Of a DNA stretch of 64,000 nucleotides, positions 1 through 64,000 are shown piece by piece. Position 1 is the first letter of the stretch; the number at the start of each line of letters is the position of its first letter. The stretch comes from Anaerolineae bacterium (lineage in GTDB: Bacteria > Chloroflexota > Anaerolineae > Anaerolineales > Anaerolineaceae), in the NCBI GenBank assembly GCA_013314735.1, contig JABUFD010000005.1, positions 62,001-126,000 on the forward strand, given 5' to 3'. A program made the translations under genes and the position numbers. The notes under the pieces were generated by a model. It made no database searches and had not been told where the DNA came from. It worked only from the letters and a program-made list of their open reading frames with translations.

Positions 1-509
1 AAAATCAGCTGCATCATGCCCAGGGCGGGGATGATCAGCGACAGGAAATCGAAAAATTCCTGGGTGGTCTGGTAATTGGCTGCCCCCAACAGGATCGAGC
101 CCCAGGTAACCAGCAGCAGCAGGATGCAATGGGTGACAGCCGCCAGCAGCTTGCCGGTGATGACTTTCCCGCGTGTGACCGGCAGGGTGAGGGAGAATTC
201 AACCGTGCGGTCGCGCTCTTCCTTGGTGATGATGTCGGTGCCCCACATTCCCGCCGCCACCGAAAGGATCAGACCGAAATAGGTAAACATCAAACCCAGG
301 AAGCCGGTAACGGTGGTTAGATTAAAGGCCTTCAGGCTCATGGCTTCCACCAATGCCTTGGGCATGCTGTCCATGATGGCAAGCAGTTCCGGGTTGCCTT
401 CATAAGCCGAGAATTTTGAGAAACCGACCAGGACAAACAGGACCACAATCCCGCTCCAGATCAGGAGAGACTTCAAATTTGCTTTTAGTTCACGGAAATA
501 GATATTCAT
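1..509 (-). CDS. ABC-2 type transporter permease (partial, runs off left edge)
   Basis: My translation begins MNIYFRELKANLK and runs at least 169 codons without a stop; the C-terminus lies outside the window. It is very hydrophobic, with a first membrane helix around residues 16-30. It carries an E-E-R-D-x-T-x-E-F motif followed by a P-V-x-R segment and K-L-L-A-A, which the neighbouring permease also has, so the two are paralogues that probably form a heterodimeric membrane channel. The start is set by a GGAGG ribosome binding site 6 bases upstream, in the 12-base gap after the first permease. It is the last visible gene of the TetR-ATPase-permease-permease operon. Substrate unknown; drug or lipid efflux is an inference from the TetR context. 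Confidence 0.85.
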   Translation of the reverse strand, partial: MNIYFRELKANLKSLLIWSGIVVLFVLVGFSKFSAYEGNPELLAIMDSMPKALVEAMSLKAFNLTTVTGFLGLMFTYFGLILSVAAGMWGTDIITKEERDRTVEFSLTLPVTRGKVITGKLLAAVTHCILLLLVTWGSILLGAANYQTTQEFFDFLSLIIPALGMMQLI

Positions 510-521
510 GTTCGACCTCCG

Positions 522-1331
522 TTATGTGACCGAATGGATGTTGCGCTTCAGGTACAGCCAGTAGCTGGCGGTAATCGAAACCACGATCAGCGCAATGCTG
601 ATCAGTACCAGGGGCAGGTCATAGGAACCGCTGCCGACAATCGCACTCGGGTCGAAATGCTTGAAAGGTGTCACCAGGTCGAAGGTATCATCGCCCAGCA
701 TACCGCCGAAGGCGCTGAGGATATACATGCCAAACGCCAGGCCCATCGAGAGTGTTGTCACGCTGCGCACGCGTTTCATCAGCAGGGAAATGACGATGCC
801 CAATGAAAGGAATACCAGTTGGAAGATGGCAATGCTTGCCAGCAGCAGGAGCAGGATACCGGTATCATACGGCCTGCCGGCGCGTGAGGATTCGATGGCG
901 GAGAAGCTGGATACCCATACCACGATGTTGGTAATGGTCAAACCGGTCAGTGCTGCCAGCAACTTACTGGTGAGGATTGTGGTACGTTTGACCGGTTTTG
1001 CCAGCAGGAAATCTGCGGTCAGGTCGCGTTCTTCCACCGATACCAGCCCAAAACCGTAGTTGGCCGCCTGGATGGCAAGGCATACCTGGCAGAACAGGAA
1101 CAGGAAGCCGAAATACCCCAATACACTGGCCATATCGACTTGGTCCATGCCGAAGGCGGTGATTAATTCAGGCGGCATCTGTGCCAGTGCCTGGTTCAAT
1201 ACATCTGCGTCTTTCGCAAATGACGAAAACATACTCATGAACAGAAAGATGATCACGGCCAGCGAGAGCGACCAGGTGAGCACGGATTTCCGGTACATGG
1301 TAATCTCATGTTTGTAGATGTTGAATTTCAT
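522..1331 (-). CDS. ABC-2 type transporter permease
   Basis: 269 residues with about six predicted membrane helices (a soluble start to residue 14, then helices near 15-35, 55-80, 105-125, 150-180, 190-215 and 235-260). A cytoplasmic E-E-R-D-L-T-A-D-F motif near residue 100 matches the equivalent stretch of the downstream permease. Proteins of this type have no ATPase of their own and pair with a separate ABC subunit; that gene lies directly upstream with a 9-base gap. The family exports drugs, lipids or peptides; the cargo cannot be read from sequence. Transcription is probably driven from the TetR-controlled promoter near 2.98 kb. Confidence 0.88.
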   Translation of the reverse strand: MKFNIYKHEITMYRKSVLTWSLSLAVIIFLFMSMFSSFAKDADVLNQALAQMPPELITAFGMDQVDMASVLGYFGFLFLFCQVCLAIQAANYGFGLVSVEERDLTADFLLAKPVKRTTILTSKLLAALTGLTITNIVVWVSSFSAIESSRAGRPYDTGILLLLLASIAIFQLVFLSLGIVISLLMKRVRSVTTLSMGLAFGMYILSAFGGMLGDDTFDLVTPFKHFDPSAIVGSGSYDLPLVLISIALIVVSITASYWLYLKRNIHSVT

Positions 1332-1340
1332 CGTGATCGC

Positions 1341-2213
1341 CTATTCGTAGTAGTGCATGAAGATTTCTTCGAGGGTGGGTTCTTCAATGGTAAGATCGGC
1401 CACATCATGCGCGCTGATGATGCGTGTGACCTGGTTGATATCGCCTTTAAAGAAGAAGCGCACGGTGCCGTTGTCACGTTCCACATTCGTGACGCCTTCC
1501 AGGTCGAATTGCAGCTGGTCGGAATTTTCCGCGGTCACCATCACCTTCTTGTAATGCTCATTGCGGAGGGTCTTGATCTCTTCAATTTTGATGATGCTGC
1601 CCTCTTTGATCACAGCCACGCGGCTGCACATTTTTTGCACCTCGCCCAGGATATGGGAGGAGAAAAAGACGGTAGCGCCGCGTTTATTTTCTTCGCGGAT
1701 CAGGTTGAAGAACTTTTGCTGCATCAGCGGATCGAGGCCGCTGGTGGGTTCATCGAGGATGATCAGTTTGGGCTGGTGCAGCAAGCCCTGCACAATGCCG
1801 ACTTTTTTCTTGTTGCCATAGGAAAGATCGTCGATACGGCGTTTCAGGTCAAGTTCCATGATCTCGGCCAGTTCGTGCATGCGGCGGGTGGTGTCCTTTT
1901 TGTAAAAACTGCCGGAGTATTTCAACAGGTCAATCACCTTCATGCCTTCGTAGTAGAACACTTCTGACGGCAGGTAACCGATTTCCTGGCGGATTTCCGG
2001 GCCAAATTCAATGCAGTCCTTGCCGAAAATCCTGGCCTTCCCGCTGCTGGGGTAAATGAGAGATAGGAACAAGCGGATGGTGGTGGATTTACCGGCGCCG
2101 TTGGGCCCGATGAAACCAAAGATTTCACCTTCTTCCACGTTGAAAGAAACATCCACGATTCCGCGGGATTTTCCATAATACTTGGTAAGCTTCTCAACTT
2201 CAATGATGCTCAT
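1341..2213 (-). CDS. ABC transporter ATP-binding protein (efflux type)
   Basis: 290 residues. Walker A GPNGAGKST at 36-44, Walker B LIILDEP at 150-156 and an H-loop SSH near 185 are intact. The signature motif is the variant LSYGNKKK (130-137) instead of LSGGQ, as in many ABC-2 export ATPases. The C-terminal 80 residues form the accessory domain usual for this subfamily. It energises the two permeases encoded directly downstream. The start follows the TetR gene by 60 bases. Family assignment is secure; the exported substrate is unknown. Confidence 0.93.
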   Translation of the reverse strand: MSIIEVEKLTKYYGKSRGIVDVSFNVEEGEIFGFIGPNGAGKSTTIRLFLSLIYPSSGKARIFGKDCIEFGPEIRQEIGYLPSEVFYYEGMKVIDLLKYSGSFYKKDTTRRMHELAEIMELDLKRRIDDLSYGNKKKVGIVQGLLHQPKLIILDEPTSGLDPLMQQKFFNLIREENKRGATVFFSSHILGEVQKMCSRVAVIKEGSIIKIEEIKTLRNEHYKKVMVTAENSDQLQFDLEGVTNVERDNGTVRFFFKGDINQVTRIISAHDVADLTIEEPTLEEIFMHYYE

Positions 2214-2272
2214 TGTTGCTCCATGTTAATTGTTATGTGTACGTATAGGTTGTTTGTATTTGTATCCAATTA

Positions 2273-2965
2273 TCAATCGGCAGGCGATGCGCCGAACCAG
2301 GTCTGAACAGCATGGCCATTCATTAACTCGATCGAACCCGGCGGTGCGCCCAGCACGCGCTCGATGGCGGTTTGCATAGCCGCAAGCTTACGGCCAACCA
2401 GTTCGGCAGGACTGTCGAACCATTCCGGGTGCAGTAAAATGCGGATGAGGGTATCTGAATGGGCTTGCAAGATGGCGTAGCAAATTTCTGCGGCTTCCAG
2501 GGCGGAATCGGTATGCATCACACCTTCTTTAATGCCCTGCTCGATGATCAATGCCAGCTGTGCCGGCACAGAACGATTCGATTCGGCCTGGATTTTGTGC
2601 AGCAAGCGCACATTGTCATCACTGTACAAAAGGGTGGCATAAGCGACCAGGTCAGCGCGGCGTTCCATTTTCCATGCACCCAGCCCGTTGAAAGCGCGGT
2701 CCCATTTTTCCAGGGCGGAAAGGGATTCATCATTCACGATGTCCTGCATCACGAGCAGTGCCTGTTCCACCATCTCCTGCACCATCGCTTCCAGTACAGC
2801 CTGTTTGGACGCAAAGTAGTAATAGAAGGTACCCTTGGATACTCCAGCAGCCTCGATGATCTCGCTGACGGTGGTGCAGTCATAGCCTCTGGAGAAAAAG
2901 AGGGCACGGGCGCAGGCGATCAACTCGCCGCGGCGTTCCTCGGGGTTTTTTACGATTCGAGCCAT
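2273..2965 (-). CDS. TetR/AcrR family transcriptional regulator
   Basis: 230 residues. The N-terminal helix-turn-helix (about residues 28-58, with the TetR hallmark GVSKGTFYYYF) is clear; the remainder is a variable helical ligand-binding domain. It is the first gene of an operon with an ABC-2 exporter, the usual arrangement for a repressor that senses the exported compound or a related toxicant. A perfect 37-bp palindrome begins 12 bases upstream of the start codon and contains the TetR-type core GACCGTCGGTC, so autorepression is very likely. Effector unknown. Confidence 0.92.
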   Translation of the reverse strand: MARIVKNPEERRGELIACARALFFSRGYDCTTVSEIIEAAGVSKGTFYYYFASKQAVLEAMVQEMVEQALLVMQDIVNDESLSALEKWDRAFNGLGAWKMERRADLVAYATLLYSDDNVRLLHKIQAESNRSVPAQLALIIEQGIKEGVMHTDSALEAAEICYAILQAHSDTLIRILLHPEWFDSPAELVGRKLAAMQTAIERVLGAPPGSIELMNGHAVQTWFGASPAD

Positions 2966-2976
2966 TCACTTCCTTC

Positions 2977-3013
2977 CATTTCGTTGACTGACCGTCGGTC
3001 AGTCAACGAAATG
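2977..3013. promoter_or_regulatory. TetR operator: perfect 37-bp palindrome
   Basis: Two 18-base arms around a single central T at 2995 are fully complementary; complementarity stops at the next pair outwards. The core TGACCGTCGGTCA resembles known TetR-family boxes. It sits 12-48 bases before the TetR start codon and so would cover the promoter or transcription start of the regulator-exporter operon. Confidence 0.88.
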
Positions 3014-3144
3014 ATTCTACATCCACCCCGGTTGTCTGTCAATCCCTTTGCGGTGGTTTTCTGGCATTCTATGGGTATTCCCGCCCATCGTTCGCCAAAT
3101 CGGTTAGAATCAGGTGTTACATGATTGCGGAAAGGGAGTATGCA

Positions 3145-3570
3145 ATGCGGTTTTCTTTTTTATCGGCGGTGCATTTGTTGTTGCTGGATGGTGATCAGAT
3201 TCTGCTTTCGCGGCGTTTCAATACCGGATTCGCAGACGGCCAGTATGGCCTGGTGGCGGGGCACCTCGACGGCGGTGAATCCGTCCGTGCAGCCATGATC
3301 CGCGAAGCGGCGGAGGAAGCCGGAATTGGGCTGTCGCCGGACGACCTGACCGTGGTGGGGGTGATGCACCGTGCCGTGAAAAGCGAACGGATCGACTTTT
3401 TCCTCACCGCCCAGGCCTGGAAAGGGGCCGTCACCAATTGCGAACCGGACCGCTGTGATGACCTGCGCTGGTTCCCGCTGACACAATTGCCGCAGAATAC
3501 CATCCCGTATGTGAAACGGGCGATTGACAATTACCGGCAGGGGATATGGTTTGACGAATTTACCGGGTGA
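3145..3570 (+). CDS. Nudix (MutT-like) hydrolase
   Basis: 141 residues from the ATG at 3145. I prefer this start over the in-frame ATG at 3121 because AAAGGGAG sits 6 bases before it. The Nudix box G-x5-E-x7-R-E-x-x-E-E-x-G-I is complete at residues 39-61, so the metal-binding catalytic helix is intact. Nudix enzymes hydrolyse nucleoside diphosphates linked to another moiety; the preceding L-L-S-R-R-F strand is common in small MutT-like members that act on modified nucleotides or dinucleotide caps. Monocistronic, convergent with the ECF operon, ending 8 bases from its last gene. Substrate not predictable. Confidence 0.92.
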   Translation: MRFSFLSAVHLLLLDGDQILLSRRFNTGFADGQYGLVAGHLDGGESVRAAMIREAAEEAGIGLSPDDLTVVGVMHRAVKSERIDFFLTAQAWKGAVTNCEPDRCDDLRWFPLTQLPQNTIPYVKRAIDNYRQGIWFDEFTG

Positions 3571-3578
3571 GAACGCCT

Positions 3579-4397
3579 TTAACTGAACACACCGCGTTCC
3601 ACCAGGATCAGCAGGGTGCTGATCACCACCGTCGCCAGCGGCAGCCATAGGTCGGCCACGCGGAAATGGACATCCTTGACATAGGTGCGGGTGGGAGCGG
3701 TGCCAAAGGCGCGGCAATCGAGGGCCACGGCGGCGGCTTCCGCTTTGCGCAGGCCGTTGATCAGCACGGTAAACATATAGCGCTGCCACAGCTTGAAGCG
3801 GTGCCCCAGTGAGGAGTGCTGTGCCTTGCCGCGGATGGCATGGGCGTCTTTGACTGCTTCCACCTCGCGCTGCGCCAGCGGTAAAAAGCGCATGGCCAGG
3901 AAGACCGTGAACGCCATGCGGTATGGCATGCCCGCCTTGGCAAGTGAGGTCATCAGGTCGCGCGGGTCGGTGGTCCAGATCATTACAAACGAGGCCAGCA
4001 CCACCACCGAGAGCCGGAAGAAGAATACCGGTCCCTGCATCAAACCCGTATCGGTGATTTTCAGGAACCCCACCCGGAAGATTTCCTCGCCGGGGTCCGC
4101 AAAGAAATGGAAGATCATCAGCAGCAACCCCAAACCGAAGATCAACTTGGCCGATCCGAAAATCTGCCGCAGCGGAATTTTGCCTGGCACAGCGGCCAGG
4201 AACAGGATCAGGAGAAAGGCAACCGCGCCGGGCAGCGGGGATTTGTAAATGAACAGGCCCACTGCCACAATCACAACCCAGATCAGCTTCACCAGGGGGT
4301 AGATGCGGTTGAGGGTGGAATGGCGTTCCTTGAATTGGAGCTGGAATCCGTTATCGGCCAATCTGCACCTCCAATCCGAGAGCGTGAATGAAATCAT
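3579..4397 (-). CDS. ECF transporter transmembrane (T) component, CbiQ/EcfT/YkoC family
   Basis: 272 residues with four to five hydrophobic helices in the first 150 residues and at the C-terminus, joined by a long amphipathic cytoplasmic segment. The latter holds an A-V-A-L-D-C-R-A-F-G stretch, equivalent to the A-R-G coupling motifs by which EcfT proteins contact the two ATPases. It overlaps the end of the fused ATPase gene by 47 bases, implying translational coupling. In this family the T component scaffolds the ATPases and the substrate-binding S component; the S gene is the YkoE-like gene of the same operon. Confidence 0.87.
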   Translation of the reverse strand: MISFTLSDWRCRLADNGFQLQFKERHSTLNRIYPLVKLIWVVIVAVGLFIYKSPLPGAVAFLLILFLAAVPGKIPLRQIFGSAKLIFGLGLLLMIFHFFADPGEEIFRVGFLKITDTGLMQGPVFFFRLSVVVLASFVMIWTTDPRDLMTSLAKAGMPYRMAFTVFLAMRFLPLAQREVEAVKDAHAIRGKAQHSSLGHRFKLWQRYMFTVLINGLRKAEAAAVALDCRAFGTAPTRTYVKDVHFRVADLWLPLATVVISTLLILVERGVFS

Positions 4398-6111
4398 GGC
4401 TGTTGCTGATGCGCCCCGTCAGGGTACCTCCCGATTGCAGATAGCGGTGCAGCATTTCTTCCAGGAGGGTGGGGCGCAGGTTGGCGCGTGCCACCAGTTC
4501 ATCCTGTACGAACAGGTCGGCGGCGGTACCATCAAACAGTTTTTCACCTTCATTCAGCACCACCACGCGGTCTGCGTATTCCTGTACCAGGCGCATATCG
4601 TGCGAGATCATCACAATGGTCACGTCCTGCCGGCGGATATCTTCCATCAAGGCCATCAGGGTCTGGGTCATTTGTTTGTCCTGGCCGTAGGTGGGTTCAT
4701 CGAGGATCAGGATTTTGGGCTGGCCAACGAGCATGGTGGCCACACCCAGGCGGCGTTTTTTTCCGGCACTGAGTGCAAACGGATGGATGCCGGTACAGTC
4801 ATCCAGTTCCAACTGCTTCAGGGTTTCTGCAATGATCCGTTTTCGTTCGTCATCATCTTCGCAGCCCCGCGCCAACAGGCTGTATTCGATTTCGTCATAG
4901 ACACTATCCGTGAGGAATTGATGTTCTGGGTTCTGGAACACCAATCCCAGGTGGTCAGCGAGCTGGTCGACCTTCCACTCCCGGGCGTTTTTATGCAGGA
5001 TGCGCAATTCGCCTCCGGTGGGTTTGAGCAGGCCGGTCAGCAGTTTGGCAAGGGTGCTTTTGCCAGCTCCGTTGCGCCCGATGATGGCGAGAATTTCCCC
5101 GCGGTAGACTTCAAGGTCAACCCCTTTGAGGGCTTCGAATTCGGCATCGTAAGCGTAGCGCAACCCGCGCGCCCGGATCAATACCTCGTGGGTATGAACT
5201 TCGGGCGGAATGGGTTTCCCGTTCAGGTGGTCTTTCAGGTAACCATAATGCCGCAGTGCATCCAGCATTCCCTGCGCAGTGAAAGGCAGTTCAGATAATT
5301 CACCACCCAGCCCGGTGCGCAGTGCCAGTCCGATCTCAGCGGTTTCTGGCAGCCAGATGCCCAATTCGTGCGTCAGGCGCATGCCGTGTGTCAGCAGCAC
5401 CTCCTGCGGCTTGCCACTGGCGAAGATGCAGCCCTGGTTGAGCACCAGCAGCTGGTCGGCATGGGTCAGCAGGAAATCATCCAGCTCCCGTGTCACCAGC
5501 AGGATCGTCATGCCGCGTTGCCGCAGCTCCAGGATCAACCGGTGCAGGCTGTGAGTGGCGGCGGGATCAAGGTTGGCGGTGGGTTCGTCGAGAACGATCA
5601 TGGCAGGATTCATTGCCAGTACCACGGCCAATCCCAGTTTTTGGATCTGCCCGCCGGAGAGCGCCCATACCAGGTTGGTGCGCTTCTCCTGCAGGTCGGT
5701 CATGTGCAGCAATTCATCCACCACGCGGCGGATTTCATCGGCGTTCATGCGCAAATTTTCCGGCCCAAACGCGATCTCGTCCTCCACGTACAGTGTGGCG
5801 AACATTGTTTCCGGATCCTGGAAAACGTGTCCCACCTGGCGTGACAGGTCGCTGACCGTAAGGGTGGCGGTATCCACACCGTTGAGGAATACGGTCCCTT
5901 CCATTTTACCGCCCAACAGGTGGGGAATTTCTCCGTTGAACAGGCTGCATAGGGTCGATTTTCCCGATCCGCCCGGGCCAACGAGGACATTCAGGGTACC
6001 GGCTTCGATTTGCAGGGAGCAATCCATGAGGGTGGGTTCGGTCTGATTCCAATGCGTGTAGCTTACCCGGTCAACCAGCACCAGGGGGGTTGTGGATTGA
6101 ATTTCTGTCAT
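4351..6111 (-). CDS. ECF transporter fused double ATPase (YkoD-like)
   Basis: 586 residues from the ATG at 6111; a TTG four codons earlier is the alternative start. Two complete ABC domains are fused head to tail. Domain 1 has Walker A GPGGSGKST (45-53), signature LSGGQ and Walker B IVLDEP. Domain 2 has Walker A GRNGAGKST (about 345), signature variant LSAGKKRR and Walker B LILDEP. Fusion of the A and A' ATPases is typical of YkoD-type ECF transporters, which pair with a YkoE S component and a YkoC T component, exactly the neighbours seen here. It powers vitamin or precursor uptake. YkoEDC of Bacillus is linked to thiamine-precursor (HMP) uptake; transfer of that specificity here is only an inference. 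Confidence 0.93.
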   Translation of the reverse strand: MTEIQSTTPLVLVDRVSYTHWNQTEPTLMDCSLQIEAGTLNVLVGPGGSGKSTLCSLFNGEIPHLLGGKMEGTVFLNGVDTATLTVSDLSRQVGHVFQDPETMFATLYVEDEIAFGPENLRMNADEIRRVVDELLHMTDLQEKRTNLVWALSGGQIQKLGLAVVLAMNPAMIVLDEPTANLDPAATHSLHRLILELRQRGMTILLVTRELDDFLLTHADQLLVLNQGCIFASGKPQEVLLTHGMRLTHELGIWLPETAEIGLALRTGLGGELSELPFTAQGMLDALRHYGYLKDHLNGKPIPPEVHTHEVLIRARGLRYAYDAEFEALKGVDLEVYRGEILAIIGRNGAGKSTLAKLLTGLLKPTGGELRILHKNAREWKVDQLADHLGLVFQNPEHQFLTDSVYDEIEYSLLARGCEDDDERKRIIAETLKQLELDDCTGIHPFALSAGKKRRLGVATMLVGQPKILILDEPTYGQDKQMTQTLMALMEDIRRQDVTIVMISHDMRLVQEYADRVVVLNEGEKLFDGTAADLFVQDELVARANLRPTLLEEMLHRYLQSGGTLTGRISNSHDFIHALGLEVQIGR

Positions 6112-6205
6112 TGTTCGTTTCAAGTTCCTACCATTTGAAAGTATACGGCAGGCAGTCTCTTGCCAGGCAGGCTGCCTGCTCTATTCTCTCATAGTACTGT
6201 GCAGA

Positions 6206-6245
6206 AAAGAGGGAGAATGAGAATTTTCTCGCATTCTCCCTCTTT
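6206..6245 (-). terminator. Intra-operon hairpin between S-component and ATPase genes
   Basis: Two perfect 14-base arms (AAAGAGGGAGAATG and its complement) flank a 12-base loop that can itself pair. On the minus strand the stem is followed by TTTTC, a weak U-tract. It lies 16 bases past the stop of the S-component gene and about 95 bases before the ATPase start. It could be a partial terminator or an mRNA-stabilising stem that raises S-component expression over the ATPase/T genes. Confidence 0.6.
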
Positions 6246-6260
6246 CAGGGTTCGGGGAGG

Positions 6261-6809
6261 TTATTTCGCGGAACGCACCAGGCCGGTTTTGGCAACCGCT
6301 TTGGCGAGGTAATACCCCAGCAAACCACTGAGGATGGCGCCAGAAATCAGGTTGATCGGCACAGCCAGCCAGACATCTTTGGCATAGGACGGATCCCAGC
6401 CATAGAAAATGGCGGTCCAAACCGTTCCGAACTGTGAGGCAGCCGCGCCGGCGGCAATTGCCGACCAGATCGAGTAGTTTTTCCACTGGCCGAACGCCAT
6501 GACAATCTCGATCGCCAGGCCCTGGGTGATGCCCCAGCCGATGGTGCCGATGCCGGAGGCATTGCCCAGTAGGATTTCCACAGAAGTTTCGATGATGCCG
6601 ATCACCAGGGCAGCACCGGGTTTGCGCACCAGCCATACTGCCAGCACGTATGCCCACATGAAGGCGCCTTGCAGGAGGGCACCACCCAACGGGCCGAGTG
6701 AGCTGTTGGCGGCATACCAGATATTACCAGTGCCGGTGTTCACCACGCCAGCGATGGCGGCAATCACCGCGAGGATGACGATGTCACGGGTTGTGTATTT
6801 TAATTTCAT
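6261..6809 (-). CDS. ECF transporter substrate-binding (S) component, YkoE-like
   Basis: 182 residues from the ATG at 6809, which has GGAG 8 bases upstream; an ATG 12 codons earlier lacks a ribosome site. Highly hydrophobic with about five to six helices. The pattern N-T-x-T-G-N-I-W-Y near residue 22, G-A-x-M-W-A-Y, and E-x-x-x-x-x-L-G-N-A-S-G near 78 fits YkoE-type S components. It is encoded with its own ATPase and T genes, so this is a dedicated (group I) ECF transporter. YkoE relatives are usually predicted to take up hydroxymethylpyrimidine or thiamine-related compounds, but no TPP riboswitch is visible here, and the first gene of the operon is an MtmB-like methyltransferase, which suggests a methylated nitrogen compound as another possibility. 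Confidence 0.82.
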   Translation of the reverse strand: MKLKYTTRDIVILAVIAAIAGVVNTGTGNIWYAANSSLGPLGGALLQGAFMWAYVLAVWLVRKPGAALVIGIIETSVEILLGNASGIGTIGWGITQGLAIEIVMAFGQWKNYSIWSAIAAGAAASQFGTVWTAIFYGWDPSYAKDVWLAVPINLISGAILSGLLGYYLAKAVAKTGLVRSAK

Positions 6810-6868
6810 TTCAAGTTCTCCATGGGTTTTCGATTGATGGTCCAACAGGTGTAACGAATCCGGTTCAA

Positions 6869-6949
6869 TTACGATTCTTTTGGCAGCAGATTGGCCACCA
6901 ACCCCAGTACCGCCACAATGGCAAGGTTAACGAGGATGTACAGTACCAT
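6869..6949 (-). CDS. Candidate 26-residue single-helix membrane peptide
   Basis: I read MVLYILVNLAIVAVLGLVAN followed by LLPKES and a stop. It has a strong ribosome site (AAAAGGAGAG, five bases before ATG). Residues 2-22 form one continuous hydrophobic helix, ending with a short polar tail. It sits in the operon between the MtmB-like gene (69 bases before) and the YkoE-like S component (59 bases after). Tiny membrane proteins are known to act as accessory subunits of transporters; a role with this ECF system is inference. The coding case rests on ribosome site, hydrophobic pattern and position. Confidence 0.6.
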   Translation of the reverse strand: MVLYILVNLAIVAVLGLVANLLPKES

Positions 6950-7018
6950 ATTCACTCTCCTTTTAATAGAATCACCAACACAACAACACGAACACGCTAA
7001 TGCGTGCAACGACACCTT

Positions 7019-8392
7019 TTACACCGGCAATCCCATGTCACAGACCTCATTTTTTACCGTTTGATAGATGTCCAGCCATTCCGCGCTGGGCTGGATGGTT
7101 TGCAGATGGTAGGCTTCGGTAAACGGTTTACCGGGGTTGCCGCCTTTTTGCTTGAAGATGGGCTCATAGCGCTCCAGCAGGCGCAGGATGATGTGATTGA
7201 CACCTGCCCGGTCGAGGCCCTGGCGGGTAACGGCATGCCCCACCTCTCCCATCCAACGTGCTTCGAGGCCGGTACCATGCGGCAAAGCGCCATCGGCGGA
7301 ACCCACGCCTTCCAGGTGGGCACCGCTGACCGTGAGCGCGGCAGCATTGGCAGCGACTTCATACAGCAATTCGTGGGTCACGGCACCGCTCTTGGGGTAG
7401 ATATCACCCACGATGATGCAGGGAGCGTTACGGGCGAAAGCCTGCGATACGGCGCTCTGCACCCATAATACCTCACGGGTGGAGGTGGCCACATGCCGGA
7501 TGTGGATCGGGTGCAGCAGGTGGTAATCCGCCCAGCACACCCAGTTGGCTGCGATGAATGACGCCGCCTGAACCAACGCCGCGCCGGGCGGGCCGCCTGC
7601 CAAACCGCCCACCATGACTGTGGCGAGCGAGGCATTGCGAAAGCCAATTTCCATCGAGTTCATCACCCGCGCCATGTTGCTCTGGTCGATGATCAGTTCG
7701 TTGAACATCGCCACCAGGTGGGCATCATGCGGACGCAGGTAATCGGGATGGGCAACCGCCAGGTCACCGATTTCGGTGACACTGCTCTCCGCCCCCAACA
7801 AGCCCATATCGGGGCGGCCAACGCGGCGCAGCCCTTCGCGCAGGTAACTCAATTCACGGCGCAGGGCGGCGATCTCAATGGGAGCGCCGGTGATGATCGG
7901 GTAGCCGTCAATATGGGTCAATGAGCCGCAGGTTGCCAGGTCCACAATCGGTTCCTGCATCCAGGAGATGACGGATGGCAGGAAAATTTCCTCCGGCGTG
8001 GGGCAGCCCGGGTTGCCAGCCCACACCAGCGGGGCACGCGCATCCTGCACTTTGCGCGCATAGAGGGTGCGCGCGTCCTTGCCTGAACCCATCACCAGGG
8101 TTTGGGGCACACGCCGCAGGCCATCGAGCAATTCATCGCGGGTGAAGCGGATCACCCGGTTTTCCGGCGCGGCCAACACACCAATCGTTTCCACCAGCTG
8201 AAGGGCGGCAGCAAACAGGCGATCCAGCATGGCATCATCGGTGGGGATGATCTCCTGCCGGTCCCATGCCAGGTTATATTTCTCCACCAGGGTGAGGACG
8301 GTCATCATCACCTTTTCCTGGTCCCATTCTGCTTTTTCGATTTTGGTGCCATGGTTGGCGCGCTCTAGAATTTCCAGATATCGATGGATCAT
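7019..8392 (-). CDS. MtmB-family (monomethylamine methyltransferase-like) protein lacking pyrrolysine
   Basis: 457 residues from the ATG at 8392 (GAGAAG just upstream); an upstream in-frame ATG at 8527 would add a non-homologous leader that runs through the terminator-like hairpin. Length and collinear motifs match archaeal MtmB (about 458 residues): opening M-I-H-R-Y-L, I-P-T-D near residue 49, G-R-P-D-M-G, H-I-R-x-x-x-T-x-T-R-E near two thirds, and G-x-E-A-R-W-M-G-E near 395. In archaeal MtmB the catalytic pyrrolysine (in-frame UAG) follows G-M-G-V; here the segment reads G-L-L-G-A-E with TTG, leucine, at that position. The fold (TIM barrel that methylates a corrinoid protein) should be kept, but chemistry on monomethylamine is unlikely. 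By analogy with non-pyrrolysine MttB relatives, which demethylate quaternary amines such as glycine betaine, a different methyl donor is inferred. No corrinoid protein gene is adjacent. Confidence 0.8.
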   Translation of the reverse strand: MIHRYLEILERANHGTKIEKAEWDQEKVMMTVLTLVEKYNLAWDRQEIIPTDDAMLDRLFAAALQLVETIGVLAAPENRVIRFTRDELLDGLRRVPQTLVMGSGKDARTLYARKVQDARAPLVWAGNPGCPTPEEIFLPSVISWMQEPIVDLATCGSLTHIDGYPIITGAPIEIAALRRELSYLREGLRRVGRPDMGLLGAESSVTEIGDLAVAHPDYLRPHDAHLVAMFNELIIDQSNMARVMNSMEIGFRNASLATVMVGGLAGGPPGAALVQAASFIAANWVCWADYHLLHPIHIRHVATSTREVLWVQSAVSQAFARNAPCIIVGDIYPKSGAVTHELLYEVAANAAALTVSGAHLEGVGSADGALPHGTGLEARWMGEVGHAVTRQGLDRAGVNHIILRLLERYEPIFKQKGGNPGKPFTEAYHLQTIQPSAEWLDIYQTVKNEVCDMGLPV

Positions 8393-8793
8393 GTCTTCTC
8401 TCGGGGGCTTAAAAAGGAATCGGTCACCTGTGCGGGGCGAAGCTGGCAGGCCAGCGTGCCGGTGGGTGACCGATGCGGGTGGGCTGGGCAGATACCATGC
8501 ACCAGATTGTTGGCCGGTGTATGGCATGATGCTGTAAAAGGCTGTGATTAAGTGCGGATTGATTTCTCATCGTCCTGCGCTCACTGGTAACGGTAGGCAG
8601 ATCTTCCCTTTTACCTTGATTCAATGGGTGTCCTGGGGAGAAAAGCGACTGCTTTCCGGGCTTGTCTGAACAAGATCAACGATGTCAACTATAACATACA
8701 GGTTGATTTTTTGACCAGCGTTTTCGCCATGGCAGTGAAAATTTTAAGATCGACTACAATTCCGTTAAGGTGGGTGCCAGGCTTCAACGGGCG
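8393..8793 (-). promoter_or_regulatory. Long leader of the MtmB-like/ECF operon, possible unclassified riboswitch or peptide leader
   Basis: This 400-base gap holds the attenuator hairpin at 8419-8474 and a possible promoter (TGGTCA at 8712-8717, 18-base spacer, TATAGT at 8688-8693, read leftward), giving a leader of roughly 290 bases. I looked for and did not find TPP, cobalamin, SAM or T-box hallmarks. An in-frame 48-codon ORF (8570 down to 8424, five His in its first 19 residues) ends inside the terminator stem; its ribosome site is poorly spaced, so a peptide-leader mechanism is only a possibility. Confidence 0.4.
8419..8474 (-). terminator. Attenuator-like hairpin upstream of the MtmB-like gene
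   Basis: On the minus strand a perfect 10-base stem (ATCGGTCACC with GGTGACCGAT) encloses an inner GCTGG/CCAGC hairpin with a four-base loop. It is followed directly by TCCTTTTT and, 26 bases on, by the start codon. An intrinsic terminator between promoter and first gene is the hallmark of transcription attenuation. Confidence 0.65.
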
Positions 8794-10566
8794 TTACGGC
8801 AGGATGATGCGGACAATACCCCGCACCGCATTCAGCACCTGCACCACTGAACCGGGCGGTAATTGCAGGTGAAAGGTAATGCGGTTCGCGCGCAGCTGCT
8901 CCGTGCTCAAGGTCAACCCGCGCCCTGCGCCACTGATGGCGTCTTCAATCGCGCCGGTGTCCAGCTCGCTGTCATAATCGAAGTTCAGGTCGATCGAGCC
9001 GTCACTTTCGTCGATTTGGAGGTCTATCAAGCTGTTGAGGGTCAGGATGGTGGGCAATTCATCTACGGTGGTGAGGGTTTCCACAGTCACGGGACTTGCC
9101 AGGTAGGGGTTTTCGGTGCAAATGCCGTCTGATAGATAAAGGGTGTAGGTACTGGTTGCTTCATTGTGTAACACGGTGGATGCCGGCGGCAGTGCGATTA
9201 ACAATCCGCCCTCGGCGGCTGGCAATACCATACCGCCTGCGCCGAGGGTGAGTTCGGTTTGCAGGAAGGGGACAAGTGCATTGACAAGCATCACATTCAA
9301 CCCGCCATCCGGACTGGTGCTGTAGGCAAACCCGATTCCTTGCGGCACCAGCAGCGCGGCATTGCCGCTCTCTGTTTGCGTGATTTCCATGCCTTCATAC
9401 GCCGGGATCACCTGCTCGCAGGGGTCGTAAAGGGCCGTTGATTCGGCATACATCGATTCTGGCAATGCGCAGCGGAAACCGATTGAATCGGCGGCCAATC
9501 CCATCGGGACCGCCTGGCGGTGCCAGCTGAGGGCAGCTTCGGGAGTATCCGCCCAGGAACCGCCGCGGACCACGCCAATATCGGAAGAGAGTACCGGGCC
9601 AAAGGGATCCACCGGGTCAGAGCGCTGATAATACGCAGGGTCAAACACATCCACCACCCACTCCGCCACATTCCCGCCCATATCCAGCGTGAAATAGTAA
9701 CTGCTGCCATCGGGGAAAATTCCCACAGGCGCAGTATGCTCGAATCCATCATTTTGCTCGCGCAGGTTCAGGCGCATCTGGAAGGTGGTGTCATCCCCCC
9801 AGGGGAAATTGGAGGCGGTATCGCCACGTGCGGCACGTTCCCATTGGGCTTCACTGGGCAACGTGCGCCCGGCCCAGGCGCAGTAGGCGGCGGCATCGGC
9901 GCGGGTGACCTGGGTTACGGGAAGATCAGGTGCGGCTGCAGCGCCATCACCGAGTGGCATACGCCAATCAGCATTTTCGGTGAGCACATATTGCCCGCTT
10001 TGAAAAGTGTACGCTCCGGCTGTTGCGGCTTCGGCCTGGGTCTGGTACCGGGTGGCATTCACGAATTGCTGGTATTGAGCCACAGTCACCTCGGTTTCAT
10101 CGATCCAATAAGCGCTGAGCTGGATGATGTGCAACGGCTGGTCAGCCGCAAAAAATTCAGGTTCGCCGCACCTTTCGCAGAATTTCCAGGCATCCTCGGC
10201 CTGGCTGGCGCTGGCGCCCATGCGGAAACTACCTGGGGGCACGCATTGCAGGTTCATACCATCAATGGGGGAAGCCCAACTTTGACCGAGGTCGGTGCAG
10301 GGCGGGGGTGTGGGCAGGGACTGGATTGGATTAACCGGTGTTTCCGTCACAGCCGGTGTGGGGTCGGGCAGTACTGGTTCGGTGGAGACGCTTTCTATCA
10401 CTGCTGTTTCCTGCGGGGTGGCTTGCTGCAGGGCGGCCTGGCTGGTGGCCTCGAGGATGGTCTGGGCGGTGGGAACCGGCGTTGACAGCGGTTTGCAGGC
10501 TGCAATGGAGAGGACAGTGAGGAAAAAGGTGACGCATTGTATCGAAAATGCTCCTGTTTTTTTCAT
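8794..10566 (-). CDS. Lipoprotein with SUMF1/formylglycine-enzyme-like domain, catalytically divergent
   Basis: About 590 residues from the second of two adjacent ATGs (GGGAG lies 7 bases before it). A signal peptide ends with lipobox S-I-A-A-C, so the protein should be membrane-anchored outside. A Pro/Thr/Glu-rich spacer leads into a SUMF1/FGE-sulfatase domain (about residues 85-330) with typical landmarks: W-I-D-E-T-E-V-T, A-Y-C-A-W-A-G-R-x-L-P-S-E-A-Q-W-E-R-A-A-R-G, M-G-G-N-V-A-E-W-V, R-G-G-S-W, G-F-R-C. The two cysteines that bind copper in true formylglycine-generating enzymes, just after R-G-G-S-W, are absent (A-D-T-P-E instead), so it probably binds a ligand rather than oxidising cysteine. 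The C-terminal 250 residues are a beta-rich region I do not recognise. Tandem repeats upstream suggest dedicated regulation. Confidence 0.82.
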   Translation of the reverse strand: MKKTGAFSIQCVTFFLTVLSIAACKPLSTPVPTAQTILEATSQAALQQATPQETAVIESVSTEPVLPDPTPAVTETPVNPIQSLPTPPPCTDLGQSWASPIDGMNLQCVPPGSFRMGASASQAEDAWKFCERCGEPEFFAADQPLHIIQLSAYWIDETEVTVAQYQQFVNATRYQTQAEAATAGAYTFQSGQYVLTENADWRMPLGDGAAAAPDLPVTQVTRADAAAYCAWAGRTLPSEAQWERAARGDTASNFPWGDDTTFQMRLNLREQNDGFEHTAPVGIFPDGSSYYFTLDMGGNVAEWVVDVFDPAYYQRSDPVDPFGPVLSSDIGVVRGGSWADTPEAALSWHRQAVPMGLAADSIGFRCALPESMYAESTALYDPCEQVIPAYEGMEITQTESGNAALLVPQGIGFAYSTSPDGGLNVMLVNALVPFLQTELTLGAGGMVLPAAEGGLLIALPPASTVLHNEATSTYTLYLSDGICTENPYLASPVTVETLTTVDELPTILTLNSLIDLQIDESDGSIDLNFDYDSELDTGAIEDAISGAGRGLTLSTEQLRANRITFHLQLPPGSVVQVLNAVRGIVRIILP

Positions 10567-10892
10567 CATATTGCTCCCTTTCTGAAACAGAATCATGCCT
10601 CCTGCCGATTATGATCCGGATGGATTATTATCCATTTGGATCATGATCCTTTTGGATTATAGCATGCGATACCACGGTCAGGACTGGCCATTCAATGACA
10701 GTTCTGCAAAGCATGGTTGCGTTTGATCAGCCTGGATGAACCGGCTGCTTCGACCTTTGTCAACCGCTGAAAGTGATTCCCATAATCTTTTCATTCCGTG
10801 TATAATTACAGCGCGCAGCACACCAGCCGGAACCTGGATGAATGTAGTTCCGCGCTCGATGTTGCTGCGGCCGGAAAGGTGATTAAAGGTAG
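10567..10892. promoter_or_regulatory. Divergent intergenic region with typA promoter
   Basis: Apart from the 16-bp repeats, the right half holds a TATAAT (10801-10806) with a weak TTCCCA -35 element 18 bases upstream, fitting transcription of the rightward typA gene with an untranslated leader of about 80 bases. An AAAGG ribosome site lies just before 10893. I see no small ORF or RNA gene here. Confidence 0.5.
10614..10661. repeat. Three tandem 16-bp operator-like repeats, consensus ATCCnnnTGGATnATn
   Basis: Units start at 10614, 10630 and 10646, exactly 16 bases apart; a partial unit precedes them. Each contains an ATCC...GGAT inverted repeat (spacer 0 or 4 bases). The array is 48 bases upstream of the SUMF1 lipoprotein start, in the promoter position for that leftward gene. 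Regular half-sites on nearly the same helix face suggest cooperative binding of a regulator, unidentified. Confidence 0.6.
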
Positions 10893-12743
10893 ATGAAGAG
10901 CAAACGAAATGACTTAAGAAATATCGCGATCATCGCGCATGTTGATCATGGCAAGACCACCCTGGTCGATAATATGCTCAAACAGGCGAAAATCTTCCGT
11001 GAAAACCAGCATGTGGCGGAACGGGTGATGGACTCCAATGATCTGGAACGCGAACGCGGCATCACGATTCTGGCTAAAAATACCGCCATTACTGTACCGG
11101 ATGGGGAAGGCAATATGGTCAAGATCAATATTGTCGATACTCCCGGGCATGCTGATTTCGGCGGCGAGGTCGAACGCATCATGAACATGGTGGATGGAGT
11201 GCTGCTGCTGGTGGACGCCGCCGAAGGCCCCAAACCCCAGACGCGCTTCGTACTGCGCCAGGCAATCCGCAAGAATTTGCCGGCGATCGTGGTGATCAAT
11301 AAAATGGACCGCCGGGATGCCGATCACAACCGTGCCCTCAACCTGACCTTTGACCTGTTCATCGAACTGGGTGCCAGTGAGGCTCTCGCGGAATTCCCGG
11401 TATTGTACGCCAACGGGATCGAAGGGCGCTGCGGGGAAACCCCTGAATTGTCCCCCAACCTGCAGCCGCTGTTTGCAACGATTTTCAATTATATCCCCTG
11501 CCCCGAAGTGGACGAGGACGCCCCGTTTCAGATGCTGGTTACCAGCCTGGGCTATGATGAGTACAAAGGCGCCACCGCGGTGGGGCGCATCAACCGCGGC
11601 CGGTTGGCGGAAGGCGCCCTTTTGGCGCGCTGCATGAAGGACGGCAGCGTGGTAAAGGACACTGCAAAATACCTGTTTGAAATTCACGGCCTCGAAAAGA
11701 AACCGGTGCAGCAGGTACGGGCGGGCGATATCATTACCATTGCCGGTTTGGAAAATATCGCCATTGGTGAAACCCTGGCAGACCCGGAACACCCCGACGC
11801 CCTGCCGGTGATTGAAGTCGAAATTCCGACAGTACGGATGACATTCGGCGTCAACACCTCACCGTTAACCGGGCGGGAGGGTAAATGGAGCACCTCGCGC
11901 CGCCTGCGGGACCGCCTGTTCCAGGAGCTGCGCACCAACATTGCCCTGCGGGTGAATGAAACCGACAGCGCGGACCGCTTCCTGGTGTCAGGCCGCGGTG
12001 AATTACACCTGGGGATATTAATCGAAACCATGCGGCGCGAAGGTTATGAATTTGAGGTATCCCGCCCTGAAGCGATCATCATCGAAGGGGTGGACGGCAT
12101 CAAGCAGGAACCCTACGAGGAAGTGCATATTGACGTGATTGCAGACGAGGTCGGCACTGTGGTGGAAATGCTGGGCGGCCGCCAGGGGAAGATGGTTAAC
12201 ATGCACAACAACACCGACGGCACCGTGCACTTGATCTATATCATTCCCACACGCGCGCTGCTGGGTTTCCGCTACCAGTTCCTCACCGCCACCCGCGGGC
12301 AGGGGGTGATCAACACCCTTTTTTATGGCTATGATGACCTCGCGCAGGGGTATCAGCCAGCACAGAGCCGCTCGATTGTGTCGCGGGAGGCAGGGGAAAC
12401 CACCACCTTCGGGTTGAAAAATGCCGAAGAGCGCGGCATCCTGTTTTACGGCCCGGGCGTTGAAGTCTATGAAGGCATGGTGGTGGGGGAAAATGCCAAA
12501 CCGGAAGATATCTCAGTGAATGTGTGCAAGAAAAAAGCGCTGACCAATATGCGCCAGTCCAACAAAGATATTGAAGTGCGCCTGAAAACCCCGCGTACGA
12601 TGAGCCTGGACGAGTGCATTGAATACCTGTCATCGGACGAATTGCTCGAGGTGACACCGCAGAATTTGCGTGTCCGCAAGCGTGTACTCGATACCGAGGA
12701 ACGCGGCAAGCATGAGAAACGGCTGCGCGAATTATGGGCTTAG
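10893..12743 (+). CDS. typA: Ribosome-associated GTPase TypA/BipA
   Basis: 616 residues, the normal length for TypA/BipA. GTPase motifs are intact: G1 AHVDHGKTT (about 15-23), switch I R-E-R-G-I-T-I, G3 D-T-P-G-H-A-D-F, G4 N-K-M-D. The EF-G-like domains follow, then the BipA-specific C-terminal domain with the [14 protein letters not shown] motif. It binds the ribosome under stress and cold and helps large-subunit assembly. Monocistronic with its own TATAAT promoter; divergent from the SUMF1 lipoprotein. Confidence 0.97.
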
Positions 12744-12850
12744 GCCTGCTGCGGGGCAGAATCCTGTGTGAAAAGTAAAAATTCTTGTTTGGAATTTCTA
12801 CGTGTTTTCAGGTATAGTTGGCACTATCCCGTTCACATGAGGTCGATCGC

Positions 12851-14134
12851 GTGCCCAAATCCAAAGCAGGCTCAGCCCCAACAGTGCAACGCTTCACCCA
12901 TTGGCTGGGGGTGGCGATGGCTTTATCATTGTTTGGCGACCTGGCTTTATTCGCGAGCCTGCCCACCCACGCCGCAACGGCAGGGATTGCGGTTGGCAGC
13001 CTGGGTTTGGTGTTTGGCATCCACCGCCTGATCCGCATTCCGGGCAATACCCTCGGTGGGCGGTTGATTCATCGATCGAATCGGCGGCCCTTCTTCCTGA
13101 CAGGCATGGTACTGGCGCTGATTTCCACCCTGGGATATGCGTTGTCAACGGGGTTGGCATGGATGCTGGCGCTGCGCGTGGTATGGGGCCTGGCCTGGAT
13201 CCTGATTTATATCAGCAGCATGACGATGATGGTGGATGCCACCACGGTCGAAAACCGCGGCAAATGGATGGGCATCTACAACACCTGGTACCTGGTGGGA
13301 ATCGCCGGCGGGTCATTAAGCGGCGGGGTGATCGCCGACTGGATCGGTTTCCGCAGTGCGATGCTGGTGTGCGGGGGAGCTGCCCTGGGAGGGCTGGCAA
13401 TTGCTTTGTTGGGTGTGCCGGAAACCCGCGGAATGAAGTCCGGCCCCCTGCCCGTCAACATTAGCGTGGAATCTGACAGGGATGACCCACATATTTCACT
13501 GTTTTCATTGGTGAAACGTACTCCGGCTGTGGCTGCCGTTCTGTTGCTGTACCTGGTCAATCAGTTTGCCGGAGAAGGTGTGGCACTCTCGATGCTGGGG
13601 TTGTTATTAAAGGAAAAACTGGGCGATACTTTCAGCCTGGGCAGCTGGGTTCTCGGGGCAGCATCGCTCAGTGGAATGCTGCTGGCATTGCGGTATGTGA
13701 TTGCTGCATTGCTCAGCCCGTTGATTGGGGAGGCTTCCGATAGAATCGACCGCGGGAGAATACGCACCATCATGATGGGTTTGGCTCTGTCTGCTTTGAG
13801 CATGGTGCTGATCGGGTATGGACGCTCAGTGGTGGGTATCCTGGCAGGGATGCTGGTCAACGCGCTTGCCGGCAGCATCCTGATCGTCACCCTGGCAGCG
13901 TACCTGGGCGACCACACCACGCCGGCCACGCAGAGCCGCCTGATTGGGTTGTATGCTACGTTTGGTGACACTGGCAGTGCTTTGGGACCGATGTTTGGTT
14001 ACTGGCTGTTGCGTTTCGGGAATATTTCAATTGTATTCCTGGTTTGCGCAGGATTATTCATATTGTCGCTGTTGTTCAGCGGCATGAAATTGATGCGCCG
14101 CCGCGCTCCAGCGGCAGGCATTCAGGAGGTGTAA
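12851..14134 (+). CDS. Major facilitator superfamily transporter
   Basis: 427 residues with about twelve hydrophobic helices. I place the start at GTG 12851, which has GAGG 8 bases upstream; the longer reading frame begins with an unsupported TTG. The loop between helices 2 and 3 has the MFS pattern G-G-x-L-I-H-R-S-N-R-R-P. The six-plus-six layout, with a soluble loop near residue 190, fits a drug/sugar-type proton antiporter. Its end contains the AGGAGG ribosome site of the next gene, so it is translationally coupled to the phosphatase-superfamily enzyme. Cargo unknown. Confidence 0.85.
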   Translation: MPKSKAGSAPTVQRFTHWLGVAMALSLFGDLALFASLPTHAATAGIAVGSLGLVFGIHRLIRIPGNTLGGRLIHRSNRRPFFLTGMVLALISTLGYALSTGLAWMLALRVVWGLAWILIYISSMTMMVDATTVENRGKWMGIYNTWYLVGIAGGSLSGGVIADWIGFRSAMLVCGGAALGGLAIALLGVPETRGMKSGPLPVNISVESDRDDPHISLFSLVKRTPAVAAVLLLYLVNQFAGEGVALSMLGLLLKEKLGDTFSLGSWVLGAASLSGMLLALRYVIAALLSPLIGEASDRIDRGRIRTIMMGLALSALSMVLIGYGRSVVGILAGMLVNALAGSILIVTLAAYLGDHTTPATQSRLIGLYATFGDTGSALGPMFGYWLLRFGNISIVFLVCAGLFILSLLFSGMKLMRRRAPAAGIQEV

Positions 14135-14914
14135 ATGGCGAAGAAAGTTGTATTGTTCCTGGTGGATGGGATGCGTCCGGATGCATTGGCGATGGCGGAT
14201 ACGCCGGTAATGGATCGGATGCGGGCTCGTGGTTGTTACTCGCTGGAGGCGCAAACCGTGATGCCCTCCGTGACATTGCCGTGTCATTTTTCCCTGTTTT
14301 TCTCGCTGCCGCCGCTGCGCCATGGGATATTGACCAATACGTTCACACCGATGGCACGCCCGGTTCCCGGGTTGATCGATGTGCTCCATAAGGATGATCT
14401 GATTGCTGCTTCGTTTACCAATTGGGAACAGCTGCGCGACCTGTCGTCACCGGGAGCGCTGGCAGTGAGCCTGATGATGTCCAACCTGCACCAGCCTGTG
14501 GGGGATGCTGACCTTGAACTTACCCGTGCTGCCATCCAATGGCTCACCAGTCATGCCTGGGATTTTTGTTTCATTTACCTGGGGCAGACGGATGAGGTCG
14601 GCCATGCCAGCGGTTGGATGGGTGCCGATTACCTGGCTTCGGTTACCGCAGCCGACCGCTGCATGGGGATGGTCCTGGATGTCCTGGGGGCAGATGTTAA
14701 TGTGTTTGTCACCGCCGATCACGGCGGCCATGACCGCATGCATGGCACGCCTGAAGCGGAGGATATGACCATCCCTGTTCTGGCGGCAGGACCGGAGGTC
14801 CCCGCCCTGGGAGCGTTGGCAGGCGAGGTGAGTATCATGGATATCGCCCCGACGATTGCAAAGTTGATGGGCAGCAAAGCGCCGCGTCAATGGAGCGGTT
14901 CCCCGCTGTTTTAG
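14135..14914 (+). CDS. Alkaline phosphatase superfamily phosphodiesterase/nucleotide pyrophosphatase-like
   Basis: 259 residues, starting on the base after the MFS stop. Metal and nucleophile positions of the superfamily are visible: V-D-G near residue 9 (metal Asp), S-V-T-L-P near 47 (nucleophile Thr), D-E-V-G-H near 152, and T-A-D-H-G-G-H near 192 with a later H-G-T-P-E. This matches type I phosphodiesterase/nucleotide pyrophosphatases, though the enzyme is shorter than most because the cap region is reduced. There is no signal peptide, so it should act in the cytoplasm. Convergent with and overlapping the alcohol dehydrogenase gene by 4 bases. Substrate unknown. Confidence 0.85.
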   Translation: MAKKVVLFLVDGMRPDALAMADTPVMDRMRARGCYSLEAQTVMPSVTLPCHFSLFFSLPPLRHGILTNTFTPMARPVPGLIDVLHKDDLIAASFTNWEQLRDLSSPGALAVSLMMSNLHQPVGDADLELTRAAIQWLTSHAWDFCFIYLGQTDEVGHASGWMGADYLASVTAADRCMGMVLDVLGADVNVFVTADHGGHDRMHGTPEAEDMTIPVLAAGPEVPALGALAGEVSIMDIAPTIAKLMGSKAPRQWSGSPLF

Positions 14915-16224
14915 TTCTGTCCGACATCCGGGATCAGGCTGAGATCACCGCTGGCAGCGGCCTGTAAAATGGCGCCCATCCACTCATCCACGGTTTCCGG
15001 GTTCATCGGGATCGGCATGTTTTGCAATTTCATCTTCAATTGCGGGTTTTTGGCTGCGGCCAGGGCTTGCAGGATATAGTCTGGTGTGAAGCCTGCCACC
15101 TGGTTCAGGGTGGTGGGATAGCCGAAGGAAGCGATGAATGCCAGCATCCCTTCCGCCACAGCGGTACCCAGATCCCGACCCTGCAGGGAATCTGTGTTGC
15201 ACTCGATCCAGCCAGCCTGGCGGAAAATTCGGGCAAGTGGTTGCAGCGCAGGTTCGATCGCCGGAGTGAAGAAGGCCGTGTAATACGGATTCAACATGCC
15301 GCAGGCGCGTCCATGCGGCAGCAGGTCTACCAGCGAAAAACTGGTGAGGTGCGCGCCGTTGGTGCCACCCAGCATGATTGCCATCCCACCCAGGTCTGTT
15401 GCCAGAGCGAGGGCGGTGCGGTGGATCAGGTCTTGGGGCTGCGCCAGGGCCAGCGGCAGGTGCCTGACGATTAATGATATGGCGGTTTCCGCCACCGGCA
15501 GGATGCGTTCATACAGGGCGGTGTTGGTCAGGCTGTACAGCACCTCGAGTGTATGGGAGAAGCCATCCAGCGCGCCGTCGATGGTCAGCGAACGCGGCGC
15601 GGTGAGGGTGGTGCGGTAGTCGAAAGCCGCCTGGCCGGGAACGATCGCATCATCCACGATTAACTTTTTCTGGCCGGTAGCGGTGTTGGTGATATTCGAA
15701 TACCGGGTAAGGTGGGCAGCGGAGCTGGCGGCTGCCTGGATGGCAAGATGAGGCAGCAAATATGCCTTGCCTTCCGCCATCTGGCGGGACACCAGGCCGG
15801 TGCCGAAATAATCATCAATCCCACCGGGCAGGCAATGCAGCACGATCGCTGCTTTGGCACAATCAATCACGCTTCCACCCCCGAAACTGACCACACCATC
15901 CGGTTGGGCCTCATCCAGCATGGCTGCCAACTGTAGCAGGTCTTCGCGCGGCGCATTGGGTTGGATGCCGGTATAATTGCCGCAAATCGCAATCCGGTTC
16001 GCTCGCAGCGCACTGTGAATCTGATCCAGATAAGGTTCCGTCCCGGTGAACGAGGAGTGAACCAGGAAAACACGCTCCATCCTGCCGTTCAGCATTACGA
16101 TGGCGTTCGGGATGGCATTATCAGCAAAGGCATACCACCCACCGAAAAAACCGGCAAGCAGGTCTGCCGCGGTGGTGAATTCAGCGTCCATGCTGGTCAT
16201 CTCAGAAAGTAGGGTATTGTGCAT
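14911..16224 (-). CDS. Iron-containing alcohol dehydrogenase family protein
   Basis: 437 residues from the ATG at 16224 (CAGGA close upstream). The nucleotide-binding motif S-F-G-G-G-S-V-I-D-C-A-K is present near residue 102. The metal region D-G-F-S-H-T-L-E near 225 and L-P-H-G-R-A-C-G-M-L-N near 300 correspond to the family's H-x-x-x-H and G-x-x-H-G-x-x-N elements; one usual metal histidine is replaced by cysteine or arginine in H-G-R-A-C-G, so metal binding may be altered. Such enzymes reduce aldehydes or oxidise alcohols/polyols with NAD(P). Substrate not inferable. Confidence 0.82.
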   Translation of the reverse strand: MHNTLLSEMTSMDAEFTTAADLLAGFFGGWYAFADNAIPNAIVMLNGRMERVFLVHSSFTGTEPYLDQIHSALRANRIAICGNYTGIQPNAPREDLLQLAAMLDEAQPDGVVSFGGGSVIDCAKAAIVLHCLPGGIDDYFGTGLVSRQMAEGKAYLLPHLAIQAAASSAAHLTRYSNITNTATGQKKLIVDDAIVPGQAAFDYRTTLTAPRSLTIDGALDGFSHTLEVLYSLTNTALYERILPVAETAISLIVRHLPLALAQPQDLIHRTALALATDLGGMAIMLGGTNGAHLTSFSLVDLLPHGRACGMLNPYYTAFFTPAIEPALQPLARIFRQAGWIECNTDSLQGRDLGTAVAEGMLAFIASFGYPTTLNQVAGFTPDYILQALAAAKNPQLKMKLQNMPIPMNPETVDEWMGAILQAAASGDLSLIPDVGQN

Positions 16225-16372
16225 TGTCCTGCGGGGGGGTTGTGCATGGGGTTGAATTAATAGTATACGATAAATGGGTGACAAAAAAAACTATCAAAAA
16301 TCACAGGAATTTTCGGGCTTTCGCTTGTTATAATTTTACTAATGTTGAGGCGCAGTAAGGAGCGCGGCTGTT

Positions 16373-16394
16373 TGAATTTTCGTCCGAAAATTCA
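16373..16394. promoter_or_regulatory. Perfect 22-bp palindrome upstream of methyltransferase-GH3 operon
   Basis: TGAATTTTCG and its complement are separated by TC (10-base arms). It lies about 40 bases after a TATAAT at 16329-16334 and 80 bases before the methyltransferase start, so it could be an operator in the 5' leader or an RNA hairpin. The rest of the 251-base divergent gap shows no gene. Confidence 0.5.
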
Positions 16395-16475
16395 TGTCCG
16401 TTTCGCTTACATATCGCCGTACCAGGGTTGTTCATCAATGCCGACATTGCAGAATGGTGCCAGATAGGAACTGAA

Positions 16476-17216
16476 ATGAATACAAGAGTGACAGATACCG
16501 CGCAAATCACTGCGGAGGCCTTCAACCAGATGGCCTCGTTCGACTATGAAGCGATTGTGGATGGAGAATTAAAGCGCTTTTGGGGCTGGTCGTACCATGA
16601 CTTTGTTGATACTTTCCTGGGCCAGGTCCCGCAGCGGGCATTTGACCGCATTCTGGATGTGGCGACCGGAACATCGGTGATACCGCGCAAACTGATCGAG
16701 TCGCGAATTGTGGGGCAGGTGATTTTCGGTCTGGACTTGACAATGGGGATGCTGCAAAGCGGCAAGCACAAAATTGCCGCAATGGATGCCGATTGGCAGG
16801 TTCAATTAACCAATGCCAACGCATTGGCCATGCCGTATCCAGCAGAAAGTTTTGACCTGGTGCTATGCTGCCTGGCGACCCACCATATGGGAACCGACCC
16901 GATGCTGGCGGAAATGCGGCGCATCTTAAAACCAGGCGGGGTCTTGATGTTGGCCGATGTGAGTGCGGCCAAATACTGGCGCTGGTGGTTCTATAAACCA
17001 GTCATTAACCTGTTCACACTGGTGTATTTCACCCTGGTGGAAAGCCTGGCCCGGGCCAGGGCGGAAATGGCCTCTTTTCCGAATATCCTCACCCAGGCTG
17101 AATGGCGCGACAGGCTGGCGCAGTATGGCTTTTCCAGTGTGAACATCATTCGATTGACCCGGAAATTTTTCTGGATTCCAAATCCAGTCATCATTCAATC
17201 AACCAAAGAAGGATAG
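16476..17216 (+). CDS. Class I SAM-dependent methyltransferase
   Basis: 246 residues from the ATG at 16476 (AGGA six bases upstream). SAM-binding motif I is I-L-D-V-A-T-G-T near residue 50, slightly divergent from the usual D-x-G-x-G; the post-I acidic residue and F-D-L-V-L-C-C-L-A-T-H-H-M motif near 125 and L-K-P-G-G-V-L near 150 are clear. It resembles UbiE/COQ5-type (Methyltransf_11) small-molecule enzymes. A GH3-family gene follows 17 bases downstream, suggesting joint action on an acidic metabolite; this is inference. Confidence 0.88.
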   Translation: MNTRVTDTAQITAEAFNQMASFDYEAIVDGELKRFWGWSYHDFVDTFLGQVPQRAFDRILDVATGTSVIPRKLIESRIVGQVIFGLDLTMGMLQSGKHKIAAMDADWQVQLTNANALAMPYPAESFDLVLCCLATHHMGTDPMLAEMRRILKPGGVLMLADVSAAKYWRWWFYKPVINLFTLVYFTLVESLARARAEMASFPNILTQAEWRDRLAQYGFSSVNIIRLTRKFFWIPNPVIIQSTKEG

Positions 17217-17233
17217 AGAGTAAGGAGTGGTAC

Positions 17234-18832
17234 ATGGCATCAAATCATACATACGAATTATTGAAACAGGGCAGGAAGAGTGAGATATGGACCCGGTACT
17301 GCGGTTACTTCGACCTCAGTGTTGAAGAGTTTCAGAAAATCCAGGAACGCTTGCTGCTGGAACAAATTGACCTGTTGTATGACAGTGAGATCGGACGCCA
17401 TTTTATGGGGCCGGAGAAACCCAAAACAGTTGCAGAATTCCGGGCGAAGGTACCACTGACAAAGTATGAGGATTATGTTCCATTCCTGGCAGAGCGGAAA
17501 ACCGATGCACTGCCGGTCGGGGAGTACTTCTGGGCGCGCACTTCGGGACGTTCCGGCGGAGATATGGTGAAATGGGTTCCCTATTCCCGTGGTATGTATG
17601 ATCGCCATGGCGAGGCGGTGATTGGTGGGATGATCATCTCGGCTGCCAAATACAAGGGAGATGTGCAAATAGAGCCGGGCGATGTGCTGCTGTTGGCATC
17701 CGCACCGCCGCCGTACAGCACGGGCTTGCTCAGCCACAGCCTTGCCGAACGGGCCGAGATCCGTTTTGTTCCTTCGATCGAGGAAGGCGAACAAATGGAG
17801 TTCGTTGAACGCATTGCCGCCGGCTTTGACCAGGCGCTGGACGTAGGCCTGGATTATTTCTTCGGTGTTGCCAGTGTGCTGGCAAAGATGGGCGAGCGTT
17901 TTGAGAACCGTGATAGTAGCAAGGGTGAGAAACGCAAAATGCCCAGTTTCAGGGCAATTCTGCGACTGGTCAAAGGGGCGATTAAAGCCCGTTCACAAAA
18001 ACGCAGCCTGCTGCCCAAAGATTTATGGAAGTTGAAAGGGATCATGGCGGGTGGAACCGATACCGTGGTGTATCGGGAACTGTTGGAGCATTACTGGGGG
18101 CAGAAACCGCTCGAGGGGTATTCCTGTACTGAGGGTTTGACCTTCACCACGCATGCCTGGAACCGGAAGGATATGACCTTTTACCCGGATATGGGCTTCA
18201 TGGAATTCATCCCGTATGATGAATATAAAAAATGGAAAGATGATCCGTCTTACACGCCCAAAACGGTCCTTCACCATGAATTAACCCCGGGCATTTACGA
18301 GATTGTTTTCACCAATTACCACGGCGGAGTTTTGATGCGCTACCGGGTGGGTGATTTGCTGCAGATCACATCCATGCGCGATGATGAACTCAATATCAAT
18401 CTGCCGCAGGCACAGTTTTATGCGCGCGCCGATGATATGATCAATGTGGGCGGCCTTGCGACCTTTACCGAAACCCATTTGTGGGAGGTGATTGCAGATT
18501 CGGGTGTTCCCTTTGAGGATTGGGCGGCATGCAAGGAAGTCATCGATGGCGACCAGGTTCTTCACCTGTACGTTGAATTACGGCCTGAATCTGAGTTGAA
18601 TGATGAAGCATTGAAGATAAAATTGCGCGGAAGCCTCGAAAAACTGAACCACGAATTCATCGATATGGAGAATATTATTGGGAAAGATTGCCTGGCAGTA
18701 ACCCGTTTGCCCAATGGCGCCTTCACCCGCTACATGCAGGTGCAGCGTGCTGCCGGAGCAGACCTGGGACATACAAAACCACCGCACATGCAGCCCAATG
18801 AAAACATTCTGCGCCGCTTGATGCAGCCTTAA
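17234..18832 (+). CDS. GH3 auxin-responsive promoter family protein (ANL-type acyl-adenylating enzyme)
   Basis: 532 residues from the ATG at 17234 with AAGGAG 6 bases upstream. The sequence has the GH3 landmarks T-S-G-R-S-G near residue 100 (ATP phosphate loop, usually S-S-G-T), Y-S-T-G-L-L after 150, a central G-G-T-D region and E-G-Y-S-C-T-E-G-L near 298 (the adenine/acyl pocket element), then Y-R-V-G-D-L near 371. Plant GH3 enzymes adenylate carboxylic acids and join them to amino acids. Bacterial members are widespread but mostly uncharacterised. The preceding methyltransferase shares the transcript. Confidence 0.85.
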   Translation: MASNHTYELLKQGRKSEIWTRYCGYFDLSVEEFQKIQERLLLEQIDLLYDSEIGRHFMGPEKPKTVAEFRAKVPLTKYEDYVPFLAERKTDALPVGEYFWARTSGRSGGDMVKWVPYSRGMYDRHGEAVIGGMIISAAKYKGDVQIEPGDVLLLASAPPPYSTGLLSHSLAERAEIRFVPSIEEGEQMEFVERIAAGFDQALDVGLDYFFGVASVLAKMGERFENRDSSKGEKRKMPSFRAILRLVKGAIKARSQKRSLLPKDLWKLKGIMAGGTDTVVYRELLEHYWGQKPLEGYSCTEGLTFTTHAWNRKDMTFYPDMGFMEFIPYDEYKKWKDDPSYTPKTVLHHELTPGIYEIVFTNYHGGVLMRYRVGDLLQITSMRDDELNINLPQAQFYARADDMINVGGLATFTETHLWEVIADSGVPFEDWAACKEVIDGDQVLHLYVELRPESELNDEALKIKLRGSLEKLNHEFIDMENIIGKDCLAVTRLPNGAFTRYMQVQRAAGADLGHTKPPHMQPNENILRRLMQP

Positions 18833-18912
18833 GCACTGAATCATTCCGGTTGCAGCTCTCTTCACCGCAGCCAGACTTTTTAAGCTTTCAATTCTGTTAA
18901 TTTTTTTAAATT

Positions 18913-18945
18913 ACATAAAATCACAGCATTGCTGTGATTTTATGT
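18913..18945 (+). terminator. Probable terminator after the GH3 gene
   Basis: A perfect 15-base stem (ACATAAAATCACAGC and complement) has a three-base loop. It lies 80 bases past the GH3 stop and is followed by TTTC. Its AT-rich stem and short U-tract make termination likely but not certain; the TGTGA/TCACA content could alternatively be a regulator site for the HD-GYP gene 46 bases downstream. Confidence 0.55.
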
Positions 18946-18990
18946 TTCAAATAGTGTAGAATTAGCATGGAAGGTAGCGCATACTGAGCC

Positions 18991-21501
18991 ATGATCTGGA
19001 ATCTGAACACACTCATTTCCCTGTTCGCAACCGTTGCTTACGCGGTTCTATTCTTTGTCGTGGCGATTGTCAAACCGCACACCAAGGAGCGCAAGGTCTT
19101 TCAGTATTACCTGTTGATGATGCTGGGATGGTCATTAAGTGCGTTCATGGTGCGGGTCAGTGAAAATTACTACCTGCTCTGGTTCCGCTTCATGATGGCA
19201 ACCGGTTTTGCCTCGGTGGTGGTCATTTTCGGTTTTCTCCAGGTGGTGTTGAACAAGCGTTACCAGTGGGCAATCTGGGCATACCTGTACGTGGTCTTTA
19301 CCACCATCCTGGCTTTGTTCACAGACCTGGTGGTTCATTCGATTGACATCGAAATGGGGCAGATCGTTTCCTATGAATGGTCACCATTCGTTCCCATCCT
19401 GCTCAGCCCGGCGTATATCCTTACTTTCGTGAACTTCGCCATGGTTTGGCGGGCATACCGCCAGACCAAATCGCACCGTATTCGCAACCGCTACCTGTAC
19501 CTGCTGCTGGCGATGTTCATCATTTTCATGGGGTCGTTCATCAATTACACGCCGCTCGGCAAGCACGCGATCGATATTGCAGCGAATTTCCTCGCTGCAT
19601 TAATTTTTGTTTATGCGATCATGCAGTACCAGCTACTGGACATCCGCGTGGTGGTGCGTAAAGGCTTGTTGTATGTGGTGCCAACCACTGCCATCAGTGC
19701 GACGTACTTCCTGATCATTACCTTCGCGTTGGAACTCTTTCACCACATTACCGGATTCCAGATTTTCCTGCTTTCTTTATCTGTCGCCGTCATCACCGGC
19801 CTGGTGATCCGTCCTTTTCAACAGTGGGCACAGCGGATCATCGATCGGCTGTTTTTCCGCGAGAAATTCGATTTTGGCGTCATGCTGGAAACGCTCAGTG
19901 CCAAAACATCATCGGTGTTGGATCTCGACCAATTGACCGATATCATCCTGGATGAGATCACCAATACCCTTCACCTCGATAAAGCGGTATTCTTCTTGAA
20001 TCAGGCCAGTACCGGTGATTACGTGATGATCAATTCCCGTGGGATGGCGGAGGATACCAACCTGCGCCTGAAATCAAATCATCCCGTGATCGCATGGCTG
20101 AAAGAAAATCAGCAAAGCCTGTTGACTTCTGATATGAGTGTGATGTGGCAGTTCAAGTCGATGTGGGGGCGGGAACGGCAGGATCTGGAAGCCGTGGGGG
20201 CGGAAATATTTGTGCCGGTGCTGGCGCAGGAAAAACTGGTTGGAATTTTTGCTGCCGGCGCCAAGCGATCGGAAGAAACCTATACCAATGACGACCAGCG
20301 GCTGCTGACGACGGCCGCCAACCAGACTGCGGTGATGATCCAGAATGCCCAGCTGTATCGCAATGAGCAGAACCACCGCGCCGAGATGGATTCATTGTAT
20401 CAACTGACCCGGGAACTGGTGGACAAGAACGAGGTACAGGTGATCCTGGATATCACAGCCAAACATGCTGTTGATATCCTGCATGCCACCTATACGCGGA
20501 TTTTAATGTTGGGCTCGGATGGATACCTGCGGTGTGAAGCCGGGGCCCACATCCGCGATACGTTGAACGAAATTCAAATCGGCATGAATGAAAGTTCAGA
20601 AGCCCAGGTGTTTTACCTGAATGCGATCCAGGAAGGAAAAAGCGTGATCCTTAACCGCAGGGAATCACGTATACCCTTATCGATCCGGGAGCAAATTTTC
20701 CTCGACCAGGCCCCCAGTGTTTTACTGGCACCGCTCGATATCAGTGAAGACGCGGCCGGCTTGATTGTGGTTGGTGAAGACCGCAGCGATGTGCGTGAAC
20801 CGTTTGACGCGGAAAAAATCCGCCTGTTAAACCAGGTCGCCAGCCAATCGGCCAGCGCTTTGAAACGGGCGCGCCTGCATGAAGAATTGGAATCGACTTT
20901 CGTGGAAACCGTGCTGGCCCTTGCCAACACGGTGGATGTGCGCGACCGGTATACCAGCGATCACAGTTCCCGGATGGCGGCCCTGGCGACGGCCACCTGC
21001 GAGGAATTGCGGTGTTCAAAGTCGATCAAGCAGGCGGTGTATTGGGCGGCAATGCTGCATGACATTGGCAAAATTGGCGTGGAAGACCAGATATTGCGAA
21101 AACCCGCACCTTTGGACTCGGATGAATGGGATGCGATGAAACGGCACCCGGAAATCGGTGCCAATATCATCCGCCCGGTTCGCAAATTGGCAGATGTCGC
21201 CCCGTTGGTACATGCCCATCATGAACGCTTTGACGGGATGGGGTACCCGGAAGGGCTCAAAGGGCGCGATATCCCCCTGGGCGCGCGTGTACTGGCTGTT
21301 GTCGATGCGTTCATCGCGATGACGGATGACCGTGTCTATCGGAAAGGGATTCATCGCGATGAAGCGGTTCAAGAACTGCGGCGCTGCGCCGGGACGCACT
21401 TTGACCCCAAGGTCGTCAACGCGTTTTTAAAGGTGCTTGACCAGTCGCAGCAGACTTTGCCCCGTATTCATTCGAATGTGGTGGACCTGCCAGGCGAGTA
21501 G
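18991..21501 (+). CDS. Membrane HD-GYP domain protein with 7TM and GAF sensors (c-di-GMP phosphodiesterase-like)
   Basis: 836 residues. Residues 1-225 hold seven predicted membrane helices of the histidine-kinase N-terminal 7TM type. Two GAF-like domains follow (about 290-455 and 475-625). The C-terminal HD-GYP domain (about 640-815) is complete: H-D-I-G-K, H-P-E-I-G, H-H-E-R-F-D-G-x-G-Y-P-E-G and A-R-V-L-A-V-V-D. The domain hydrolyses cyclic di-GMP or related dinucleotides. So this is a membrane sensor that lowers a second messenger on a signal read by 7TM or GAF. Flanked by a terminator upstream and a convergent MFS gene downstream. Confidence 0.92.
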   Translation: MIWNLNTLISLFATVAYAVLFFVVAIVKPHTKERKVFQYYLLMMLGWSLSAFMVRVSENYYLLWFRFMMATGFASVVVIFGFLQVVLNKRYQWAIWAYLYVVFTTILALFTDLVVHSIDIEMGQIVSYEWSPFVPILLSPAYILTFVNFAMVWRAYRQTKSHRIRNRYLYLLLAMFIIFMGSFINYTPLGKHAIDIAANFLAALIFVYAIMQYQLLDIRVVVRKGLLYVVPTTAISATYFLIITFALELFHHITGFQIFLLSLSVAVITGLVIRPFQQWAQRIIDRLFFREKFDFGVMLETLSAKTSSVLDLDQLTDIILDEITNTLHLDKAVFFLNQASTGDYVMINSRGMAEDTNLRLKSNHPVIAWLKENQQSLLTSDMSVMWQFKSMWGRERQDLEAVGAEIFVPVLAQEKLVGIFAAGAKRSEETYTNDDQRLLTTAANQTAVMIQNAQLYRNEQNHRAEMDSLYQLTRELVDKNEVQVILDITAKHAVDILHATYTRILMLGSDGYLRCEAGAHIRDTLNEIQIGMNESSEAQVFYLNAIQEGKSVILNRRESRIPLSIREQIFLDQAPSVLLAPLDISEDAAGLIVVGEDRSDVREPFDAEKIRLLNQVASQSASALKRARLHEELESTFVETVLALANTVDVRDRYTSDHSSRMAALATATCEELRCSKSIKQAVYWAAMLHDIGKIGVEDQILRKPAPLDSDEWDAMKRHPEIGANIIRPVRKLADVAPLVHAHHERFDGMGYPEGLKGRDIPLGARVLAVVDAFIAMTDDRVYRKGIHRDEAVQELRRCAGTHFDPKVVNAFLKVLDQSQQTLPRIHSNVVDLPGE

Positions 21502-21567
21502 GTTTTTTCTTGCGGTAGTAGTAGATAGAAAGGCTGCACTCACGAACCCGCAGGGGGGTGAGCATGC

Positions 21568-22914
21568 TTACTGACCGGCTGGTTGTGGGTTGTATCGGGG
21601 ATGATCGATCGGGAACAGGGTCCATGTCAGGCTGCCCAGCAGGCGGACGCCAGCGAACAGCAGCAGGGTTCCGGGAATGCCGATCCATTCGGAGATGGCA
21701 ATTCCCAGCAAAGGGCTGAGGAACATGCTGGAATTCTGGATGGTGGAATGGATCGATTGCGCTTCCTCACGTGCTTCAGGTGGCAGCATTTGCAGGTAAG
21801 TGCTGGAATGGCTGAGACCCAACCCGGGAATTAACAATCCCCATGCTCCACCGATCACCAGAATGGCCGTCAGGTTGGGGAATAGGGCAATCGCCAGTGG
21901 GTACAGCGGCCGCAGCAAAGCGGTCAGTTTGAGCATGCGGGTTTCACCCACGCGCCGGACAATCGGCCGCCAGATTCCATAACCGATGATATTGCATACG
22001 CTATGGATGGCACTGAATGTGCCCAGCCAGCCGTCAGAGGCTTCGAGGTTCTTGATGTAAAAAATGGAAAAGAGCGGATTAATCGCCCACATCCCAAAGT
22101 CCATCATCAAAGTATTCACCATAAAGCGCAGAAACCGCGGGTTCTCGCGGATCATTGCGAATGTCGGTGCAAAAGATGCGCGCAGGGAAAACCGCTTTCG
22201 TTCTTGTTTTGTTTCCGCTGGCAGCTGCGCATTCGGCGGCAGCTCGATCCTGGCAATGGACACAATGCTGAAAATCGAAAGCGCGAAGGTGACAATATAC
22301 ATGAGCTGGTAATTCAACGGGAACAGGATCGCATCCAACCAGAATCCCAACAGGAACACCGACAGGCTGCGAACAGCATGGTAAATTTGCATGCGCAGGG
22401 AGATCACTGGTGCCTGCCGTTCCCGCGGGATTACCGTGGACTGCATCGGCGCGAAGCTGATGATAAATGGCCGGTCGCAGATGGTGAAGAAGATCAACGC
22501 AAACACCACCAGGCTGCCCTGGTTGAGGTTGAGGAAATTGAGCCATGGTATCAGGGCAATGAAGATGTACCCCAGGCGGTAAATGGTCAGGCTGCCCAGC
22601 AGGAGTTTTTTTTTGTTTGGCGTTCGCTGCAGCACCTTGCCCAGGGGAATGGAGAGAAAAATGGCGAACAAGGCCGGTATGGATGACAACAACCCGATTT
22701 CCTGGTCACTGGCGCCCAGGCGGATGGCATAGGCCGCGTTGAAAGCCATGGCGGCATCCAGAAACGTCGCCCAGAAAATTTCCGCCACCATGTAAAAAGA
22801 ATTGCGGTCATCGCGATTGTTAAAATTGATGCGCGCGTACCGGGCGAGGAACTCGCGGGGAGATGGTATCCGCAGACGGGTTTGTTTTTCGCTCGGAGAA
22901 GGATGTTGGTTCAT
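21568..22914 (-). CDS. Major facilitator superfamily transporter
   Basis: 448 residues with twelve predicted helices and a soluble, charged N-terminal 45 residues. Landmarks are G-A-S-D-Q-E-I-G-L-L-S-S-I-P between helices 1 and 2 and P-L-G-K-V-L-Q-R-T-P-N-K-K-K for the helix 2-3 loop. The 53.6-kb MFS protein shares the D-Q-Q-I-G-L-x-x-S-I signature, so the two belong to one loosely related subfamily with no established substrate. The gene stands alone in a gap between HD-GYP and EEP genes. Confidence 0.83.
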   Translation of the reverse strand: MNQHPSPSEKQTRLRIPSPREFLARYARINFNNRDDRNSFYMVAEIFWATFLDAAMAFNAAYAIRLGASDQEIGLLSSIPALFAIFLSIPLGKVLQRTPNKKKLLLGSLTIYRLGYIFIALIPWLNFLNLNQGSLVVFALIFFTICDRPFIISFAPMQSTVIPRERQAPVISLRMQIYHAVRSLSVFLLGFWLDAILFPLNYQLMYIVTFALSIFSIVSIARIELPPNAQLPAETKQERKRFSLRASFAPTFAMIRENPRFLRFMVNTLMMDFGMWAINPLFSIFYIKNLEASDGWLGTFSAIHSVCNIIGYGIWRPIVRRVGETRMLKLTALLRPLYPLAIALFPNLTAILVIGGAWGLLIPGLGLSHSSTYLQMLPPEAREEAQSIHSTIQNSSMFLSPLLGIAISEWIGIPGTLLLFAGVRLLGSLTWTLFPIDHPRYNPQPAGQ

Positions 22915-23100
22915 GCCTGGAGGGCTGCGGTGTGTGGGCCGACGCCTTTCGTGATCCTGCTAGAAAACATAAACCCTATTCTACCCAAGATTGCTGTAAA
23001 GGCACAAGGAAAAGGCAATATGAAAAACACATTGCTCCGTTACGGCCAGGAAAACAGGGGGATGGTTTGAAAGGACCTGTACCGCGACCCGGGTGGTGGT

Positions 23101-24123
23101 TCAGCTGTTGGCTGGTGACTGGGCTGCAACCAGCAGGGATACCGGCTTGTGGTCGCTGGTTTTTGCCTTGCTGCTGAGGGGGGCGTTAATCAGGTCGTGG
23201 ATTTCATGTTCCACCAGCCCGGCATGCGCATTAACCTGCCACGACAGGGAACCGTCGCACAGACCCTGGGTGAAAAGGATGTGGTCCAACAGGATATGGG
23301 TGGGTCGGTCGGGGTCAACAAAGTCCTTGAAGTCCACCGTCCAACGCAGGTGATCGGGAAAGTCAAACAGGGCGTGGTTGAGGAAGCGTGTGGCAGCGAA
23401 GATATCACCCTGTATGTTGGAAATCAGGTCAAAGAACAGGTAACGTTCCTCAAAGTATTCCTTTCCGGGCCCGTCGTTTAAATCGCCCATCACGAAAATT
23501 GCCGGTTTTTCCACCTGGGCGAATTTTGCGTCGATATAGGCGCGCACATTGGCGGCTTCTGTGGTCATTTTCACGCGTGCCTTGAGGGCGCTCTGAATGA
23601 ATTCCTGCTGCTTTTCCCCACCGGCTTTCCACAGGCTGGCACCGCTGTTGACGAATTTCGATTTCAAATGCAGGCCGATGCATTCCACGCGCAGGCCGTG
23701 CCAGTCAAGTACGAGAACCTGGGGGTGGCGGTAATGGCGGTGCAGATCGGAATCAAACTGCCCCCAATAATGTACCTCCCAGCTTTTACTGGTAAAAGCG
23801 TCCCAGGTTTCGGTAGGGAGCAGGCTGGCATGCGGCGCCAGTGTGTCACGCACCAGGAACCAGATCCATTGTGTGCCAGATGTGCTGTATTCGCCGTCAG
23901 GAGCTTTGATTGCTTTCCATTGGCCCTGCAAGTACTGCTCACAAAAAGCATCGATCGCAGCTTCTCCCCGCGGACCTTCCACCAGGCACAGCACATCCGG
24001 ATTTAACGACCTGATCTCTGCGACTACGGCATCACGCCGGGTGATCTCAATCGAGCTGGGGTTTTCTTCCACCAATCGTTCAAGGTGGGCAATATTCCAA
24101 CTGGTCAGCTTGATGGTTTGCAT
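23101..24123 (-). CDS. Endonuclease/exonuclease/phosphatase (EEP) family protein
   Basis: 340 residues from the ATG at 24123 (GGAGG five bases upstream). The N-terminal S-W-N-I-A-H-L, catalytic E in C-L-V-E-G-P near residue 50, G-D-L-N-D-G near 210 and the closing D-H-K-P-V-S-L-L agree with the EEP metal-dependent fold (DNase I-like). No signal peptide, so cytoplasmic. The family covers nucleases and phosphoesterases; the sequence alone does not choose. Monocistronic. Confidence 0.85.
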   Translation of the reverse strand: MQTIKLTSWNIAHLERLVEENPSSIEITRRDAVVAEIRSLNPDVLCLVEGPRGEAAIDAFCEQYLQGQWKAIKAPDGEYSTSGTQWIWFLVRDTLAPHASLLPTETWDAFTSKSWEVHYWGQFDSDLHRHYRHPQVLVLDWHGLRVECIGLHLKSKFVNSGASLWKAGGEKQQEFIQSALKARVKMTTEAANVRAYIDAKFAQVEKPAIFVMGDLNDGPGKEYFEERYLFFDLISNIQGDIFAATRFLNHALFDFPDHLRWTVDFKDFVDPDRPTHILLDHILFTQGLCDGSLSWQVNAHAGLVEHEIHDLINAPLSSKAKTSDHKPVSLLVAAQSPANS

Positions 24124-24212
24124 GGTTTCCTCCACTGCCCAGGGAAGCCGGGCAGATCGATTTCCGGGTGAACTGATACCCTGATTATAGCGGTTTTCCC
24201 GTTGGATTGCAC

Positions 24213-27200
24213 TCAGCTGGCTGCGGCATCACGGATCAGCCGGTGGGTGGGGTAATCGTTGAGGAAGGAGTGTCGTTCAAGCGGATCCTCAATTTTGTCA
24301 GCCAGCTTCAATAACTGCTTCCGGGCATCCTGAAGGATGTTGTTGGCACGTGGATCACCGGCAGCCTGCAAAATTTCATAAACCAGCCAATACAGGTGCA
24401 TCGGGTCATCAACGCCTTCGGGTGTTCCATCCACATTCAACGCAGCCAGCACTGGCTCAATTTCATCCAGGGCTATGGCGAATTCACCGGCACGCCAATG
24501 AAGATGGGCAGATTCGGCATCGGTTTCCAATTGCCGGGCGGCATGGGCTGTTTCCCTGCGCAGGATACGGCATTGTTCCAGGCTCTGCTGTGCCTGTTCC
24601 AACCATCCTGTTTCGTTTTCAAAACGGGCTCGATAATAGAGTGCGTTTCCAATATTAATTTTGTCGCCGCATTCGAGTGATATCTGCTCTGCCTGCCGCA
24701 GCAGGGTGAAAGCCTGCGGATACTCTCCCAGCAGGCCTTGCAGCAAGCCCAGGTTGGTGAGAATTTCAGCCTGAGCCTGGCGGTTATTGCTCTCGATAAA
24801 GATATCCATGGCTTCCTGATAACTCATCTGTGCTTTGTCCATTTGCCCCAGTGCAAGCAGGATGCTTCCCAGGTTGTGCATCACGCTGCCCAGGCTGGTG
24901 CGGTTGCCGATCCGGATGAGGATGGATTTTGCCGATTGAAGGTAGCCTGTCGCCTGGCTGAGATATCCACGGTCTGCCATCACGTTGGAAAGGTTGATCA
25001 GTGCCTTCGCTTCACCGCGCAGGTCTTTCATCTCCCGGTAGAGGGATAGCGCCTTTTCCAGCCAACTGGCTGCCTGGTCCAATTCACCGGTATCCCAATA
25101 GGAAATCCCGATATTGTTGGTGAGGGCGCATACGCCTGCCTGGTTGCCAATCGCCTGGTAATGTGCCAGTGCAGCCAGGGAATGTTCGCGGCCTTTCAGG
25201 CTGTCTCCTTCCCGGATGGCTATCGTTCCCAGCTCGCGTTGGCAGTCAGCCTCCTGGCGTGGATCGCCCTGGCGTCGCGCAAGTGTAAGCGCTTCGTCCA
25301 ATAAGGGATGGGCTTCGAGGCTTTCACCCTGCATCGCCAGCAGGCGTCCTTTGTGGTACAGGTAACGGTAGCGTTCGTGATCTGGCTGCGTGTGCGGTTC
25401 CCTGCCGGCCAATGATTGCTCCAGCACCTGGAAGGCGCGTTCAAAATCACCCAAGGCTCCCAACAGGGAAGCCAGCTCGAATTGGATCGAACGGATCAAC
25501 GGCGCCATTGACTCCGGCTGCGTCACACACGCTTCCAGCGATTTCTCCAGTAAGGCAATTCCCTCCGGCAGCGGTCCGCGGCGTTGGTACGTAGTGACAA
25601 TGGCTGATAAAAGCGGATGTGCCATTTCTACCAGTTCTGGCTGCCGCAAAGACCAGTGCCAGGCATGCAGCAAATTCGGCCGATCATTGAACAGCAAGGC
25701 ATCTGTTCGCAGTCCATCCAATGCGGCCTTTGCCAGGGAACCAAAAAAGCGCGCATGCCGATGCTGGATCAGTGCAAAATTGATTGGATCCTGTTCCAGT
25801 TGTTCGCGTACAAATTCACGGATGACAGCGTGGAAATCGAAGCGATTGTGGTCATCCATCCGCAGGAGCGATTTCGCCGCAAGGGCATGCAGTTGACGCT
25901 CCTGCACGACGCAGATTGCTGATGCTGCCTCCGATGAGAAATTCCCGGGAAAAATGGAAAGGTTCGCCAGGTGGGTTTGTTCTGATTGCGACAGCAGTTG
26001 CCAGCTTTGTTCAAACACCGCCCGGAGGCTGCGATGGCGGTCTGATACGTTCCGCAGCCCGAATTTCGCAGAATCCAGGGATTGTTGAATTTCCTGTACG
26101 ATGGCGTCACATCCCCGTTCCATGGCAGCCATGGCTGAGAGCTCAATTCCAAGCGGTGAGCCTTCCAGCATGCGGCATATGGAAACCACGGCGGGGAGTC
26201 GTTCTGGTGTGATTCGGAAGCGTTGATCCAACTGACGGGCACGATTTTCGAACAGCAGTACGGCATCACTTTGTATACTATCTTCCGTGGAGGCGTTCTC
26301 CATGGGGAGTTGCAATCCCTCCACCTGGAACACCCATTCCTCGCGCAATTGCAGGCGCACGCGGGATGTGACCATGACCTGGATTGCCGGCATATTGCGC
26401 ATCAGCTCTGCGAGCCTGCCGCTGTCTTGTGCCAGGTGCTCGAAGGTGTCGAGGATCCATAACTGGTTGCTTTGCGTAACCGCCTGCGCCAATAATTTTT
26501 CCGTGTTGCCGCCGGGCGGAATGGGAATCTGGAGGTGATCCAGCATAATGATTATCATTTCATCGAAGTTGCCGGCGGTAGCCAGCGGGACAAAGAAGAT
26601 TCCATCAGGGTACAGGCCATACAACTCTTCTGCTGCCTGGATCGCGAGACTGGTTTTCCCGGCGCCACCGGGTCCCAACAGGGTCAATATGCGGCAGGTG
26701 GGGTTGCTCAGCCGTTCCATGATCTCTGACAGTTCCTGTCTCCGCCCGATAAAGGTTGCATTGCGGATCGGTGTGTCTGGTGGTGATGGCTGGATACAAT
26801 ACTGCGCCCCGTTGCCCTGGCGGATGGCTTCAAACAATTGCGTGGTTTCTTCGCCAGGCTCTGCGCCAAATTCCTTTTGCAGCATACGCTGGCAGTGCTT
26901 AAATTGCGCCAGGGCAGCGCTGTATTGTCCGTCACAAACCATCAGGCGCATTAATTGGCGGTGGCTTTCTTCGCGCCAGGGTTCCAACTGGACCAGTCGC
27001 CTGGCGTGGAACAGCGCCTGTTCGGTGCTGCCGCGTTTTTCATAAAATACTGCCATACGGTTGAGGGCCTGGATGGCGGTTTGATGGATGTGTTCCCGCG
27101 TCAGCATCACCCATTCCTCATATGGTTCGCTGTTGCTGACTGAGAACCCTTTGAGGAATTCACCCTGATACAGTTCGGTGATTTGTTCCTGCCGCAGCAG

Positions 27201-27581
27201 GCACGGGTAACAGCGGTCAGCACTGCGGTGTTGGTGAACACGGTTGATCCGGGCTGTTTCCAGCAGCTGATTGACATCGCATGTGACTGCCTGGTTGGCC
27301 AACAATCGGACAGTTTGTGTATTGACCTCGAGGTATTCCTCGGCTGTTCCCAGGGCCTGGCGCAGGTGCAGCAGCGCCTGTCGCAGGTTCTGACGGGCGC
27401 GGTCTTCTTCCTGCTCAGGCCATAACAGGCTGGCAAGGCTTTCGCGCGAATGGGCATGCTGCTGTTCAACCGCAAGATAGGCCAACAGGGCACGGGCTTT
27501 TTCGGTGGCGAAGGTATGGATGATTTCCTGGTTGATGGTAACCTGGAAGGTGCCCAGCAGGCGAATGTTCAACTGAACCAT
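24213..27581 (-). CDS. Large BTAD/NB-ARC/TPR transcriptional activator (SARP/AfsR-like)
   Basis: 1122 residues from the ATG at 27581 (MVQLNIRLLGTF); a longer frame starts at 27614. Residues 1-95 form an OmpR-type winged helix, with E-K-A-R-A-L-L-A-Y-L-A and S-L-L-W-P. Residues 100-245 are the bacterial transcriptional activator (BTAD) domain. An AAA/NB-ARC module follows: Walker A GPGGAGKTS near 305, and L-W-I-L-D-T-F-E-H-L as Walker B. The last 450 residues are TPR-like helical repeats. These STAND-type regulators gate transcription with nucleotide-dependent oligomerisation. A 64-residue protein is divergently encoded 209 bases away and may be its target. Confidence 0.92.
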   Translation of the reverse strand: MVQLNIRLLGTFQVTINQEIIHTFATEKARALLAYLAVEQQHAHSRESLASLLWPEQEEDRARQNLRQALLHLRQALGTAEEYLEVNTQTVRLLANQAVTCDVNQLLETARINRVHQHRSADRCYPCLLRQEQITELYQGEFLKGFSVSNSEPYEEWVMLTREHIHQTAIQALNRMAVFYEKRGSTEQALFHARRLVQLEPWREESHRQLMRLMVCDGQYSAALAQFKHCQRMLQKEFGAEPGEETTQLFEAIRQGNGAQYCIQPSPPDTPIRNATFIGRRQELSEIMERLSNPTCRILTLLGPGGAGKTSLAIQAAEELYGLYPDGIFFVPLATAGNFDEMIIIMLDHLQIPIPPGGNTEKLLAQAVTQSNQLWILDTFEHLAQDSGRLAELMRNMPAIQVMVTSRVRLQLREEWVFQVEGLQLPMENASTEDSIQSDAVLLFENRARQLDQRFRITPERLPAVVSICRMLEGSPLGIELSAMAAMERGCDAIVQEIQQSLDSAKFGLRNVSDRHRSLRAVFEQSWQLLSQSEQTHLANLSIFPGNFSSEAASAICVVQERQLHALAAKSLLRMDDHNRFDFHAVIREFVREQLEQDPINFALIQHRHARFFGSLAKAALDGLRTDALLFNDRPNLLHAWHWSLRQPELVEMAHPLLSAIVTTYQRRGPLPEGIALLEKSLEACVTQPESMAPLIRSIQFELASLLGALGDFERAFQVLEQSLAGREPHTQPDHERYRYLYHKGRLLAMQGESLEAHPLLDEALTLARRQGDPRQEADCQRELGTIAIREGDSLKGREHSLAALAHYQAIGNQAGVCALTNNIGISYWDTGELDQAASWLEKALSLYREMKDLRGEAKALINLSNVMADRGYLSQATGYLQSAKSILIRIGNRTSLGSVMHNLGSILLALGQMDKAQMSYQEAMDIFIESNNRQAQAEILTNLGLLQGLLGEYPQAFTLLRQAEQISLECGDKINIGNALYYRARFENETGWLEQAQQSLEQCRILRRETAHAARQLETDAESAHLHWRAGEFAIALDEIEPVLAALNVDGTPEGVDDPMHLYWLVYEILQAAGDPRANNILQDARKQLLKLADKIEDPLERHSFLNDYPTHRLIRDAAAS

Positions 27582-27680
27582 GTTGATCGACCCTTGGTGT
27601 GTGATGAGCCGCATCGCTGCCGGGGGCAGACCGAGCGGTAGATCTGGAATCTATGTTCAGACTAACGATGATTTGGATTA

Positions 27681-27697
27681 TAACCTGAAATAGGTTA
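27681..27697. promoter_or_regulatory. Inverted repeat between the BTAD regulator and small gene
   Basis: TAACCT and AGGTTA are separated by GAAAT. It lies in the divergent promoter region of the BTAD regulator and the small gene at 27791, a fitting place for an operator. Short arms leave the call weak. Confidence 0.35.
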
Positions 27698-27790
27698 AGA
27701 ATGTTTCCCCTTTTGACGTTTTTTTTACGCTGGTCGGGTATCAATGAATTATTCTACATGACAACGCAAAGCTAGTTGAGGGAAAACCAC

Positions 27791-27985
27791 GTGGTCTACT
27801 TTTCCTATTTACTCCGCATCTGGTCAGAACAGGATTTCAACCATACCTCCTGGCGGTTATCATTGGAAAAGCCGGGCAGCGGTGAGGTGAAGGGATTTCA
27901 AACCCTGGAAGAATTGGTCTCTTTCCTGGAACAGAAGATCCACCCGGAAACAGCAGAACCGCCTGTGGATCAGGTTGAGGAGTGA
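27791..27985 (+). CDS. Small conserved-type hypothetical protein (64 residues)
   Basis: Starts at GTG 27791 with AGGG 8 bases upstream; the longer frame would use a TTG inside that ribosome site. The sequence begins V-V-Y-F-S-Y-L-L-R-I-W, followed by W-R-L-S-L-E and L-E-E-L-V-S-F-L-E, a compact alpha/beta pattern with a charged tail. I believe similar short proteins accompany BTAD regulators in Chloroflexota, but that is from memory. It has no membrane segment. Function unknown. Confidence 0.7.
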   Translation: MVYFSYLLRIWSEQDFNHTSWRLSLEKPGSGEVKGFQTLEELVSFLEQKIHPETAEPPVDQVEE

Positions 27986-28006
27986 GTAGTGCCGGCGGAT
28001 GTCAGG

Positions 28007-28972
28007 TTAATCGGCAATCGAAAGCAGGGCGGCTCCCAGCAGGGTTTCACGCCCGTTCAAGGTGGAAGGTTTCACAGCACAGCGCCCCTTCATGTAAGGG
28101 GGAAGGTGGCGTTCGATCACCGGTAGAAGGATCGGGAAGAGCACATCGTGCGAGCGGAACAAACCGCCGCCGAGGATGACCTGCTCCACATCCGTCAGGG
28201 CGATCGCGTGTGACAGGGCAATCCCAAATGAGGTAAAGCAGCGCCCCACCAGTTCCCGCATCGGCCGGTCACCGCCGCGCGCGGCGGCGATCACACTTTC
28301 GGCAGTCAGCTCTGCCGGATTGTGGAGTGGGTGTTCCTGCCAATACTGGCTGTGTGGGTTGCGCTGGTACACCTCCTGTCCCAAGGCCGCCAGGCCCCAT
28401 CCGGCGCACAGGGTTTCCAGGCAGCCGGTATTGCCGCACACACAGGGGATGGTATTGCCTTCCACAAAGAAATGCCCGATCTCCGCAGCAATCCCGCCGC
28501 CGCGGTACAGCTTTCGCCCCAGCACCAGTCCGCCGCCGATGCCGGTGCTGGCCTGAACATAAAAGAAATTTTCTGGTTGATGGTTGGCATCATAATACCA
28601 GCTTCCCAGCGCCGCCAGGTTGGCATCATTGTCCATGTCTGCCGGCAGGCGGTAGTGTTTTTGCACGATATCCACCATCGGGTACTGGTCCCATCCGGTA
28701 ACATGCTGCGATTTGACGCAGGTGGTGCGATCGCGGCTGACCGGGCCACCGAAGGAAATCCCTGCCGCTGCCACCGGCCAGCGCTGCTGCATCGCCTGTT
28801 CCATCAGGCGATCTCCCAGATCCAGCATGGCGTTGACGCAGGCCTGCGCGCCTTGCGCGGATGGTGTGAGACAGCGCTCCTCCGCCAGGATGGAACCGTC
28901 CGTCAGATCAATCAACGCGGCTGCCAGCTTGGTGCCGCCAAAATCTAGCGCGAGATGGATGCGTGGTTGCAT
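28007..28972 (-). CDS. ROK family sugar kinase/regulator protein
   Basis: 321 residues from the ATG at 28972 (AGGAG upstream). The ATP-binding L-D-F-G-G-T-K motif is at residues 9-15; the sugar-binding D-N-D-A-N motif near 110 and the zinc motif C-x-C-G-x-x-G-C-x-E (C-V-C-G-N-T-G-C-L-E near 175) are complete. There is no helix-turn-helix N-terminus, so it is a ROK kinase, probably for glucose or an N-acetylated hexose, rather than a repressor. Divergent from the LarA-like gene. Confidence 0.92.
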   Translation of the reverse strand: MQPRIHLALDFGGTKLAAALIDLTDGSILAEERCLTPSAQGAQACVNAMLDLGDRLMEQAMQQRWPVAAAGISFGGPVSRDRTTCVKSQHVTGWDQYPMVDIVQKHYRLPADMDNDANLAALGSWYYDANHQPENFFYVQASTGIGGGLVLGRKLYRGGGIAAEIGHFFVEGNTIPCVCGNTGCLETLCAGWGLAALGQEVYQRNPHSQYWQEHPLHNPAELTAESVIAAARGGDRPMRELVGRCFTSFGIALSHAIALTDVEQVILGGGLFRSHDVLFPILLPVIERHLPPYMKGRCAVKPSTLNGRETLLGAALLSIAD

Positions 28973-29110
28973 GGAACTCCTCATTTTTTGTTTGATTGTA
29001 CCCCAAACAGGCAGTGATGCAGGCTTTCGGGTGTGAATTCCATCCCTGTACCCATCCAAAATCCGATACAATTCTCAGTAGTCACTTCCTGGTTTAATGG
29101 AGGAACCCTG

Positions 29111-30352
29111 ATGAAACTACACAAAATCCGGCAGCAATTTTCTGACCTGCCCGCCGTGGATGCCTATGCCTCTTGCCGTGAGAGTCTGCGAAACAATGGC
29201 ATGCTTCAATCTGTACGGGCCGGGCAGCGGGTCTGCCTGGGCTTGCCCAGCCGCGGGATTTCTGGCCTGGCAGAACTGGTACGCGCCTGCGTGGACGCAC
29301 TGCTTGAATGTGGCGCCGAGGTTGTGATCGTGCCTGCCATGGGTTCCCACGGCGGTGGAACAGCACAGGGGCAGGCGGCTGTTCTGGCAGATTTCGGTAT
29401 CGATGAAGCCCACCTGGGGGTACCGGTGGTGAGCCGGATGGAAGCGGTTTCTCTGGGAACTGCCAGGACGGCCGGCGGGACAGCGGTGGAGGTGTTCTGG
29501 GATGCAGAAGCTGCCCGGGCGGACCATGTACTGGTGGTCAACCGCATCAAGGCGCACACAGCATTCAGCGGTCCGCATGAAAGCGGCCTGATGAAGATCC
29601 TTACCGTCGGGTTGGGAAAGGCGGCCGGGGCCAGGGAAATTCACGCACGCGGGTTGGGGGAAGCGATGCCGGCTGCGGCACGCTTTGTGCTTGCCAACCA
29701 ACCGATACTGGGCGGGGTGGCGGTGGTGGAAAACGCTCGCCATCAACCGGTGGTGGTAGAGGCGATCCCGGCGCTGCAACTGCCGCAGCGCGAAAGTGAA
29801 TTGCTGGCGCTCTCCAAAACCATGCTGCCCACGCTGCCCACGGACAGGTTGGATGTGCTGGTGGTGCGCTGGATGGGCAAGAACCTGAGCGGGACCGGGA
29901 TGGATACCAATGTGATCGGCAAATACCGCCGCAACTGGGGTGAACCGGAACCCAATTTCGCGCGGATTGTGGTGCTGGACCTGACAGATGCCAGCCACGG
30001 CAATGCTGCCGGGGTGGGTTTCGCCGATGTGATCACCCGCCGTCTGTATGACAAGATTGATTACGATGCCACCCTGCTGAACTGCCTGACCGCCGGGAAC
30101 TTCAACGGAGCCAAAATCCCGGCTATCCAGCCAACCGATCGCGCCGCAATCGAGTGCGCGATGGCTGGTTTCGATGTGGACTTACTGCGCATGGCTGTGA
30201 TCGAATCCACCCTGTCGCTGGAGGAGTTGTGGGTCAGTGAGTGTGTGTATGCCGAACTCACTGAAAGCCGCGACATTTTGCCTTGCAGTCAGCAAGTGGA
30301 TCTGGAAGACAGCTTCTCTGCGAGTGGCACTCTGAATTTGCTGGCAGACTGA
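29111..30352 (+). CDS. LarA-like protein (lactate racemase N-terminal domain, DUF2088)
   Basis: 413 residues from the ATG at 29111 with GGAGG seven bases upstream. Key features are L-P-S-R-G-I-S, V-P-A-M-G-S-H-G-G-G-T-A near residue 80, V-V-N-R-I-K-A-H-T near 147 and M-G-K-N-L-S-G-T-G-M-D near 258. This pattern belongs to the DUF2088 family that includes the nickel-pincer lactate racemase LarA, but this subgroup is distant and no larB, larC or larE is present nearby. It may be a racemase or epimerase of a hydroxy acid, unproven. Confidence 0.78.
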   Translation: MKLHKIRQQFSDLPAVDAYASCRESLRNNGMLQSVRAGQRVCLGLPSRGISGLAELVRACVDALLECGAEVVIVPAMGSHGGGTAQGQAAVLADFGIDEAHLGVPVVSRMEAVSLGTARTAGGTAVEVFWDAEAARADHVLVVNRIKAHTAFSGPHESGLMKILTVGLGKAAGAREIHARGLGEAMPAAARFVLANQPILGGVAVVENARHQPVVVEAIPALQLPQRESELLALSKTMLPTLPTDRLDVLVVRWMGKNLSGTGMDTNVIGKYRRNWGEPEPNFARIVVLDLTDASHGNAAGVGFADVITRRLYDKIDYDATLLNCLTAGNFNGAKIPAIQPTDRAAIECAMAGFDVDLLRMAVIESTLSLEELWVSECVYAELTESRDILPCSQQVDLEDSFSASGTLNLLAD

Positions 30353-30361
30353 TTCGTCGCG

Positions 30362-31417
30362 TCAGGCCCTGGCTTGCAGGCGTGATGCCGCCCATTCCTC
30401 CGCGGTACGCGGGACGGGCTTGATTTCCGCTTCCGGACGGCGGTGCAGGCTGAGCGCACCGCTGGGGCAGAGCGGGACGCACACCCCGCACCCGACACAG
30501 CGGACCTGATCGACAGCCACCACATCAGCCAGCGTAAGGGCCTGGAAAGGGCAGGCATCCACGCAGGTGCCGCAGGCGATGCACAGGCTTTCGTCCACCT
30601 GGTTAACAAAAGCGGATCGCGCCATGACATTCGCCATCCCAAAATCAGCCATGCCGCGCAGGAAACCGCAAGAGCAGGTGCAGCAATTACAGATATAGTA
30701 ATTGCCTTCCTGGGTGTTGCTGACCGAATGCACCAACCCGGCATCCGCCGAAAGCTTCAACACGGCGAGGGCTTCTTGGCGGGTAATGGCGCGCATACTG
30801 CCGGCATTGTCAAATGCGCCTTCCACCGGCGCCATCACCAGGCAGACTTCCATCGGGTGGCCACAGGGTTCACCCACCAACGCTTTTTGCTTGCGGCAGA
30901 TGCAGTCCTGCACAGCCCACGCTTTGGCGCGGTCGACAATTTCCATCACGCTTTCGTAAGGATGGATCTCCAGCGGGTTGGCGATACTTTGCTGTACAGG
31001 GATGATGCGGTGCGGCTGGGGTTCCACTCGTATCAGGCGGTCAAAGGCATGCAGATAATAATCCTCGAACAATGCAGCGAGGGTTTCATCCAATACGGAT
31101 ACCTGGTTTTCATAAAACCCCACCACAAACGGCTCGAGGGCGAAACCAGCGCCGTCGGTTGTGCGGCCAAGCCTGATCAGCCCACGCCGCGCCAGGTCTT
31201 TCAGCACGGACAGCATTTCCCCCCGATCTCCGCCGATGCGTATATGCAGCTCTTTGACGCTTTCCAACTGCGGGGAAAGCTGCGCCGCCAGTGCTGCTTC
31301 TGTGGGGGAAAACAGGTGTGCCAGCAGGCGCAGATGGCTGCCGTTTTCTGCGGATGGAAATCCTTGCGGAAGTGAATCCAGCCGGTCTGCCAGGGCTTGA
31401 TAGACAGATTCATTCAT
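30362..31417 (-). CDS. Multi-cluster 4Fe-4S binding protein with winged-helix-like N-terminus
   Basis: 351 residues. The first 110 residues look like a helical/winged-helix domain (A-R-R-G-L-I-R-L-G-R-T). Cysteines then cluster: C-I-C-R near residue 171 with later C-G-H and M-E-V-C-L; I-C-N-C-C-T-C-S-C near 242; and a ferredoxin domain with C-I-A-C-G-T-C-V-D-A-C (about 277) and C-V-G-C-G-V-C-V-P-L-C-P-S-G-A. So it has at least two classical 4Fe-4S clusters plus probably one or two more. It is likely an electron-transfer protein in the cytoplasm. Convergent with the LarA-like gene, 9 bases apart. Confidence 0.82.
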   Translation of the reverse strand: MNESVYQALADRLDSLPQGFPSAENGSHLRLLAHLFSPTEAALAAQLSPQLESVKELHIRIGGDRGEMLSVLKDLARRGLIRLGRTTDGAGFALEPFVVGFYENQVSVLDETLAALFEDYYLHAFDRLIRVEPQPHRIIPVQQSIANPLEIHPYESVMEIVDRAKAWAVQDCICRKQKALVGEPCGHPMEVCLVMAPVEGAFDNAGSMRAITRQEALAVLKLSADAGLVHSVSNTQEGNYYICNCCTCSCGFLRGMADFGMANVMARSAFVNQVDESLCIACGTCVDACPFQALTLADVVAVDQVRCVGCGVCVPLCPSGALSLHRRPEAEIKPVPRTAEEWAASRLQARA

Positions 31418-31469
31418 TGATGGGCTCCTTCAGATGGGTATAAAATTGCGGGGGAAAAGCTGGAGGATA

Positions 31470-32357
31470 TCAGGGCGTGGGAAAGAACTGGTTGAACAAA
31501 TCCCGCAGGCTCTCAAAGAAGCTGGCGAACAGGGTGGTTTCCGCCTGCAGTTCTTTCACATCGGCGCTGACAGCAGCCAGGTCAGTTTCCACCTTTTCCA
31601 AATCGCCTGAGAGGGTTGTTAGCTCGCTGTTAATGTTGGTTAACGCCTCTTCGGCAGCGGCCATGCGGGTTTCGAGGCTTTCCAGTTCCGCCACCTGGGT
31701 GCTGAGGGTATCCAGCCGCAGGCTGAGCGCTTCTACATCATTGACAGCGGCAAAGCGCAGCTGCCCCTGGTTGAATCCCAACAGCAGGCCAAGGATCAGC
31801 CCGACTGCGAGAAGGAATGCCAACAGACTGCCGACACCTGCGACCAGTAGCGTCTGGCTACGGGTGAATGTTTTTCGTCTGCCTCGCGGTTCCTGGACGG
31901 GTGCTTGAGGAGCGGATTGCGGTAGGACCGTTTCGAGAGTCGGTTCCGCCGGTCCTTCCACCGCAAGCACCAGCGATGGCTCTGGGTCGGGGATTGGTTC
32001 TGGTGTGGGAGAAATGGCGGTGATTTCCACGGTCGGCATGGCGGGTTCTTCCGTTTTCAGGAACGTGGATGGATCGGGTTCGGGGACCGCTTCTGGCTCT
32101 GCAATCATGCCAGCCTCAATCCATGCCGGTTCGACGCCTGGTTCCAGCGCGGGGATCTCCGGTTCGGGTTCTGCCAGGGTGAAGTATTCCAGCCAGCCCG
32201 CCAGGTTGGAAGCACCGATCCCCTTCACCCGCTGCAGGTCATCCAGGCTGGCAAAGGGACGCATTTCGACGATCCGTTCCGCCAGTGTGGCCCCGATGCC
32301 GGGTATGGAAACAAGCTCATCCACATTGGATTGATTGGGATTGATTTTGCGAATCAT
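31470..32357 (-). CDS. Helix-hairpin-helix membrane protein with C-terminal coiled coil
   Basis: 295 residues from the ATG at 32357; upstream in-frame sequence overlaps the TolB-like gene and its terminator. Residues 1-65 contain paired helix-hairpin-helix motifs (I-P-G-I-G near 18, V-K-G-I-G near 43) as in ComEA-like DNA-binding domains. A long acidic, proline-rich linker (70-165) leads to one membrane helix (about 170-195), then a heptad-patterned coiled coil to the end, presumably outside the cell. The topology suggests anchoring of a nucleic acid or protein to the membrane. No known family name. Confidence 0.7.
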   Translation of the reverse strand: MIRKINPNQSNVDELVSIPGIGATLAERIVEMRPFASLDDLQRVKGIGASNLAGWLEYFTLAEPEPEIPALEPGVEPAWIEAGMIAEPEAVPEPDPSTFLKTEEPAMPTVEITAISPTPEPIPDPEPSLVLAVEGPAEPTLETVLPQSAPQAPVQEPRGRRKTFTRSQTLLVAGVGSLLAFLLAVGLILGLLLGFNQGQLRFAAVNDVEALSLRLDTLSTQVAELESLETRMAAAEEALTNINSELTTLSGDLEKVETDLAAVSADVKELQAETTLFASFFESLRDLFNQFFPTP

Positions 32358-32462
32358 GCTGGACCAACTTTCTTCAGGTACCCGTGTTTTCTTCCTGATA
32401 CCATGATTATACGGTGAAACAGGTGCAACCGGGTATGGCAGAATGGCGGTCAATCCACAAAA

Positions 32463-32485
32463 AACCCCCGCAGGCGGCGGGGGTT
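32463..32485 (-). terminator. Rho-independent terminator of the TolB-like lipoprotein gene
   Basis: Nine-base GC-rich arms (AACCCCCGC and GCGGGGGTT) surround a five-base loop. Reading leftward the stem ends in TTTTTT, 9 bases past the stop codon of the lipoprotein gene. Confidence 0.9.
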
Positions 32486-32493
32486 CGGATACA

Positions 32494-33699
32494 TCAGGGC
32501 AGCACTCCCCAATCCAGCTGGGGCGAGGTTGAGATGGGAAGCAAGGTTTTCTCCGCGGTGGCAAGGTCGTACAGGTACAAGGCTGTCCCGCCTTCGGCAG
32601 GCATGCTGTAAAGCAACTGGCTGCCGTCTGGTGACCAATCGAGGAATACTGCATACCCGCCTTCCACCGTGGTCAGGCCCGACCCATCCGGCCGGATCAA
32701 CATCACGCGGGAATTGCTGGCTTCGTAGGTGGTGCTGTCGATCACATAGACAGTAAAGGCAATCCAGCCACCATCCGGTGACCAGCGCGGGTCCATAGGG
32801 GCTTCACCCGGTGTGAAATAGATCTCATGCAGGCCACTGAAATCGGCATTGGCAAGGTAGAGAGGGCTTTCGATGAAACCATACATCTGTTGACTGGCAA
32901 CGGTTAACTGGGCAGAATTGGGCGAGAAATCCACCGCGCCGGTGAACAGGGTTTCCAACCCGTGTTCGCGGGTGGTCCCGCTGGCAATCTCCCACACGCT
33001 GTACCCGCCGCATTCGGAGTAACAGGCGCAGTTGAGGAAACTACCCCAGCGGCCATCATTCGAGATCGCCTGCGGGAAGCGCAGCCCTCCGGCAATGTTC
33101 CCCAATACAAGCGGCGTATCGAGGTTGTCGAGCGAAAAGCGCATCACATCGAAAGCAATCAGTTCCTGGTCTTCCAGGTTATCCAGTGCCGGGCACTCGA
33201 AGTTACCGCGCGTGGCAAAAAATTCCCGCGGGTTATCCGTCCAGCGGAAAAAGCGACCATGGTGAATCAAGTTCGTGACACTGCCGTCTGCAAGGCTGTG
33301 GATGTAAGAAATGTTATTCTTCACATATGCCAGCAGTAGCCCATCCGCTGACAACTGGGGGTTCTGGTATTCATTTTCATAGCTGTCGGCAATGCCATCT
33401 GTGGTCAGTTGCATCAGGCTGCCGCTGTCAACGGCATACAACCAGATGTTTCCGCCGCTGGTAAAAGCGATCTGGCCATTGTTCGGTGGAGGCGGGGTCT
33501 CGGCGGGTGCCCCGGTTGGCAGGCTGACTTCGGTCGGCTCTTCGGCCGCCTCTGTCGGGGTCGCCACTGATTCGGTAGCCTCAGCGGGAATGGCTGGTAC
33601 GGTTTCGGTGGGTTGCAGCAACCCACCCAGGTTGCAGGCGGCGGCAATGGCTGCCAGGAGCAGAAGCAAGTTCAGGAGTGGGGAATGGTTGGTTTTCAT
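32494..33699 (-). CDS. TolB-like beta-propeller lipoprotein
   Basis: 401 residues. Signal peptide with lipobox I-A-A-A-C (cysteine about residue 22), then a Thr/Glu/Pro linker to residue 70. The rest has WD40/TolB-type repeats marked by D-G-L-L-L-A-Y, W-S-P-D-G-G-W-I-A-F and W-S-P-D-G-S-Q-L-L-Y. It should be a membrane-anchored extracytoplasmic propeller that binds proteins or glycans. Its own terminator follows directly, so it is transcribed alone. Confidence 0.82.
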   Translation of the reverse strand: MKTNHSPLLNLLLLLAAIAAACNLGGLLQPTETVPAIPAEATESVATPTEAAEEPTEVSLPTGAPAETPPPPNNGQIAFTSGGNIWLYAVDSGSLMQLTTDGIADSYENEYQNPQLSADGLLLAYVKNNISYIHSLADGSVTNLIHHGRFFRWTDNPREFFATRGNFECPALDNLEDQELIAFDVMRFSLDNLDTPLVLGNIAGGLRFPQAISNDGRWGSFLNCACYSECGGYSVWEIASGTTREHGLETLFTGAVDFSPNSAQLTVASQQMYGFIESPLYLANADFSGLHEIYFTPGEAPMDPRWSPDGGWIAFTVYVIDSTTYEASNSRVMLIRPDGSGLTTVEGGYAVFLDWSPDGSQLLYSMPAEGGTALYLYDLATAEKTLLPISTSPQLDWGVLP

Positions 33700-33796
33700 C
33701 GATTTTCCTTTGCCGGTCAGGGCGGTAACACTGCAATCGTCATGATAAGATAATCATACGTGGTATTTGAGAAAAACGCAAAAAGAGAGGTGTACC

Positions 33797-34771
33797 GTGA
33801 ATTCGCGCGAAATTGTGATGCGGACCATCCGCTTTCAAGGCGCTGAGCGCTTTCCGTATATGTTGGACAGTGCCCACGGCACTGATTTTGCCTGGTGCGG
33901 GATGGATCCCTCACCGGATTGGCGTCCGCGCAGCGGGGTGGATGAATGGGGCTGCGTGTGGGAGAACATCGGGGTTTCCAATCTGGGGGAGGTGAAGGAA
34001 TTCCCGCTGAAGGATTGGTCCGATTGGGAAACGTTCAAGGTGCCGGATATCCGCGATCCACGCCGCTGGGAAAACCTGCGTTCAGCGCGGGAAGCTGCCG
34101 GTGAACGCTTTCTGCTGGGGTCGGGTATTTCGCTGTATGAGCGCGCTCATTTTGTGCGCGGATTGGAGAACCTGTGGACCGATATTCATCAGCATCCTGA
34201 AGAATTGGGCCGGCTGCTGGATGTGCTGGTGGAGATGAACCTGTATGCGATCGAGCAGTATGCCAGGCTGGGGGTGGACGGCTACATCTTTGCCGATGAT
34301 TGGGGGTTTCAGCAAGGGTTGATGATCTCGCCGCGTTCCTGGCGCGCCCTATGGAAGCCACGTTACACGAGGGTGCTCCAGGCGGCACGCGACGCCGGAC
34401 TGGCCACTTTTCTGCACAGCTGTGGCGACATCAGCGCCATCCTGGATGACCTGATCGATGCCGGGCTGCAGGTGATCGAAATGCACCAGCAGGAGAACAT
34501 GGGCATGGAGCAGTTGGGCGAACGCTTCCGAGGGCGGATCACGTTCATGTGCCCGGTGGATATCCAGAAAACCATGGTAAATGGGACGATGGACGAAATC
34601 CGGGAATACTGCGGCCGGTTGGTGCATACCCTGGGGTTGCCGGAGGGTGGTTTCATCGCGGAGTGGTACAGCGATCCCATTGGCGCAGGGCACCGCCCGG
34701 AGGCGATTCGGGTGATGTGCGATGAATTTGCACGACTGAGCCATGAGGCATGGCTGAATTCGCAAAGCTGA
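33797..34771 (+). CDS. Uroporphyrinogen decarboxylase (URO-D) superfamily protein
   Basis: 324 residues from GTG 33797, six bases after GAGG; the longer frame would begin at a TTG. The fold is that of URO-D/MtaA methyltransferases. The H-S-C-G-D motif near residue 207 corresponds to the zinc-binding H-x-C of MtaA/MtbA-type corrinoid:thiol methyltransferases, and M-C-P-V-D follows. True heme-pathway HemE landmarks at the N-terminus are missing. It is therefore more likely a methyltransferase or demethylase component than HemE, and might cooperate with the MtmB-like protein at 7-8.4 kb, although 25 kb away. Monocistronic. Confidence 0.78.
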   Translation: MNSREIVMRTIRFQGAERFPYMLDSAHGTDFAWCGMDPSPDWRPRSGVDEWGCVWENIGVSNLGEVKEFPLKDWSDWETFKVPDIRDPRRWENLRSAREAAGERFLLGSGISLYERAHFVRGLENLWTDIHQHPEELGRLLDVLVEMNLYAIEQYARLGVDGYIFADDWGFQQGLMISPRSWRALWKPRYTRVLQAARDAGLATFLHSCGDISAILDDLIDAGLQVIEMHQQENMGMEQLGERFRGRITFMCPVDIQKTMVNGTMDEIREYCGRLVHTLGLPEGGFIAEWYSDPIGAGHRPEAIRVMCDEFARLSHEAWLNSQS

Positions 34772-34823
34772 GTGTCAGATAGCTTTTCATTTGAAAAAGG
34801 AAACAGAAACCGGTTGAAATGTC

Positions 34824-34850
34824 TTGTTTTCCCTTGCTTTTCGTTATAAT
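34824..34850 (+). promoter_or_regulatory. Promoter of the c-di-AMP riboswitch/ABC exporter operon
   Basis: TATAAT at 34845-34850 preceded by TTGTTT at 34824-34829 with a short 15-base spacer (or TCTTGT with 17). Transcription from about 34857 would start just before the riboswitch aptamer. Confidence 0.6.
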
Positions 34851-34860
34851 AGGGACTTAT

Positions 34861-34998
34861 TGGTACAACTGAACGCCGAACCTGTCGCAGGACGGGGGAG
34901 TGGAAACATCGGGGCGAATCGCCAGACCGGAGACGGAAGGCGTAGGGCGCATCTTCCGTCCGAGTCCGTCAGCTAACCTCGCAGGCGTCGAAGAACCA
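34861..34998 (+). ncRNA. Cyclic di-AMP riboswitch (ydaO/yuaA class)
   Basis: The hallmark stretches of the ydaO class occur in order: GCCGAACC near 34875, GACGGGGGAG near 34891, CGGGGCGAAT near 34910, and CCGTCAGCTAACCTCG ending near 34981, followed by AGGCG. Closing pairs TGGT/ACCA (34861-34864 with 34995-34998) and GCC/GGC form P1. Downstream, CCAGGC (34996-35001) can pair with GCCTGG (35026-35031), using the same ACCA strand as P1, and CGAAGAA (34989-34995) can pair with the TTCTTCG just before the ribosome site. These exclusive pairings give a plausible expression platform acting on translation. The class normally turns genes off when c-di-AMP is high. Confidence 0.85.
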
Positions 34999-35058
34999 GG
35001 CCCGTATAGCAATGCTTGCGGGTTCGCCTGGCAGTATGATTCTTCGGCAGAGGTAGGC

Positions 35059-37314
35059 ATGGCTCTTTTTCCCCCCGCGAAAAAAACGAAACCGGAACTG
35101 TTGGCACAGGTCCCAGTTGATGTGCGTGATCTTTTTGTTGTGAACGGCGGATGCCGGCACCATCTCAAACTGGCGCTGGCCTCAGACCTGGCTGATGAGG
35201 GTGTGTTCGGAGAACAATGGCTGCTGGTGGATGAAGCCCAGCTGCAGGTGATCGCAATCCGGTCTGGAAAGCCGGTTGGTTTGTTCCAAATCCGGTTGGA
35301 TGACCTGGAGAGCGCAGTGCTGGAACCTTGCGTGGGTAACGGCATCCTCAAGGTGGTGGTGAATGGCCAACCTCAGATATTGATGCATTTTTCCAACGAA
35401 CAAACTGAGAATTTTTCCCTGGTAGCCCATTACCTTCGTCAGCGGATTGAATTGGGGGCGGAAGCTGCCATGCCCGATTTTGAGGCGGAACAGAAACGCT
35501 GCCTCTCCTGCGGGCGGCGGCTGTTGGATCCTTCCTTAAAGGTGTGTCCCAGCTGCATCAAGCGCGGGCAGGTGATGCGCCGCCTGGTGCTGCTGGCAAA
35601 ACCGTACTGGAAACTGGCATTCATCCATTTTGCCCTGATGCTGGGCGGGGTGGCGGTGGATCTGTTGCCGCCATTTATGACCCGCGTACTGATTGACCAG
35701 GTACTGACCAACCAGACGCACCCTGAATGGCTGTTATGGCTGGTGGGTGGGCTGTTGGGTTTGCAGGTGGTGCGCGTGGCGATCACGATCACCGATGCCC
35801 TGTTGATCAACCGCATTTCCACTCAATTCGCGGCCGGGGTGCGTGAGAAGATGTTTGCCCACCTGAAGGAACTCAGCCAGGAGTTCTTCGACCGTAATGA
35901 AACCGGCCGACTGATGACACGCATCAACCAGGATACCGAAGAGCTGCAAGGGTTGATCAACCAGATGTCCTCATTCCTGTTGTACGCCGTGCTGGTATTG
36001 GCGATCGGCGGTGTGTTGTTCTCCATGGCACCCAGCCTGGGGCTGTTCGTGCTGATTCCCGCCCCATTCGTGATCGTGGCCACGTTCTTCTATCATCGCT
36101 GGATGAATCCGCATTTCCGCCGTTATTGGATCAGCCGCTGGCGGATGAATTCCATGCTCAACACCTTCCTCAACGGCATCCAGGTGGTGAAGGCATTCGG
36201 ACAGGATGACCAGGAGGAACACCGTTACCAGGGGCTGAACCAGGGATCACTGGCGGCGCGCCTGCGGGTGGACCAGGCCTGGGCGCGCTTTTTCCCGTTG
36301 ATCTCATTTGCTTTTGGCGCAGGTGGTCTGATCATCTGGTATGCAGGGGGAAAATCGGTACTGGCGGGGACGATCACGCTTGGTACCCTGATGGCATTCC
36401 TCAGTTACCTGGGGATGTTTTACGGGCCGCTCTCGAACATGGCACAGATCAGCCAGGCGCTCAACCGCTTCACCACCATCTCTCAGCGCACGTTTGAATT
36501 TCTCGACGAAACCCCGCAGGTGGTGGAACCCGCCATGCCCAAACGCCTGCGCAAGGTGAATGGATCCATTGAATTTGACCGGGTAACGTTTGGTTACAAT
36601 CCTTACTTTCCGGTGATCAAGGATGTCAGTTTTTCCATCCAACCCGGCGAGTTGATCGGGGTGGTGGGTCCGAGCGGTGCCGGGAAGACCACCCTGGTTA
36701 ACCTGATCTGCCGCTTTTATGATGCCACCAAGGGGACGGTGCGGATTGACGGCGTGGATGTGACCGACATTCCGATGGAGGAATTGCGGCGCAATATCGG
36801 GATTGTGCTGCAAACGCCGTTCCTGTTCAGCGGTACGATTGCCCAGAATATTGCATATGCCCGGCCGGAATCCTCGCAGGAAGAGATTATCCGTGCGGCA
36901 AAAGCCTCCAATGCGCATGACTTCATCGTGAACCTGCCGGAGGGTTATGATACCATCGTCGGGGAAGGCGGCACCGGCCTCTCTGGTGGGGAACGCCAAC
37001 GGATTTCGATTGCACGGGCGATCCTGTTGAACCCGAAGATCCTGATCCTCGATGAGGCCACGTCATCTGTTGATACTGAAACCGAACGCCAGATTCAAAA
37101 AGCGCTGGAGACCCTGATCCAGGGGCGCACCACGATCGCAATCGCCCACCGCCTGTCAACCCTGTACAATTCCAACCGTATCATTGGCCTGGAGCGCGGC
37201 AAAATTGTGGAAATCGGCACACCCAATGAACTGATGGAACAACAGGGGTTGTTCTACAACCTGGTACAAATCCAAAGCCAGTTCGCCCGCCTTGACGGCG
37301 TACAGGCCGTGTAG
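35059..37314 (+). CDS. ABC exporter with N-terminal zinc-ribbon extension, DUF1854-associated type
   Basis: 751 residues from the ATG at 35059 (AGAGGTAGG upstream). An earlier GTG frame runs through the riboswitch and is rejected. Residues 1-140 are a soluble beta-rich domain of unknown type; 147-170 form a zinc ribbon (C-L-S-C-G ... C-P-S-C). A six-helix ABC type-1 membrane domain follows (about 185-490), then an ATPase with Walker A GPSGAGKTT near 536, signature LSGGERQR near 641 and Walker B ILILDEA near 661. A full exporter half-transporter that dimerises. The next gene is a DUF1854 protein; as I recall, this pair has been annotated elsewhere as associated with cyanophycin metabolism, but no cyanophycin gene is seen here. 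Control by c-di-AMP suggests a role in cell-envelope or osmotic state. Confidence 0.9.
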   Translation: MALFPPAKKTKPELLAQVPVDVRDLFVVNGGCRHHLKLALASDLADEGVFGEQWLLVDEAQLQVIAIRSGKPVGLFQIRLDDLESAVLEPCVGNGILKVVVNGQPQILMHFSNEQTENFSLVAHYLRQRIELGAEAAMPDFEAEQKRCLSCGRRLLDPSLKVCPSCIKRGQVMRRLVLLAKPYWKLAFIHFALMLGGVAVDLLPPFMTRVLIDQVLTNQTHPEWLLWLVGGLLGLQVVRVAITITDALLINRISTQFAAGVREKMFAHLKELSQEFFDRNETGRLMTRINQDTEELQGLINQMSSFLLYAVLVLAIGGVLFSMAPSLGLFVLIPAPFVIVATFFYHRWMNPHFRRYWISRWRMNSMLNTFLNGIQVVKAFGQDDQEEHRYQGLNQGSLAARLRVDQAWARFFPLISFAFGAGGLIIWYAGGKSVLAGTITLGTLMAFLSYLGMFYGPLSNMAQISQALNRFTTISQRTFEFLDETPQVVEPAMPKRLRKVNGSIEFDRVTFGYNPYFPVIKDVSFSIQPGELIGVVGPSGAGKTTLVNLICRFYDATKGTVRIDGVDVTDIPMEELRRNIGIVLQTPFLFSGTIAQNIAYARPESSQEEIIRAAKASNAHDFIVNLPEGYDTIVGEGGTGLSGGERQRISIARAILLNPKILILDEATSSVDTETERQIQKALETLIQGRTTIAIAHRLSTLYNSNRIIGLERGKIVEIGTPNELMEQQGLFYNLVQIQSQFARLDGVQAV

Positions 37315-37334
37315 TCGTCGTGAAATGGAGAAGT

Positions 37335-37880
37335 ATGCACACTGAAAATCCAATCAATCAACCCGCCTCATTCGAGATCCTGGAACTCGATACCCCGCGT
37401 CTGCAATTTGCGTATGATGGGGAGAACCTCACGTTCACAGACAGTGACGGCACTTTTTACCCGTGTGTTACCTTGCGGCGCAGTTTTCCACTTTCATCCG
37501 AAGATACCTATATCCTGGTGCGCGTACCGGATACCGAAGAGGAGCGCGGTTATGAATTGGGGGTGATCCGCGATGCCAGCCAGCTGGCGGATGACGCAAA
37601 AGAGGCTGTGCTGCGGGAATTGCGCCTGTATTATTTTGTTCCCAATGTGTTACAGATCTATTCCATTCGTGAAGAATTCGGCTTCCTGTACTGGTCAGTG
37701 GAAACCGACCGCGGGAAAAAGGACTTTATCATGCGCGACAACATCACCAGTTCCACCCGGCGGGTATCCGAAGGGCGCTGGCTGTTGATCGACATCAACC
37801 AGACCCGTTATGAGGTGCATGCGATTGAGGACCTGGACCCGCACAGCCAGAAACTACTGCGGAAATACCTGCTGCTATAG
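37335..37880 (+). CDS. DUF1854 family protein
   Basis: 181 residues from the ATG at 37335 (GGAG four bases upstream), 20 bases after the exporter stop. Family landmarks: R-R-S-F-P-L near residue 45, V-R-V-P-D-T-E near 60, a central E-L-R-L-Y-Y-F-V-P region, V-E-T-D-R-G near 125 and G-R-W-L-L-I-D near 150. It is a soluble cytoplasmic protein with no known catalytic motif. It is co-transcribed with the exporter under the c-di-AMP riboswitch, so it is presumably a partner or regulator of that transporter. Confidence 0.82.
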   Translation: MHTENPINQPASFEILELDTPRLQFAYDGENLTFTDSDGTFYPCVTLRRSFPLSSEDTYILVRVPDTEEERGYELGVIRDASQLADDAKEAVLRELRLYYFVPNVLQIYSIREEFGFLYWSVETDRGKKDFIMRDNITSSTRRVSEGRWLLIDINQTRYEVHAIEDLDPHSQKLLRKYLLL

Positions 37881-37895
37881 CAATGCAATAATGAA

Positions 37896-39317
37896 TCAGG
37901 GCAGCCGGTAATCCGGTGGGATGCGTACGGTGGAGACGATCACATCATCGATGTAGATCGAACTGGGCATGGGTGAGATGCTGTCGGCGTAATGGTTGAC
38001 GCTCCAGTACAGGGTGTTGTCACTCAGTACCGTGTGGGCGTTGGCGACATCGAAGATTTGCACCCCATCGAGCCAGATGGTCACATGGCCATCCTGACCG
38101 GTGGATTTGTCATAATAAGCTGACAACTGGAACCAGCGCCCGCGCGGGATGGTTACATCCGGGTTGAAATACGGCACTTTCAGTGTGGAGGAATCGGGGC
38201 GGTAGACCAGGACGATGCGCAGGTCATTCGAAGATGGTTTGTTGGTAACATCCAGTGTCCACATAGGCTTGCTGTGGTTCGAGTCGCCGTCTGCCGTGGA
38301 CTTCCACTGCCAGATATTCCACCATTCCGCAGGATCGATTTCTTCGGGGATGAAATACCAGGCTGAGTAATAATATTGGTCGCGGCAATCATAATAGAAC
38401 AGGTAGGCGGCCTGTGCGCCGCTCTGGCGGGAATCGATGGTTAACTTGACTGCATATTTGCCATTGAGAACCGGGCTGGTGGCAAAGCTGTAGCTGCCGC
38501 TGACGCCCTGGTGGATGAATTCCCCATGGTTTTCATCATATTCATCGAGGTTCGCCTCTTCAAAACCGGCTTTGAACACGATGCCGTAATCCTGATCGCT
38601 GACCCGGGTTGGTGTGGGGCTGGGTTCGTCAGTCGGTTCCGGTGTATGGGTGGAGGTTGGAATCACGATGGTAGGGGTTGGCGTTGGTACAACCTGGGTG
38701 CGGGTGGCGGTATGGGTTGGGAGCCAGGTTGCGGTGGGAAGGTAGATCATGGTCGGTTCGGCGGTAGCCGCAATGCGGGTTGAAACCTGGGTCGCGGTGG
38801 GAACGAGTGTATTGGCAATCACCGATGTATCGGTTGGAAGTGCTGTATGGGTGGGCAGCGGGGTCGCGCTGGGTACGGCGGTCGGCTCGCTTTCGGTGGC
38901 GGTTACGCCGGGGGTGGGGGTGAACGCGAGTGTTGCCTGCACGGTTGTTGTGGCGGTTGGCGCGTTACGCGTGGCGGTGGGTTTGGGGGTCCTGGTGCGT
39001 TTGAACCAGTTCTTGAATGGTCCCGCCAAATATTCTGTGTTGGCCTGGGCAAGCTCGCTGTCTGCTGCTTGCTGATTCCCCTGATCAGGAACTGCCGCCA
39101 ATTCGGCCTGCGCCTGGCCTGGAACACCAGTTTCCGCGGCCATATCCGCCCTGGATTGTCCGGCCAGTACCGTTTCCTGGATGCTGACCTCGATTGGTTC
39201 GGGCGTATGGTTGTACAACAGTTCATCCAGCGGTGTGTTGCAGGCACTTACCAGCAAACCAATGGTGACAAACACCAGCAGCCGAACATTCGGTTTATGT
39301 TTCTGTTGAGGATTCAT
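37896..39317 (-). CDS. Lipoprotein with polysaccharide-lyase-like (jelly-roll) C-terminal domain
   Basis: 473 residues. The signal peptide ends at lipobox L-V-S-A-C (cysteine about 26). Residues 85-240 are a low-complexity Thr/Pro linker built from P-T-A-T and P-T-x-T units. The C-terminal 230 residues form a beta-jelly-roll with W-Y-F-I-P-E-E, W-W-N-I-W-Q-W-K-S, P-M-W-T-L-D-V, G-R-W-F-Q-L-S-A-Y and Y-I-D-D-V-I-V, resembling heparin-lyase-like/LamG-type carbohydrate domains. A surface polysaccharide-binding or cleaving role is inferred. The lipoprotein at 39.4 kb is its paralogue. Confidence 0.75.
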   Translation of the reverse strand: MNPQQKHKPNVRLLVFVTIGLLVSACNTPLDELLYNHTPEPIEVSIQETVLAGQSRADMAAETGVPGQAQAELAAVPDQGNQQAADSELAQANTEYLAGPFKNWFKRTRTPKPTATRNAPTATTTVQATLAFTPTPGVTATESEPTAVPSATPLPTHTALPTDTSVIANTLVPTATQVSTRIAATAEPTMIYLPTATWLPTHTATRTQVVPTPTPTIVIPTSTHTPEPTDEPSPTPTRVSDQDYGIVFKAGFEEANLDEYDENHGEFIHQGVSGSYSFATSPVLNGKYAVKLTIDSRQSGAQAAYLFYYDCRDQYYYSAWYFIPEEIDPAEWWNIWQWKSTADGDSNHSKPMWTLDVTNKPSSNDLRIVLVYRPDSSTLKVPYFNPDVTIPRGRWFQLSAYYDKSTGQDGHVTIWLDGVQIFDVANAHTVLSDNTLYWSVNHYADSISPMPSSIYIDDVIVSTVRIPPDYRLP

Positions 39318-39424
39318 TGTTCATTTCTCCACCCTGATTGTAGCGGAAAAGCCAGGGTGTGAAATTACAACGCCGTCAGGCTGGCCTGACAATCATGCAA
39401 GGTGGAAACAGTGAAGAATTTGGC

Positions 39425-40387
39425 TTAAGGTAGACGGAATTCGGGGGGAATGCGCTGCTGGCTGATGATCACCTCATCCACGTAGAGCGCAGCAGGATAC
39501 GGTACCACCTCATCTGAGTAATTATTGACACTCCAATAGAGGGTATTATCGCGCAGAACGGTGTGGATTCCGGTCAGGGTGACAAATTCCTCACCATTGA
39601 GCCAAACGGATATTTCGCCGTCACCGTTGGAGGATTTTACAAAGTAGGTGGACAGGTGGAACCATTCGCCGATGGGTACCAGGAGAAGATCATTGGTAAA
39701 GGGGATTTTTTCTGTTTCGCTGTCGGCGCGATATACCAGGGACATGCGCAGGTAACGGGTTTCGCCCGGGATTGGGTCGAGACTGATGATCCACATCGGC
39801 AGGCTGTCATTGGAGTTGCCATTGTAAGTGGATTTCCATTGGGTGATATTCCACCAGTACAGGGGACGGGTGCCTTCTGGAATATAAAACCAGGTGGAAT
39901 ACCACGCAGATTGGGGGTTGTCATAATACCAAAGGTATGAAGCCTGCTCTTTGCTGCTGGTGGAGGTGTCAATCACCAGGGCGGCAGCAAACGACCCATT
40001 GCGTACCGGGTCGGTTACGATCTGATAATACGGGCTGCTGCCCTGCCGCAGGAATTCACCCTGACGGTCCTCCCATTCACTCAGGGTACCGGTTTCGAAA
40101 CCGGATGACCAGACGATATCATATTCCTGCAGAACGGTTGGAGGTTCGGGTGTGCCTGTCGCTTCCGGAGTGGAGGGTGCAGCGTCGGTTTGTGTTGGCA
40201 TGGGGGCGGTGAATGTGGCCGACAGGTTCGCTTCGGCTGTTGCTTCTGGTAACATTTCGGGCGGTTGTTCCACCTGGCGGCAGGCAGATACCATGGATGT
40301 AACTGCCAGCAGTAAAATGGCCGCAGTCAGTCGCAAGATGTGGGGGCGCCAGGTTTGACTGGTATTGTGTGCATATATCGTATTCAT
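39425..40387 (-). CDS. Lipoprotein with polysaccharide-lyase-like domain (paralogue of the downstream gene)
   Basis: 320 residues from the ATG at 40387; an earlier TTG frame would start inside the -35 element. Lipobox M-V-S-A-C follows a hydrophobic helix. The linker is short (about 40 residues). The C-terminal domain repeats its neighbour's motifs: W-S-S-G-F-E-T-G, W-F-Y-I-P-E-G, W-W-N-I-T-Q-W-K-S, L-P-M-W-I, G-E-W-F-H-L-S, and an identical N-T-L-Y-W-S-V-N. The shared architecture and gene order mark a tandem duplication, with the linker later lengthened in one copy. Probable surface glycan-active protein. Confidence 0.75.
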   Translation of the reverse strand: MNTIYAHNTSQTWRPHILRLTAAILLLAVTSMVSACRQVEQPPEMLPEATAEANLSATFTAPMPTQTDAAPSTPEATGTPEPPTVLQEYDIVWSSGFETGTLSEWEDRQGEFLRQGSSPYYQIVTDPVRNGSFAAALVIDTSTSSKEQASYLWYYDNPQSAWYSTWFYIPEGTRPLYWWNITQWKSTYNGNSNDSLPMWIISLDPIPGETRYLRMSLVYRADSETEKIPFTNDLLLVPIGEWFHLSTYFVKSSNGDGEISVWLNGEEFVTLTGIHTVLRDNTLYWSVNNYSDEVVPYPAALYVDEVIISQQRIPPEFRLP

Positions 40388-40397
40388 CGTAGCTTGA

Positions 40398-40426
40398 ATT
40401 ATACAAAGGGGAGGCAGGTTCAACAA
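40398..40426 (-). promoter_or_regulatory. Strong promoter giving a near-leaderless transcript
   Basis: Reading leftward, TTGTTG (40426-40421), a 17-base spacer and TATAAT (40403-40398). Transcription would begin about 40391, only some 4 bases before the lipoprotein ATG at 40387, and no ribosome site precedes that ATG. Confidence 0.6.
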
Positions 40427-40543
40427 GGAAACGGCTGTAATTTTTAGGATAAATTTACATTAAATGTACAAATTAGCGTTTTCTCATTTGTGAATAAATT
40501 CGCAATGTTGCCCTTGCCGGGTATGTAAAATGGGTGTAGGATA

Positions 40544-40561
40544 TATTCGGTTATCCGAATA
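40544..40561. promoter_or_regulatory. ArsR operator candidate
   Basis: TATTCGG and CCGAATA flank a TTAT centre, a perfect inverted repeat 14 bases before the ArsR start, with a further CGAATA half-site at 40564-40569. Position and symmetry fit autoregulation by the ArsR protein. Confidence 0.65.
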
Positions 40562-40574
40562 AACGAATACTGCA

Positions 40575-40922
40575 ATGAGCGAAACAAACCTGAACCTGCC
40601 GCGATTGACTGAAGAAATTAATACCCTGCACCATCACATCTGTTATGCGCTGCGGGAACCGGTTCGAATTTTGATCCTGTACCTGTTGGGGGAACAGGGG
40701 CGGTATGTCAATGAGATTTCAGAATTACTCGATATCCCCCAGCCCACAGTATCCCGGCACCTGGCGGTGCTGCGCGGACGCGGAATGGTGCGAACCGAAC
40801 GCCAGGGGACATCTGTCTTTTACACCCTGTCTAATCCGCATATCATCCATATCCTTGATGATATGCGTTTAATGTTTGATGCCGAATTCGATGAATCTGC
40901 AGATGATTCCATCGTGGTCTAA
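40575..40922 (+). CDS. ArsR family transcriptional regulator
   Basis: 115 residues. The winged helix-turn-helix spans about residues 25-90 (I-S-E-L-L-D-I-P-Q-P-T-V-S-R-H-L-A-V-L-R as recognition unit). Only one cysteine is present (near residue 23), so it lacks both the metal-binding C-V-C motif and the paired cysteines of persulfide sensors such as SqrR/BigR. It is directly followed by the multidomain sulfur reductase, 21 bases away, and preceded by an inverted repeat, so it most likely autoregulates this operon. Signal unknown. Confidence 0.88.
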   Translation: MSETNLNLPRLTEEINTLHHHICYALREPVRILILYLLGEQGRYVNEISELLDIPQPTVSRHLAVLRGRGMVRTERQGTSVFYTLSNPHIIHILDDMRLMFDAEFDESADDSIVV

Positions 40923-40943
40923 TTGAATCCCAGGAGAAATACT

Positions 40944-43397
40944 ATGAAGGTTGTCATTGTTGGTGGTGTGGCTGGCGGTGCAAGTACCGCGGCGCGCTTG
41001 CGCAGAATGCAGGAAGATGCCGAGATCATCCTGTTGGAACGTGGGGAATACATTTCCTTCGCCAACTGCGGTCTGCCGTATCATATTGGGGGGGTGATCC
41101 CGCAGCGGGACAGCCTGCTGTTACTCACCCCGGAGGAATTCCAGGAATACTTCACGGTCGATGCCCGTGTGCGGCACGAGGTGGTGGCGATTGACCGCCA
41201 GAAAAAATCAGTCACCATCAAAGATTGGCAGCATGACCGACTGTATACCGAAACGTATGACAAATTGGTACTTTCCCCCGGTGCAGCGCCGATCCTGCCG
41301 CCCGTTCCAGGTGCAGATCTGCCGGGTGTGTTCAGCCTGCGCAATATTCCTGACATGGACAAAATCAAGGCATACCTGCGTGACCAGCGGCCTGCTTCCG
41401 CGGTGGTGATTGGCGGCGGTTTCATCGGGATTGAGCTGGCGGAAAATCTTCAGCACCTTGGGCTGCAGGTGACCCTGGTGGAAATGATGAACCAGGTGAT
41501 GGCACCGCTCGATTTCGATATGGCAGCCCTGGTGCACAATCACCTTGATTTCAAGCATGTGCGCCTGGCGTTGGGTGACGGCTTGAAGGCGATTGAAAGT
41601 AACGGCAGTGGGATGCATGTGGTGCTGCAATCCGGGAAAAGTGTTGATACCGAAATGGTGATCATGTCGATCGGGGTTCGGCCTGAAAATATGTTGGCGC
41701 GTGAAGCCGGGTTGGCGTTGGGCCAGCGCGGTACGATTGCTGCCAACGAATGTATGCAAACCAGCGATCCTGACATTTACGCCATCGGCGACGCCTGTGA
41801 AGTCACCCACCTGGTGAACGGCCAGCGCACCACGTTGCCCCTGGCCGGGCCGGCCAGCAAGCAGGGGCGGATTGTGGCGGACCATATCAGCGGCCGCAAG
41901 GTTGCGTATGCCGGCGTGCTGGGCACCTCGGTGGTGAAAGTGTTTGACCTGACCGTTGCCGCCACCGGTATGAACAGCCGCCAGCTGGCACAGGCGGGTA
42001 TCCCGTTCAAGAGCGCCACGGTGCATGTCAGCAATCATGCCGGTTACTACCCGGGTGCTTCGCCTTTGACCCTCAAATTAAACTACGCCCCTGATGGTAA
42101 AATCCTCGGCGCGCAGGGAGTGGGCGTGGAAGGTGTTGACAAGCGGATTGATGTGGTAGCCACCGCGATGCACGGTGGAGTGACGGTGTATGACCTGGAA
42201 GAGTTGGAATTATCCTATGCCCCGCCCTATGGCTCCTCCCGTGACCCAATTAACATCGTCGGCTACCTGGCGGCCAATGAACTGCGCGGTGATGTGGCAT
42301 TGATCCAATGGGATGAAATGGACAAACTGGATCCTGCCACCCATTTCCTGCTGGATGTGCGTGATCCGGTCGAGTTACAGATCGGAATGATCGAGGGTGC
42401 GGTGAACATCCCGTGGGGCGAGCTGCGCGGCCGTATGCATGAGTTGCCCAAAGACAAAACCATTGTGGTGTATTGCCAGGTTGGAAAACGCGGTTACTTC
42501 GCCGTACGCATCCTGACCCAGAACGGTTTCAAGGCAGTCAACCTCAGCGGTGGTTATAAAACCTATTATCATGCTACCACCCCGCAGTCGAATTTTGACA
42601 CCTACGAATATACCAGCATCAGCAAGAGCGAAGAACTCCTCGAACTGGCACCCTCCGCGGACGAACCCATGGCGGAGATCTCAGTCGATGCCTGCGGCCT
42701 GCAGTGCCCGGGACCGATCATGAAATTGTACAACACGATGAAGGATGCCCGCACCGGTGATGTGGTGCATATCACCGCCACCGATTTTGGTTTCCTGAAC
42801 GATGCCAAAGCCTGGGCCAAGCGTACAGGAAATACCGTCCTGTCCATTGGGCAGGAGGGCAACAGAATTGTAGCAAAAATTCAGAAAGGGCAACCCAGGG
42901 AAGACCGGCCGATGCGCCCGGCACCGAGTGAGGGCAAGACGATGGTGGTGTTCTCCGGCGACCTCGACAAAGCCCTGGCTGCTTTCATCATCGCCAACGG
43001 TTCAGCCTCGATGGGGCACAAGGTCACCATGTTCTTCACCTTCTGGGGGCTGAATATCCTGCGCAAGGCGGAACCGGTCAAGGTGAAAAAGAACCTGATT
43101 GAGAAAATGTTCGGCTGGATGATGCCGCGTGGGGCCACCAAACTGACTCTCTCCAACATGAACATGGCTGGCATGGGCACGGCGATGATCAAGGGCATCA
43201 TGAAGAAGAAAAATGTTGATGCCCTGCCCGAAATGATCCGCATGGCACAGGCCAACGGCGTGGTGCTGCAAGCCTGCCAGATGTCAATGGACCTGATGGG
43301 CATCCGCAGGGAAGAGCTGCTCGACGGGGTTGATATTGTGGGTGTGGCTACCTTCGTGGCGGCCTCGGATGAATCCAACGCCACCCTGTTCATCTAA
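40944..43397 (+). CDS. Multidomain CoA-disulfide/persulfide reductase (CoADR-rhodanese-TusA-DsrE fusion)
   Basis: 817 residues from the ATG at 40944 (AGGAGA upstream). Domain 1 (1-450) is a pyridine nucleotide-disulfide oxidoreductase with G-G-V-A-G-G-A-S and the single active cysteine of CoA-disulfide reductases in F-A-N-C-G-L-P (Cys42). Domain 2 (about 455-550) is a rhodanese with active Cys511 in Y-C-Q-V-G-K-R. Domain 3 (about 575-650) is TusA-like with C-G-L-Q-C-P-G-P. Domain 4 (about 665-817) is DsrE/DsrF-like. Together they would receive, relay and reduce sulfane sulfur in one polypeptide, using NAD(P)H and CoA. Known NADH-dependent persulfide reductases have domains 1 and 2. Confidence 0.9.
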   Translation: MKVVIVGGVAGGASTAARLRRMQEDAEIILLERGEYISFANCGLPYHIGGVIPQRDSLLLLTPEEFQEYFTVDARVRHEVVAIDRQKKSVTIKDWQHDRLYTETYDKLVLSPGAAPILPPVPGADLPGVFSLRNIPDMDKIKAYLRDQRPASAVVIGGGFIGIELAENLQHLGLQVTLVEMMNQVMAPLDFDMAALVHNHLDFKHVRLALGDGLKAIESNGSGMHVVLQSGKSVDTEMVIMSIGVRPENMLAREAGLALGQRGTIAANECMQTSDPDIYAIGDACEVTHLVNGQRTTLPLAGPASKQGRIVADHISGRKVAYAGVLGTSVVKVFDLTVAATGMNSRQLAQAGIPFKSATVHVSNHAGYYPGASPLTLKLNYAPDGKILGAQGVGVEGVDKRIDVVATAMHGGVTVYDLEELELSYAPPYGSSRDPINIVGYLAANELRGDVALIQWDEMDKLDPATHFLLDVRDPVELQIGMIEGAVNIPWGELRGRMHELPKDKTIVVYCQVGKRGYFAVRILTQNGFKAVNLSGGYKTYYHATTPQSNFDTYEYTSISKSEELLELAPSADEPMAEISVDACGLQCPGPIMKLYNTMKDARTGDVVHITATDFGFLNDAKAWAKRTGNTVLSIGQEGNRIVAKIQKGQPREDRPMRPAPSEGKTMVVFSGDLDKALAAFIIANGSASMGHKVTMFFTFWGLNILRKAEPVKVKKNLIEKMFGWMMPRGATKLTLSNMNMAGMGTAMIKGIMKKKNVDALPEMIRMAQANGVVLQACQMSMDLMGIRREELLDGVDIVGVATFVAASDESNATLFI

Positions 43398-43434
43398 TGA
43401 CGGTTGATTCACCAGATCAAATATATTAACCACA

Positions 43435-43469
43435 ACAAAGCCAGGGTTTCTTAGTGACCCTGGCTTTGT
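43435..43469. terminator. Bidirectional terminator between sulfur reductase and kinase genes
   Basis: A perfect 13-base stem (ACAAAGCCAGGGT and complement) has a nine-base loop. It lies about 40 bases after the reductase stop and overlaps the last codons of the convergent kinase gene. U-tracts are poor on both strands. Confidence 0.6.
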
Positions 43470-44431
43470 GCTGTGTAGGCAACAAACAGGCGATGCTGTG
43501 CCAGGCCGGCTTCCACCCATTCTTCCGGGCAGTGGTCTTCCACGCACCAGTAGGTGCTGAGGATGTTGTCGATGATCAGGGCCTGGGCCAGGGTTTGTTT
43601 TGGGGTTCCGAGGGCCTCCGAAAAAATGGTGAACATGGTTTCCAGTGCTTGCAGCTTACCATCCGCGGGAATGCTGTCAATTTCATTTTCGATGAAACGC
43701 GCGCATTCAATCGGCCGTGCGCCGACAAATCCCTTGGGGTCAATCGCGCGCCATCCGGGGCTGATGCGCCAACCCTGGCCGAGATCATAGGCATGTTCAT
43801 CGCGCAGGATGTTGCCGTGGTGCAGGTCGCAGTGCAGTACAACCGGGCCGCCGTTGGCGTTTTCCAGCGAGGCGTATTGGGAGGGAAGCTGGTGCAGCAG
43901 CGCCAGTAGTTCGGCCGGGGTTTGGGGGTGATTCGCCGAACGCTGTATGGCACCCTCAATCAGGTTGCTGAACAACGGCAGGTTGTGATCATCGGGCGGA
44001 TGGACAACCATTTGCCGGTAGATATCGGCGGTGATCCGGTAACGTTCCAATGGGTCATTGATGCTCCACAGGTTCTCTCCCGGCACAATCCGCTCCAGCA
44101 GCATCGCGCCCAGGCTCTCATCGGAATCGAAGCAGCGGCACAAACCCCGCCCCTGGAACAGGCGGATGGATCGGATTTCGGAGAACAGGTCGGTATGGGG
44201 TACACCGATCTTCAGCGCCACCTCACCAAATTTCGGATGGCGCGCGAACAGCACCAGGTTGAATGACAGTTCATCAGACAGTCGCAGATCGCTCAGCTCC
44301 CAGCGCGTTACACAACAATCCACCAGGGAAGGCAGGGCTTGCAGCCAGACGGCACCTTTTTCTTGAAAAGAGCGGCGGATTTTATCGATAAATGCTTCGG
44401 GGAGTTGAATGGATTGCAGGATCATGGTCAT
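43451..44431 (-). CDS. Aminoglycoside/hydroxyurea phosphotransferase family kinase
   Basis: 326 residues. The kinase-like fold is shown by the catalytic loop V-L-H-C-D-L-H-H-G-N-I-L near residue 210 and the metal motif A-I-D-P-K-G near 236, which is characteristic of the APH(6)/hydroxyurea kinase family. E-R-I-V-P-G-E-N-L is the ATP-hinge region. Members inactivate streptomycin-like antibiotics or hydroxyurea, but many environmental copies have unknown small-molecule substrates. Monocistronic, convergent with the sulfur operon. Confidence 0.85.
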   Translation of the reverse strand: MTMILQSIQLPEAFIDKIRRSFQEKGAVWLQALPSLVDCCVTRWELSDLRLSDELSFNLVLFARHPKFGEVALKIGVPHTDLFSEIRSIRLFQGRGLCRCFDSDESLGAMLLERIVPGENLWSINDPLERYRITADIYRQMVVHPPDDHNLPLFSNLIEGAIQRSANHPQTPAELLALLHQLPSQYASLENANGGPVVLHCDLHHGNILRDEHAYDLGQGWRISPGWRAIDPKGFVGARPIECARFIENEIDSIPADGKLQALETMFTIFSEALGTPKQTLAQALIIDNILSTYWCVEDHCPEEWVEAGLAQHRLFVAYTAQSQGH

Positions 44432-44557
44432 GCTGCCAGTCTACTGGAAAGGCACAAATTGCGCAAGGGATTGTTGTTTCGCTAATGAATCCTATTTTTC
44501 TGTTAACTATGTTTGGAGTACAATTCATCCAACCGATAAAGAGAAAAGGAGATTCCC

Positions 44558-45532
44558 ATGCCATTAACGTTTGATTTTCCGCTTGAGCAATGTAAAACCT
44601 ACCAGGGCAAGAACCCCCGCCCGGCTGACTTTGATGCCTATTGGGATGCGGCCCTGGCGGAAATGCGAGCGCTCGATCCGCAGGTGAAGCTGGAACCGGC
44701 TGAATTCCAGGCCCCGGGTGTGGAATGTTTCCACATGACCTTCAGTGGTGTCGGCGGCGCGCGGGTATATGCCAAATTGCTGCGCCCGGCTGGCGCCAAA
44801 GCGCCGCATCCAGCGCTGTTGATGTTCCACGGCTATTCCGGTGATTCCGGCGACTGGCACGACAAGCTGGGGTACGTGGCGCAGGGTTACACCGTGGCGG
44901 CAATGGATTGCCGCGGGCAGGGCGGACGTTCTGAAGATGCCGGCGGCGTGACCGGAAACACCCTGCATGGCCACATCATCCGCGGGTTGGACGAAGCCCT
45001 GCAGGGCAAACCCGAACAATTGTTGTACCGCCAGATTTTCCTCGATACCGCCCAACTGGCAAAGATCGTGATGGAAATGCCGGATGTCGATCCGGCACGG
45101 GTGGGCGCCACTGGCGGCAGCCAGGGCGGCGCGCTGACTGTGGCATGTATGTCACTCGAACCGCGCATCAAGCGCGCTGCGCCAGTGTTCCCGTTCCTGA
45201 GCGATTATCTGCGGGTGTGGGAGATGGACCAGGCAAAGGATGCCTACGCCGAACTGAAAGACTTCTTCCGCCACTTTGACCCGCGCCATGAGCGGGAGCA
45301 GGCTGTGTTCACGAACCTGGGCTATGTCGATATTCAGCACCTGGCGGCACGCACGAAGGCGGAGGTGCTGTGGTTTACCGGGTTGATGGATACCATCTGC
45401 CCGCCTTCCAGCCAGTTCGCGGCCTATAATAAGATCACCTCGCCAAAGTCAATGGTGATCTACCCGGATTTCGGGCACGAAGGGCTGCCCGGCAGCGGGG
45501 ACAGCATTTTCCAGTTCATGCTGGGACTGTAG
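44558..45532 (+). CDS. Acetylxylan esterase/cephalosporin-C deacetylase family (AXE1)
   Basis: 324 residues, the usual family length (about 320). Start ATG preceded by AAAGGAGA. Alpha/beta hydrolase landmarks: P-L-E-Q-C-K-T-Y at the N-terminus, F-H-G-Y-S-G oxyanion region near 90, nucleophile G-G-S-Q-G-G near 189, catalytic Asp in G-L-M-D-T-I-C-P-P near 275 and His in D-F-G-H-E near 307. It deacetylates xylooligosaccharides or related compounds, with no signal peptide, so it works in the cytoplasm. A terminator follows. Confidence 0.93.
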   Translation: MPLTFDFPLEQCKTYQGKNPRPADFDAYWDAALAEMRALDPQVKLEPAEFQAPGVECFHMTFSGVGGARVYAKLLRPAGAKAPHPALLMFHGYSGDSGDWHDKLGYVAQGYTVAAMDCRGQGGRSEDAGGVTGNTLHGHIIRGLDEALQGKPEQLLYRQIFLDTAQLAKIVMEMPDVDPARVGATGGSQGGALTVACMSLEPRIKRAAPVFPFLSDYLRVWEMDQAKDAYAELKDFFRHFDPRHEREQAVFTNLGYVDIQHLAARTKAEVLWFTGLMDTICPPSSQFAAYNKITSPKSMVIYPDFGHEGLPGSGDSIFQFMLGL

Positions 45533-45554
45533 GTTCAGTTTTTTTGATCATCAT

Positions 45555-45576
45555 CTCCCTGCGCTTGCGCGGGGAG
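45555..45576 (+). terminator. Terminator of the acetylxylan esterase gene
   Basis: A nine-base stem (CTCCCTGCG with CGCGGGGAG, one G-T pair) with loop CTTG is followed by TTTT, 22 bases after the stop codon. Confidence 0.82.
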
Positions 45577-45664
45577 TTTTCCATTCCTTGATGGACGTGC
45601 AAAGGTATGTTACAATTTGCGCGCAAGTTAACAAGCGGATCAGGACAAGCGATACGCGAAGTCC

Positions 45665-45754
45665 GGAGGGATGACCGAGCGGCTTAAGGTGCATGTCTTG
45701 AAAACATGTGAAGGTTAACGCCTTCCGTGGGTTCGAATCCCACTCCCTCCGCCA
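45665..45754 (+). tRNA. tRNA-Ser (anticodon UGA), CCA encoded
   Basis: Acceptor stem GGAGGGA pairs with TCCCTCC, then G and CCA. Anticodon stem CATGT/ACATG encloses loop CTTGAAA with anticodon TGA at 45699-45701. A long variable arm (GAAGG...CCTTC) and T-loop GTTCGAATC confirm a class II serine tRNA. Confidence 0.97.
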
Positions 45755-45796
45755 GTTTTCCTGGTGAAAACCGTCGGTGATTAACAAGTGAATATT

Positions 45797-45890
45797 GGGG
45801 AGGTGCCAGAGTGGTTGAATGGGGCCGCCTGCTAAGTGGTTGCTGGGTCTTAAAGCTCAGCCGCGGGTTCGAATCCCGCCCTCCCCGCCA
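45797..45890 (+). tRNA. tRNA-Ser (anticodon GCU), CCA encoded
   Basis: Acceptor stem GGGGAGG pairs with CCTCCCC, then G and CCA. Anticodon GCT at 45831-45833 within loop CTGCTAA. The long variable arm and T-loop GTTCGAATC are typical of class II serine tRNAs. Placed 42 bases after the first tRNA-Ser; the two probably share a transcript. Confidence 0.97.
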
Positions 45891-46016
45891 GGATTAAACG
45901 CATGAGATTCCATTTTCATGCGTTTTTATTTACTGGAGCAAGGTCACAAAAAAGGCGAATCTGTTCTATACTTCCTGTTGGATGCTGCAATTGTCCACAG
46001 GAACGAGGAGGATGTG

Positions 46017-46352
46017 ATGTCATTCACCCACTACGCCGACACCCGGGCAGAGCAGTTCCGGGAAAATGCTGAGCGGCGAATTGCCATGACGGACCATTTA
46101 ATGATGGTTGTATTTGATTTTACCGGTGGTCCGCAGGCACAGCCCGATGCCCCGCATGCCCACCCGCATGAACAAACCAGCTGCGTGGTGCTGGGTGAGG
46201 TTAACTTTTTCCTGGGAGATGAGTGCCGCCACCTGGTTCCCGGCGATATGGTGGCAATCCCCGGCGGCGTTCCCCACGCTATCCAACTATTAACGGAGCA
46301 TGTCCGGCTGGTGGATAGCTTTACGCCCATCCGGGAGGATTTTTTGGTATAA
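46017..46352 (+). CDS. Cupin domain protein
   Basis: 111 residues from the ATG at 46017 (GAGGAG six bases upstream); the longer frame starts just after the tRNA and lacks a ribosome site. Cupin motif 1 H-A-H-P-H-E-Q-T and motif 2 P-G-G-V-P-H-A provide the metal ligands of a single beta-barrel; P-G-D-M-V joins them. A small metal-binding enzyme or sensor, cytoplasmic. The last 55 bases are duplicated as a decayed copy at 46.8 kb, beyond the VOC gene. Confidence 0.85.
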   Translation: MSFTHYADTRAEQFRENAERRIAMTDHLMMVVFDFTGGPQAQPDAPHAHPHEQTSCVVLGEVNFFLGDECRHLVPGDMVAIPGGVPHAIQLLTEHVRLVDSFTPIREDFLV

Positions 46353-46406
46353 ACAGTGTGGAACCACTGCACTGAAAATTTCAAACAATAAAAGGAGTGA
46401 AGGTCT

Positions 46407-46799
46407 ATGTCAATCAAAGGTTTGCACCATGTTTCCATCACCGTAAAAGATTTTGATGCGACTGTTGAGTTGTATACAAAGGGCTTTGGATTCAAAAAAG
46501 GCACCGCCTGGGGCCGAAGCGGGGAAAGACGTGCGATCATGCTCGAGATGGGCAACGGCGCTTTCCTCGAAGTGTTCTCCGGTGCTCCCGATGAACCGCA
46601 GCCTTCTGGCTTATTTGCCCATATCGCCCTGGCCTCAGATGATTGCGATGCAGATTACCAGCGCGCCCTGGCTGCCGGAGCAACGGTCCAAACAGAACCG
46701 ATGAATGTCAGCCTGCCCAGTGATCCCCCGATCCCGATTCGCATCGCATTTGTGCGGGGGTTGGATGGGGAATCGATTGAATTTTTCCAGTATGTGTGA
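46407..46799 (+). CDS. VOC (glyoxalase/bleomycin resistance) family protein
   Basis: 130 residues after AAAGGAGTGAAG. It begins with the VOC pattern I-K-G-L-H-H-V-S-I-T-V-K-D-F (metal His near residue 6), has a paired E-M-G-N-G-A-F-L-E-V-F element near 50, a second H-I-A-L-A-S-D near 72, and closes with D-G-E-S-I-E-F-F-Q. These are metal-binding positions of glyoxalase I-like enzymes. Reaction unknown. It lies 54 bases after the cupin gene, probably co-transcribed. Confidence 0.88.
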   Translation: MSIKGLHHVSITVKDFDATVELYTKGFGFKKGTAWGRSGERRAIMLEMGNGAFLEVFSGAPDEPQPSGLFAHIALASDDCDADYQRALAAGATVQTEPMNVSLPSDPPIPIRIAFVRGLDGESIEFFQYV

Positions 46800-46819
46800 A
46801 CTTACTGATTCAGTATGTT

Positions 46820-46880
46820 GACGGAACATATCCGGCTGGCGGAAAGTTAACTGCCAGCCGGGAGGATTTTTGGGCGGAGG
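46820..46880 (+). pseudogene. Decayed 3' fragment of a cupin gene copy
   Basis: The stretch starting GACGGAACATATCCGGCTGG closely follows the end of the intact cupin gene (about 46292-46350), including GGGAGGATTTTT. In frame it reads T-E-H-I-R-L-A-E-S then stop, against T-E-H-V-R-L-V-D-S-F in the intact copy, and has a one-base deletion afterwards. Only the tail is present, so this is a relic of a duplication. Confidence 0.7.
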
Positions 46881-46947
46881 ATGAGCCAGATTATTGTGTT
46901 TCCCGCTGGTATGGTTCTTGTGCCAAATAATTTTTCCGGTTAACCTC

Positions 46948-47727
46948 TTACCGGGTGGAAATCTGTTGCCAGAATTCCCTGAATTTTCTGACCCGGTTCA
47001 CCTCGTTCTGGTTGATCAGGAAAGGGGCGACATCCTGGACGAGGGCTTCAAAATCATAGCCCTCAATTTTTTCCAGGAATTCCTCGTGCAACCTGTCCGG
47101 GGAATCGATTCCCATTTTCTCCGATAGAAACCCAAAATCGGGTTTTGTCAGCCCATAGAGGAAGGTGATATCGTAGAAATCCCGCCCCTTGGCGCGTTTC
47201 CGATGGACGGCTGTGTATATTTTTTGCGACAGCAGCAGGCTTAATGGTGTCACGCGTATTTCGGTAAAGATGTCGAATTTGTTCAGTAAATACATTTCTG
47301 GCTGATAGACATAACCCTGTGAAATCGTATCCAATTGGATCAGGATCTTCTCCGTTGGCAATGGTGAAATGCCGGCATGATGCAGTACTTCCGGGAATCG
47401 CAAATAGCAATGGTAGGCACCTCGGGCGACATTCCGAACCTCCACCTGGTATCCTTCCCATTCCAGGAAGCGTGTGACAGTCTGGATCAGGTCATCAAAA
47501 TCATCCCAGCTGAGTCCAAAATCATCCAGATCGATATCTTCTGAAAACCGGGTATTCCCATGCACAATCCGCAGTGCTGTACCACCGATGAACGATACTT
47601 TGCTGGCTTGCTTGCTCTCAAAGATGGCTTGCAGAATTTTGTACTGTAAATATTCGCGCAGGATCGCTTTTTCAAATCCTTGCAACTGAGCTGGATATTG
47701 TGCTTTTATGGCTTGAAAATCAATCAT
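46948..47727 (-). CDS. AbiEii/AbiGii-type nucleotidyltransferase toxin
   Basis: 259 residues, the usual AbiEii size. The nucleotidyltransferase motifs are intact: G-G-T-A-L at 48-52, R-F-S-E-D-I-D-L-D at 60-68, and K-x-x-R-x-K-x-R-D-x-x-D-I near 177. AbiEii toxins transfer nucleotides (GTP in streptococcal AbiEii; related MenT toxins act on tRNA) and block growth, some giving phage resistance. It overlaps the antitoxin gene by 8 bases in the order antitoxin-toxin, the family norm. Confidence 0.9.
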   Translation of the reverse strand: MIDFQAIKAQYPAQLQGFEKAILREYLQYKILQAIFESKQASKVSFIGGTALRIVHGNTRFSEDIDLDDFGLSWDDFDDLIQTVTRFLEWEGYQVEVRNVARGAYHCYLRFPEVLHHAGISPLPTEKILIQLDTISQGYVYQPEMYLLNKFDIFTEIRVTPLSLLLSQKIYTAVHRKRAKGRDFYDITFLYGLTKPDFGFLSEKMGIDSPDRLHEEFLEKIEGYDFEALVQDVAPFLINQNEVNRVRKFREFWQQISTR

Positions 47728-48334
47728 GAAGATACCCCATTAGAAGTTCCACCCGGTTTTCCAGTGTTTTTTTATGGAAAACCTTCGTGTATTGGTCAAA
47801 GATCGGGTTGTTTTGCAGCACCAGCAAAGGTGATTGATTCCAGCGCAAGGCCTCAAAATCGTCAATGGATTGGATCCTGGATAAATACAGGTAATCCAAT
47901 ACAGCTTTTTCCAGTCGGGCGATTTTGTACTTCCATCCATGGCTGGTTTCAATCACCTGGTAGCCAAACATTAATTCGGGGCGTATGCTCCGATAGGTAA
48001 GCATTCCCCATGGGCTTTCAAACTGCTGCGTTTTCCTGGCGCTGATGCTGGTAGCCCCCAGCACGGATTCGGGAATGACCCCATAATGGGCTAATGCAGA
48101 TTCCAGGCTGATGTACGAAGGTTCATAGATCCGGTTTGCCATCATCCATAATATAGATTCATTCATCTCCCGATCTGATAACAGGTAATAACCGGCAGTC
48201 AACGGCCGGATTAAATTCTGGTTCTGCCAGTATGATAATTGCTGCCGGTGAAAACCAGGCGCGAATTTGCGGATATCATTCAGGTTGAAGGCTGGGAGGT
48301 TCCTGACCCTTTGTTCAAATTCTCGAAATTGCAT
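47720..48334 (-). CDS. AbiEi-type antitoxin/transcriptional regulator
   Basis: 204 residues. N-terminal winged-helix segment (F-A-P-G-F-H-R-Q-Q-L-S-Y-W-Q-N-Q-N-L-I-R) followed by Y-Y-L-L-S-D-R near 48 and a C-terminal domain with K-A-V-L-D-Y-L-Y-L near 140, all AbiEi-like. AbiEi both neutralises AbiEii and represses the operon by binding inverted repeats; such a repeat lies just upstream. First gene of the two-gene operon. No other defence genes adjoin. Confidence 0.87.
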   Translation of the reverse strand: MQFREFEQRVRNLPAFNLNDIRKFAPGFHRQQLSYWQNQNLIRPLTAGYYLLSDREMNESILWMMANRIYEPSYISLESALAHYGVIPESVLGATSISARKTQQFESPWGMLTYRSIRPELMFGYQVIETSHGWKYKIARLEKAVLDYLYLSRIQSIDDFEALRWNQSPLLVLQNNPIFDQYTKVFHKKTLENRVELLMGYLHD

Positions 48335-48338
48335 TTTT

Positions 48339-48376
48339 ATTTCTCAATGTAAATAAATTCATTAACATTAAGAAAT
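48339..48376. promoter_or_regulatory. Inverted-repeat operator of the AbiE operon
   Basis: ATTTCTCAATGT (48339-48350) and ACATTAAGAAAT (48365-48376) are complementary at 11 of 12 positions with a 14-base AT-rich spacer. They begin 5 bases before the antitoxin start, the position where AbiEi proteins are known to bind. Confidence 0.7.
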
Positions 48377-48457
48377 ATAATACAAGATAGCGGATGGGAT
48401 GTCAAGAGCCAGTTGGCAGCATAACCGGCAGAATCTCATCCGGCTCCAGCATATCCC

Positions 48458-48631
48458 ATGGCAGGATTGGAAAATGTGAACCCCTTCCAACCCCTCGGTA
48501 AGCGGAAAATGCGCGAATGGGTCCAGATCAACCTGCCACGGGTGGAAGATTACCGGGCGTATGCCGGCGTGTTTGAAGAATCGATCCGTTACTTGATCAG
48601 TCTGCAGGCCGGTTCGTCTGCAGATTGTTAA
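48458..48631 (+). pseudogene. TfoX-like N-terminal-domain gene remnant (57 codons)
   Basis: An open frame of 57 codons encodes N-P-F-Q-P-L-G-K-R-K-M-R-E-W-V-Q-I and ends with S-I-R-Y-L-I-S-L-Q. This matches, from memory, the last half of TfoX/Sxy N-terminal-domain proteins (about 110 residues), which end with a P-M-G-x-R-x-M-x-E-W-V segment and a helix closing in L-x-Y-x-x-S-L. The first half is missing and there is no ribosome site, so I call a 5'-truncated relic. It lies on the far side of the AbiE operon. Confidence 0.5.
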
Positions 48632-48669
48632 AATCCGACGGGAAATTGAGGGGGATGGAACCTTTTCGC

Positions 48670-49401
48670 CTATGCCATGGCGAGGATGAAACCGATCCCG
48701 GTAACCACATCGAGCATATTCACCAGGAAATGGACGATGATGCTGAGATAAATGTTGCGTTTTTGGACGGCGTAGATCATTGGCAGCATGCCAAGCGTTC
48801 GCGTCAGCAGCATCCAGGGGGTGAAGACATGGTAGAGGGCGAATAAAGAGCTGTGCAGGAGTGGTGCCCATTTACCGGCGTACTCCATGCGTGGCAGCAG
48901 GTATCCCCGGAAATAGAGTTCCTCCACTGTCGGTGCAATGACTGCGCCAAAGATCCCCACCATGAGATAGGTGACGATCAACGCGCTTTTTGTGTATCCC
49001 GCGGTCAGACCGCTTTCCATGACTGGCATCCAGGCAAAGAGCCTGGTCTGCAGGAAGGCATCCACCGGTTTCATCAATGTAAAGATGACACCCACAATCA
49101 CGAACAGCACCAGTACCCAGATGAAGGTTTGCCACACAGGGATCCGGTCGGTGTAGGAAATGATTCCCTGCAGCGAGAGGCGGCCGTTTTTTTGATACCC
49201 CTGGTAGAGCAGGAAGCCCAATTCGAACGGTACGAGGATAATGACCACCGCCGTCATCAGGGGCATGATGGAAGGATATCCCCAGGCATGGAACGGTTTC
49301 AGCAGCAGAAAATAACAGATGCCGATCAGTACACCCGGGAGCAGGTGCAGCAGCAGGGATTGGGCAACAGAATGTTGTTCGATGACGGGTTCTTGTGACA
49401 T
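48670..49401 (-). CDS. CPBP family intramembrane metalloprotease
   Basis: 243 residues with six to seven membrane helices. Catalytic motifs of the family (Abi/CAAX protease-like) are present: E-E-L-Y-F-R at 160-165, H-V-F with His191 after F-A-L-Y, and H-F-L-V-N-M near 228. The enzyme cleaves or modifies proteins within the membrane; bacterial relatives serve bacteriocin immunity or prenyl-protein processing. Substrate unknown. Adjacent to the AbiE island but on the same strand with its own gap. Confidence 0.9.
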   Translation of the reverse strand: MSQEPVIEQHSVAQSLLLHLLPGVLIGICYFLLLKPFHAWGYPSIMPLMTAVVIILVPFELGFLLYQGYQKNGRLSLQGIISYTDRIPVWQTFIWVLVLFVIVGVIFTLMKPVDAFLQTRLFAWMPVMESGLTAGYTKSALIVTYLMVGIFGAVIAPTVEELYFRGYLLPRMEYAGKWAPLLHSSLFALYHVFTPWMLLTRTLGMLPMIYAVQKRNIYLSIIVHFLVNMLDVVTGIGFILAMA

Positions 49402-49563
49402 GGGCAGATGATCCTCCTTTGGCGCTGTTACAGGGCAAGGTTTATGGTAAATAGGATTGTTTCCCTATTTATAAATTGTGTACAGGAATCCATGGTTACG
49501 TTCAGGTGAAATTTGTTCATTGATTTTGTTACTTTCAATCCGGGTAAACCGGCAGCCTTCAGG

Positions 49564-50211
49564 TTAATCTGGCCGTCGTTCTTTAACGATATGATTTGCC
49601 ATACCGCCGATCATCGCACTCATCATGGCAGCAGTCCGATGGAAATCGCCATCGCCGCGCAGGAGCACGTCCGCGAATTGCCGGGTGGGTTCGATGAATT
49701 TCTGGTAGCCGGATCGGGCGGATTCGAGGTAATAATTGGCAATGGATTGCGCGCTGTGGTCGGGGATCGGGTCGCCGGGGTGGGCCAGGTTGCGAACCAT
49801 CCGCCGCAGGGCGCGGGTTTCTCCGTCGAGGTCTATGAAAATTCGCACGTCCAGGCGTTCACGCAGCGGTAAGTAATGAAAGAGCAGGTGGCCTTCCAGC
49901 AAAATCACATCTGGAGAGGGCGACTGCTCCAACAGGGCATCCAGGTCATGTACCAGTTGTTGAATATCGAGGGCGTCCGGGTGGTTGAAATCCGGGATCT
50001 GCATCTGGAATGCGGCAGAGGAGTAGTGTGGTATTTGATCCGCATCGCGGTGGAAATAGCGATCCATATGGATGGTATGCAAGAGCAAACCAGGTGCGTT
50101 TTCCCGTAGATCAGTTTCAAGAATGTTTGTAAAGGTGCTTTTCCCTGAAGCGCTTCCCCCGGCAATGCCGACCAGGATGGGGTGCATGGCTGTTTTTTTC
50201 TTGGTGTCCAT
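49564..50211 (-). CDS. Uridine kinase/phosphoribulokinase-like P-loop kinase
   Basis: 215 residues from the ATG at 50211 (AAGGCGG upstream). Walker A G-G-S-A-S-G-K-S-T lies near residue 16; the D-R-Y-F-H region near 52 and F-N-H-P-D-A-L-D near 75 match uridine kinase substrate motifs, and L-L-E-G-H-L-L-F near 105 is the Walker B-like element. It probably phosphorylates uridine or a related nucleoside; deoC, another nucleoside-degradation gene, is divergent 213 bases away, which supports a nucleoside salvage theme. Confidence 0.87.
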   Translation of the reverse strand: MDTKKKTAMHPILVGIAGGSASGKSTFTNILETDLRENAPGLLLHTIHMDRYFHRDADQIPHYSSAAFQMQIPDFNHPDALDIQQLVHDLDALLEQSPSPDVILLEGHLLFHYLPLRERLDVRIFIDLDGETRALRRMVRNLAHPGDPIPDHSAQSIANYYLESARSGYQKFIEPTRQFADVLLRGDGDFHRTAAMMSAMIGGMANHIVKERRPD

Positions 50212-50424
50212 ATCGATTCCGCCTTCTTTCGATGGATGCTTGTAGATGGTGGCGGATTGATTGTACATGCCCTCATCCGTAATTGGCAAGGTGGCAGAAC
50301 CTCATATGGATAAATAGACACATCACCTGATTTTGGTGTCTTTTTTACCTATGCCAGATGGCAGGATTTTGCCTACAATTGATCATAGACAAATTGGATG
50401 ACAGAGTTCATAGGAGGACGCCCG

Positions 50425-51171
50425 ATGACCGTGGAACGCTTCAGTCAATTGTTTGACCATTCGATTGTCCGACCGAACGCCGTTCGCGCAGATGTGATCG
50501 AAGCCGCTGAGACCGCTGCGCGCCTGGGAACCGCTTCGTTGACGGTGCAGCCGCATTATCTATCGCTGGGGTTGGACATCCTGCGCGGCAGCGGAGTGCT
50601 GCTGGGCACTGTGGTCGGTTTTCCGCACGGTAACGAAACCCCGGCGATGAAGGCATTCCAGGCACAGGCAGTGATTGATGCCGGTGCCGAGGAGATCGAT
50701 ATGGTGATGAACATTCCCGCCCTGAAGAACGGTGAGGAAGACCTGTTCATGCACGATATTGAAGGTGTGGTTGCGTCCGCGCGCGGGGCGAAGGTCAAGG
50801 TGATCCTGGAAAATGTCTACTTAACCGAAGATGAGAAAGTGCGCGCCTGTTGCTGGATTGCCCGGGCCGGGGCGGCTTTTGTGAAAACTTCCACCGCCTA
50901 TGCCGAAGGTGGGGCAACCCTGGCGGATGTGCGGTTGATGGCTGGAGCTGTGCAGGGGACTACCTGCCAGGTGAAAGCGGCCGGCGGGGTGCGCTCAATC
51001 GAGCAGGTGCTGGCATTCCTGCAGGCAGGCGCCCGGCGGTTTGGCTCCACCCGCACTGCTGCTTTTGTTGAGGCGTATCGCGGCCTTTCTCCCGCAGCGC
51101 AAGCGGCATTTGCCCCATACCTGTCCCCTGCATCAATACAGCTGTCGGAAACAAACGACATTACGGGTTAA
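50425..51171 (+). CDS. deoC: Deoxyribose-phosphate aldolase
   Basis: 248 residues from the ATG at 50425, seven bases after AGGAGG. Active-site residues of DERA are all visible: Asp92 in I-D-M-V-M-N, Schiff-base Lys154 in F-V-K-T-S-T, and Lys184 in V-K-A-A-G-G. The start L-F-D-H-S-I-V-R-P replaces the common L-D-H-T-x-L-K-P, a modest divergence. It cleaves 2-deoxyribose-5-phosphate to acetaldehyde and glyceraldehyde-3-phosphate in nucleoside catabolism. A terminator follows. Confidence 0.93.
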   Translation: MTVERFSQLFDHSIVRPNAVRADVIEAAETAARLGTASLTVQPHYLSLGLDILRGSGVLLGTVVGFPHGNETPAMKAFQAQAVIDAGAEEIDMVMNIPALKNGEEDLFMHDIEGVVASARGAKVKVILENVYLTEDEKVRACCWIARAGAAFVKTSTAYAEGGATLADVRLMAGAVQGTTCQVKAAGGVRSIEQVLAFLQAGARRFGSTRTAAFVEAYRGLSPAAQAAFAPYLSPASIQLSETNDITG

Positions 51172-51224
51172 GCTTTTCCATCATGCGCAATCCCGGGTAA
51201 ACACCAAACAAACATACGATTGAT

Positions 51225-51246
51225 AAACCGCCAATCAGGGCGGTTT
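51225..51246 (+). terminator. Terminator of deoC
   Basis: An eight-base stem (AAACCGCC with GGCGGTTT) surrounds AATCAG and is followed by T-A-T; it lies 54 bases after the deoC stop. Confidence 0.75.
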
Positions 51247-51374
51247 TATGGGATTCCACAGCAGTGCCATCCATTCAAAAACCCTACCTGCCATACCTAT
51301 CGGAGGGTAGGGGACAACCGGGGGATAGAACGATAAACTAGGATTGTCAACAAAACGCGAGGAAGGAGGCAGCA

Positions 51375-51527
51375 GTGCTGAATAATGTGCAGGAACGGAT
51401 CGAAAATAAAAATCCCGACCAAGCCGTAAAACGAACTCCCCGGAAGGAAGAAAACGAAGCGGTTTCATGTGGGAAACGAGGTTCCCGGCAGACCAAGCGG
51501 AAAATGTTCAACTATCTATTTTTATAA
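51375..51527 (+). CDS. Candidate 50-residue highly charged small protein
   Basis: Starts at GTG 51375 with AGGAGG six bases upstream, a near-perfect ribosome site. The sequence (V-L-N-N-V-Q-E-R-I-E-N-K-N-P-D-Q-A-V-K-R opening) is rich in Lys, Arg, Glu and Asn, with one Cys, and ends F-N-Y-L-F-L. It stops 15 bases before the lipoprotein start, in tandem with it. No family is recognised; the composition is unlike neighbouring genes, so it may be a regulatory leader or a chance ORF. Confidence 0.4.
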   Translation: MLNNVQERIENKNPDQAVKRTPRKEENEAVSCGKRGSRQTKRKMFNYLFL

Positions 51528-51542
51528 AAAGGAAGCAAGAAA

Positions 51543-52079
51543 ATGAAGACGAAAAAAATGATCCTGGTTTCAATTTTGGCGGTACTTTTCCTCAATAGCC
51601 TGGCGGCTTGCAATATCCGCCTGAGCTTGAATGGAACAGAAGATATGGCAAAACACATGGCAGCCGGCATCGCTGACATCCAACCCCCAAAAGGTTTTCG
51701 AGCGGTTTTCAGCGGTACCTACAATGAATATACGGTGGTGGCCTATAACAGCAAAGACAAGGAACATTCCCACCTGTACCTGATCCAGTCCAGTGATCCG
51801 GATGACCTGGATGTCTTTCAGCAGGAACTGGAATCCATGATGCCTGACAAACTCGGGGTGGAGTCCGAATTCACAGTGATTGAGAGCCGTGAATTGACCA
51901 TCCGTGATGCCGATGCCATGTTGGTTCTCACCGAGGGAATCAATGCGGATGGTGAGACCTACCGCCAGGTGGTGGTATTCTTTGCGGGAATCGGTGGGCC
52001 TGCGGCGCTGGTGTTTTCGGAACTGGAAAGCGATTGGGATGACGAACGCGCTGAGAAATTGGTGTCGTCGATCCGATAA
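51543..52079 (+). CDS. Small lipoprotein of unknown function
   Basis: 178 residues after AAAGGAAG. Signal peptide with lipobox S-L-A-A-C (cysteine near 23), so anchored outside the membrane. The mature part is a compact alpha/beta domain with K-G-F-R-A-V-F-S-G-T-Y near 55, S-K-D-K-E-H-S-H-L-Y and V-I-E-S-R-E-L-T-I-R-D-A-D-A-M-L-V. No catalytic motif is evident. First solid gene of a rightward set with a 77-residue protein and a CPBP protease, which could mean a membrane quality-control or immunity function. Confidence 0.75.
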   Translation: MKTKKMILVSILAVLFLNSLAACNIRLSLNGTEDMAKHMAAGIADIQPPKGFRAVFSGTYNEYTVVAYNSKDKEHSHLYLIQSSDPDDLDVFQQELESMMPDKLGVESEFTVIESRELTIRDADAMLVLTEGINADGETYRQVVVFFAGIGGPAALVFSELESDWDDERAEKLVSSIR

Positions 52080-52157
52080 CTCCGATGCAATGGGCGGGGT
52101 GGAAAGATTCACACCCCGCCCATATACAGGCAGATTGCAGACAAAGGAGATGAAAGG

Positions 52158-52391
52158 ATGGACGACAAGGCGACTTACCAGATCCGTGTACGGCAGCAAT
52201 TGGACGAACACTGGCTGCGTTGGTTTGAAGGCTTTACCCTGCAGGCTCAGCCTGATGGCGACAGCCTGCTGACTGGCCATGCCATTGACCAGTCAGCTTT
52301 GCACAGCGCGTTGAACCGTATCCGTGATCTGGGTTTGGAACTGGTTTCCGTACAGCAGTTAAAAAATGACCAAAGCGAAAACGTAGAATGA
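52158..52391 (+). CDS. Small conserved-type protein (77 residues), ACT-like pattern
   Basis: Starts after AAAGGAGATGAAAGG. Sequence W-L-R-W-F-E-G-F-T-L-Q-A-Q-P-D-G-D-S-L-L-T-G, then D-Q-S-A-L-H-S-A-L-N-R-I-R-D-L-G-L-E-L-V-S-V suggests a beta-beta-alpha-beta small fold, as in subunits that bind partner proteins. I recall similar small proteins in Chloroflexota, with no assigned function. Lies between the lipoprotein and the CPBP protease with short gaps, probably co-transcribed. Confidence 0.65.
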   Translation: MDDKATYQIRVRQQLDEHWLRWFEGFTLQAQPDGDSLLTGHAIDQSALHSALNRIRDLGLELVSVQQLKNDQSENVE

Positions 52392-52416
52392 TGAACGAGG
52401 AGAGACGAGAAGGACG

Positions 52417-53463
52417 ATGAATAACAAAGTAAGTAAACAAGTTAACAATATAACCAATGGGCAGCCCAAGAACTGTGTCCAGAAAAATCCGGGATTGTCA
52501 TTCCTGGTGATCACCTTTGTCTGGAGCTGGTTGATCTGGCTGGGCGCGATCGCACTGGGTGGCAGGGACGACCTGTTGCTGATGGTGGTGGTATTTATTG
52601 GCGGTTTCGGACCCGCGATTGGCGGTATCCTGACGCTGGCATTGCAAGGCCGATCCCGGGTTCAATTGACTGGAAAGCAGACAGTGGCAGCTTTGTGCGG
52701 TGCTGTTCTGATCTTTGGATTGATGGCACTGCGGTATATCGTAGGCACTGTGCCGGGCTATGAGCCGCTGGCAACTGACCTGACCCTGAGCCTGCCGATC
52801 ATCGCTGCCGCGGTCATCGCCAGCCTCGTTGGTGGGTTGGTGATCGCCAGTGCGTTTTCACAAAACAGCGCGGTTCGCAGTCCAATGCAATCACTGCTGC
52901 CGTGGAAAACGCCAACCAAATGGACTCTTTTTTCACTGATTTTTTATCCCGCAATGGTACTGTTGAGTTGGGGACTGGCCTCCGTGCTCGGTATGGAAGT
53001 GGAATATCCCGGCATGTGGGGGCGTTCGGTTCTGGAAGTGCTGCCGTTGGCCTTGCTGTCTTTCGCACTGACGGCATTGGCGCGTGGTGGAAATGAAGAA
53101 CCCGGTTGGCGTGGGATGATGCAGCCTGCTCTGCAAGGCAAGATGAGCCCCCTGGCGGCGGCGCTGATCGTATCACTGGCATGGTCGCTGTGGCACCTGC
53201 CGCTGTACCTGAATGGATTCTACAGCGAACCTCTCCTGATGGGGATGATTGGTGGGGGTATCTTCCGTATCTTCCTGGCGATCTTCCTGGCGTGGGTTTA
53301 TAACCGCTCCGGTGAGAAACTGCTGCCCATGATCATCTTGCATACATCCTTCAATATGGTTGTCAACTTCCTGCCCACCAACGACTTCCTGCTCCTGGTC
53401 CTGTGGATCCTGGTTACAGCGGTGGTGGTGGTGAAAGACAAGATGTGGCGTAAAGCAGGATAA
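52417..53463 (+). CDS. CPBP family intramembrane metalloprotease
   Basis: 348 residues with about eight membrane helices. The motifs E-E-P-G-W-R-G near residue 227 (E-E-x-x-x-R), H-L-P-L-Y near 265 and H-T-S-F-N-M-V-V-N near 308 complete the active site. A polar 25-residue N-terminus precedes the first helix. It is unlike the CPBP at 48.7 kb in length and motif context, so not a recent duplicate. Substrate unknown. Confidence 0.9.
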   Translation: MNNKVSKQVNNITNGQPKNCVQKNPGLSFLVITFVWSWLIWLGAIALGGRDDLLLMVVVFIGGFGPAIGGILTLALQGRSRVQLTGKQTVAALCGAVLIFGLMALRYIVGTVPGYEPLATDLTLSLPIIAAAVIASLVGGLVIASAFSQNSAVRSPMQSLLPWKTPTKWTLFSLIFYPAMVLLSWGLASVLGMEVEYPGMWGRSVLEVLPLALLSFALTALARGGNEEPGWRGMMQPALQGKMSPLAAALIVSLAWSLWHLPLYLNGFYSEPLLMGMIGGGIFRIFLAIFLAWVYNRSGEKLLPMIILHTSFNMVVNFLPTNDFLLLVLWILVTAVVVVKDKMWRKAG

Positions 53464-53647
53464 ACACATCCAGCCTGTCTGCCTGATGGCTTCAGGTTCC
53501 TGTCCGGTGTGGCAAGGATGCACCGGGCAGGTTTTGTTAAAGTGATAGTTGGGTGTTAGAAAGGTGACAGGTTGTTATTGCCAATCACAGGATTATCCGG
53601 TATGCTTCTCCATTGAATTTATTCTCCACTTCAGAAAGAATATCAAC

Positions 53648-54919
53648 ATGGCGGAACATACTTTGTTTGCGGCGTTCAGGCGTCTGAAAGGCAACGCGCG
53701 CGGTTGCGTGCTGACTGAACCCCTGTGGGGCATCCCCTACAACCTGTACGCACCGTACATTTCAGTCTATATGATCGCATTGGGGCTGGTCGATCAGCAG
53801 ATTGGCCTGATCGCCAGCATTGCCCAGGCGCTGCAGGTGGTGATGGCGCTCTTCAGCGGGGTAATCACAGACAAACTCGGGCGGCGAAAGACCACCCTGA
53901 TTTTTGACCTGATGTCCTGGTGCGTGCCATCGCTGATTTCCGCGATTGCCCAGAATTTCTGGTATTTCCTGATTGCCGCCCTGGTCAACAGCCTGTGGCG
54001 CGTGGTGCATAATTCGTGGTCCTGCCTGCTGGTGGAAGATACCGATCCCGATGAGTTGGTGGATCTGTATTCGTGGATTTACATTGCCGGGCTGACGGTG
54101 GCGTTTTTCTCCCCGCTGGCCAGCCTGCTGATCAAGCGTTATGACCTGATTCCCACCATGCGCGGGTTGTATTTCTTCGCAGCGTTCATGTTCGCGGTGA
54201 AAGCCACGGTTACTTACCTGCTGACGCAGGAAACCGAGCAAGGCAAGGTGCGCATGCTGGAAACCCGCCACCAGAGCATCTTTACGGTTTTTGCTGAAAA
54301 TAAAGGCGTGCTGCGCGGGCTGCTGCGCTCCCCCCGCACCCTGATCACCGCCGGGATCATGCTGATCCTGGGGGCAACCGGCCTGATCAACGGCAATTTC
54401 TGGGCAATCCTGGTGACCGAAAAATTACAGGTGCCGGCGCAAAACCTGGCTGGATTCCAGGTGGCAAAGTCGGTATTTATGATGTTCTTCTTTTTCTTCG
54501 TTCTGCCGCGCCTGCGCCACCTTTCCTTCAAATTACCGATGGCACTGAGCTTTATTGGGATGATCGTTTCCCAGTTGCTGCTGGTGCTGGCGCCGGTGGA
54601 GGGTTACGCCCTGCTGGTGATCAGCCTGCTGCTGGAAGCTGGTTGTGCTGCCACGGTCGGACCGTTGCTGGACCAGATGGTTGTGGTGACAGTGGAGGCG
54701 AAGGAACGCGCGCGCATCCAGTCATTGATTTTCATGGGGATCATCCTGTTGACGTCGCCTTTTGGCTGGATCGCGGGCACGCTATCGTCGATCAATCGCA
54801 ACTTCCCATTCATTCTCAATATGGTGCTGTATTCATTGGGTGTGCTGCTGGTGGGTCTCGCCTCCCGGGCGGCAGATCGCCATAAACAGGAGCTGGCGGA
54901 AGCCGCCGCCGCCCATTAA
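53648..54919 (+). CDS. Major facilitator superfamily transporter
   Basis: 423 residues from the ATG at 53648; the longer frame starts in the intergenic gap. Twelve helices. The helix 2-3 loop is the MFS motif G-x-x-x-D-K-L-G-R-R-K, and D-Q-Q-I-G-L-I-A-S-I precedes it, as in the 21.6-kb protein. It ends convergently with oleD, the stop codons overlapping by 4 bases. It may export products but a link to olefin synthesis is not supported by strand or expression. Confidence 0.83.
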   Translation: MAEHTLFAAFRRLKGNARGCVLTEPLWGIPYNLYAPYISVYMIALGLVDQQIGLIASIAQALQVVMALFSGVITDKLGRRKTTLIFDLMSWCVPSLISAIAQNFWYFLIAALVNSLWRVVHNSWSCLLVEDTDPDELVDLYSWIYIAGLTVAFFSPLASLLIKRYDLIPTMRGLYFFAAFMFAVKATVTYLLTQETEQGKVRMLETRHQSIFTVFAENKGVLRGLLRSPRTLITAGIMLILGATGLINGNFWAILVTEKLQVPAQNLAGFQVAKSVFMMFFFFFVLPRLRHLSFKLPMALSFIGMIVSQLLLVLAPVEGYALLVISLLLEAGCAATVGPLLDQMVVVTVEAKERARIQSLIFMGIILLTSPFGWIAGTLSSINRNFPFILNMVLYSLGVLLVGLASRAADRHKQELAEAAAAH

Positions 54920-55917
54920 TCGCCCGGTTGCTCTGAACCGATCGCGGCCAGGGTTTTGTCCAATGCCTGTGCCATGCTGAATTGTGGTTGGTAACCCAAT
55001 TCGGTTCTGGCACGGCTGATGTTGTACCAGTGGCTGAGCGCCAGTTCGCTGGCCAGGAAGCGCGTCAGGCGCGGCTCACCGCGGCGTTTGAATACGCGGT
55101 GGATACTTTCCAAAGCGCCGCCAATGGCGCGTGCCGTCGATAACGGCAGGCGCAGGCGCACCGGCGGATACGCCAGACGGGCCAGCAGGTCATGGATCCA
55201 TGGCCACAGCACCACCGGTTCATCCTGACTGATGAAATACACCGAACCCGCCACCGGCGAGCCCGGTTTGAGGCGGTCAGCTGCCTGAAGAAAGGCGCGT
55301 GCCACATCTTCCACGTAACTGATATCAACCCGGTTGGTGCCATCCCCCACCTGGGGGAGGGTGCCGGAACGGGCAGCTTTTAGTACGGACGGTAACAGAT
55401 GCCGGTCGCGCGGCCCGATGATCAGGTGGGGACGCAGGGAAACCGTCAGCAGTTCCGTGCTGTTGGCGCGGGTCACTTCCTGTTCGGCCAATGCTTTGGT
55501 GTGTGGATACGGTGACTCGTAGGTTTCCGGGTAGGGATAACTTTCATCAACGCCTTCGTGGGCACGGTTGTCAAAAATCACGGAAGGTGAACTGCAATTG
55601 ACCAGGCGGTGGACACGGTTCTGGCGGCAGGCGGCAATCACATTGCGCGTTCCGACCACGTTTGCCTGGTAATAATCGTCCCAGCTGCCCCAATGCCCGG
55701 CCCGGGCGGCGATATGGAACACCACATCCATCCCGGCACAGGCGCGGTTGATCTCGTCCTGGTTGCGCAAGTCACCGCGGATGGCCTCCACCCCCTGCAT
55801 CACCAGGCTGGGATACGACCCACGAGCGAAGATACGCACGGAGATGCCCCGATCCAGTAATTGTTCGACGATATGCGCCCCAAGGAATCCACCGCCGCCG
55901 GTAACCAGTGCTTTCAT
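54916..55917 (-). CDS. oleD: 2-alkyl-3-oxoalkanoate reductase OleD
   Basis: 333 residues. NAD(P)-binding Rossmann motif T-G-G-G-G-F-L-G at 6-13, catalytic Tyr137/Lys141 (Y-P-H-T-K), and OleD-type phrases R-P-H-L-I-I-G-P, W-P-W-I-H-D-L-L and Y-F-I-S-Q-D-E-P-V. OleD reduces the 2-alkyl-3-ketoacid made by OleA to the hydroxyacid. Last gene of the oleABCD operon, starting 3 bases after the oleC stop. The same fold occurs in sterol dehydrogenase/epimerase proteins, but the context makes OleD near-certain. Confidence 0.93.
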   Translation of the reverse strand: MKALVTGGGGFLGAHIVEQLLDRGISVRIFARGSYPSLVMQGVEAIRGDLRNQDEINRACAGMDVVFHIAARAGHWGSWDDYYQANVVGTRNVIAACRQNRVHRLVNCSSPSVIFDNRAHEGVDESYPYPETYESPYPHTKALAEQEVTRANSTELLTVSLRPHLIIGPRDRHLLPSVLKAARSGTLPQVGDGTNRVDISYVEDVARAFLQAADRLKPGSPVAGSVYFISQDEPVVLWPWIHDLLARLAYPPVRLRLPLSTARAIGGALESIHRVFKRRGEPRLTRFLASELALSHWYNISRARTELGYQPQFSMAQALDKTLAAIGSEQPGD

Positions 55918-55920
55918 GCT

Positions 55921-57582
55921 TCAGATTCCTTTCAGTTTCTTGGCTGCCCAGCGTCCCAACGCCAGGCGGTCAATCTTGGCATTGTGGCGCACATCCACCG
56001 GGAATCCTTTGTGGTAGAAAAGGACCCGATCAATGCCTTTCGTGCGTTGATGCAGCGCGCCGAGTGCCAGCAGTTCCTGGCGGAACTGTTCCTGGGCGGC
56101 GCCGCCACGGGGGGAATGCCCGGGTTTGGGTTCCACCACCAGCACCGGGGTCTGTTGGCCTGGTTCACCCACGCCCACCAGGGCGGTGCGGAACACAGCA
56201 GGATGGGCATTGAAAATTGCCTCGCAAGGCACCGGCAGCACCAGGCCGCGGGTGGTTTCCACCCGGTGCGCCTTGCGCCCGCAGAACCACAGACGTCCCC
56301 GGTCATCAAAATAGCCCAGGTCGCCCATACGGTGCCACACTTCGCCGTTTTGATCAATTTTCGCCTGGGCGGTTTGTTCGGGACGGTTGAGGTATTCGCG
56401 TGTAACCATTGGGCCTTTGGCTGTTATTTCTCCGATCTCACCCTGCGGCAGGCAAAGCTCGTTAGACCAGGCGGGGATGGTTTCATCGGTGATGCGGATG
56501 ATGCGGATGGTTGCCTTGCTGACCGGGCGACCGACACACATGCCGTACCCCTGCGCGCTGAGTGCCGCGGTTTCCTGCAGGATTTCTGTCCCGCTGATCA
56601 TCGTCAGAGGCAGGGCTTCGGTAGCGCCATAGGGAGTGTAGATTTCACCATCACCCAGGATATGCGTATAGCTTTCGATGAGAGAAGGCGGCACTGGCGC
56701 ACCGGCCATCAGGATGCGGCGAATCCCAGGGAGTTGTATCTTGCGCGGCAGGCAGTATTCCGCCACCTTGCGCCAGATGATGGGCGAGCCGAACGAATTG
56801 GTCACACCATGGTCCTGGATGGTTTGCACCAATTTGGCAGGATCAAGAGCGGCGGGATGGGTGGGATCCATATCAGGGAAGACTTCGCACAGCCCCAGCG
56901 CCGGGCCGAACAGGGCAAAGCTGTACAGGCCCGGCAGGTCAACCTCACCGGGCTGGATGCCGACCTCATCATGCAGCAGGTCAAATTGGGCACTGAACAT
57001 GCCCTGGCGGAAGATGACGCCTTTAGGAATTCCCGTGCCGCCCGAGGTAAATGCCACGGCGACTTCACTGTTATTATCCATTTCCGCGGCTGCAAACGGC
57101 GCAGTTTGCGGTTCACACAGGCTTTCCAGCGCAGGCGCGCCGAGGAAACCATGCGGGGCCATCGCCACCGGATGCCGCACGGTGCGGAACACACGCGGGT
57201 ACAACAGGCGCAGCAGGTGTGCTTTGGGGATACCAATAAAGGCTGTCGGTTGGGTATCGAGAACGCAGCGCAGGTAAGCCGCGCGTTTCATTCCCGGATC
57301 AATCACCACCGGTACCGCCCCGATTTTCACCAGGGCGAACGTGACACCGATCATCTGCATGCCGGGGGGGACCAGCATCAGCACCCGGTCACCCTTGCCG
57401 ATGCCGTAGCGGCTCAGGCCGTGGGCGTACCGGTCGCACAACGCATTCAATTCAGCAAATGACAGCACGGAATAGATGGCGTTTCCATCCGGCTGGTAGC
57501 CGATGGTGAACACCACCGCGGTCATATCAGGGTTTCTCTGCGCGCTCTCCGTCAGGGTCTGGGCGATGTTGGGAAGGGACAT
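55921..57582 (-). CDS. oleC: Olefin beta-lactone synthetase OleC
   Basis: 553 residues, an ANL-superfamily adenylating fold with F-T-S-G-G-T-G-I-P-K-G near residue 190 (ATP phosphate loop) and P-Y-G-A-T-E-A-L-P near 308, G-D-L-G-Y-F near 415 and G-R-K-A-H-R-V near 432. OleC-specific phrases include F-R-Q-G-M-F, G-E-V-D-L-P-G-L-Y-S-F-A-L-F-G-P-A-L-G, and D-M-D-P-T-H-P-A. OleC converts the beta-hydroxyacid to a beta-lactone with ATP. The gene ends 3 bases before oleD and starts 4 bases after oleB. Confidence 0.94.
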   Translation of the reverse strand: MSLPNIAQTLTESAQRNPDMTAVVFTIGYQPDGNAIYSVLSFAELNALCDRYAHGLSRYGIGKGDRVLMLVPPGMQMIGVTFALVKIGAVPVVIDPGMKRAAYLRCVLDTQPTAFIGIPKAHLLRLLYPRVFRTVRHPVAMAPHGFLGAPALESLCEPQTAPFAAAEMDNNSEVAVAFTSGGTGIPKGVIFRQGMFSAQFDLLHDEVGIQPGEVDLPGLYSFALFGPALGLCEVFPDMDPTHPAALDPAKLVQTIQDHGVTNSFGSPIIWRKVAEYCLPRKIQLPGIRRILMAGAPVPPSLIESYTHILGDGEIYTPYGATEALPLTMISGTEILQETAALSAQGYGMCVGRPVSKATIRIIRITDETIPAWSNELCLPQGEIGEITAKGPMVTREYLNRPEQTAQAKIDQNGEVWHRMGDLGYFDDRGRLWFCGRKAHRVETTRGLVLPVPCEAIFNAHPAVFRTALVGVGEPGQQTPVLVVEPKPGHSPRGGAAQEQFRQELLALGALHQRTKGIDRVLFYHKGFPVDVRHNAKIDRLALGRWAAKKLKGI

Positions 57583-57586
57583 GGGG

Positions 57587-58480
57587 TTAACTCGTTTCTG
57601 CCGATGGGTTGAGATTGAAGAAGACGCGCAGCAGGGGCAGGATGCGCTCGGGTGCGTCTTCCACCACGTAATGCCCTGCCTTTTCCAGGATATTCACCTG
57701 TGCCTGGGGAAAGCGTACCCGCCAACCGGCGAGGAAAGTATCGACCGTGAATACTGGATCATCCGCGCCCCAGATGATGCACATTGGTTTTTCTGCCAGC
57801 AGCGGCAGGCCGTTTTCGATGGCGTCAATCGTCCCGCGGGTGGGGTGGTTCGCTTTCATGGGAATGTCACGCACAAAACGCAGGATTGCCACGCGGTCGT
57901 GCCAGGTGCGGTAGGGTGCCAGGTATCCCGCGCGCACATCGGCGGTAAAACGCTGGTGCTGTGCTGTGCCCATCCACAGTGCGCCCAGGGCGAAGGCATT
58001 CAGGCCGCGCACCAGCAGATCCCCCAGTAGCGGCAGGCGCGAAAGTTTGATGGGGAAATACAACACCGGTTCAAAGAAAGCCGAGGTATTGAAAACCACC
58101 AACCGCTCAATGTTCCCGGAATGACGTACAGCGTAGCCGCTGGCAATTGCGCCGCCCCAGTCGTGCATGATGAGGGAAACCCTCTGCAGCCCGAGGTGGG
58201 CAATCAATCTTTCGAGGTTGCGGATATGCTGTTCGAGCGTGTAGGGGTACTCCTGGGGTTTGTCGGAAAAGCCGCAACCGATGTGGTCAGGAACGATCAC
58301 CCGATATTGGCGGCTGAGTTCCGGGATCAATTTCCGCCAATAAAAGGACCAGGTGGGATTGCCGTGCACCATCACGATCGGGGGTGCCTGGCGCGAGCCT
58401 TCATCGAGGTAATGCATTCGAACCCCGTCCAGGCTGAGGTAGTGCGATTGGAACAGGTATTGGTTTTTGTAATCCGGCAT
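57587..58480 (-). CDS. oleB: Beta-lactone decarboxylase OleB (alpha/beta hydrolase)
   Basis: 297 residues, haloalkane-dehalogenase-like. Oxyanion motif H-G-N-P-T-W at 39-44, nucleophile Asp107 in M-H-D-W-G-G, and catalytic His in E-K-A-G-H-Y near residue 274. OleB decarboxylates the beta-lactone from OleC, releasing the cis-olefin and CO2. It is a free-standing protein here, not fused to OleC as in some actinobacteria. Confidence 0.92.
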   Translation of the reverse strand: MPDYKNQYLFQSHYLSLDGVRMHYLDEGSRQAPPIVMVHGNPTWSFYWRKLIPELSRQYRVIVPDHIGCGFSDKPQEYPYTLEQHIRNLERLIAHLGLQRVSLIMHDWGGAIASGYAVRHSGNIERLVVFNTSAFFEPVLYFPIKLSRLPLLGDLLVRGLNAFALGALWMGTAQHQRFTADVRAGYLAPYRTWHDRVAILRFVRDIPMKANHPTRGTIDAIENGLPLLAEKPMCIIWGADDPVFTVDTFLAGWRVRFPQAQVNILEKAGHYVVEDAPERILPLLRVFFNLNPSAETS

Positions 58481-58520
58481 GGGTCTCCTTCGGCTGGGTG
58501 GCAGGGGGGTTACAGGGATT

Positions 58521-59543
58521 TTACCACTGGATGCCGAGGAGAATACTGTTGATACCGCTGCCCACTCCCATCAGGCACACTTTGTCGCCGTCATGCAGAA
58601 TGCCGTCCGTGATGCCCTGTGCCAGGCACAACGGGGCAGCCACCGAACCCGTATTGCCCATGGTGCGCAGATTGGGATAATCCATCCCATCCAGCGGCAT
58701 ATTGAGCGCTTTCAATGCCTTCAACCGCTGCGGTTCGCTGACCTGGTGGGTAAAGATGCGGTCAATCGTTTTTTCATTCCATCCCGGCATGGCCTGCTTA
58801 AACAATTCCCAGGCCTTCAACACCACCTTGGTGCCCTCCGAAAGCAATTCCTGCGAATTGGTATGCATCCAGGTGCGCTGCGCCACACACAATTTGTTGT
58901 TATGGGTGCCGCTGTAATTGGCGCCGCCAACCAGGTGTTTCCCGCTTCTGGATTTGTCTTTATGGGTCAATACCATTCCCACTGCGGCAGAACCGAGGGT
59001 GAATGAAGCCAGGTTGTCGCGGATGTCATCCTTGACCACCCCGTTATTGAGCATTTTGTGCATCGTGGCCAGCTGGCCTTCGCGCGGTGATTCTGCCGCA
59101 ACCACCAGGCCGGTATCGATCTGGCCCAGTTCGATCATGTTGGCAATCATCAGCATTCCGTTCAGGAATCCCAGGCAGGCGTTGACCACGTCAAAGTTCA
59201 ATGTTTCAGGGAGCAATCCGATCTTGTCATGCACAAAAACAGCGTTGGCTGGTTCAATGTAATCATGGCACACGCCGGCATAGATCAGGCATTGCACATC
59301 CTCTTTGGCGATGCCGGCATTGGCAATTGCACGGCGGCCGGCTTCGGCAGCGCCATCGGACGGTTCGACCCCTTCATCCCACCAGCGGCGTTCAATGATG
59401 CCGGTCAGCCGTTCAAAAATGGGACGAGGGATGCCCAATTTGCGGTAGACAGGTTTCAACTGGTCTTCAAACCAGGCGGTGGTTACCACCTGGTCGGGGA
59501 TCACGTAACCCATTGCTTCGATGCAAACATTATTGTAGTACAT
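58521..59543 (-). CDS. oleA: Acyl-CoA head-to-head condensing thiolase OleA
   Basis: 340 residues. Thiolase fold with OleA-specific residues: acylated Cys123 in N-A-C-L-G-F, general-base Glu97 in D-Y-I-E-P, His266 in T-H-Q-V-S and Asn297 in G-N-T-G-S. OleA condenses two acyl-CoA molecules into a 2-alkyl-3-ketoacid, the committed step. GGAGGAG lies upstream of the ATG at 59543. It begins the operon oleA-B-C-D. It is distinct from FabH, which has a shorter loop and uses malonyl-ACP. Confidence 0.95.
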   Translation of the reverse strand: MYYNNVCIEAMGYVIPDQVVTTAWFEDQLKPVYRKLGIPRPIFERLTGIIERRWWDEGVEPSDGAAEAGRRAIANAGIAKEDVQCLIYAGVCHDYIEPANAVFVHDKIGLLPETLNFDVVNACLGFLNGMLMIANMIELGQIDTGLVVAAESPREGQLATMHKMLNNGVVKDDIRDNLASFTLGSAAVGMVLTHKDKSRSGKHLVGGANYSGTHNNKLCVAQRTWMHTNSQELLSEGTKVVLKAWELFKQAMPGWNEKTIDRIFTHQVSEPQRLKALKALNMPLDGMDYPNLRTMGNTGSVAAPLCLAQGITDGILHDGDKVCLMGVGSGINSILLGIQW

Positions 59544-59864
59544 ACCAATCTCCTCCTTGCCAGTTTCCTGCTGATGCTGTTTTTTATTGTGGGATCAATC
59601 CATGGAATGGGGCACGGGATATGCTGCCTGATGGATTGTTTTGCGCAAGAAAATTATGACGCACTGTGTCAATTTTTATAATTTTTATCTAGTTTATTAA
59701 TATTGATTATACAAAGCTTGAGAATTCTTGACAAGTGATTCACTGGAATTGAATTGTTAAGAAAAGGTCGTGTGTCTGCGGAAACTGCAATGGTTGCACC
59801 CCTCTGCTGATTTCGCAGAAGGATGCGGTGCTCAAGAGCAGGGCAATGAGTGCAACTGCCGGAT
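59544..59864. promoter_or_regulatory. Intergenic region upstream of oleA
   Basis: Contains an AT-rich tract (59670-59720) and a near-palindrome TGACGCACTGTGTCA at 59657-59671 (one mismatch), 114 bases before oleA, a plausible regulator site. A terminator-like stem (TCTGCGGAAA with TTTCGCAGA, 59775-59819) follows the NuoF-like gene on the minus strand and is trailed by CCTTTTCTT. No ORF is convincing. Confidence 0.45.
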
Positions 59865-61298
59865 TCAGGCAGCTGCGGCCATGGCGTGTATGGGCATGCG
59901 GCAGTGGTGAACAGGGCAAACATGCTCCACTGCGTGCGCTTCAAATTCGTCACGGAAAAATTTCATCGCGCTTAATACAGGTTCGGGTGCGGCCTGGCCC
60001 ATTCCGCAAAAACTCACCTGCGGCAGGTATTCGCCAATCCATTCCAGCATATCGAGGTCTTCCAGCCTTCCCTGCCCGTGGCAGATGCGCGTCAGGATTT
60101 CCAACATATGGGTGGTTCCGTTGCGGCAAGGATTGCATTTGCCGCACGATTCTCCCTGGGTGAACTCCATGAAATAGCGCGCCAGGTCCACCATGCAGGT
60201 ATCTTCATCGAGCACCAGGATACCGCCCGCTCCCAGCAGCGAACCAACCGCCTGCATGGAATCGTAGCTGATCGGCATATCCAGGTAAGCGGATGGCAGG
60301 CACCCTCCCATCGGGCCGTCAATCTGGATGGCCTTCAACTGTTTCCCACCTTTGATGCCGCCGCAGATGTCATAAATCACTTCTCGCAAAGTGGTGCCAA
60401 AGGCAACCTCAATGATACCTGGTTTCTCCACATCGCCGATCACCACGAAGGTTTTGGTACCGGAGCAATTTTCCATCCCGATTCCGGCATACCATTCTGC
60501 ACCGTGCAGGATGATATGGGGCACATTGGCGAGGGTTTCGACATTGTTGATGTTGGTAGGTTTCGCCCACAATCCGCGAATGGATGGGAAGGGTGGGCGC
60601 ACGCGCGGTTCCCCGCGCCGGCCCATGATCGATTCCATCAGCGCGCCTTCTTCGCCGCAAACAAACGCCCCCGCGCCGCGTGCCAGGTCCATCTCGTAGG
60701 TGAAATCGCTTCCAAGAATGTTCTTTCCCAACAACCCCAGTTGATACGCCTGTTCAATGGCGGTTTCCATGGTCTGGATGGTGCTGGGGTATTCGGAACG
60801 GCAATAGATCAACCCGCGTTCTGCGCCGATGGCATACGCGGCAATCGCCATACCTTCGATCACAGAATGGGGGTTGGTTTCCAGCAGGAGGCGGTTCATG
60901 TAGGCACCGGGATCGCCTTCGTTGCCGTTGCATACCAGGTACCGGGGAAGACCGGGTGAATTGCGGGTGAACTGCCATTTTTTTGCTGTTGGAAAGCCCG
61001 CACCGCCCCTGCCGCGCAACCCGGCCCGGAGCACCTCATCGATTACACTTTCCGGGCTCATTTCAGCCAAGGCTTTTGCCAGTGCGCTGTAGCCGCCCAC
61101 CGCCAGGTATTCCTGAATTTCCCTGGGATCGATCATGCCGCTGTGCTGCAGGATGACACGGGTTTCTTTGAGGTGCTGCGGACGCAGTTCACCCCAGAAG
61201 GTGAAGTGCTGCACATGGATGCGCCGCTGTTGGAACTGGTGGAAATATTTCATCTGCAATGCTGCCAGGTTGCTGGTTGTTACACTTTTCGTCATCAT
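59865..61298 (-). CDS. NuoF/HoxF-like NADH-binding flavoprotein, stand-alone
   Basis: 477 residues. Residues 65-410 match the 51-kDa subunit: G-R-G-G-A-G-F-P-T near residue 96 (FMN/NADH), N-G-N-E-G-D-P-G-A near 123, C-G-E-E-G-A-L near 216, and the 4Fe-4S motif E-S-C-G-K-C-N-P-C-R-N-G near 388. The C-terminus adds C-P-V-H-H-C. The N-terminal 60 residues are not a normal 2Fe-2S thioredoxin-like domain. It should take electrons from NAD(P)H, but no partner subunit (NuoE, NuoG, hydrogenase, formate dehydrogenase) is nearby, so the acceptor is unknown. Confidence 0.85.
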   Translation of the reverse strand: MMTKSVTTSNLAALQMKYFHQFQQRRIHVQHFTFWGELRPQHLKETRVILQHSGMIDPREIQEYLAVGGYSALAKALAEMSPESVIDEVLRAGLRGRGGAGFPTAKKWQFTRNSPGLPRYLVCNGNEGDPGAYMNRLLLETNPHSVIEGMAIAAYAIGAERGLIYCRSEYPSTIQTMETAIEQAYQLGLLGKNILGSDFTYEMDLARGAGAFVCGEEGALMESIMGRRGEPRVRPPFPSIRGLWAKPTNINNVETLANVPHIILHGAEWYAGIGMENCSGTKTFVVIGDVEKPGIIEVAFGTTLREVIYDICGGIKGGKQLKAIQIDGPMGGCLPSAYLDMPISYDSMQAVGSLLGAGGILVLDEDTCMVDLARYFMEFTQGESCGKCNPCRNGTTHMLEILTRICHGQGRLEDLDMLEWIGEYLPQVSFCGMGQAAPEPVLSAMKFFRDEFEAHAVEHVCPVHHCRMPIHAMAAAA

Positions 61299-61624
61299 GC
61301 GCTCCTCTCCTCTGTTGAAGATGTCATCGGGCGGTCAGGGATGATCGAAGGTAGGCGAACAGGTGCTGTCAACCTGCCAGCAATTTTGTCAGGACAAATT
61401 TGAATGGTGCGGCGACTTTGTGGTTCCGGTGAAACGACTGTTCCTTGCTGCACGAAAGAGCCAGCTACAATGAATGATTGGGTGAATGTGCGATGAGGTG
61501 GTTATGCCGAATGGAAATGCCTGCGGGTTGCAGGAAAACAAAGTTTTCATTCGGTGGGGGCATCCCGACCGCTGTGTTAATTAGATTGTATCCGAAATAT
61601 GGGCAAAAACAAGAACTTTGTGAT
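61299..61624. other. Gene-free gap with two inverted repeats
   Basis: No ORF, RNA gene or repeat is convincing. A TTTGTC-AG-GACAAA palindrome (61385-61398) lies 87 bases upstream of the NuoF-like start and could be an operator. A larger imperfect stem (CCGAATG at 61507-61513 with CATTCGG at 61548-61554, enclosing CCTGC/GCAGG) lies past the FAD oxidoreductase and may be an mRNA 3' stem. Confidence 0.4.
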
Positions 61625-63124
61625 TTATTGCACAGTCCGAAATGATTTCCGGTCTTCTTTGCATATTGCAGTAATCACTTTTCGGCCTGATTGGGCGGCG
61701 GTTGTAATTCCGCCCCAGGGTTCCACCCATTGGCCGGCCATGTAGTAGTTCTTGATTCCATCCAGCATGTAACCGGATTTTCCTGCGAACAATGCGCGGA
61801 CCAGGTTCCTGTCTGGGGCAAACGCCTGCATTGCTCCCATCCAGTTACCGGTAAAACGCTCCCGTGTAAGCGGCGTGGAAACATCAACCACTTGCACCGC
61901 CTCCCCGAAACCTGGGCGGAAATGCTCGATGGCCGCGATCACGTTTTGTGCGAGAACCTGTTTTTCTGCACTGTAAGTTGCCTGGTCGGGCAGCGCCTTC
62001 CACCATGCATACGATGAATCGAGAAAACTGGTGACCGCACTGCATCCCGCCGGCGCGGCGGAGGGGTCATAAAACTTTGTGTGAATGGTGATTTTCGTGT
62101 GTGTCTTTCCACCCGCTTCAAATGGAACAGGCACAAGATAGGTGATGGGCCCATTGACATCCGCAAAAGGATCAGCAACGCCGAGGTTCACCTGGACAGG
62201 TTGATCGGAGAGCTTCTCTGGACGAAATGGGGTGTTTTCCACGTCTTCTGCAATGCCTGGGAATTGGTAACAACTGGTGCGGCCATCTGCCGCAGAGATG
62301 ACCCGGTCGGCAGACCTGTGGGTGCCATCGTCCAGGATTACACCATGGACCTTGCCATTACTAACATCCAGCTTTGAAACCTTTGCCCGGTATTCGACCA
62401 CTCCTCCCAGCTCTGTGAAGCGTTGTTCGATTGCCCTGGCAAAATCGAGCCACCCTTTGGCGGGAATTCCCGCCATTTTCCGGTGCGCATACGCCAGGGG
62501 CAGCAGCATGGTCAACATCGGCACATCCGTTCCACCGAAATGGACGATGTTATGGAATACCTGCTTCAAATCTGGGTCATGGAATCGCTCGGCGAACTGG
62601 CGGATGGTGAGCCTGCCGTACTTCATTAACGATGGCATATGAGGGAGCGACAGGGCGGCGGCTTGGATTCCTGCGATTATTGACTTGAGCCCCCCAGTTT
62701 GCGGCATCGGTGGGTCAACTTTCAGGAAATCCCTGATCGCATGGGTGAACGTGGAAATACTTTCTTGCTCTGCAGGGAAGTGCTCCACCAGGTGGGTTTC
62801 CAACCGGTTGATATCCGAATAAATAGTGATTGCTTTTCCGCTGGTGGTGATGATGGTTCCAAAATTTTCGCCGAAAAACAGTTCACAATACTGGATCACC
62901 CCCAGTTCGCGCCATAATTCGTATAACGGGCTGCCTGGTGCCGAACCAGCCAGGCCTGCGGCACTGCCGTCGAACAGGTATCCTTTTCGTTTCCACGATG
63001 TACACAGACCGCCGGGCGTATTGGCCATTTCCAGGATGGTTGCCTGGTACCCATTCATTTGAGCATAACAACCTGCCGCCAAACCGGCAACACCTGCGCC
63101 AATGATGATGATGGTTTCTGCCAT
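61625..63124 (-). CDS. FAD-dependent oxidoreductase of the phytoene desaturase/retinol saturase (CrtI-like) family
   Basis: 499 residues. The dinucleotide motif I-I-G-A-G-V-A-G-L-A-A-G opens the protein (about 6-17), with the second half E-M-A-N-T-P-G-G-L-C at 32-41. A C-terminal G-x-x-G-Y-M-L-D-G-I near 455 and Q-W-V-E-P-W-G-G-I-T-T-A-A-Q-S-G-R-K close the FAD fold. These traits fit CrtI-like desaturases/isomerases and retinol saturases. Substrate could be an isoprenoid or acyl chain; proximity to the ole operon is suggestive, but it is a separate transcript. Confidence 0.83.
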   Translation of the reverse strand: MAETIIIIGAGVAGLAAGCYAQMNGYQATILEMANTPGGLCTSWKRKGYLFDGSAAGLAGSAPGSPLYELWRELGVIQYCELFFGENFGTIITTSGKAITIYSDINRLETHLVEHFPAEQESISTFTHAIRDFLKVDPPMPQTGGLKSIIAGIQAAALSLPHMPSLMKYGRLTIRQFAERFHDPDLKQVFHNIVHFGGTDVPMLTMLLPLAYAHRKMAGIPAKGWLDFARAIEQRFTELGGVVEYRAKVSKLDVSNGKVHGVILDDGTHRSADRVISAADGRTSCYQFPGIAEDVENTPFRPEKLSDQPVQVNLGVADPFADVNGPITYLVPVPFEAGGKTHTKITIHTKFYDPSAAPAGCSAVTSFLDSSYAWWKALPDQATYSAEKQVLAQNVIAAIEHFRPGFGEAVQVVDVSTPLTRERFTGNWMGAMQAFAPDRNLVRALFAGKSGYMLDGIKNYYMAGQWVEPWGGITTAAQSGRKVITAICKEDRKSFRTVQ

Positions 63125-63200
63125 GGGGTTTCCTTTGAATACGATTAAATGGATGACCGCATCGGAATTATACAGAAAATTGTGATAATTTGTTCATCAA

Positions 63201-63833
63201 TCATTCGAGATGATAAATGAGAAACCGGTCCCCCAGGTCCTGGTAGAGGGCATGCGCGGGTTGTGCCTTGCAAACCAGGGCGACATACAGATCGGCAGTG
63301 GAACCGGCAGCGTTGGCAATCATGAGATAAAACACCGGCAGCAGCCATGCGGCAGGAGCAATTGCGAACAGGAGCAGACATGCCAGGCTGATGACCACAA
63401 ACGGCGCCAGGCAGCTTTTCAGGTAACTGCTGCGGTCAAAATACCAGCCAGGCGCTGCTGCATATGCATAAACGCCCTTGAAGGCGTACTTCGGGCGGGT
63501 CTGGGTGGCAATACGGAAGAACAAGCCATGCAGGGCTTCATGTACTGTGATCATCACCATGGAAACCGCCAGCACAGCCACAATCCATCGCAGTCCTTCC
63601 AACAGGCCAAACTCAAATTCGGCAGGAATTAATGGTACAGCAGGACGAATCCAGCGGAGCAGTTGGAAGTTAATCGCTGCGAAGACCAACAGCAGCCCAA
63701 CGGATGCCAGGTTGAGGAACACGCCCAGGCGGGTATCGGCTTGCAGGTTAATTTCCCGCACCTGAACATACCGCGGCGGGAGGGTGGCCACTGCCCCATT
63801 TTTCCCCCTGACCTGGTTCACCGGCGCTTTCAT
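63201..63833 (-). CDS. DUF3267 membrane zinc metalloprotease
   Basis: 210 residues. Four hydrophobic helices. A zinc-binding H-E-A-L-H motif sits at residues 98-102 inside the second helix pair, the DUF3267 pattern. An N-terminal charged tail faces the cytoplasm. The family is a putative membrane protease without known substrates. The start codon overlaps the stop of the upstream gene (ATGA), implying coupling. Confidence 0.8.
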   Translation of the reverse strand: MKAPVNQVRGKNGAVATLPPRYVQVREINLQADTRLGVFLNLASVGLLLVFAAINFQLLRWIRPAVPLIPAEFEFGLLEGLRWIVAVLAVSMVMITVHEALHGLFFRIATQTRPKYAFKGVYAYAAAPGWYFDRSSYLKSCLAPFVVISLACLLLFAIAPAAWLLPVFYLMIANAAGSTADLYVALVCKAQPAHALYQDLGDRFLIYHLE

Positions 63834-64000
63834 GTCATCATCAAAAATGCCACCACAGCCAGCACCAGGGGCAGGGCGAGCAGTGCCATGCAGCCAGGTT
63901 TCTTTTTTTGTTGTACGGTTGGCGGTTGCTGCACTTCGACCGTTTCAGTTGGCGGGTCCTGTTTGGGCAGCCCGATGTCTGCCGGGATGCGGAACAGGAT
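63830..64000 (-). CDS. Membrane-anchored protein, C-terminal part (runs off right edge)
   Basis: 56 visible residues and a TGA stop, not bounded by a start in the window. The visible part is a Pro/Gln/Thr linker (P-P-T-E-T-V-E-V-Q-Q-P-P) followed by K-K-K-P-G-C and a single hydrophobic helix (about 20 residues) ending in M-M-T, so a tail-anchored topology. The stop overlaps the DUF3267 start by 4 bases. Family not recognisable from this piece. Confidence 0.65.
   Translation of the reverse strand: MLFRIPADIGLPKQDPPTETVEVQQPPTVQQKKKPGCMALLALPLVLAVVAFLMMT

Follow-up and report, generated by a model that had tools for sequence, protein, structure and literature searches.

A pyrrolysine-free MtmB-family protein conserved beside a YkoE-type ECF importer in Anaerolineae

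The window, a 64,000-nucleotide stretch of an Anaerolineae genome assembly (contig JABUFD010000005.1), contains a gene for a 457-residue non-pyrrolysine member of the MtmB family (PF05369) at positions 7019–8392 on the minus strand, which is predicted to be a methyl donor:corrinoid protein methyltransferase. The ORF starts with an ATG at 8392, and a second ATG is present in the same open frame at 8527. The original prediction of a full-length MtmB homologue is borne out by a match to positions 5–450 of the 450-position PF05369 profile (334.7 bits against a cut-off of 25, E 1.1e-99) and by matches to 1L2Q and 1TV2 over 445 residues (E about 1e-65), with 1L2Q the best relative in the PDB. The leucine predicted at the pyrrolysine position is likewise present: HMMER and MAFFT alignments agree in placing Leu199, encoded by a TTG codon at 7796–7798 on the minus strand, opposite residue 202 of MtmB1, the pyrrolysine of MtmB (PMC9842639). 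A pyrrolysine-type MtmB would have an in-frame UAG, read as pyrrolysine, at this site. A structure prediction based on 11 sequences has a mean pLDDT of 66, with residues 181–264 and others below 50, and was set aside. Among the further residues that we take to line the MtmB site, the alignment replaces Glu259 with Leu256 and Gln333 with Asp330, and retains Tyr335 as Tyr332. Upstream of the operon, the minus strand also carries an ORF with an FGE-sulfatase domain (8794–10596).

Three ECF genes follow downstream of the MtmB-like gene on the same strand. The S component is YkoE-type by Pfam (PF09819; 194 residues, 6261–6845, minus strand), with an uncertain start and an internal ATG 12 codons in, and its single PDB match is Bacillus subtilis YkoE (5EDL). 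The 590-residue A component (4351–6123, minus strand) consists of two fused ATPase domains, visible as two ABC_tran stretches and as matches above cut-off to TIGR04520 and TIGR04521. The CbiQ-like T component (272 residues, 3579–4397, minus strand) matches PF02361 with an E-value of 2.9e-33 and TIGR02454 under its cut-off, and its gene shares 47 bp with the A gene. With S, a fused double A and T in one operon, the cassette belongs to the group I ECF importers of the YkoEDC type. A scan for promoters and terminators gave results close to those for shuffled sequences (4 versus 2.4 and 5 versus 5.5, respectively).

The complete YkoE-type importer described in the original prediction is thus present in all three components, and a 26-codon ORF between the methyltransferase and S genes had been missed. 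This mini-gene (6869–6949, minus strand) encodes a membrane peptide with one hydrophobic stretch, and its ATG is preceded by a good ribosome-binding site, AAAAGGAGAG. The peptide resembles the N-terminal stretch of longer S components: it is separate at 7 of 21 loci, including the window, and fused at the other 14. Across the seven separate copies, the counts of changes at the first, second and third codon positions are 174, 73 and 296, as for coding sequence. CbiN and NikN are small subunits of metal ECF importers; we know of no described subunit of such a kind for YkoE-type importers, and none appeared among the papers listed by a literature search on small ECF and YkoE-type subunits. A 26-residue helix that stands alone in one branch and is joined to the S component in another would represent a small new ECF subunit.

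The MtmB-like protein falls in a clade of 29 tree rows with support of 100/99. The counterpart of Pyl202 is leucine in 28 of these rows and methionine in one; the counterparts of residues 259 and 333 are leucine and aspartate in all 29, and that of residue 335 is tyrosine in 27 and phenylalanine in two. Because MtmB1 sits on a branch of length 1.7, the direction of the change at the pyrrolysine site (loss or gain) cannot be read from the tree. No in-frame TAG is present in any of the listed MtmB homologues of the class and order, and PylS was detected above its curated cut-off in none of 380 genomes of the order, the genome containing the window included. Weak PylS matches below the cut-off occur in 230 of the 380 genomes, and the window genome has not even one of these, in keeping with the original view that no pyrrolysine pathway is needed. 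The window protein is the sole PF05369 match in this 4.09 Mb, 95.5% complete genome, and a search of the same genome for MttB found none.

The specificity of the association was assessed with draws of 400 genomes of the order, searched with the MtmB-like protein and then, in a draw of 400 whose genome handles agree with the first, with the S component. Clade members were defined by at least 50% identity to the MtmB-like protein, including partial genes and excluding a 28-residue fragment in G537; the S-component subfamily was defined by at least 55% identity, and the next match falls to 37%. Duplicates were counted once (L007 is G715, L008 is G517, L009 is G713, L010 is G687, L011 and L032 are G278, and L015 is G745). 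A clade MtmB-like protein was found in 28 of 400 genomes and the S-component subfamily in 20 of 400, each of the 20 S genes lying within 350 bp of a clade MtmB-like gene, in G660 in divergent orientation. Since all 20 are found beside such a gene, the S subfamily acts like a dedicated partner. The gene pairing around this pyrrolysine-free MtmB-family protein is real, conserved and specific. Chance as its source was ruled out by both 400-genome searches. The pairing is not universal, and the idea that these homologues always stand beside YkoE-type ECF genes did not hold: only 20 of the 28 clade genomes show it, the other eight, from assemblies that are not all complete, having no S component of this subfamily. 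The S-component match at 37% identity (G647) also adjoins an MtmB homologue, this one of another subfamily, in the order MtxC–MtmB–S–A–T with a divergent YkoE-type cassette, and MtmB-type proteins thus appear to be paired with YkoE-type importers in two lineages.

Corrinoid protein genes are frequent in the neighborhoods of the family. The survey covered 46 MtmB loci of about 12–21 kb (25 from the clade, 21 from other MtmB homologues) and 20 control regions, which were hand-picked from genomes with MtmB loci, some on the same contigs, and one of which contains RamA. A corrinoid protein gene is present in 17 of the 25 clade loci, all 21 of the others and none of the controls. It is also present in each of four more loci of at least 12 kb outside the survey (L068, L133, L145 and L146), the last three having been left out because their contigs were already represented. 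The gene order in family f2 is MtxC–MtmB–S–A–T, followed in several genomes by Virulence_fact-, RamA- and HcyMT-type (homocysteine methyltransferase) genes, representatives of which were named by Pfam; G280, G603 and G615 have all three after the cassette. In G660 (locus L122), which with L007 provides the tree rows nearest to the window and whose MtmB is 62% identical to that of the window, the row is MtmB–MtxC–HcyMT–f43–RamA and the ECF genes are divergent. The f43 gene (L122:6627–7325, also present in L146) encodes a 232-residue protein with no Pfam match, lies between the HcyMT and RamA genes, and is possibly a corrinoid reactivation protein or a partner subunit.

No corrinoid protein gene adjoins the MtmB-like gene in the window, and the G660 locus is the only one of the 10 tree rows in the window protein's sub-branch to have one beside MtmB. 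Elsewhere in the window genome, a corrinoid protein (C9:985610–986248; 66% identical to that of G660) adjoins an HcyMT (57%) at C9:984543–986248, the pair carrying DxHxxG and GGCC motifs, and a RamA-type activase 47% identical to that of G660 is encoded at C9:361272–363095. A genome devoid of corrinoid protein genes would have refuted the original prediction, and this is not such a genome. A free corrinoid protein beside an HcyMT has the makeup of a folate-independent methionine synthase module. We infer that this module is tied to the MtmB-like protein, and its corrinoid protein is a plausible partner. The status of the pair as a dedicated partner is weakened by how common this corrinoid type is: matches with E-values of 1e-30 or better occur in 264 of 400 genomes, many of which lack a clade MtmB. 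The window genome also encodes a full-length MetH, in a 1166-residue frame with pterin and cobalamin domains.

Two further features of the window genome were observed. The URO-D family has thirty matches there (G000 contigs C1, C4, C6, C8, C9, C10 and C11), so that proteins resembling MtaA/MtbA or decarboxylases are greatly expanded. At L058:8970–12760 (G000:C4, about 152969–156759), genes for a corrinoid protein, a member of the URO-D family and a 690-residue protein follow one another in what looks like another corrinoid methyl-transfer cassette.

The scarcity of adjacent corrinoid genes near the window protein raises the possibility that members of its sub-branch, the window protein included, no longer take part in corrinoid chemistry and instead bind the imported compound or act on it as a lyase or hydrolase. 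No such gene adjoins MtmB in the window or in any full-length row of the sub-branch but one, MtmB1 has different residues at three of the four site positions compared, and in G650 (97% complete), which has the MtmB–ECF pair, only a MetH-type cobalamin domain and weak corrinoid matches were found, with no free corrinoid protein of the C9 type detected in the search. The same site residues are, however, found in relatives that sit with corrinoid proteins, and G660, of the same sub-branch, retains its corrinoid gene row; a departure from corrinoid chemistry is considered very unlikely.

The S component offers some indication of what the importer carries. In the solved structure of YkoE, thiamine is bound by Tyr46, Trp49, Glu77, Gln95 and Asp131, with Trp49, Glu77 and Gln95 on the pyrimidine side (PMC5037267). 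In all 21 MtmB-linked S components these five positions are Gln, Phe, Glu, Gln and Thr or Ser, so that two of the five are kept: the aminopyrimidine-type hydrogen-bonding pair (Glu77, Gln95) is preserved, the stacking residue is still aromatic, the thiazole side is replaced, and the thiamine site of YkoE is not reproduced. Outside the subfamily, nine YkoE-like proteins were compared, leaving out L184 and L198 (G647); L205 keeps Tyr, Trp, Glu and Gln, and the pockets of the remaining eight differ. Neither a TPP nor a cobalamin riboswitch was found at gathering score in the window and 20 related ECF loci, several of whose contigs begin near the MtmB gene; the scan also took in L055, which does not belong to the ECF loci. 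A c-di-AMP riboswitch is present in the window at 34864–35002 on the plus strand (73.7 bits). Because the thiazole-side residues are replaced and no riboswitch was found, thiamine itself seems an unlikely cargo.

A broader form of this explanation is that what the ECF importer carries is a cofactor, be it a cobamide, a precursor of one, or thiamine/HMP, and that the pairing reflects cofactor supply and not uptake of the donor. Vitamins and trace elements are the usual cargo of ECF importers, corrinoid enzymes need a cobamide, the retained pyrimidine ligands Glu77 and Gln95 could be used by HMP as well, and the only PDB match is YkoE, described as the S component for thiamine (PMC5037267). This has to be set against the replacement of Tyr46, Trp49 and Asp131 in 21 of 21 S components and the lack of a riboswitch at gathering score, although a leader could be missing where a contig starts near the MtmB gene. 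The S subfamily, moreover, is found only beside MtmB (20 of 20), while MetH also occurs in the window genome and in others. Supply of a cofactor is judged unlikely. Together, the S-component pocket and the purine-type genes that occur beside some relatives point tentatively to a methyl donor in preference to a cofactor as the cargo.

Those purine-type genes are found in 5 of the 10 clade loci without ECF genes, none of the 15 with ECF genes, 10 of the 21 other MtmB loci and none of the 20 controls. The comparison of all MtmB loci with controls (15 of 46 versus 0 of 20) gives a Fisher p of 0.003, which is optimistic because the query families were chosen once these loci had been inspected, the loci are related to one another, and further amidohydrolases are picked up by the amidohydrolase queries. 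The clade has two clean cases. In L014 a row of BMP/PnrA-type ABC transporter genes leads directly into the MtmB gene, and in L011 the MtmB gene is followed on the same strand by genes for adenine deaminase and a xanthine-dehydrogenase-type enzyme. The BMP-type protein of L014 has one NCBIfam match, to a B6 transporter model and below cut-off, and BMP-type proteins carry other solutes too. Three further loci contain other MtmB paralogues, to which their purine-type genes may belong: L120 has divergent BMP transporter, xanthine-dehydrogenase-type and adenosine deaminase genes, L132 has BMP, xanthine-dehydrogenase-type and deaminase genes, and L012 has a 5'-deoxyadenosine-deaminase-like gene. 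BMP transporter, adenosine deaminase and xanthine-dehydrogenase-type genes are also near the genes of the clade's sister pair (L138 and L144). It was further observed that genomes G559 and G486 (L120, L132, L133 and L146) each carry several paralogues of MtmB, in clusters with genes for BMP transporters, xanthine-dehydrogenase-type enzymes and deaminases, and that the G486 cluster also holds an MttB-type protein.

Judging from these neighborhoods, the ECF importer may take the place of a nucleoside-type importer, and the donor may be nucleobase-like. A separate lead comes from three clade loci (L007, L122 and L140) that contain an IF-2B gene by Pfam, which we take to be MtnA (methylthioribose-1-phosphate isomerase), and which make methylthioadenosine a candidate methyl donor. 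Small proteins encoded near the MtmB–ECF locus at L007:19760–20777 look like bacterial microcompartment pentamers.

The neighboring genes also bear on the possibility that the enzyme is an MtqB-like methyltransferase for quaternary amines such as choline or tetramethylammonium, with the ECF importer taking up the amine. To our knowledge there are no ECF importers of choline-like amines. The genes noticed beside relatives are of purine type and not recognizably of choline type, the search queries having covered purine-type families, and no MtqC-like gene adjoins the window gene at 7019–8392. MtqB does provide a precedent, as it is reported to be a non-pyrrolysine MtmB homologue with such activity (PMC13044021); a quaternary amine is here regarded as an unlikely substrate.

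The explanation that we lean towards, with fair but far from full confidence, is a pyrrolysine-free corrinoid methyltransferase that is fed by a dedicated group I ECF importer bringing in its methyl donor. The fold family, the leucine at the pyrrolysine site, the conserved pairing, and the corrinoid protein, activase and HcyMT in the genome are observed, and the remaining steps would be as follows. The importer (S component, accessory membrane helix, fused ATPases and T component) would take up a scarce methylated small molecule, which the MtmB-like barrel would bind near Leu199, Leu256, Asp330 and Tyr332. The methyl group would then be handed to the Co(I) of a free corrinoid protein, plausibly that encoded on C9, whose cobalt would be kept reduced by the RamA-type activase, and it would end on homocysteine, giving methionine, or on folate. 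The roles of the cargo as methyl donor and of the C9 protein as partner, and the identity of the acceptor, are inferred.

In a more specific and quite tentative version, one judged less likely than not, the enzyme would demethylate an imported N-methylated nucleobase- or nucleoside-like heterocycle and pass the methyl group through the corrinoid protein to homocysteine, with either an ECF or a BMP-type nucleoside importer according to lineage. The donor could, for instance, be a methylated and cationic purine or pyrimidine released by RNA turnover, and the process would be an anaerobic, corrinoid-dependent form of methyl salvage from modified nucleobases. A conserved, dedicated importer makes the substrate directly testable through the ligand of the S component. 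Should the cargo prove to be a methylated nucleobase, corrinoid metabolism would gain a new class of methyl donor in Chloroflexota, members of which are known here mostly from metagenome assemblies.

A full-text search of the open-licence literature returned no paper joining MtmB and 'ECF transporter', and the pairing was the subject of no title or abstract opening among the papers listed on non-pyrrolysine MtmB, Anaerolineae methylamine methyltransferases, methylated purines with corrinoid enzymes, or monomethylamine methyltransferase with nucleoside transport. The MtmB–ECF pairing appears to be new; a non-pyrrolysine MtmB as such is not a first, having already been published. The description of this shift in the MtmB family as little explored holds, but work on MtqB and its activity on tetramethylammonium and choline appeared in 2026 (PMC13044021). 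That report calls MtqB the first function of a non-pyrrolysine MtmB, and its tree of 1,061 pyrrolysine and non-pyrrolysine MtmBs describes the non-pyrrolysine proteins outside the highlighted clades as of unknown function (PMC13044021).

Compared with the Methanosarcina monomethylamine methyltransferase MtmB1 (1L2Q, 1NTH, 1TV2), the window protein belongs to the same Pfam family over its full length, with 31% identity and the conserved Tyr335, but it is bacterial, has Leu for Pyl202, Leu for Glu259 and Asp for Gln333, and is encoded alongside an ECF cassette. MtqB of Methanococcoides methylutens Q3c is, like the window protein, a non-pyrrolysine MtmB homologue, and the methyltransferase reading is backed by its reported methylation of cob(I)alamin from tetramethylammonium, choline and, weakly, monomethylamine, which shows that such proteins can be corrinoid methyltransferases; MtqB differs in its methanogen host, its adjacent MtqC and its quaternary amine substrates (PMC13044021). 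A bacterial MtmB-superfamily protein without pyrrolysine is also known from 'Ca. Formimonas warabiya' (Ga0180325_111810), where its level was raised on dichloromethane; its function there is putative, and no ECF pairing is mentioned in the passages on it that were considered (PMC9768040). The importer resembles YkoEDC of Bacillus subtilis in having S, fused A and T in one operon and in keeping Glu77 and Gln95 (PMC5037267), and differs from it in the changes of Tyr46 to Gln, Trp49 to Phe and Asp131 to Thr or Ser, in that no THI box was found at the loci searched, in its separate or fused N-terminal helix, and in its MtmB neighbor. Finally, the proposed pathway is similar to the MtgC–MtgD–MtgE split methionine synthase and glycine betaine system, in which the free corrinoid protein, the homocysteine-binding subunit and RamA are separate proteins, fed by a PF06253 (MttB-type) protein and by one that binds pterin (PMC12478193), the feeder proposed here being of the MtmB type.
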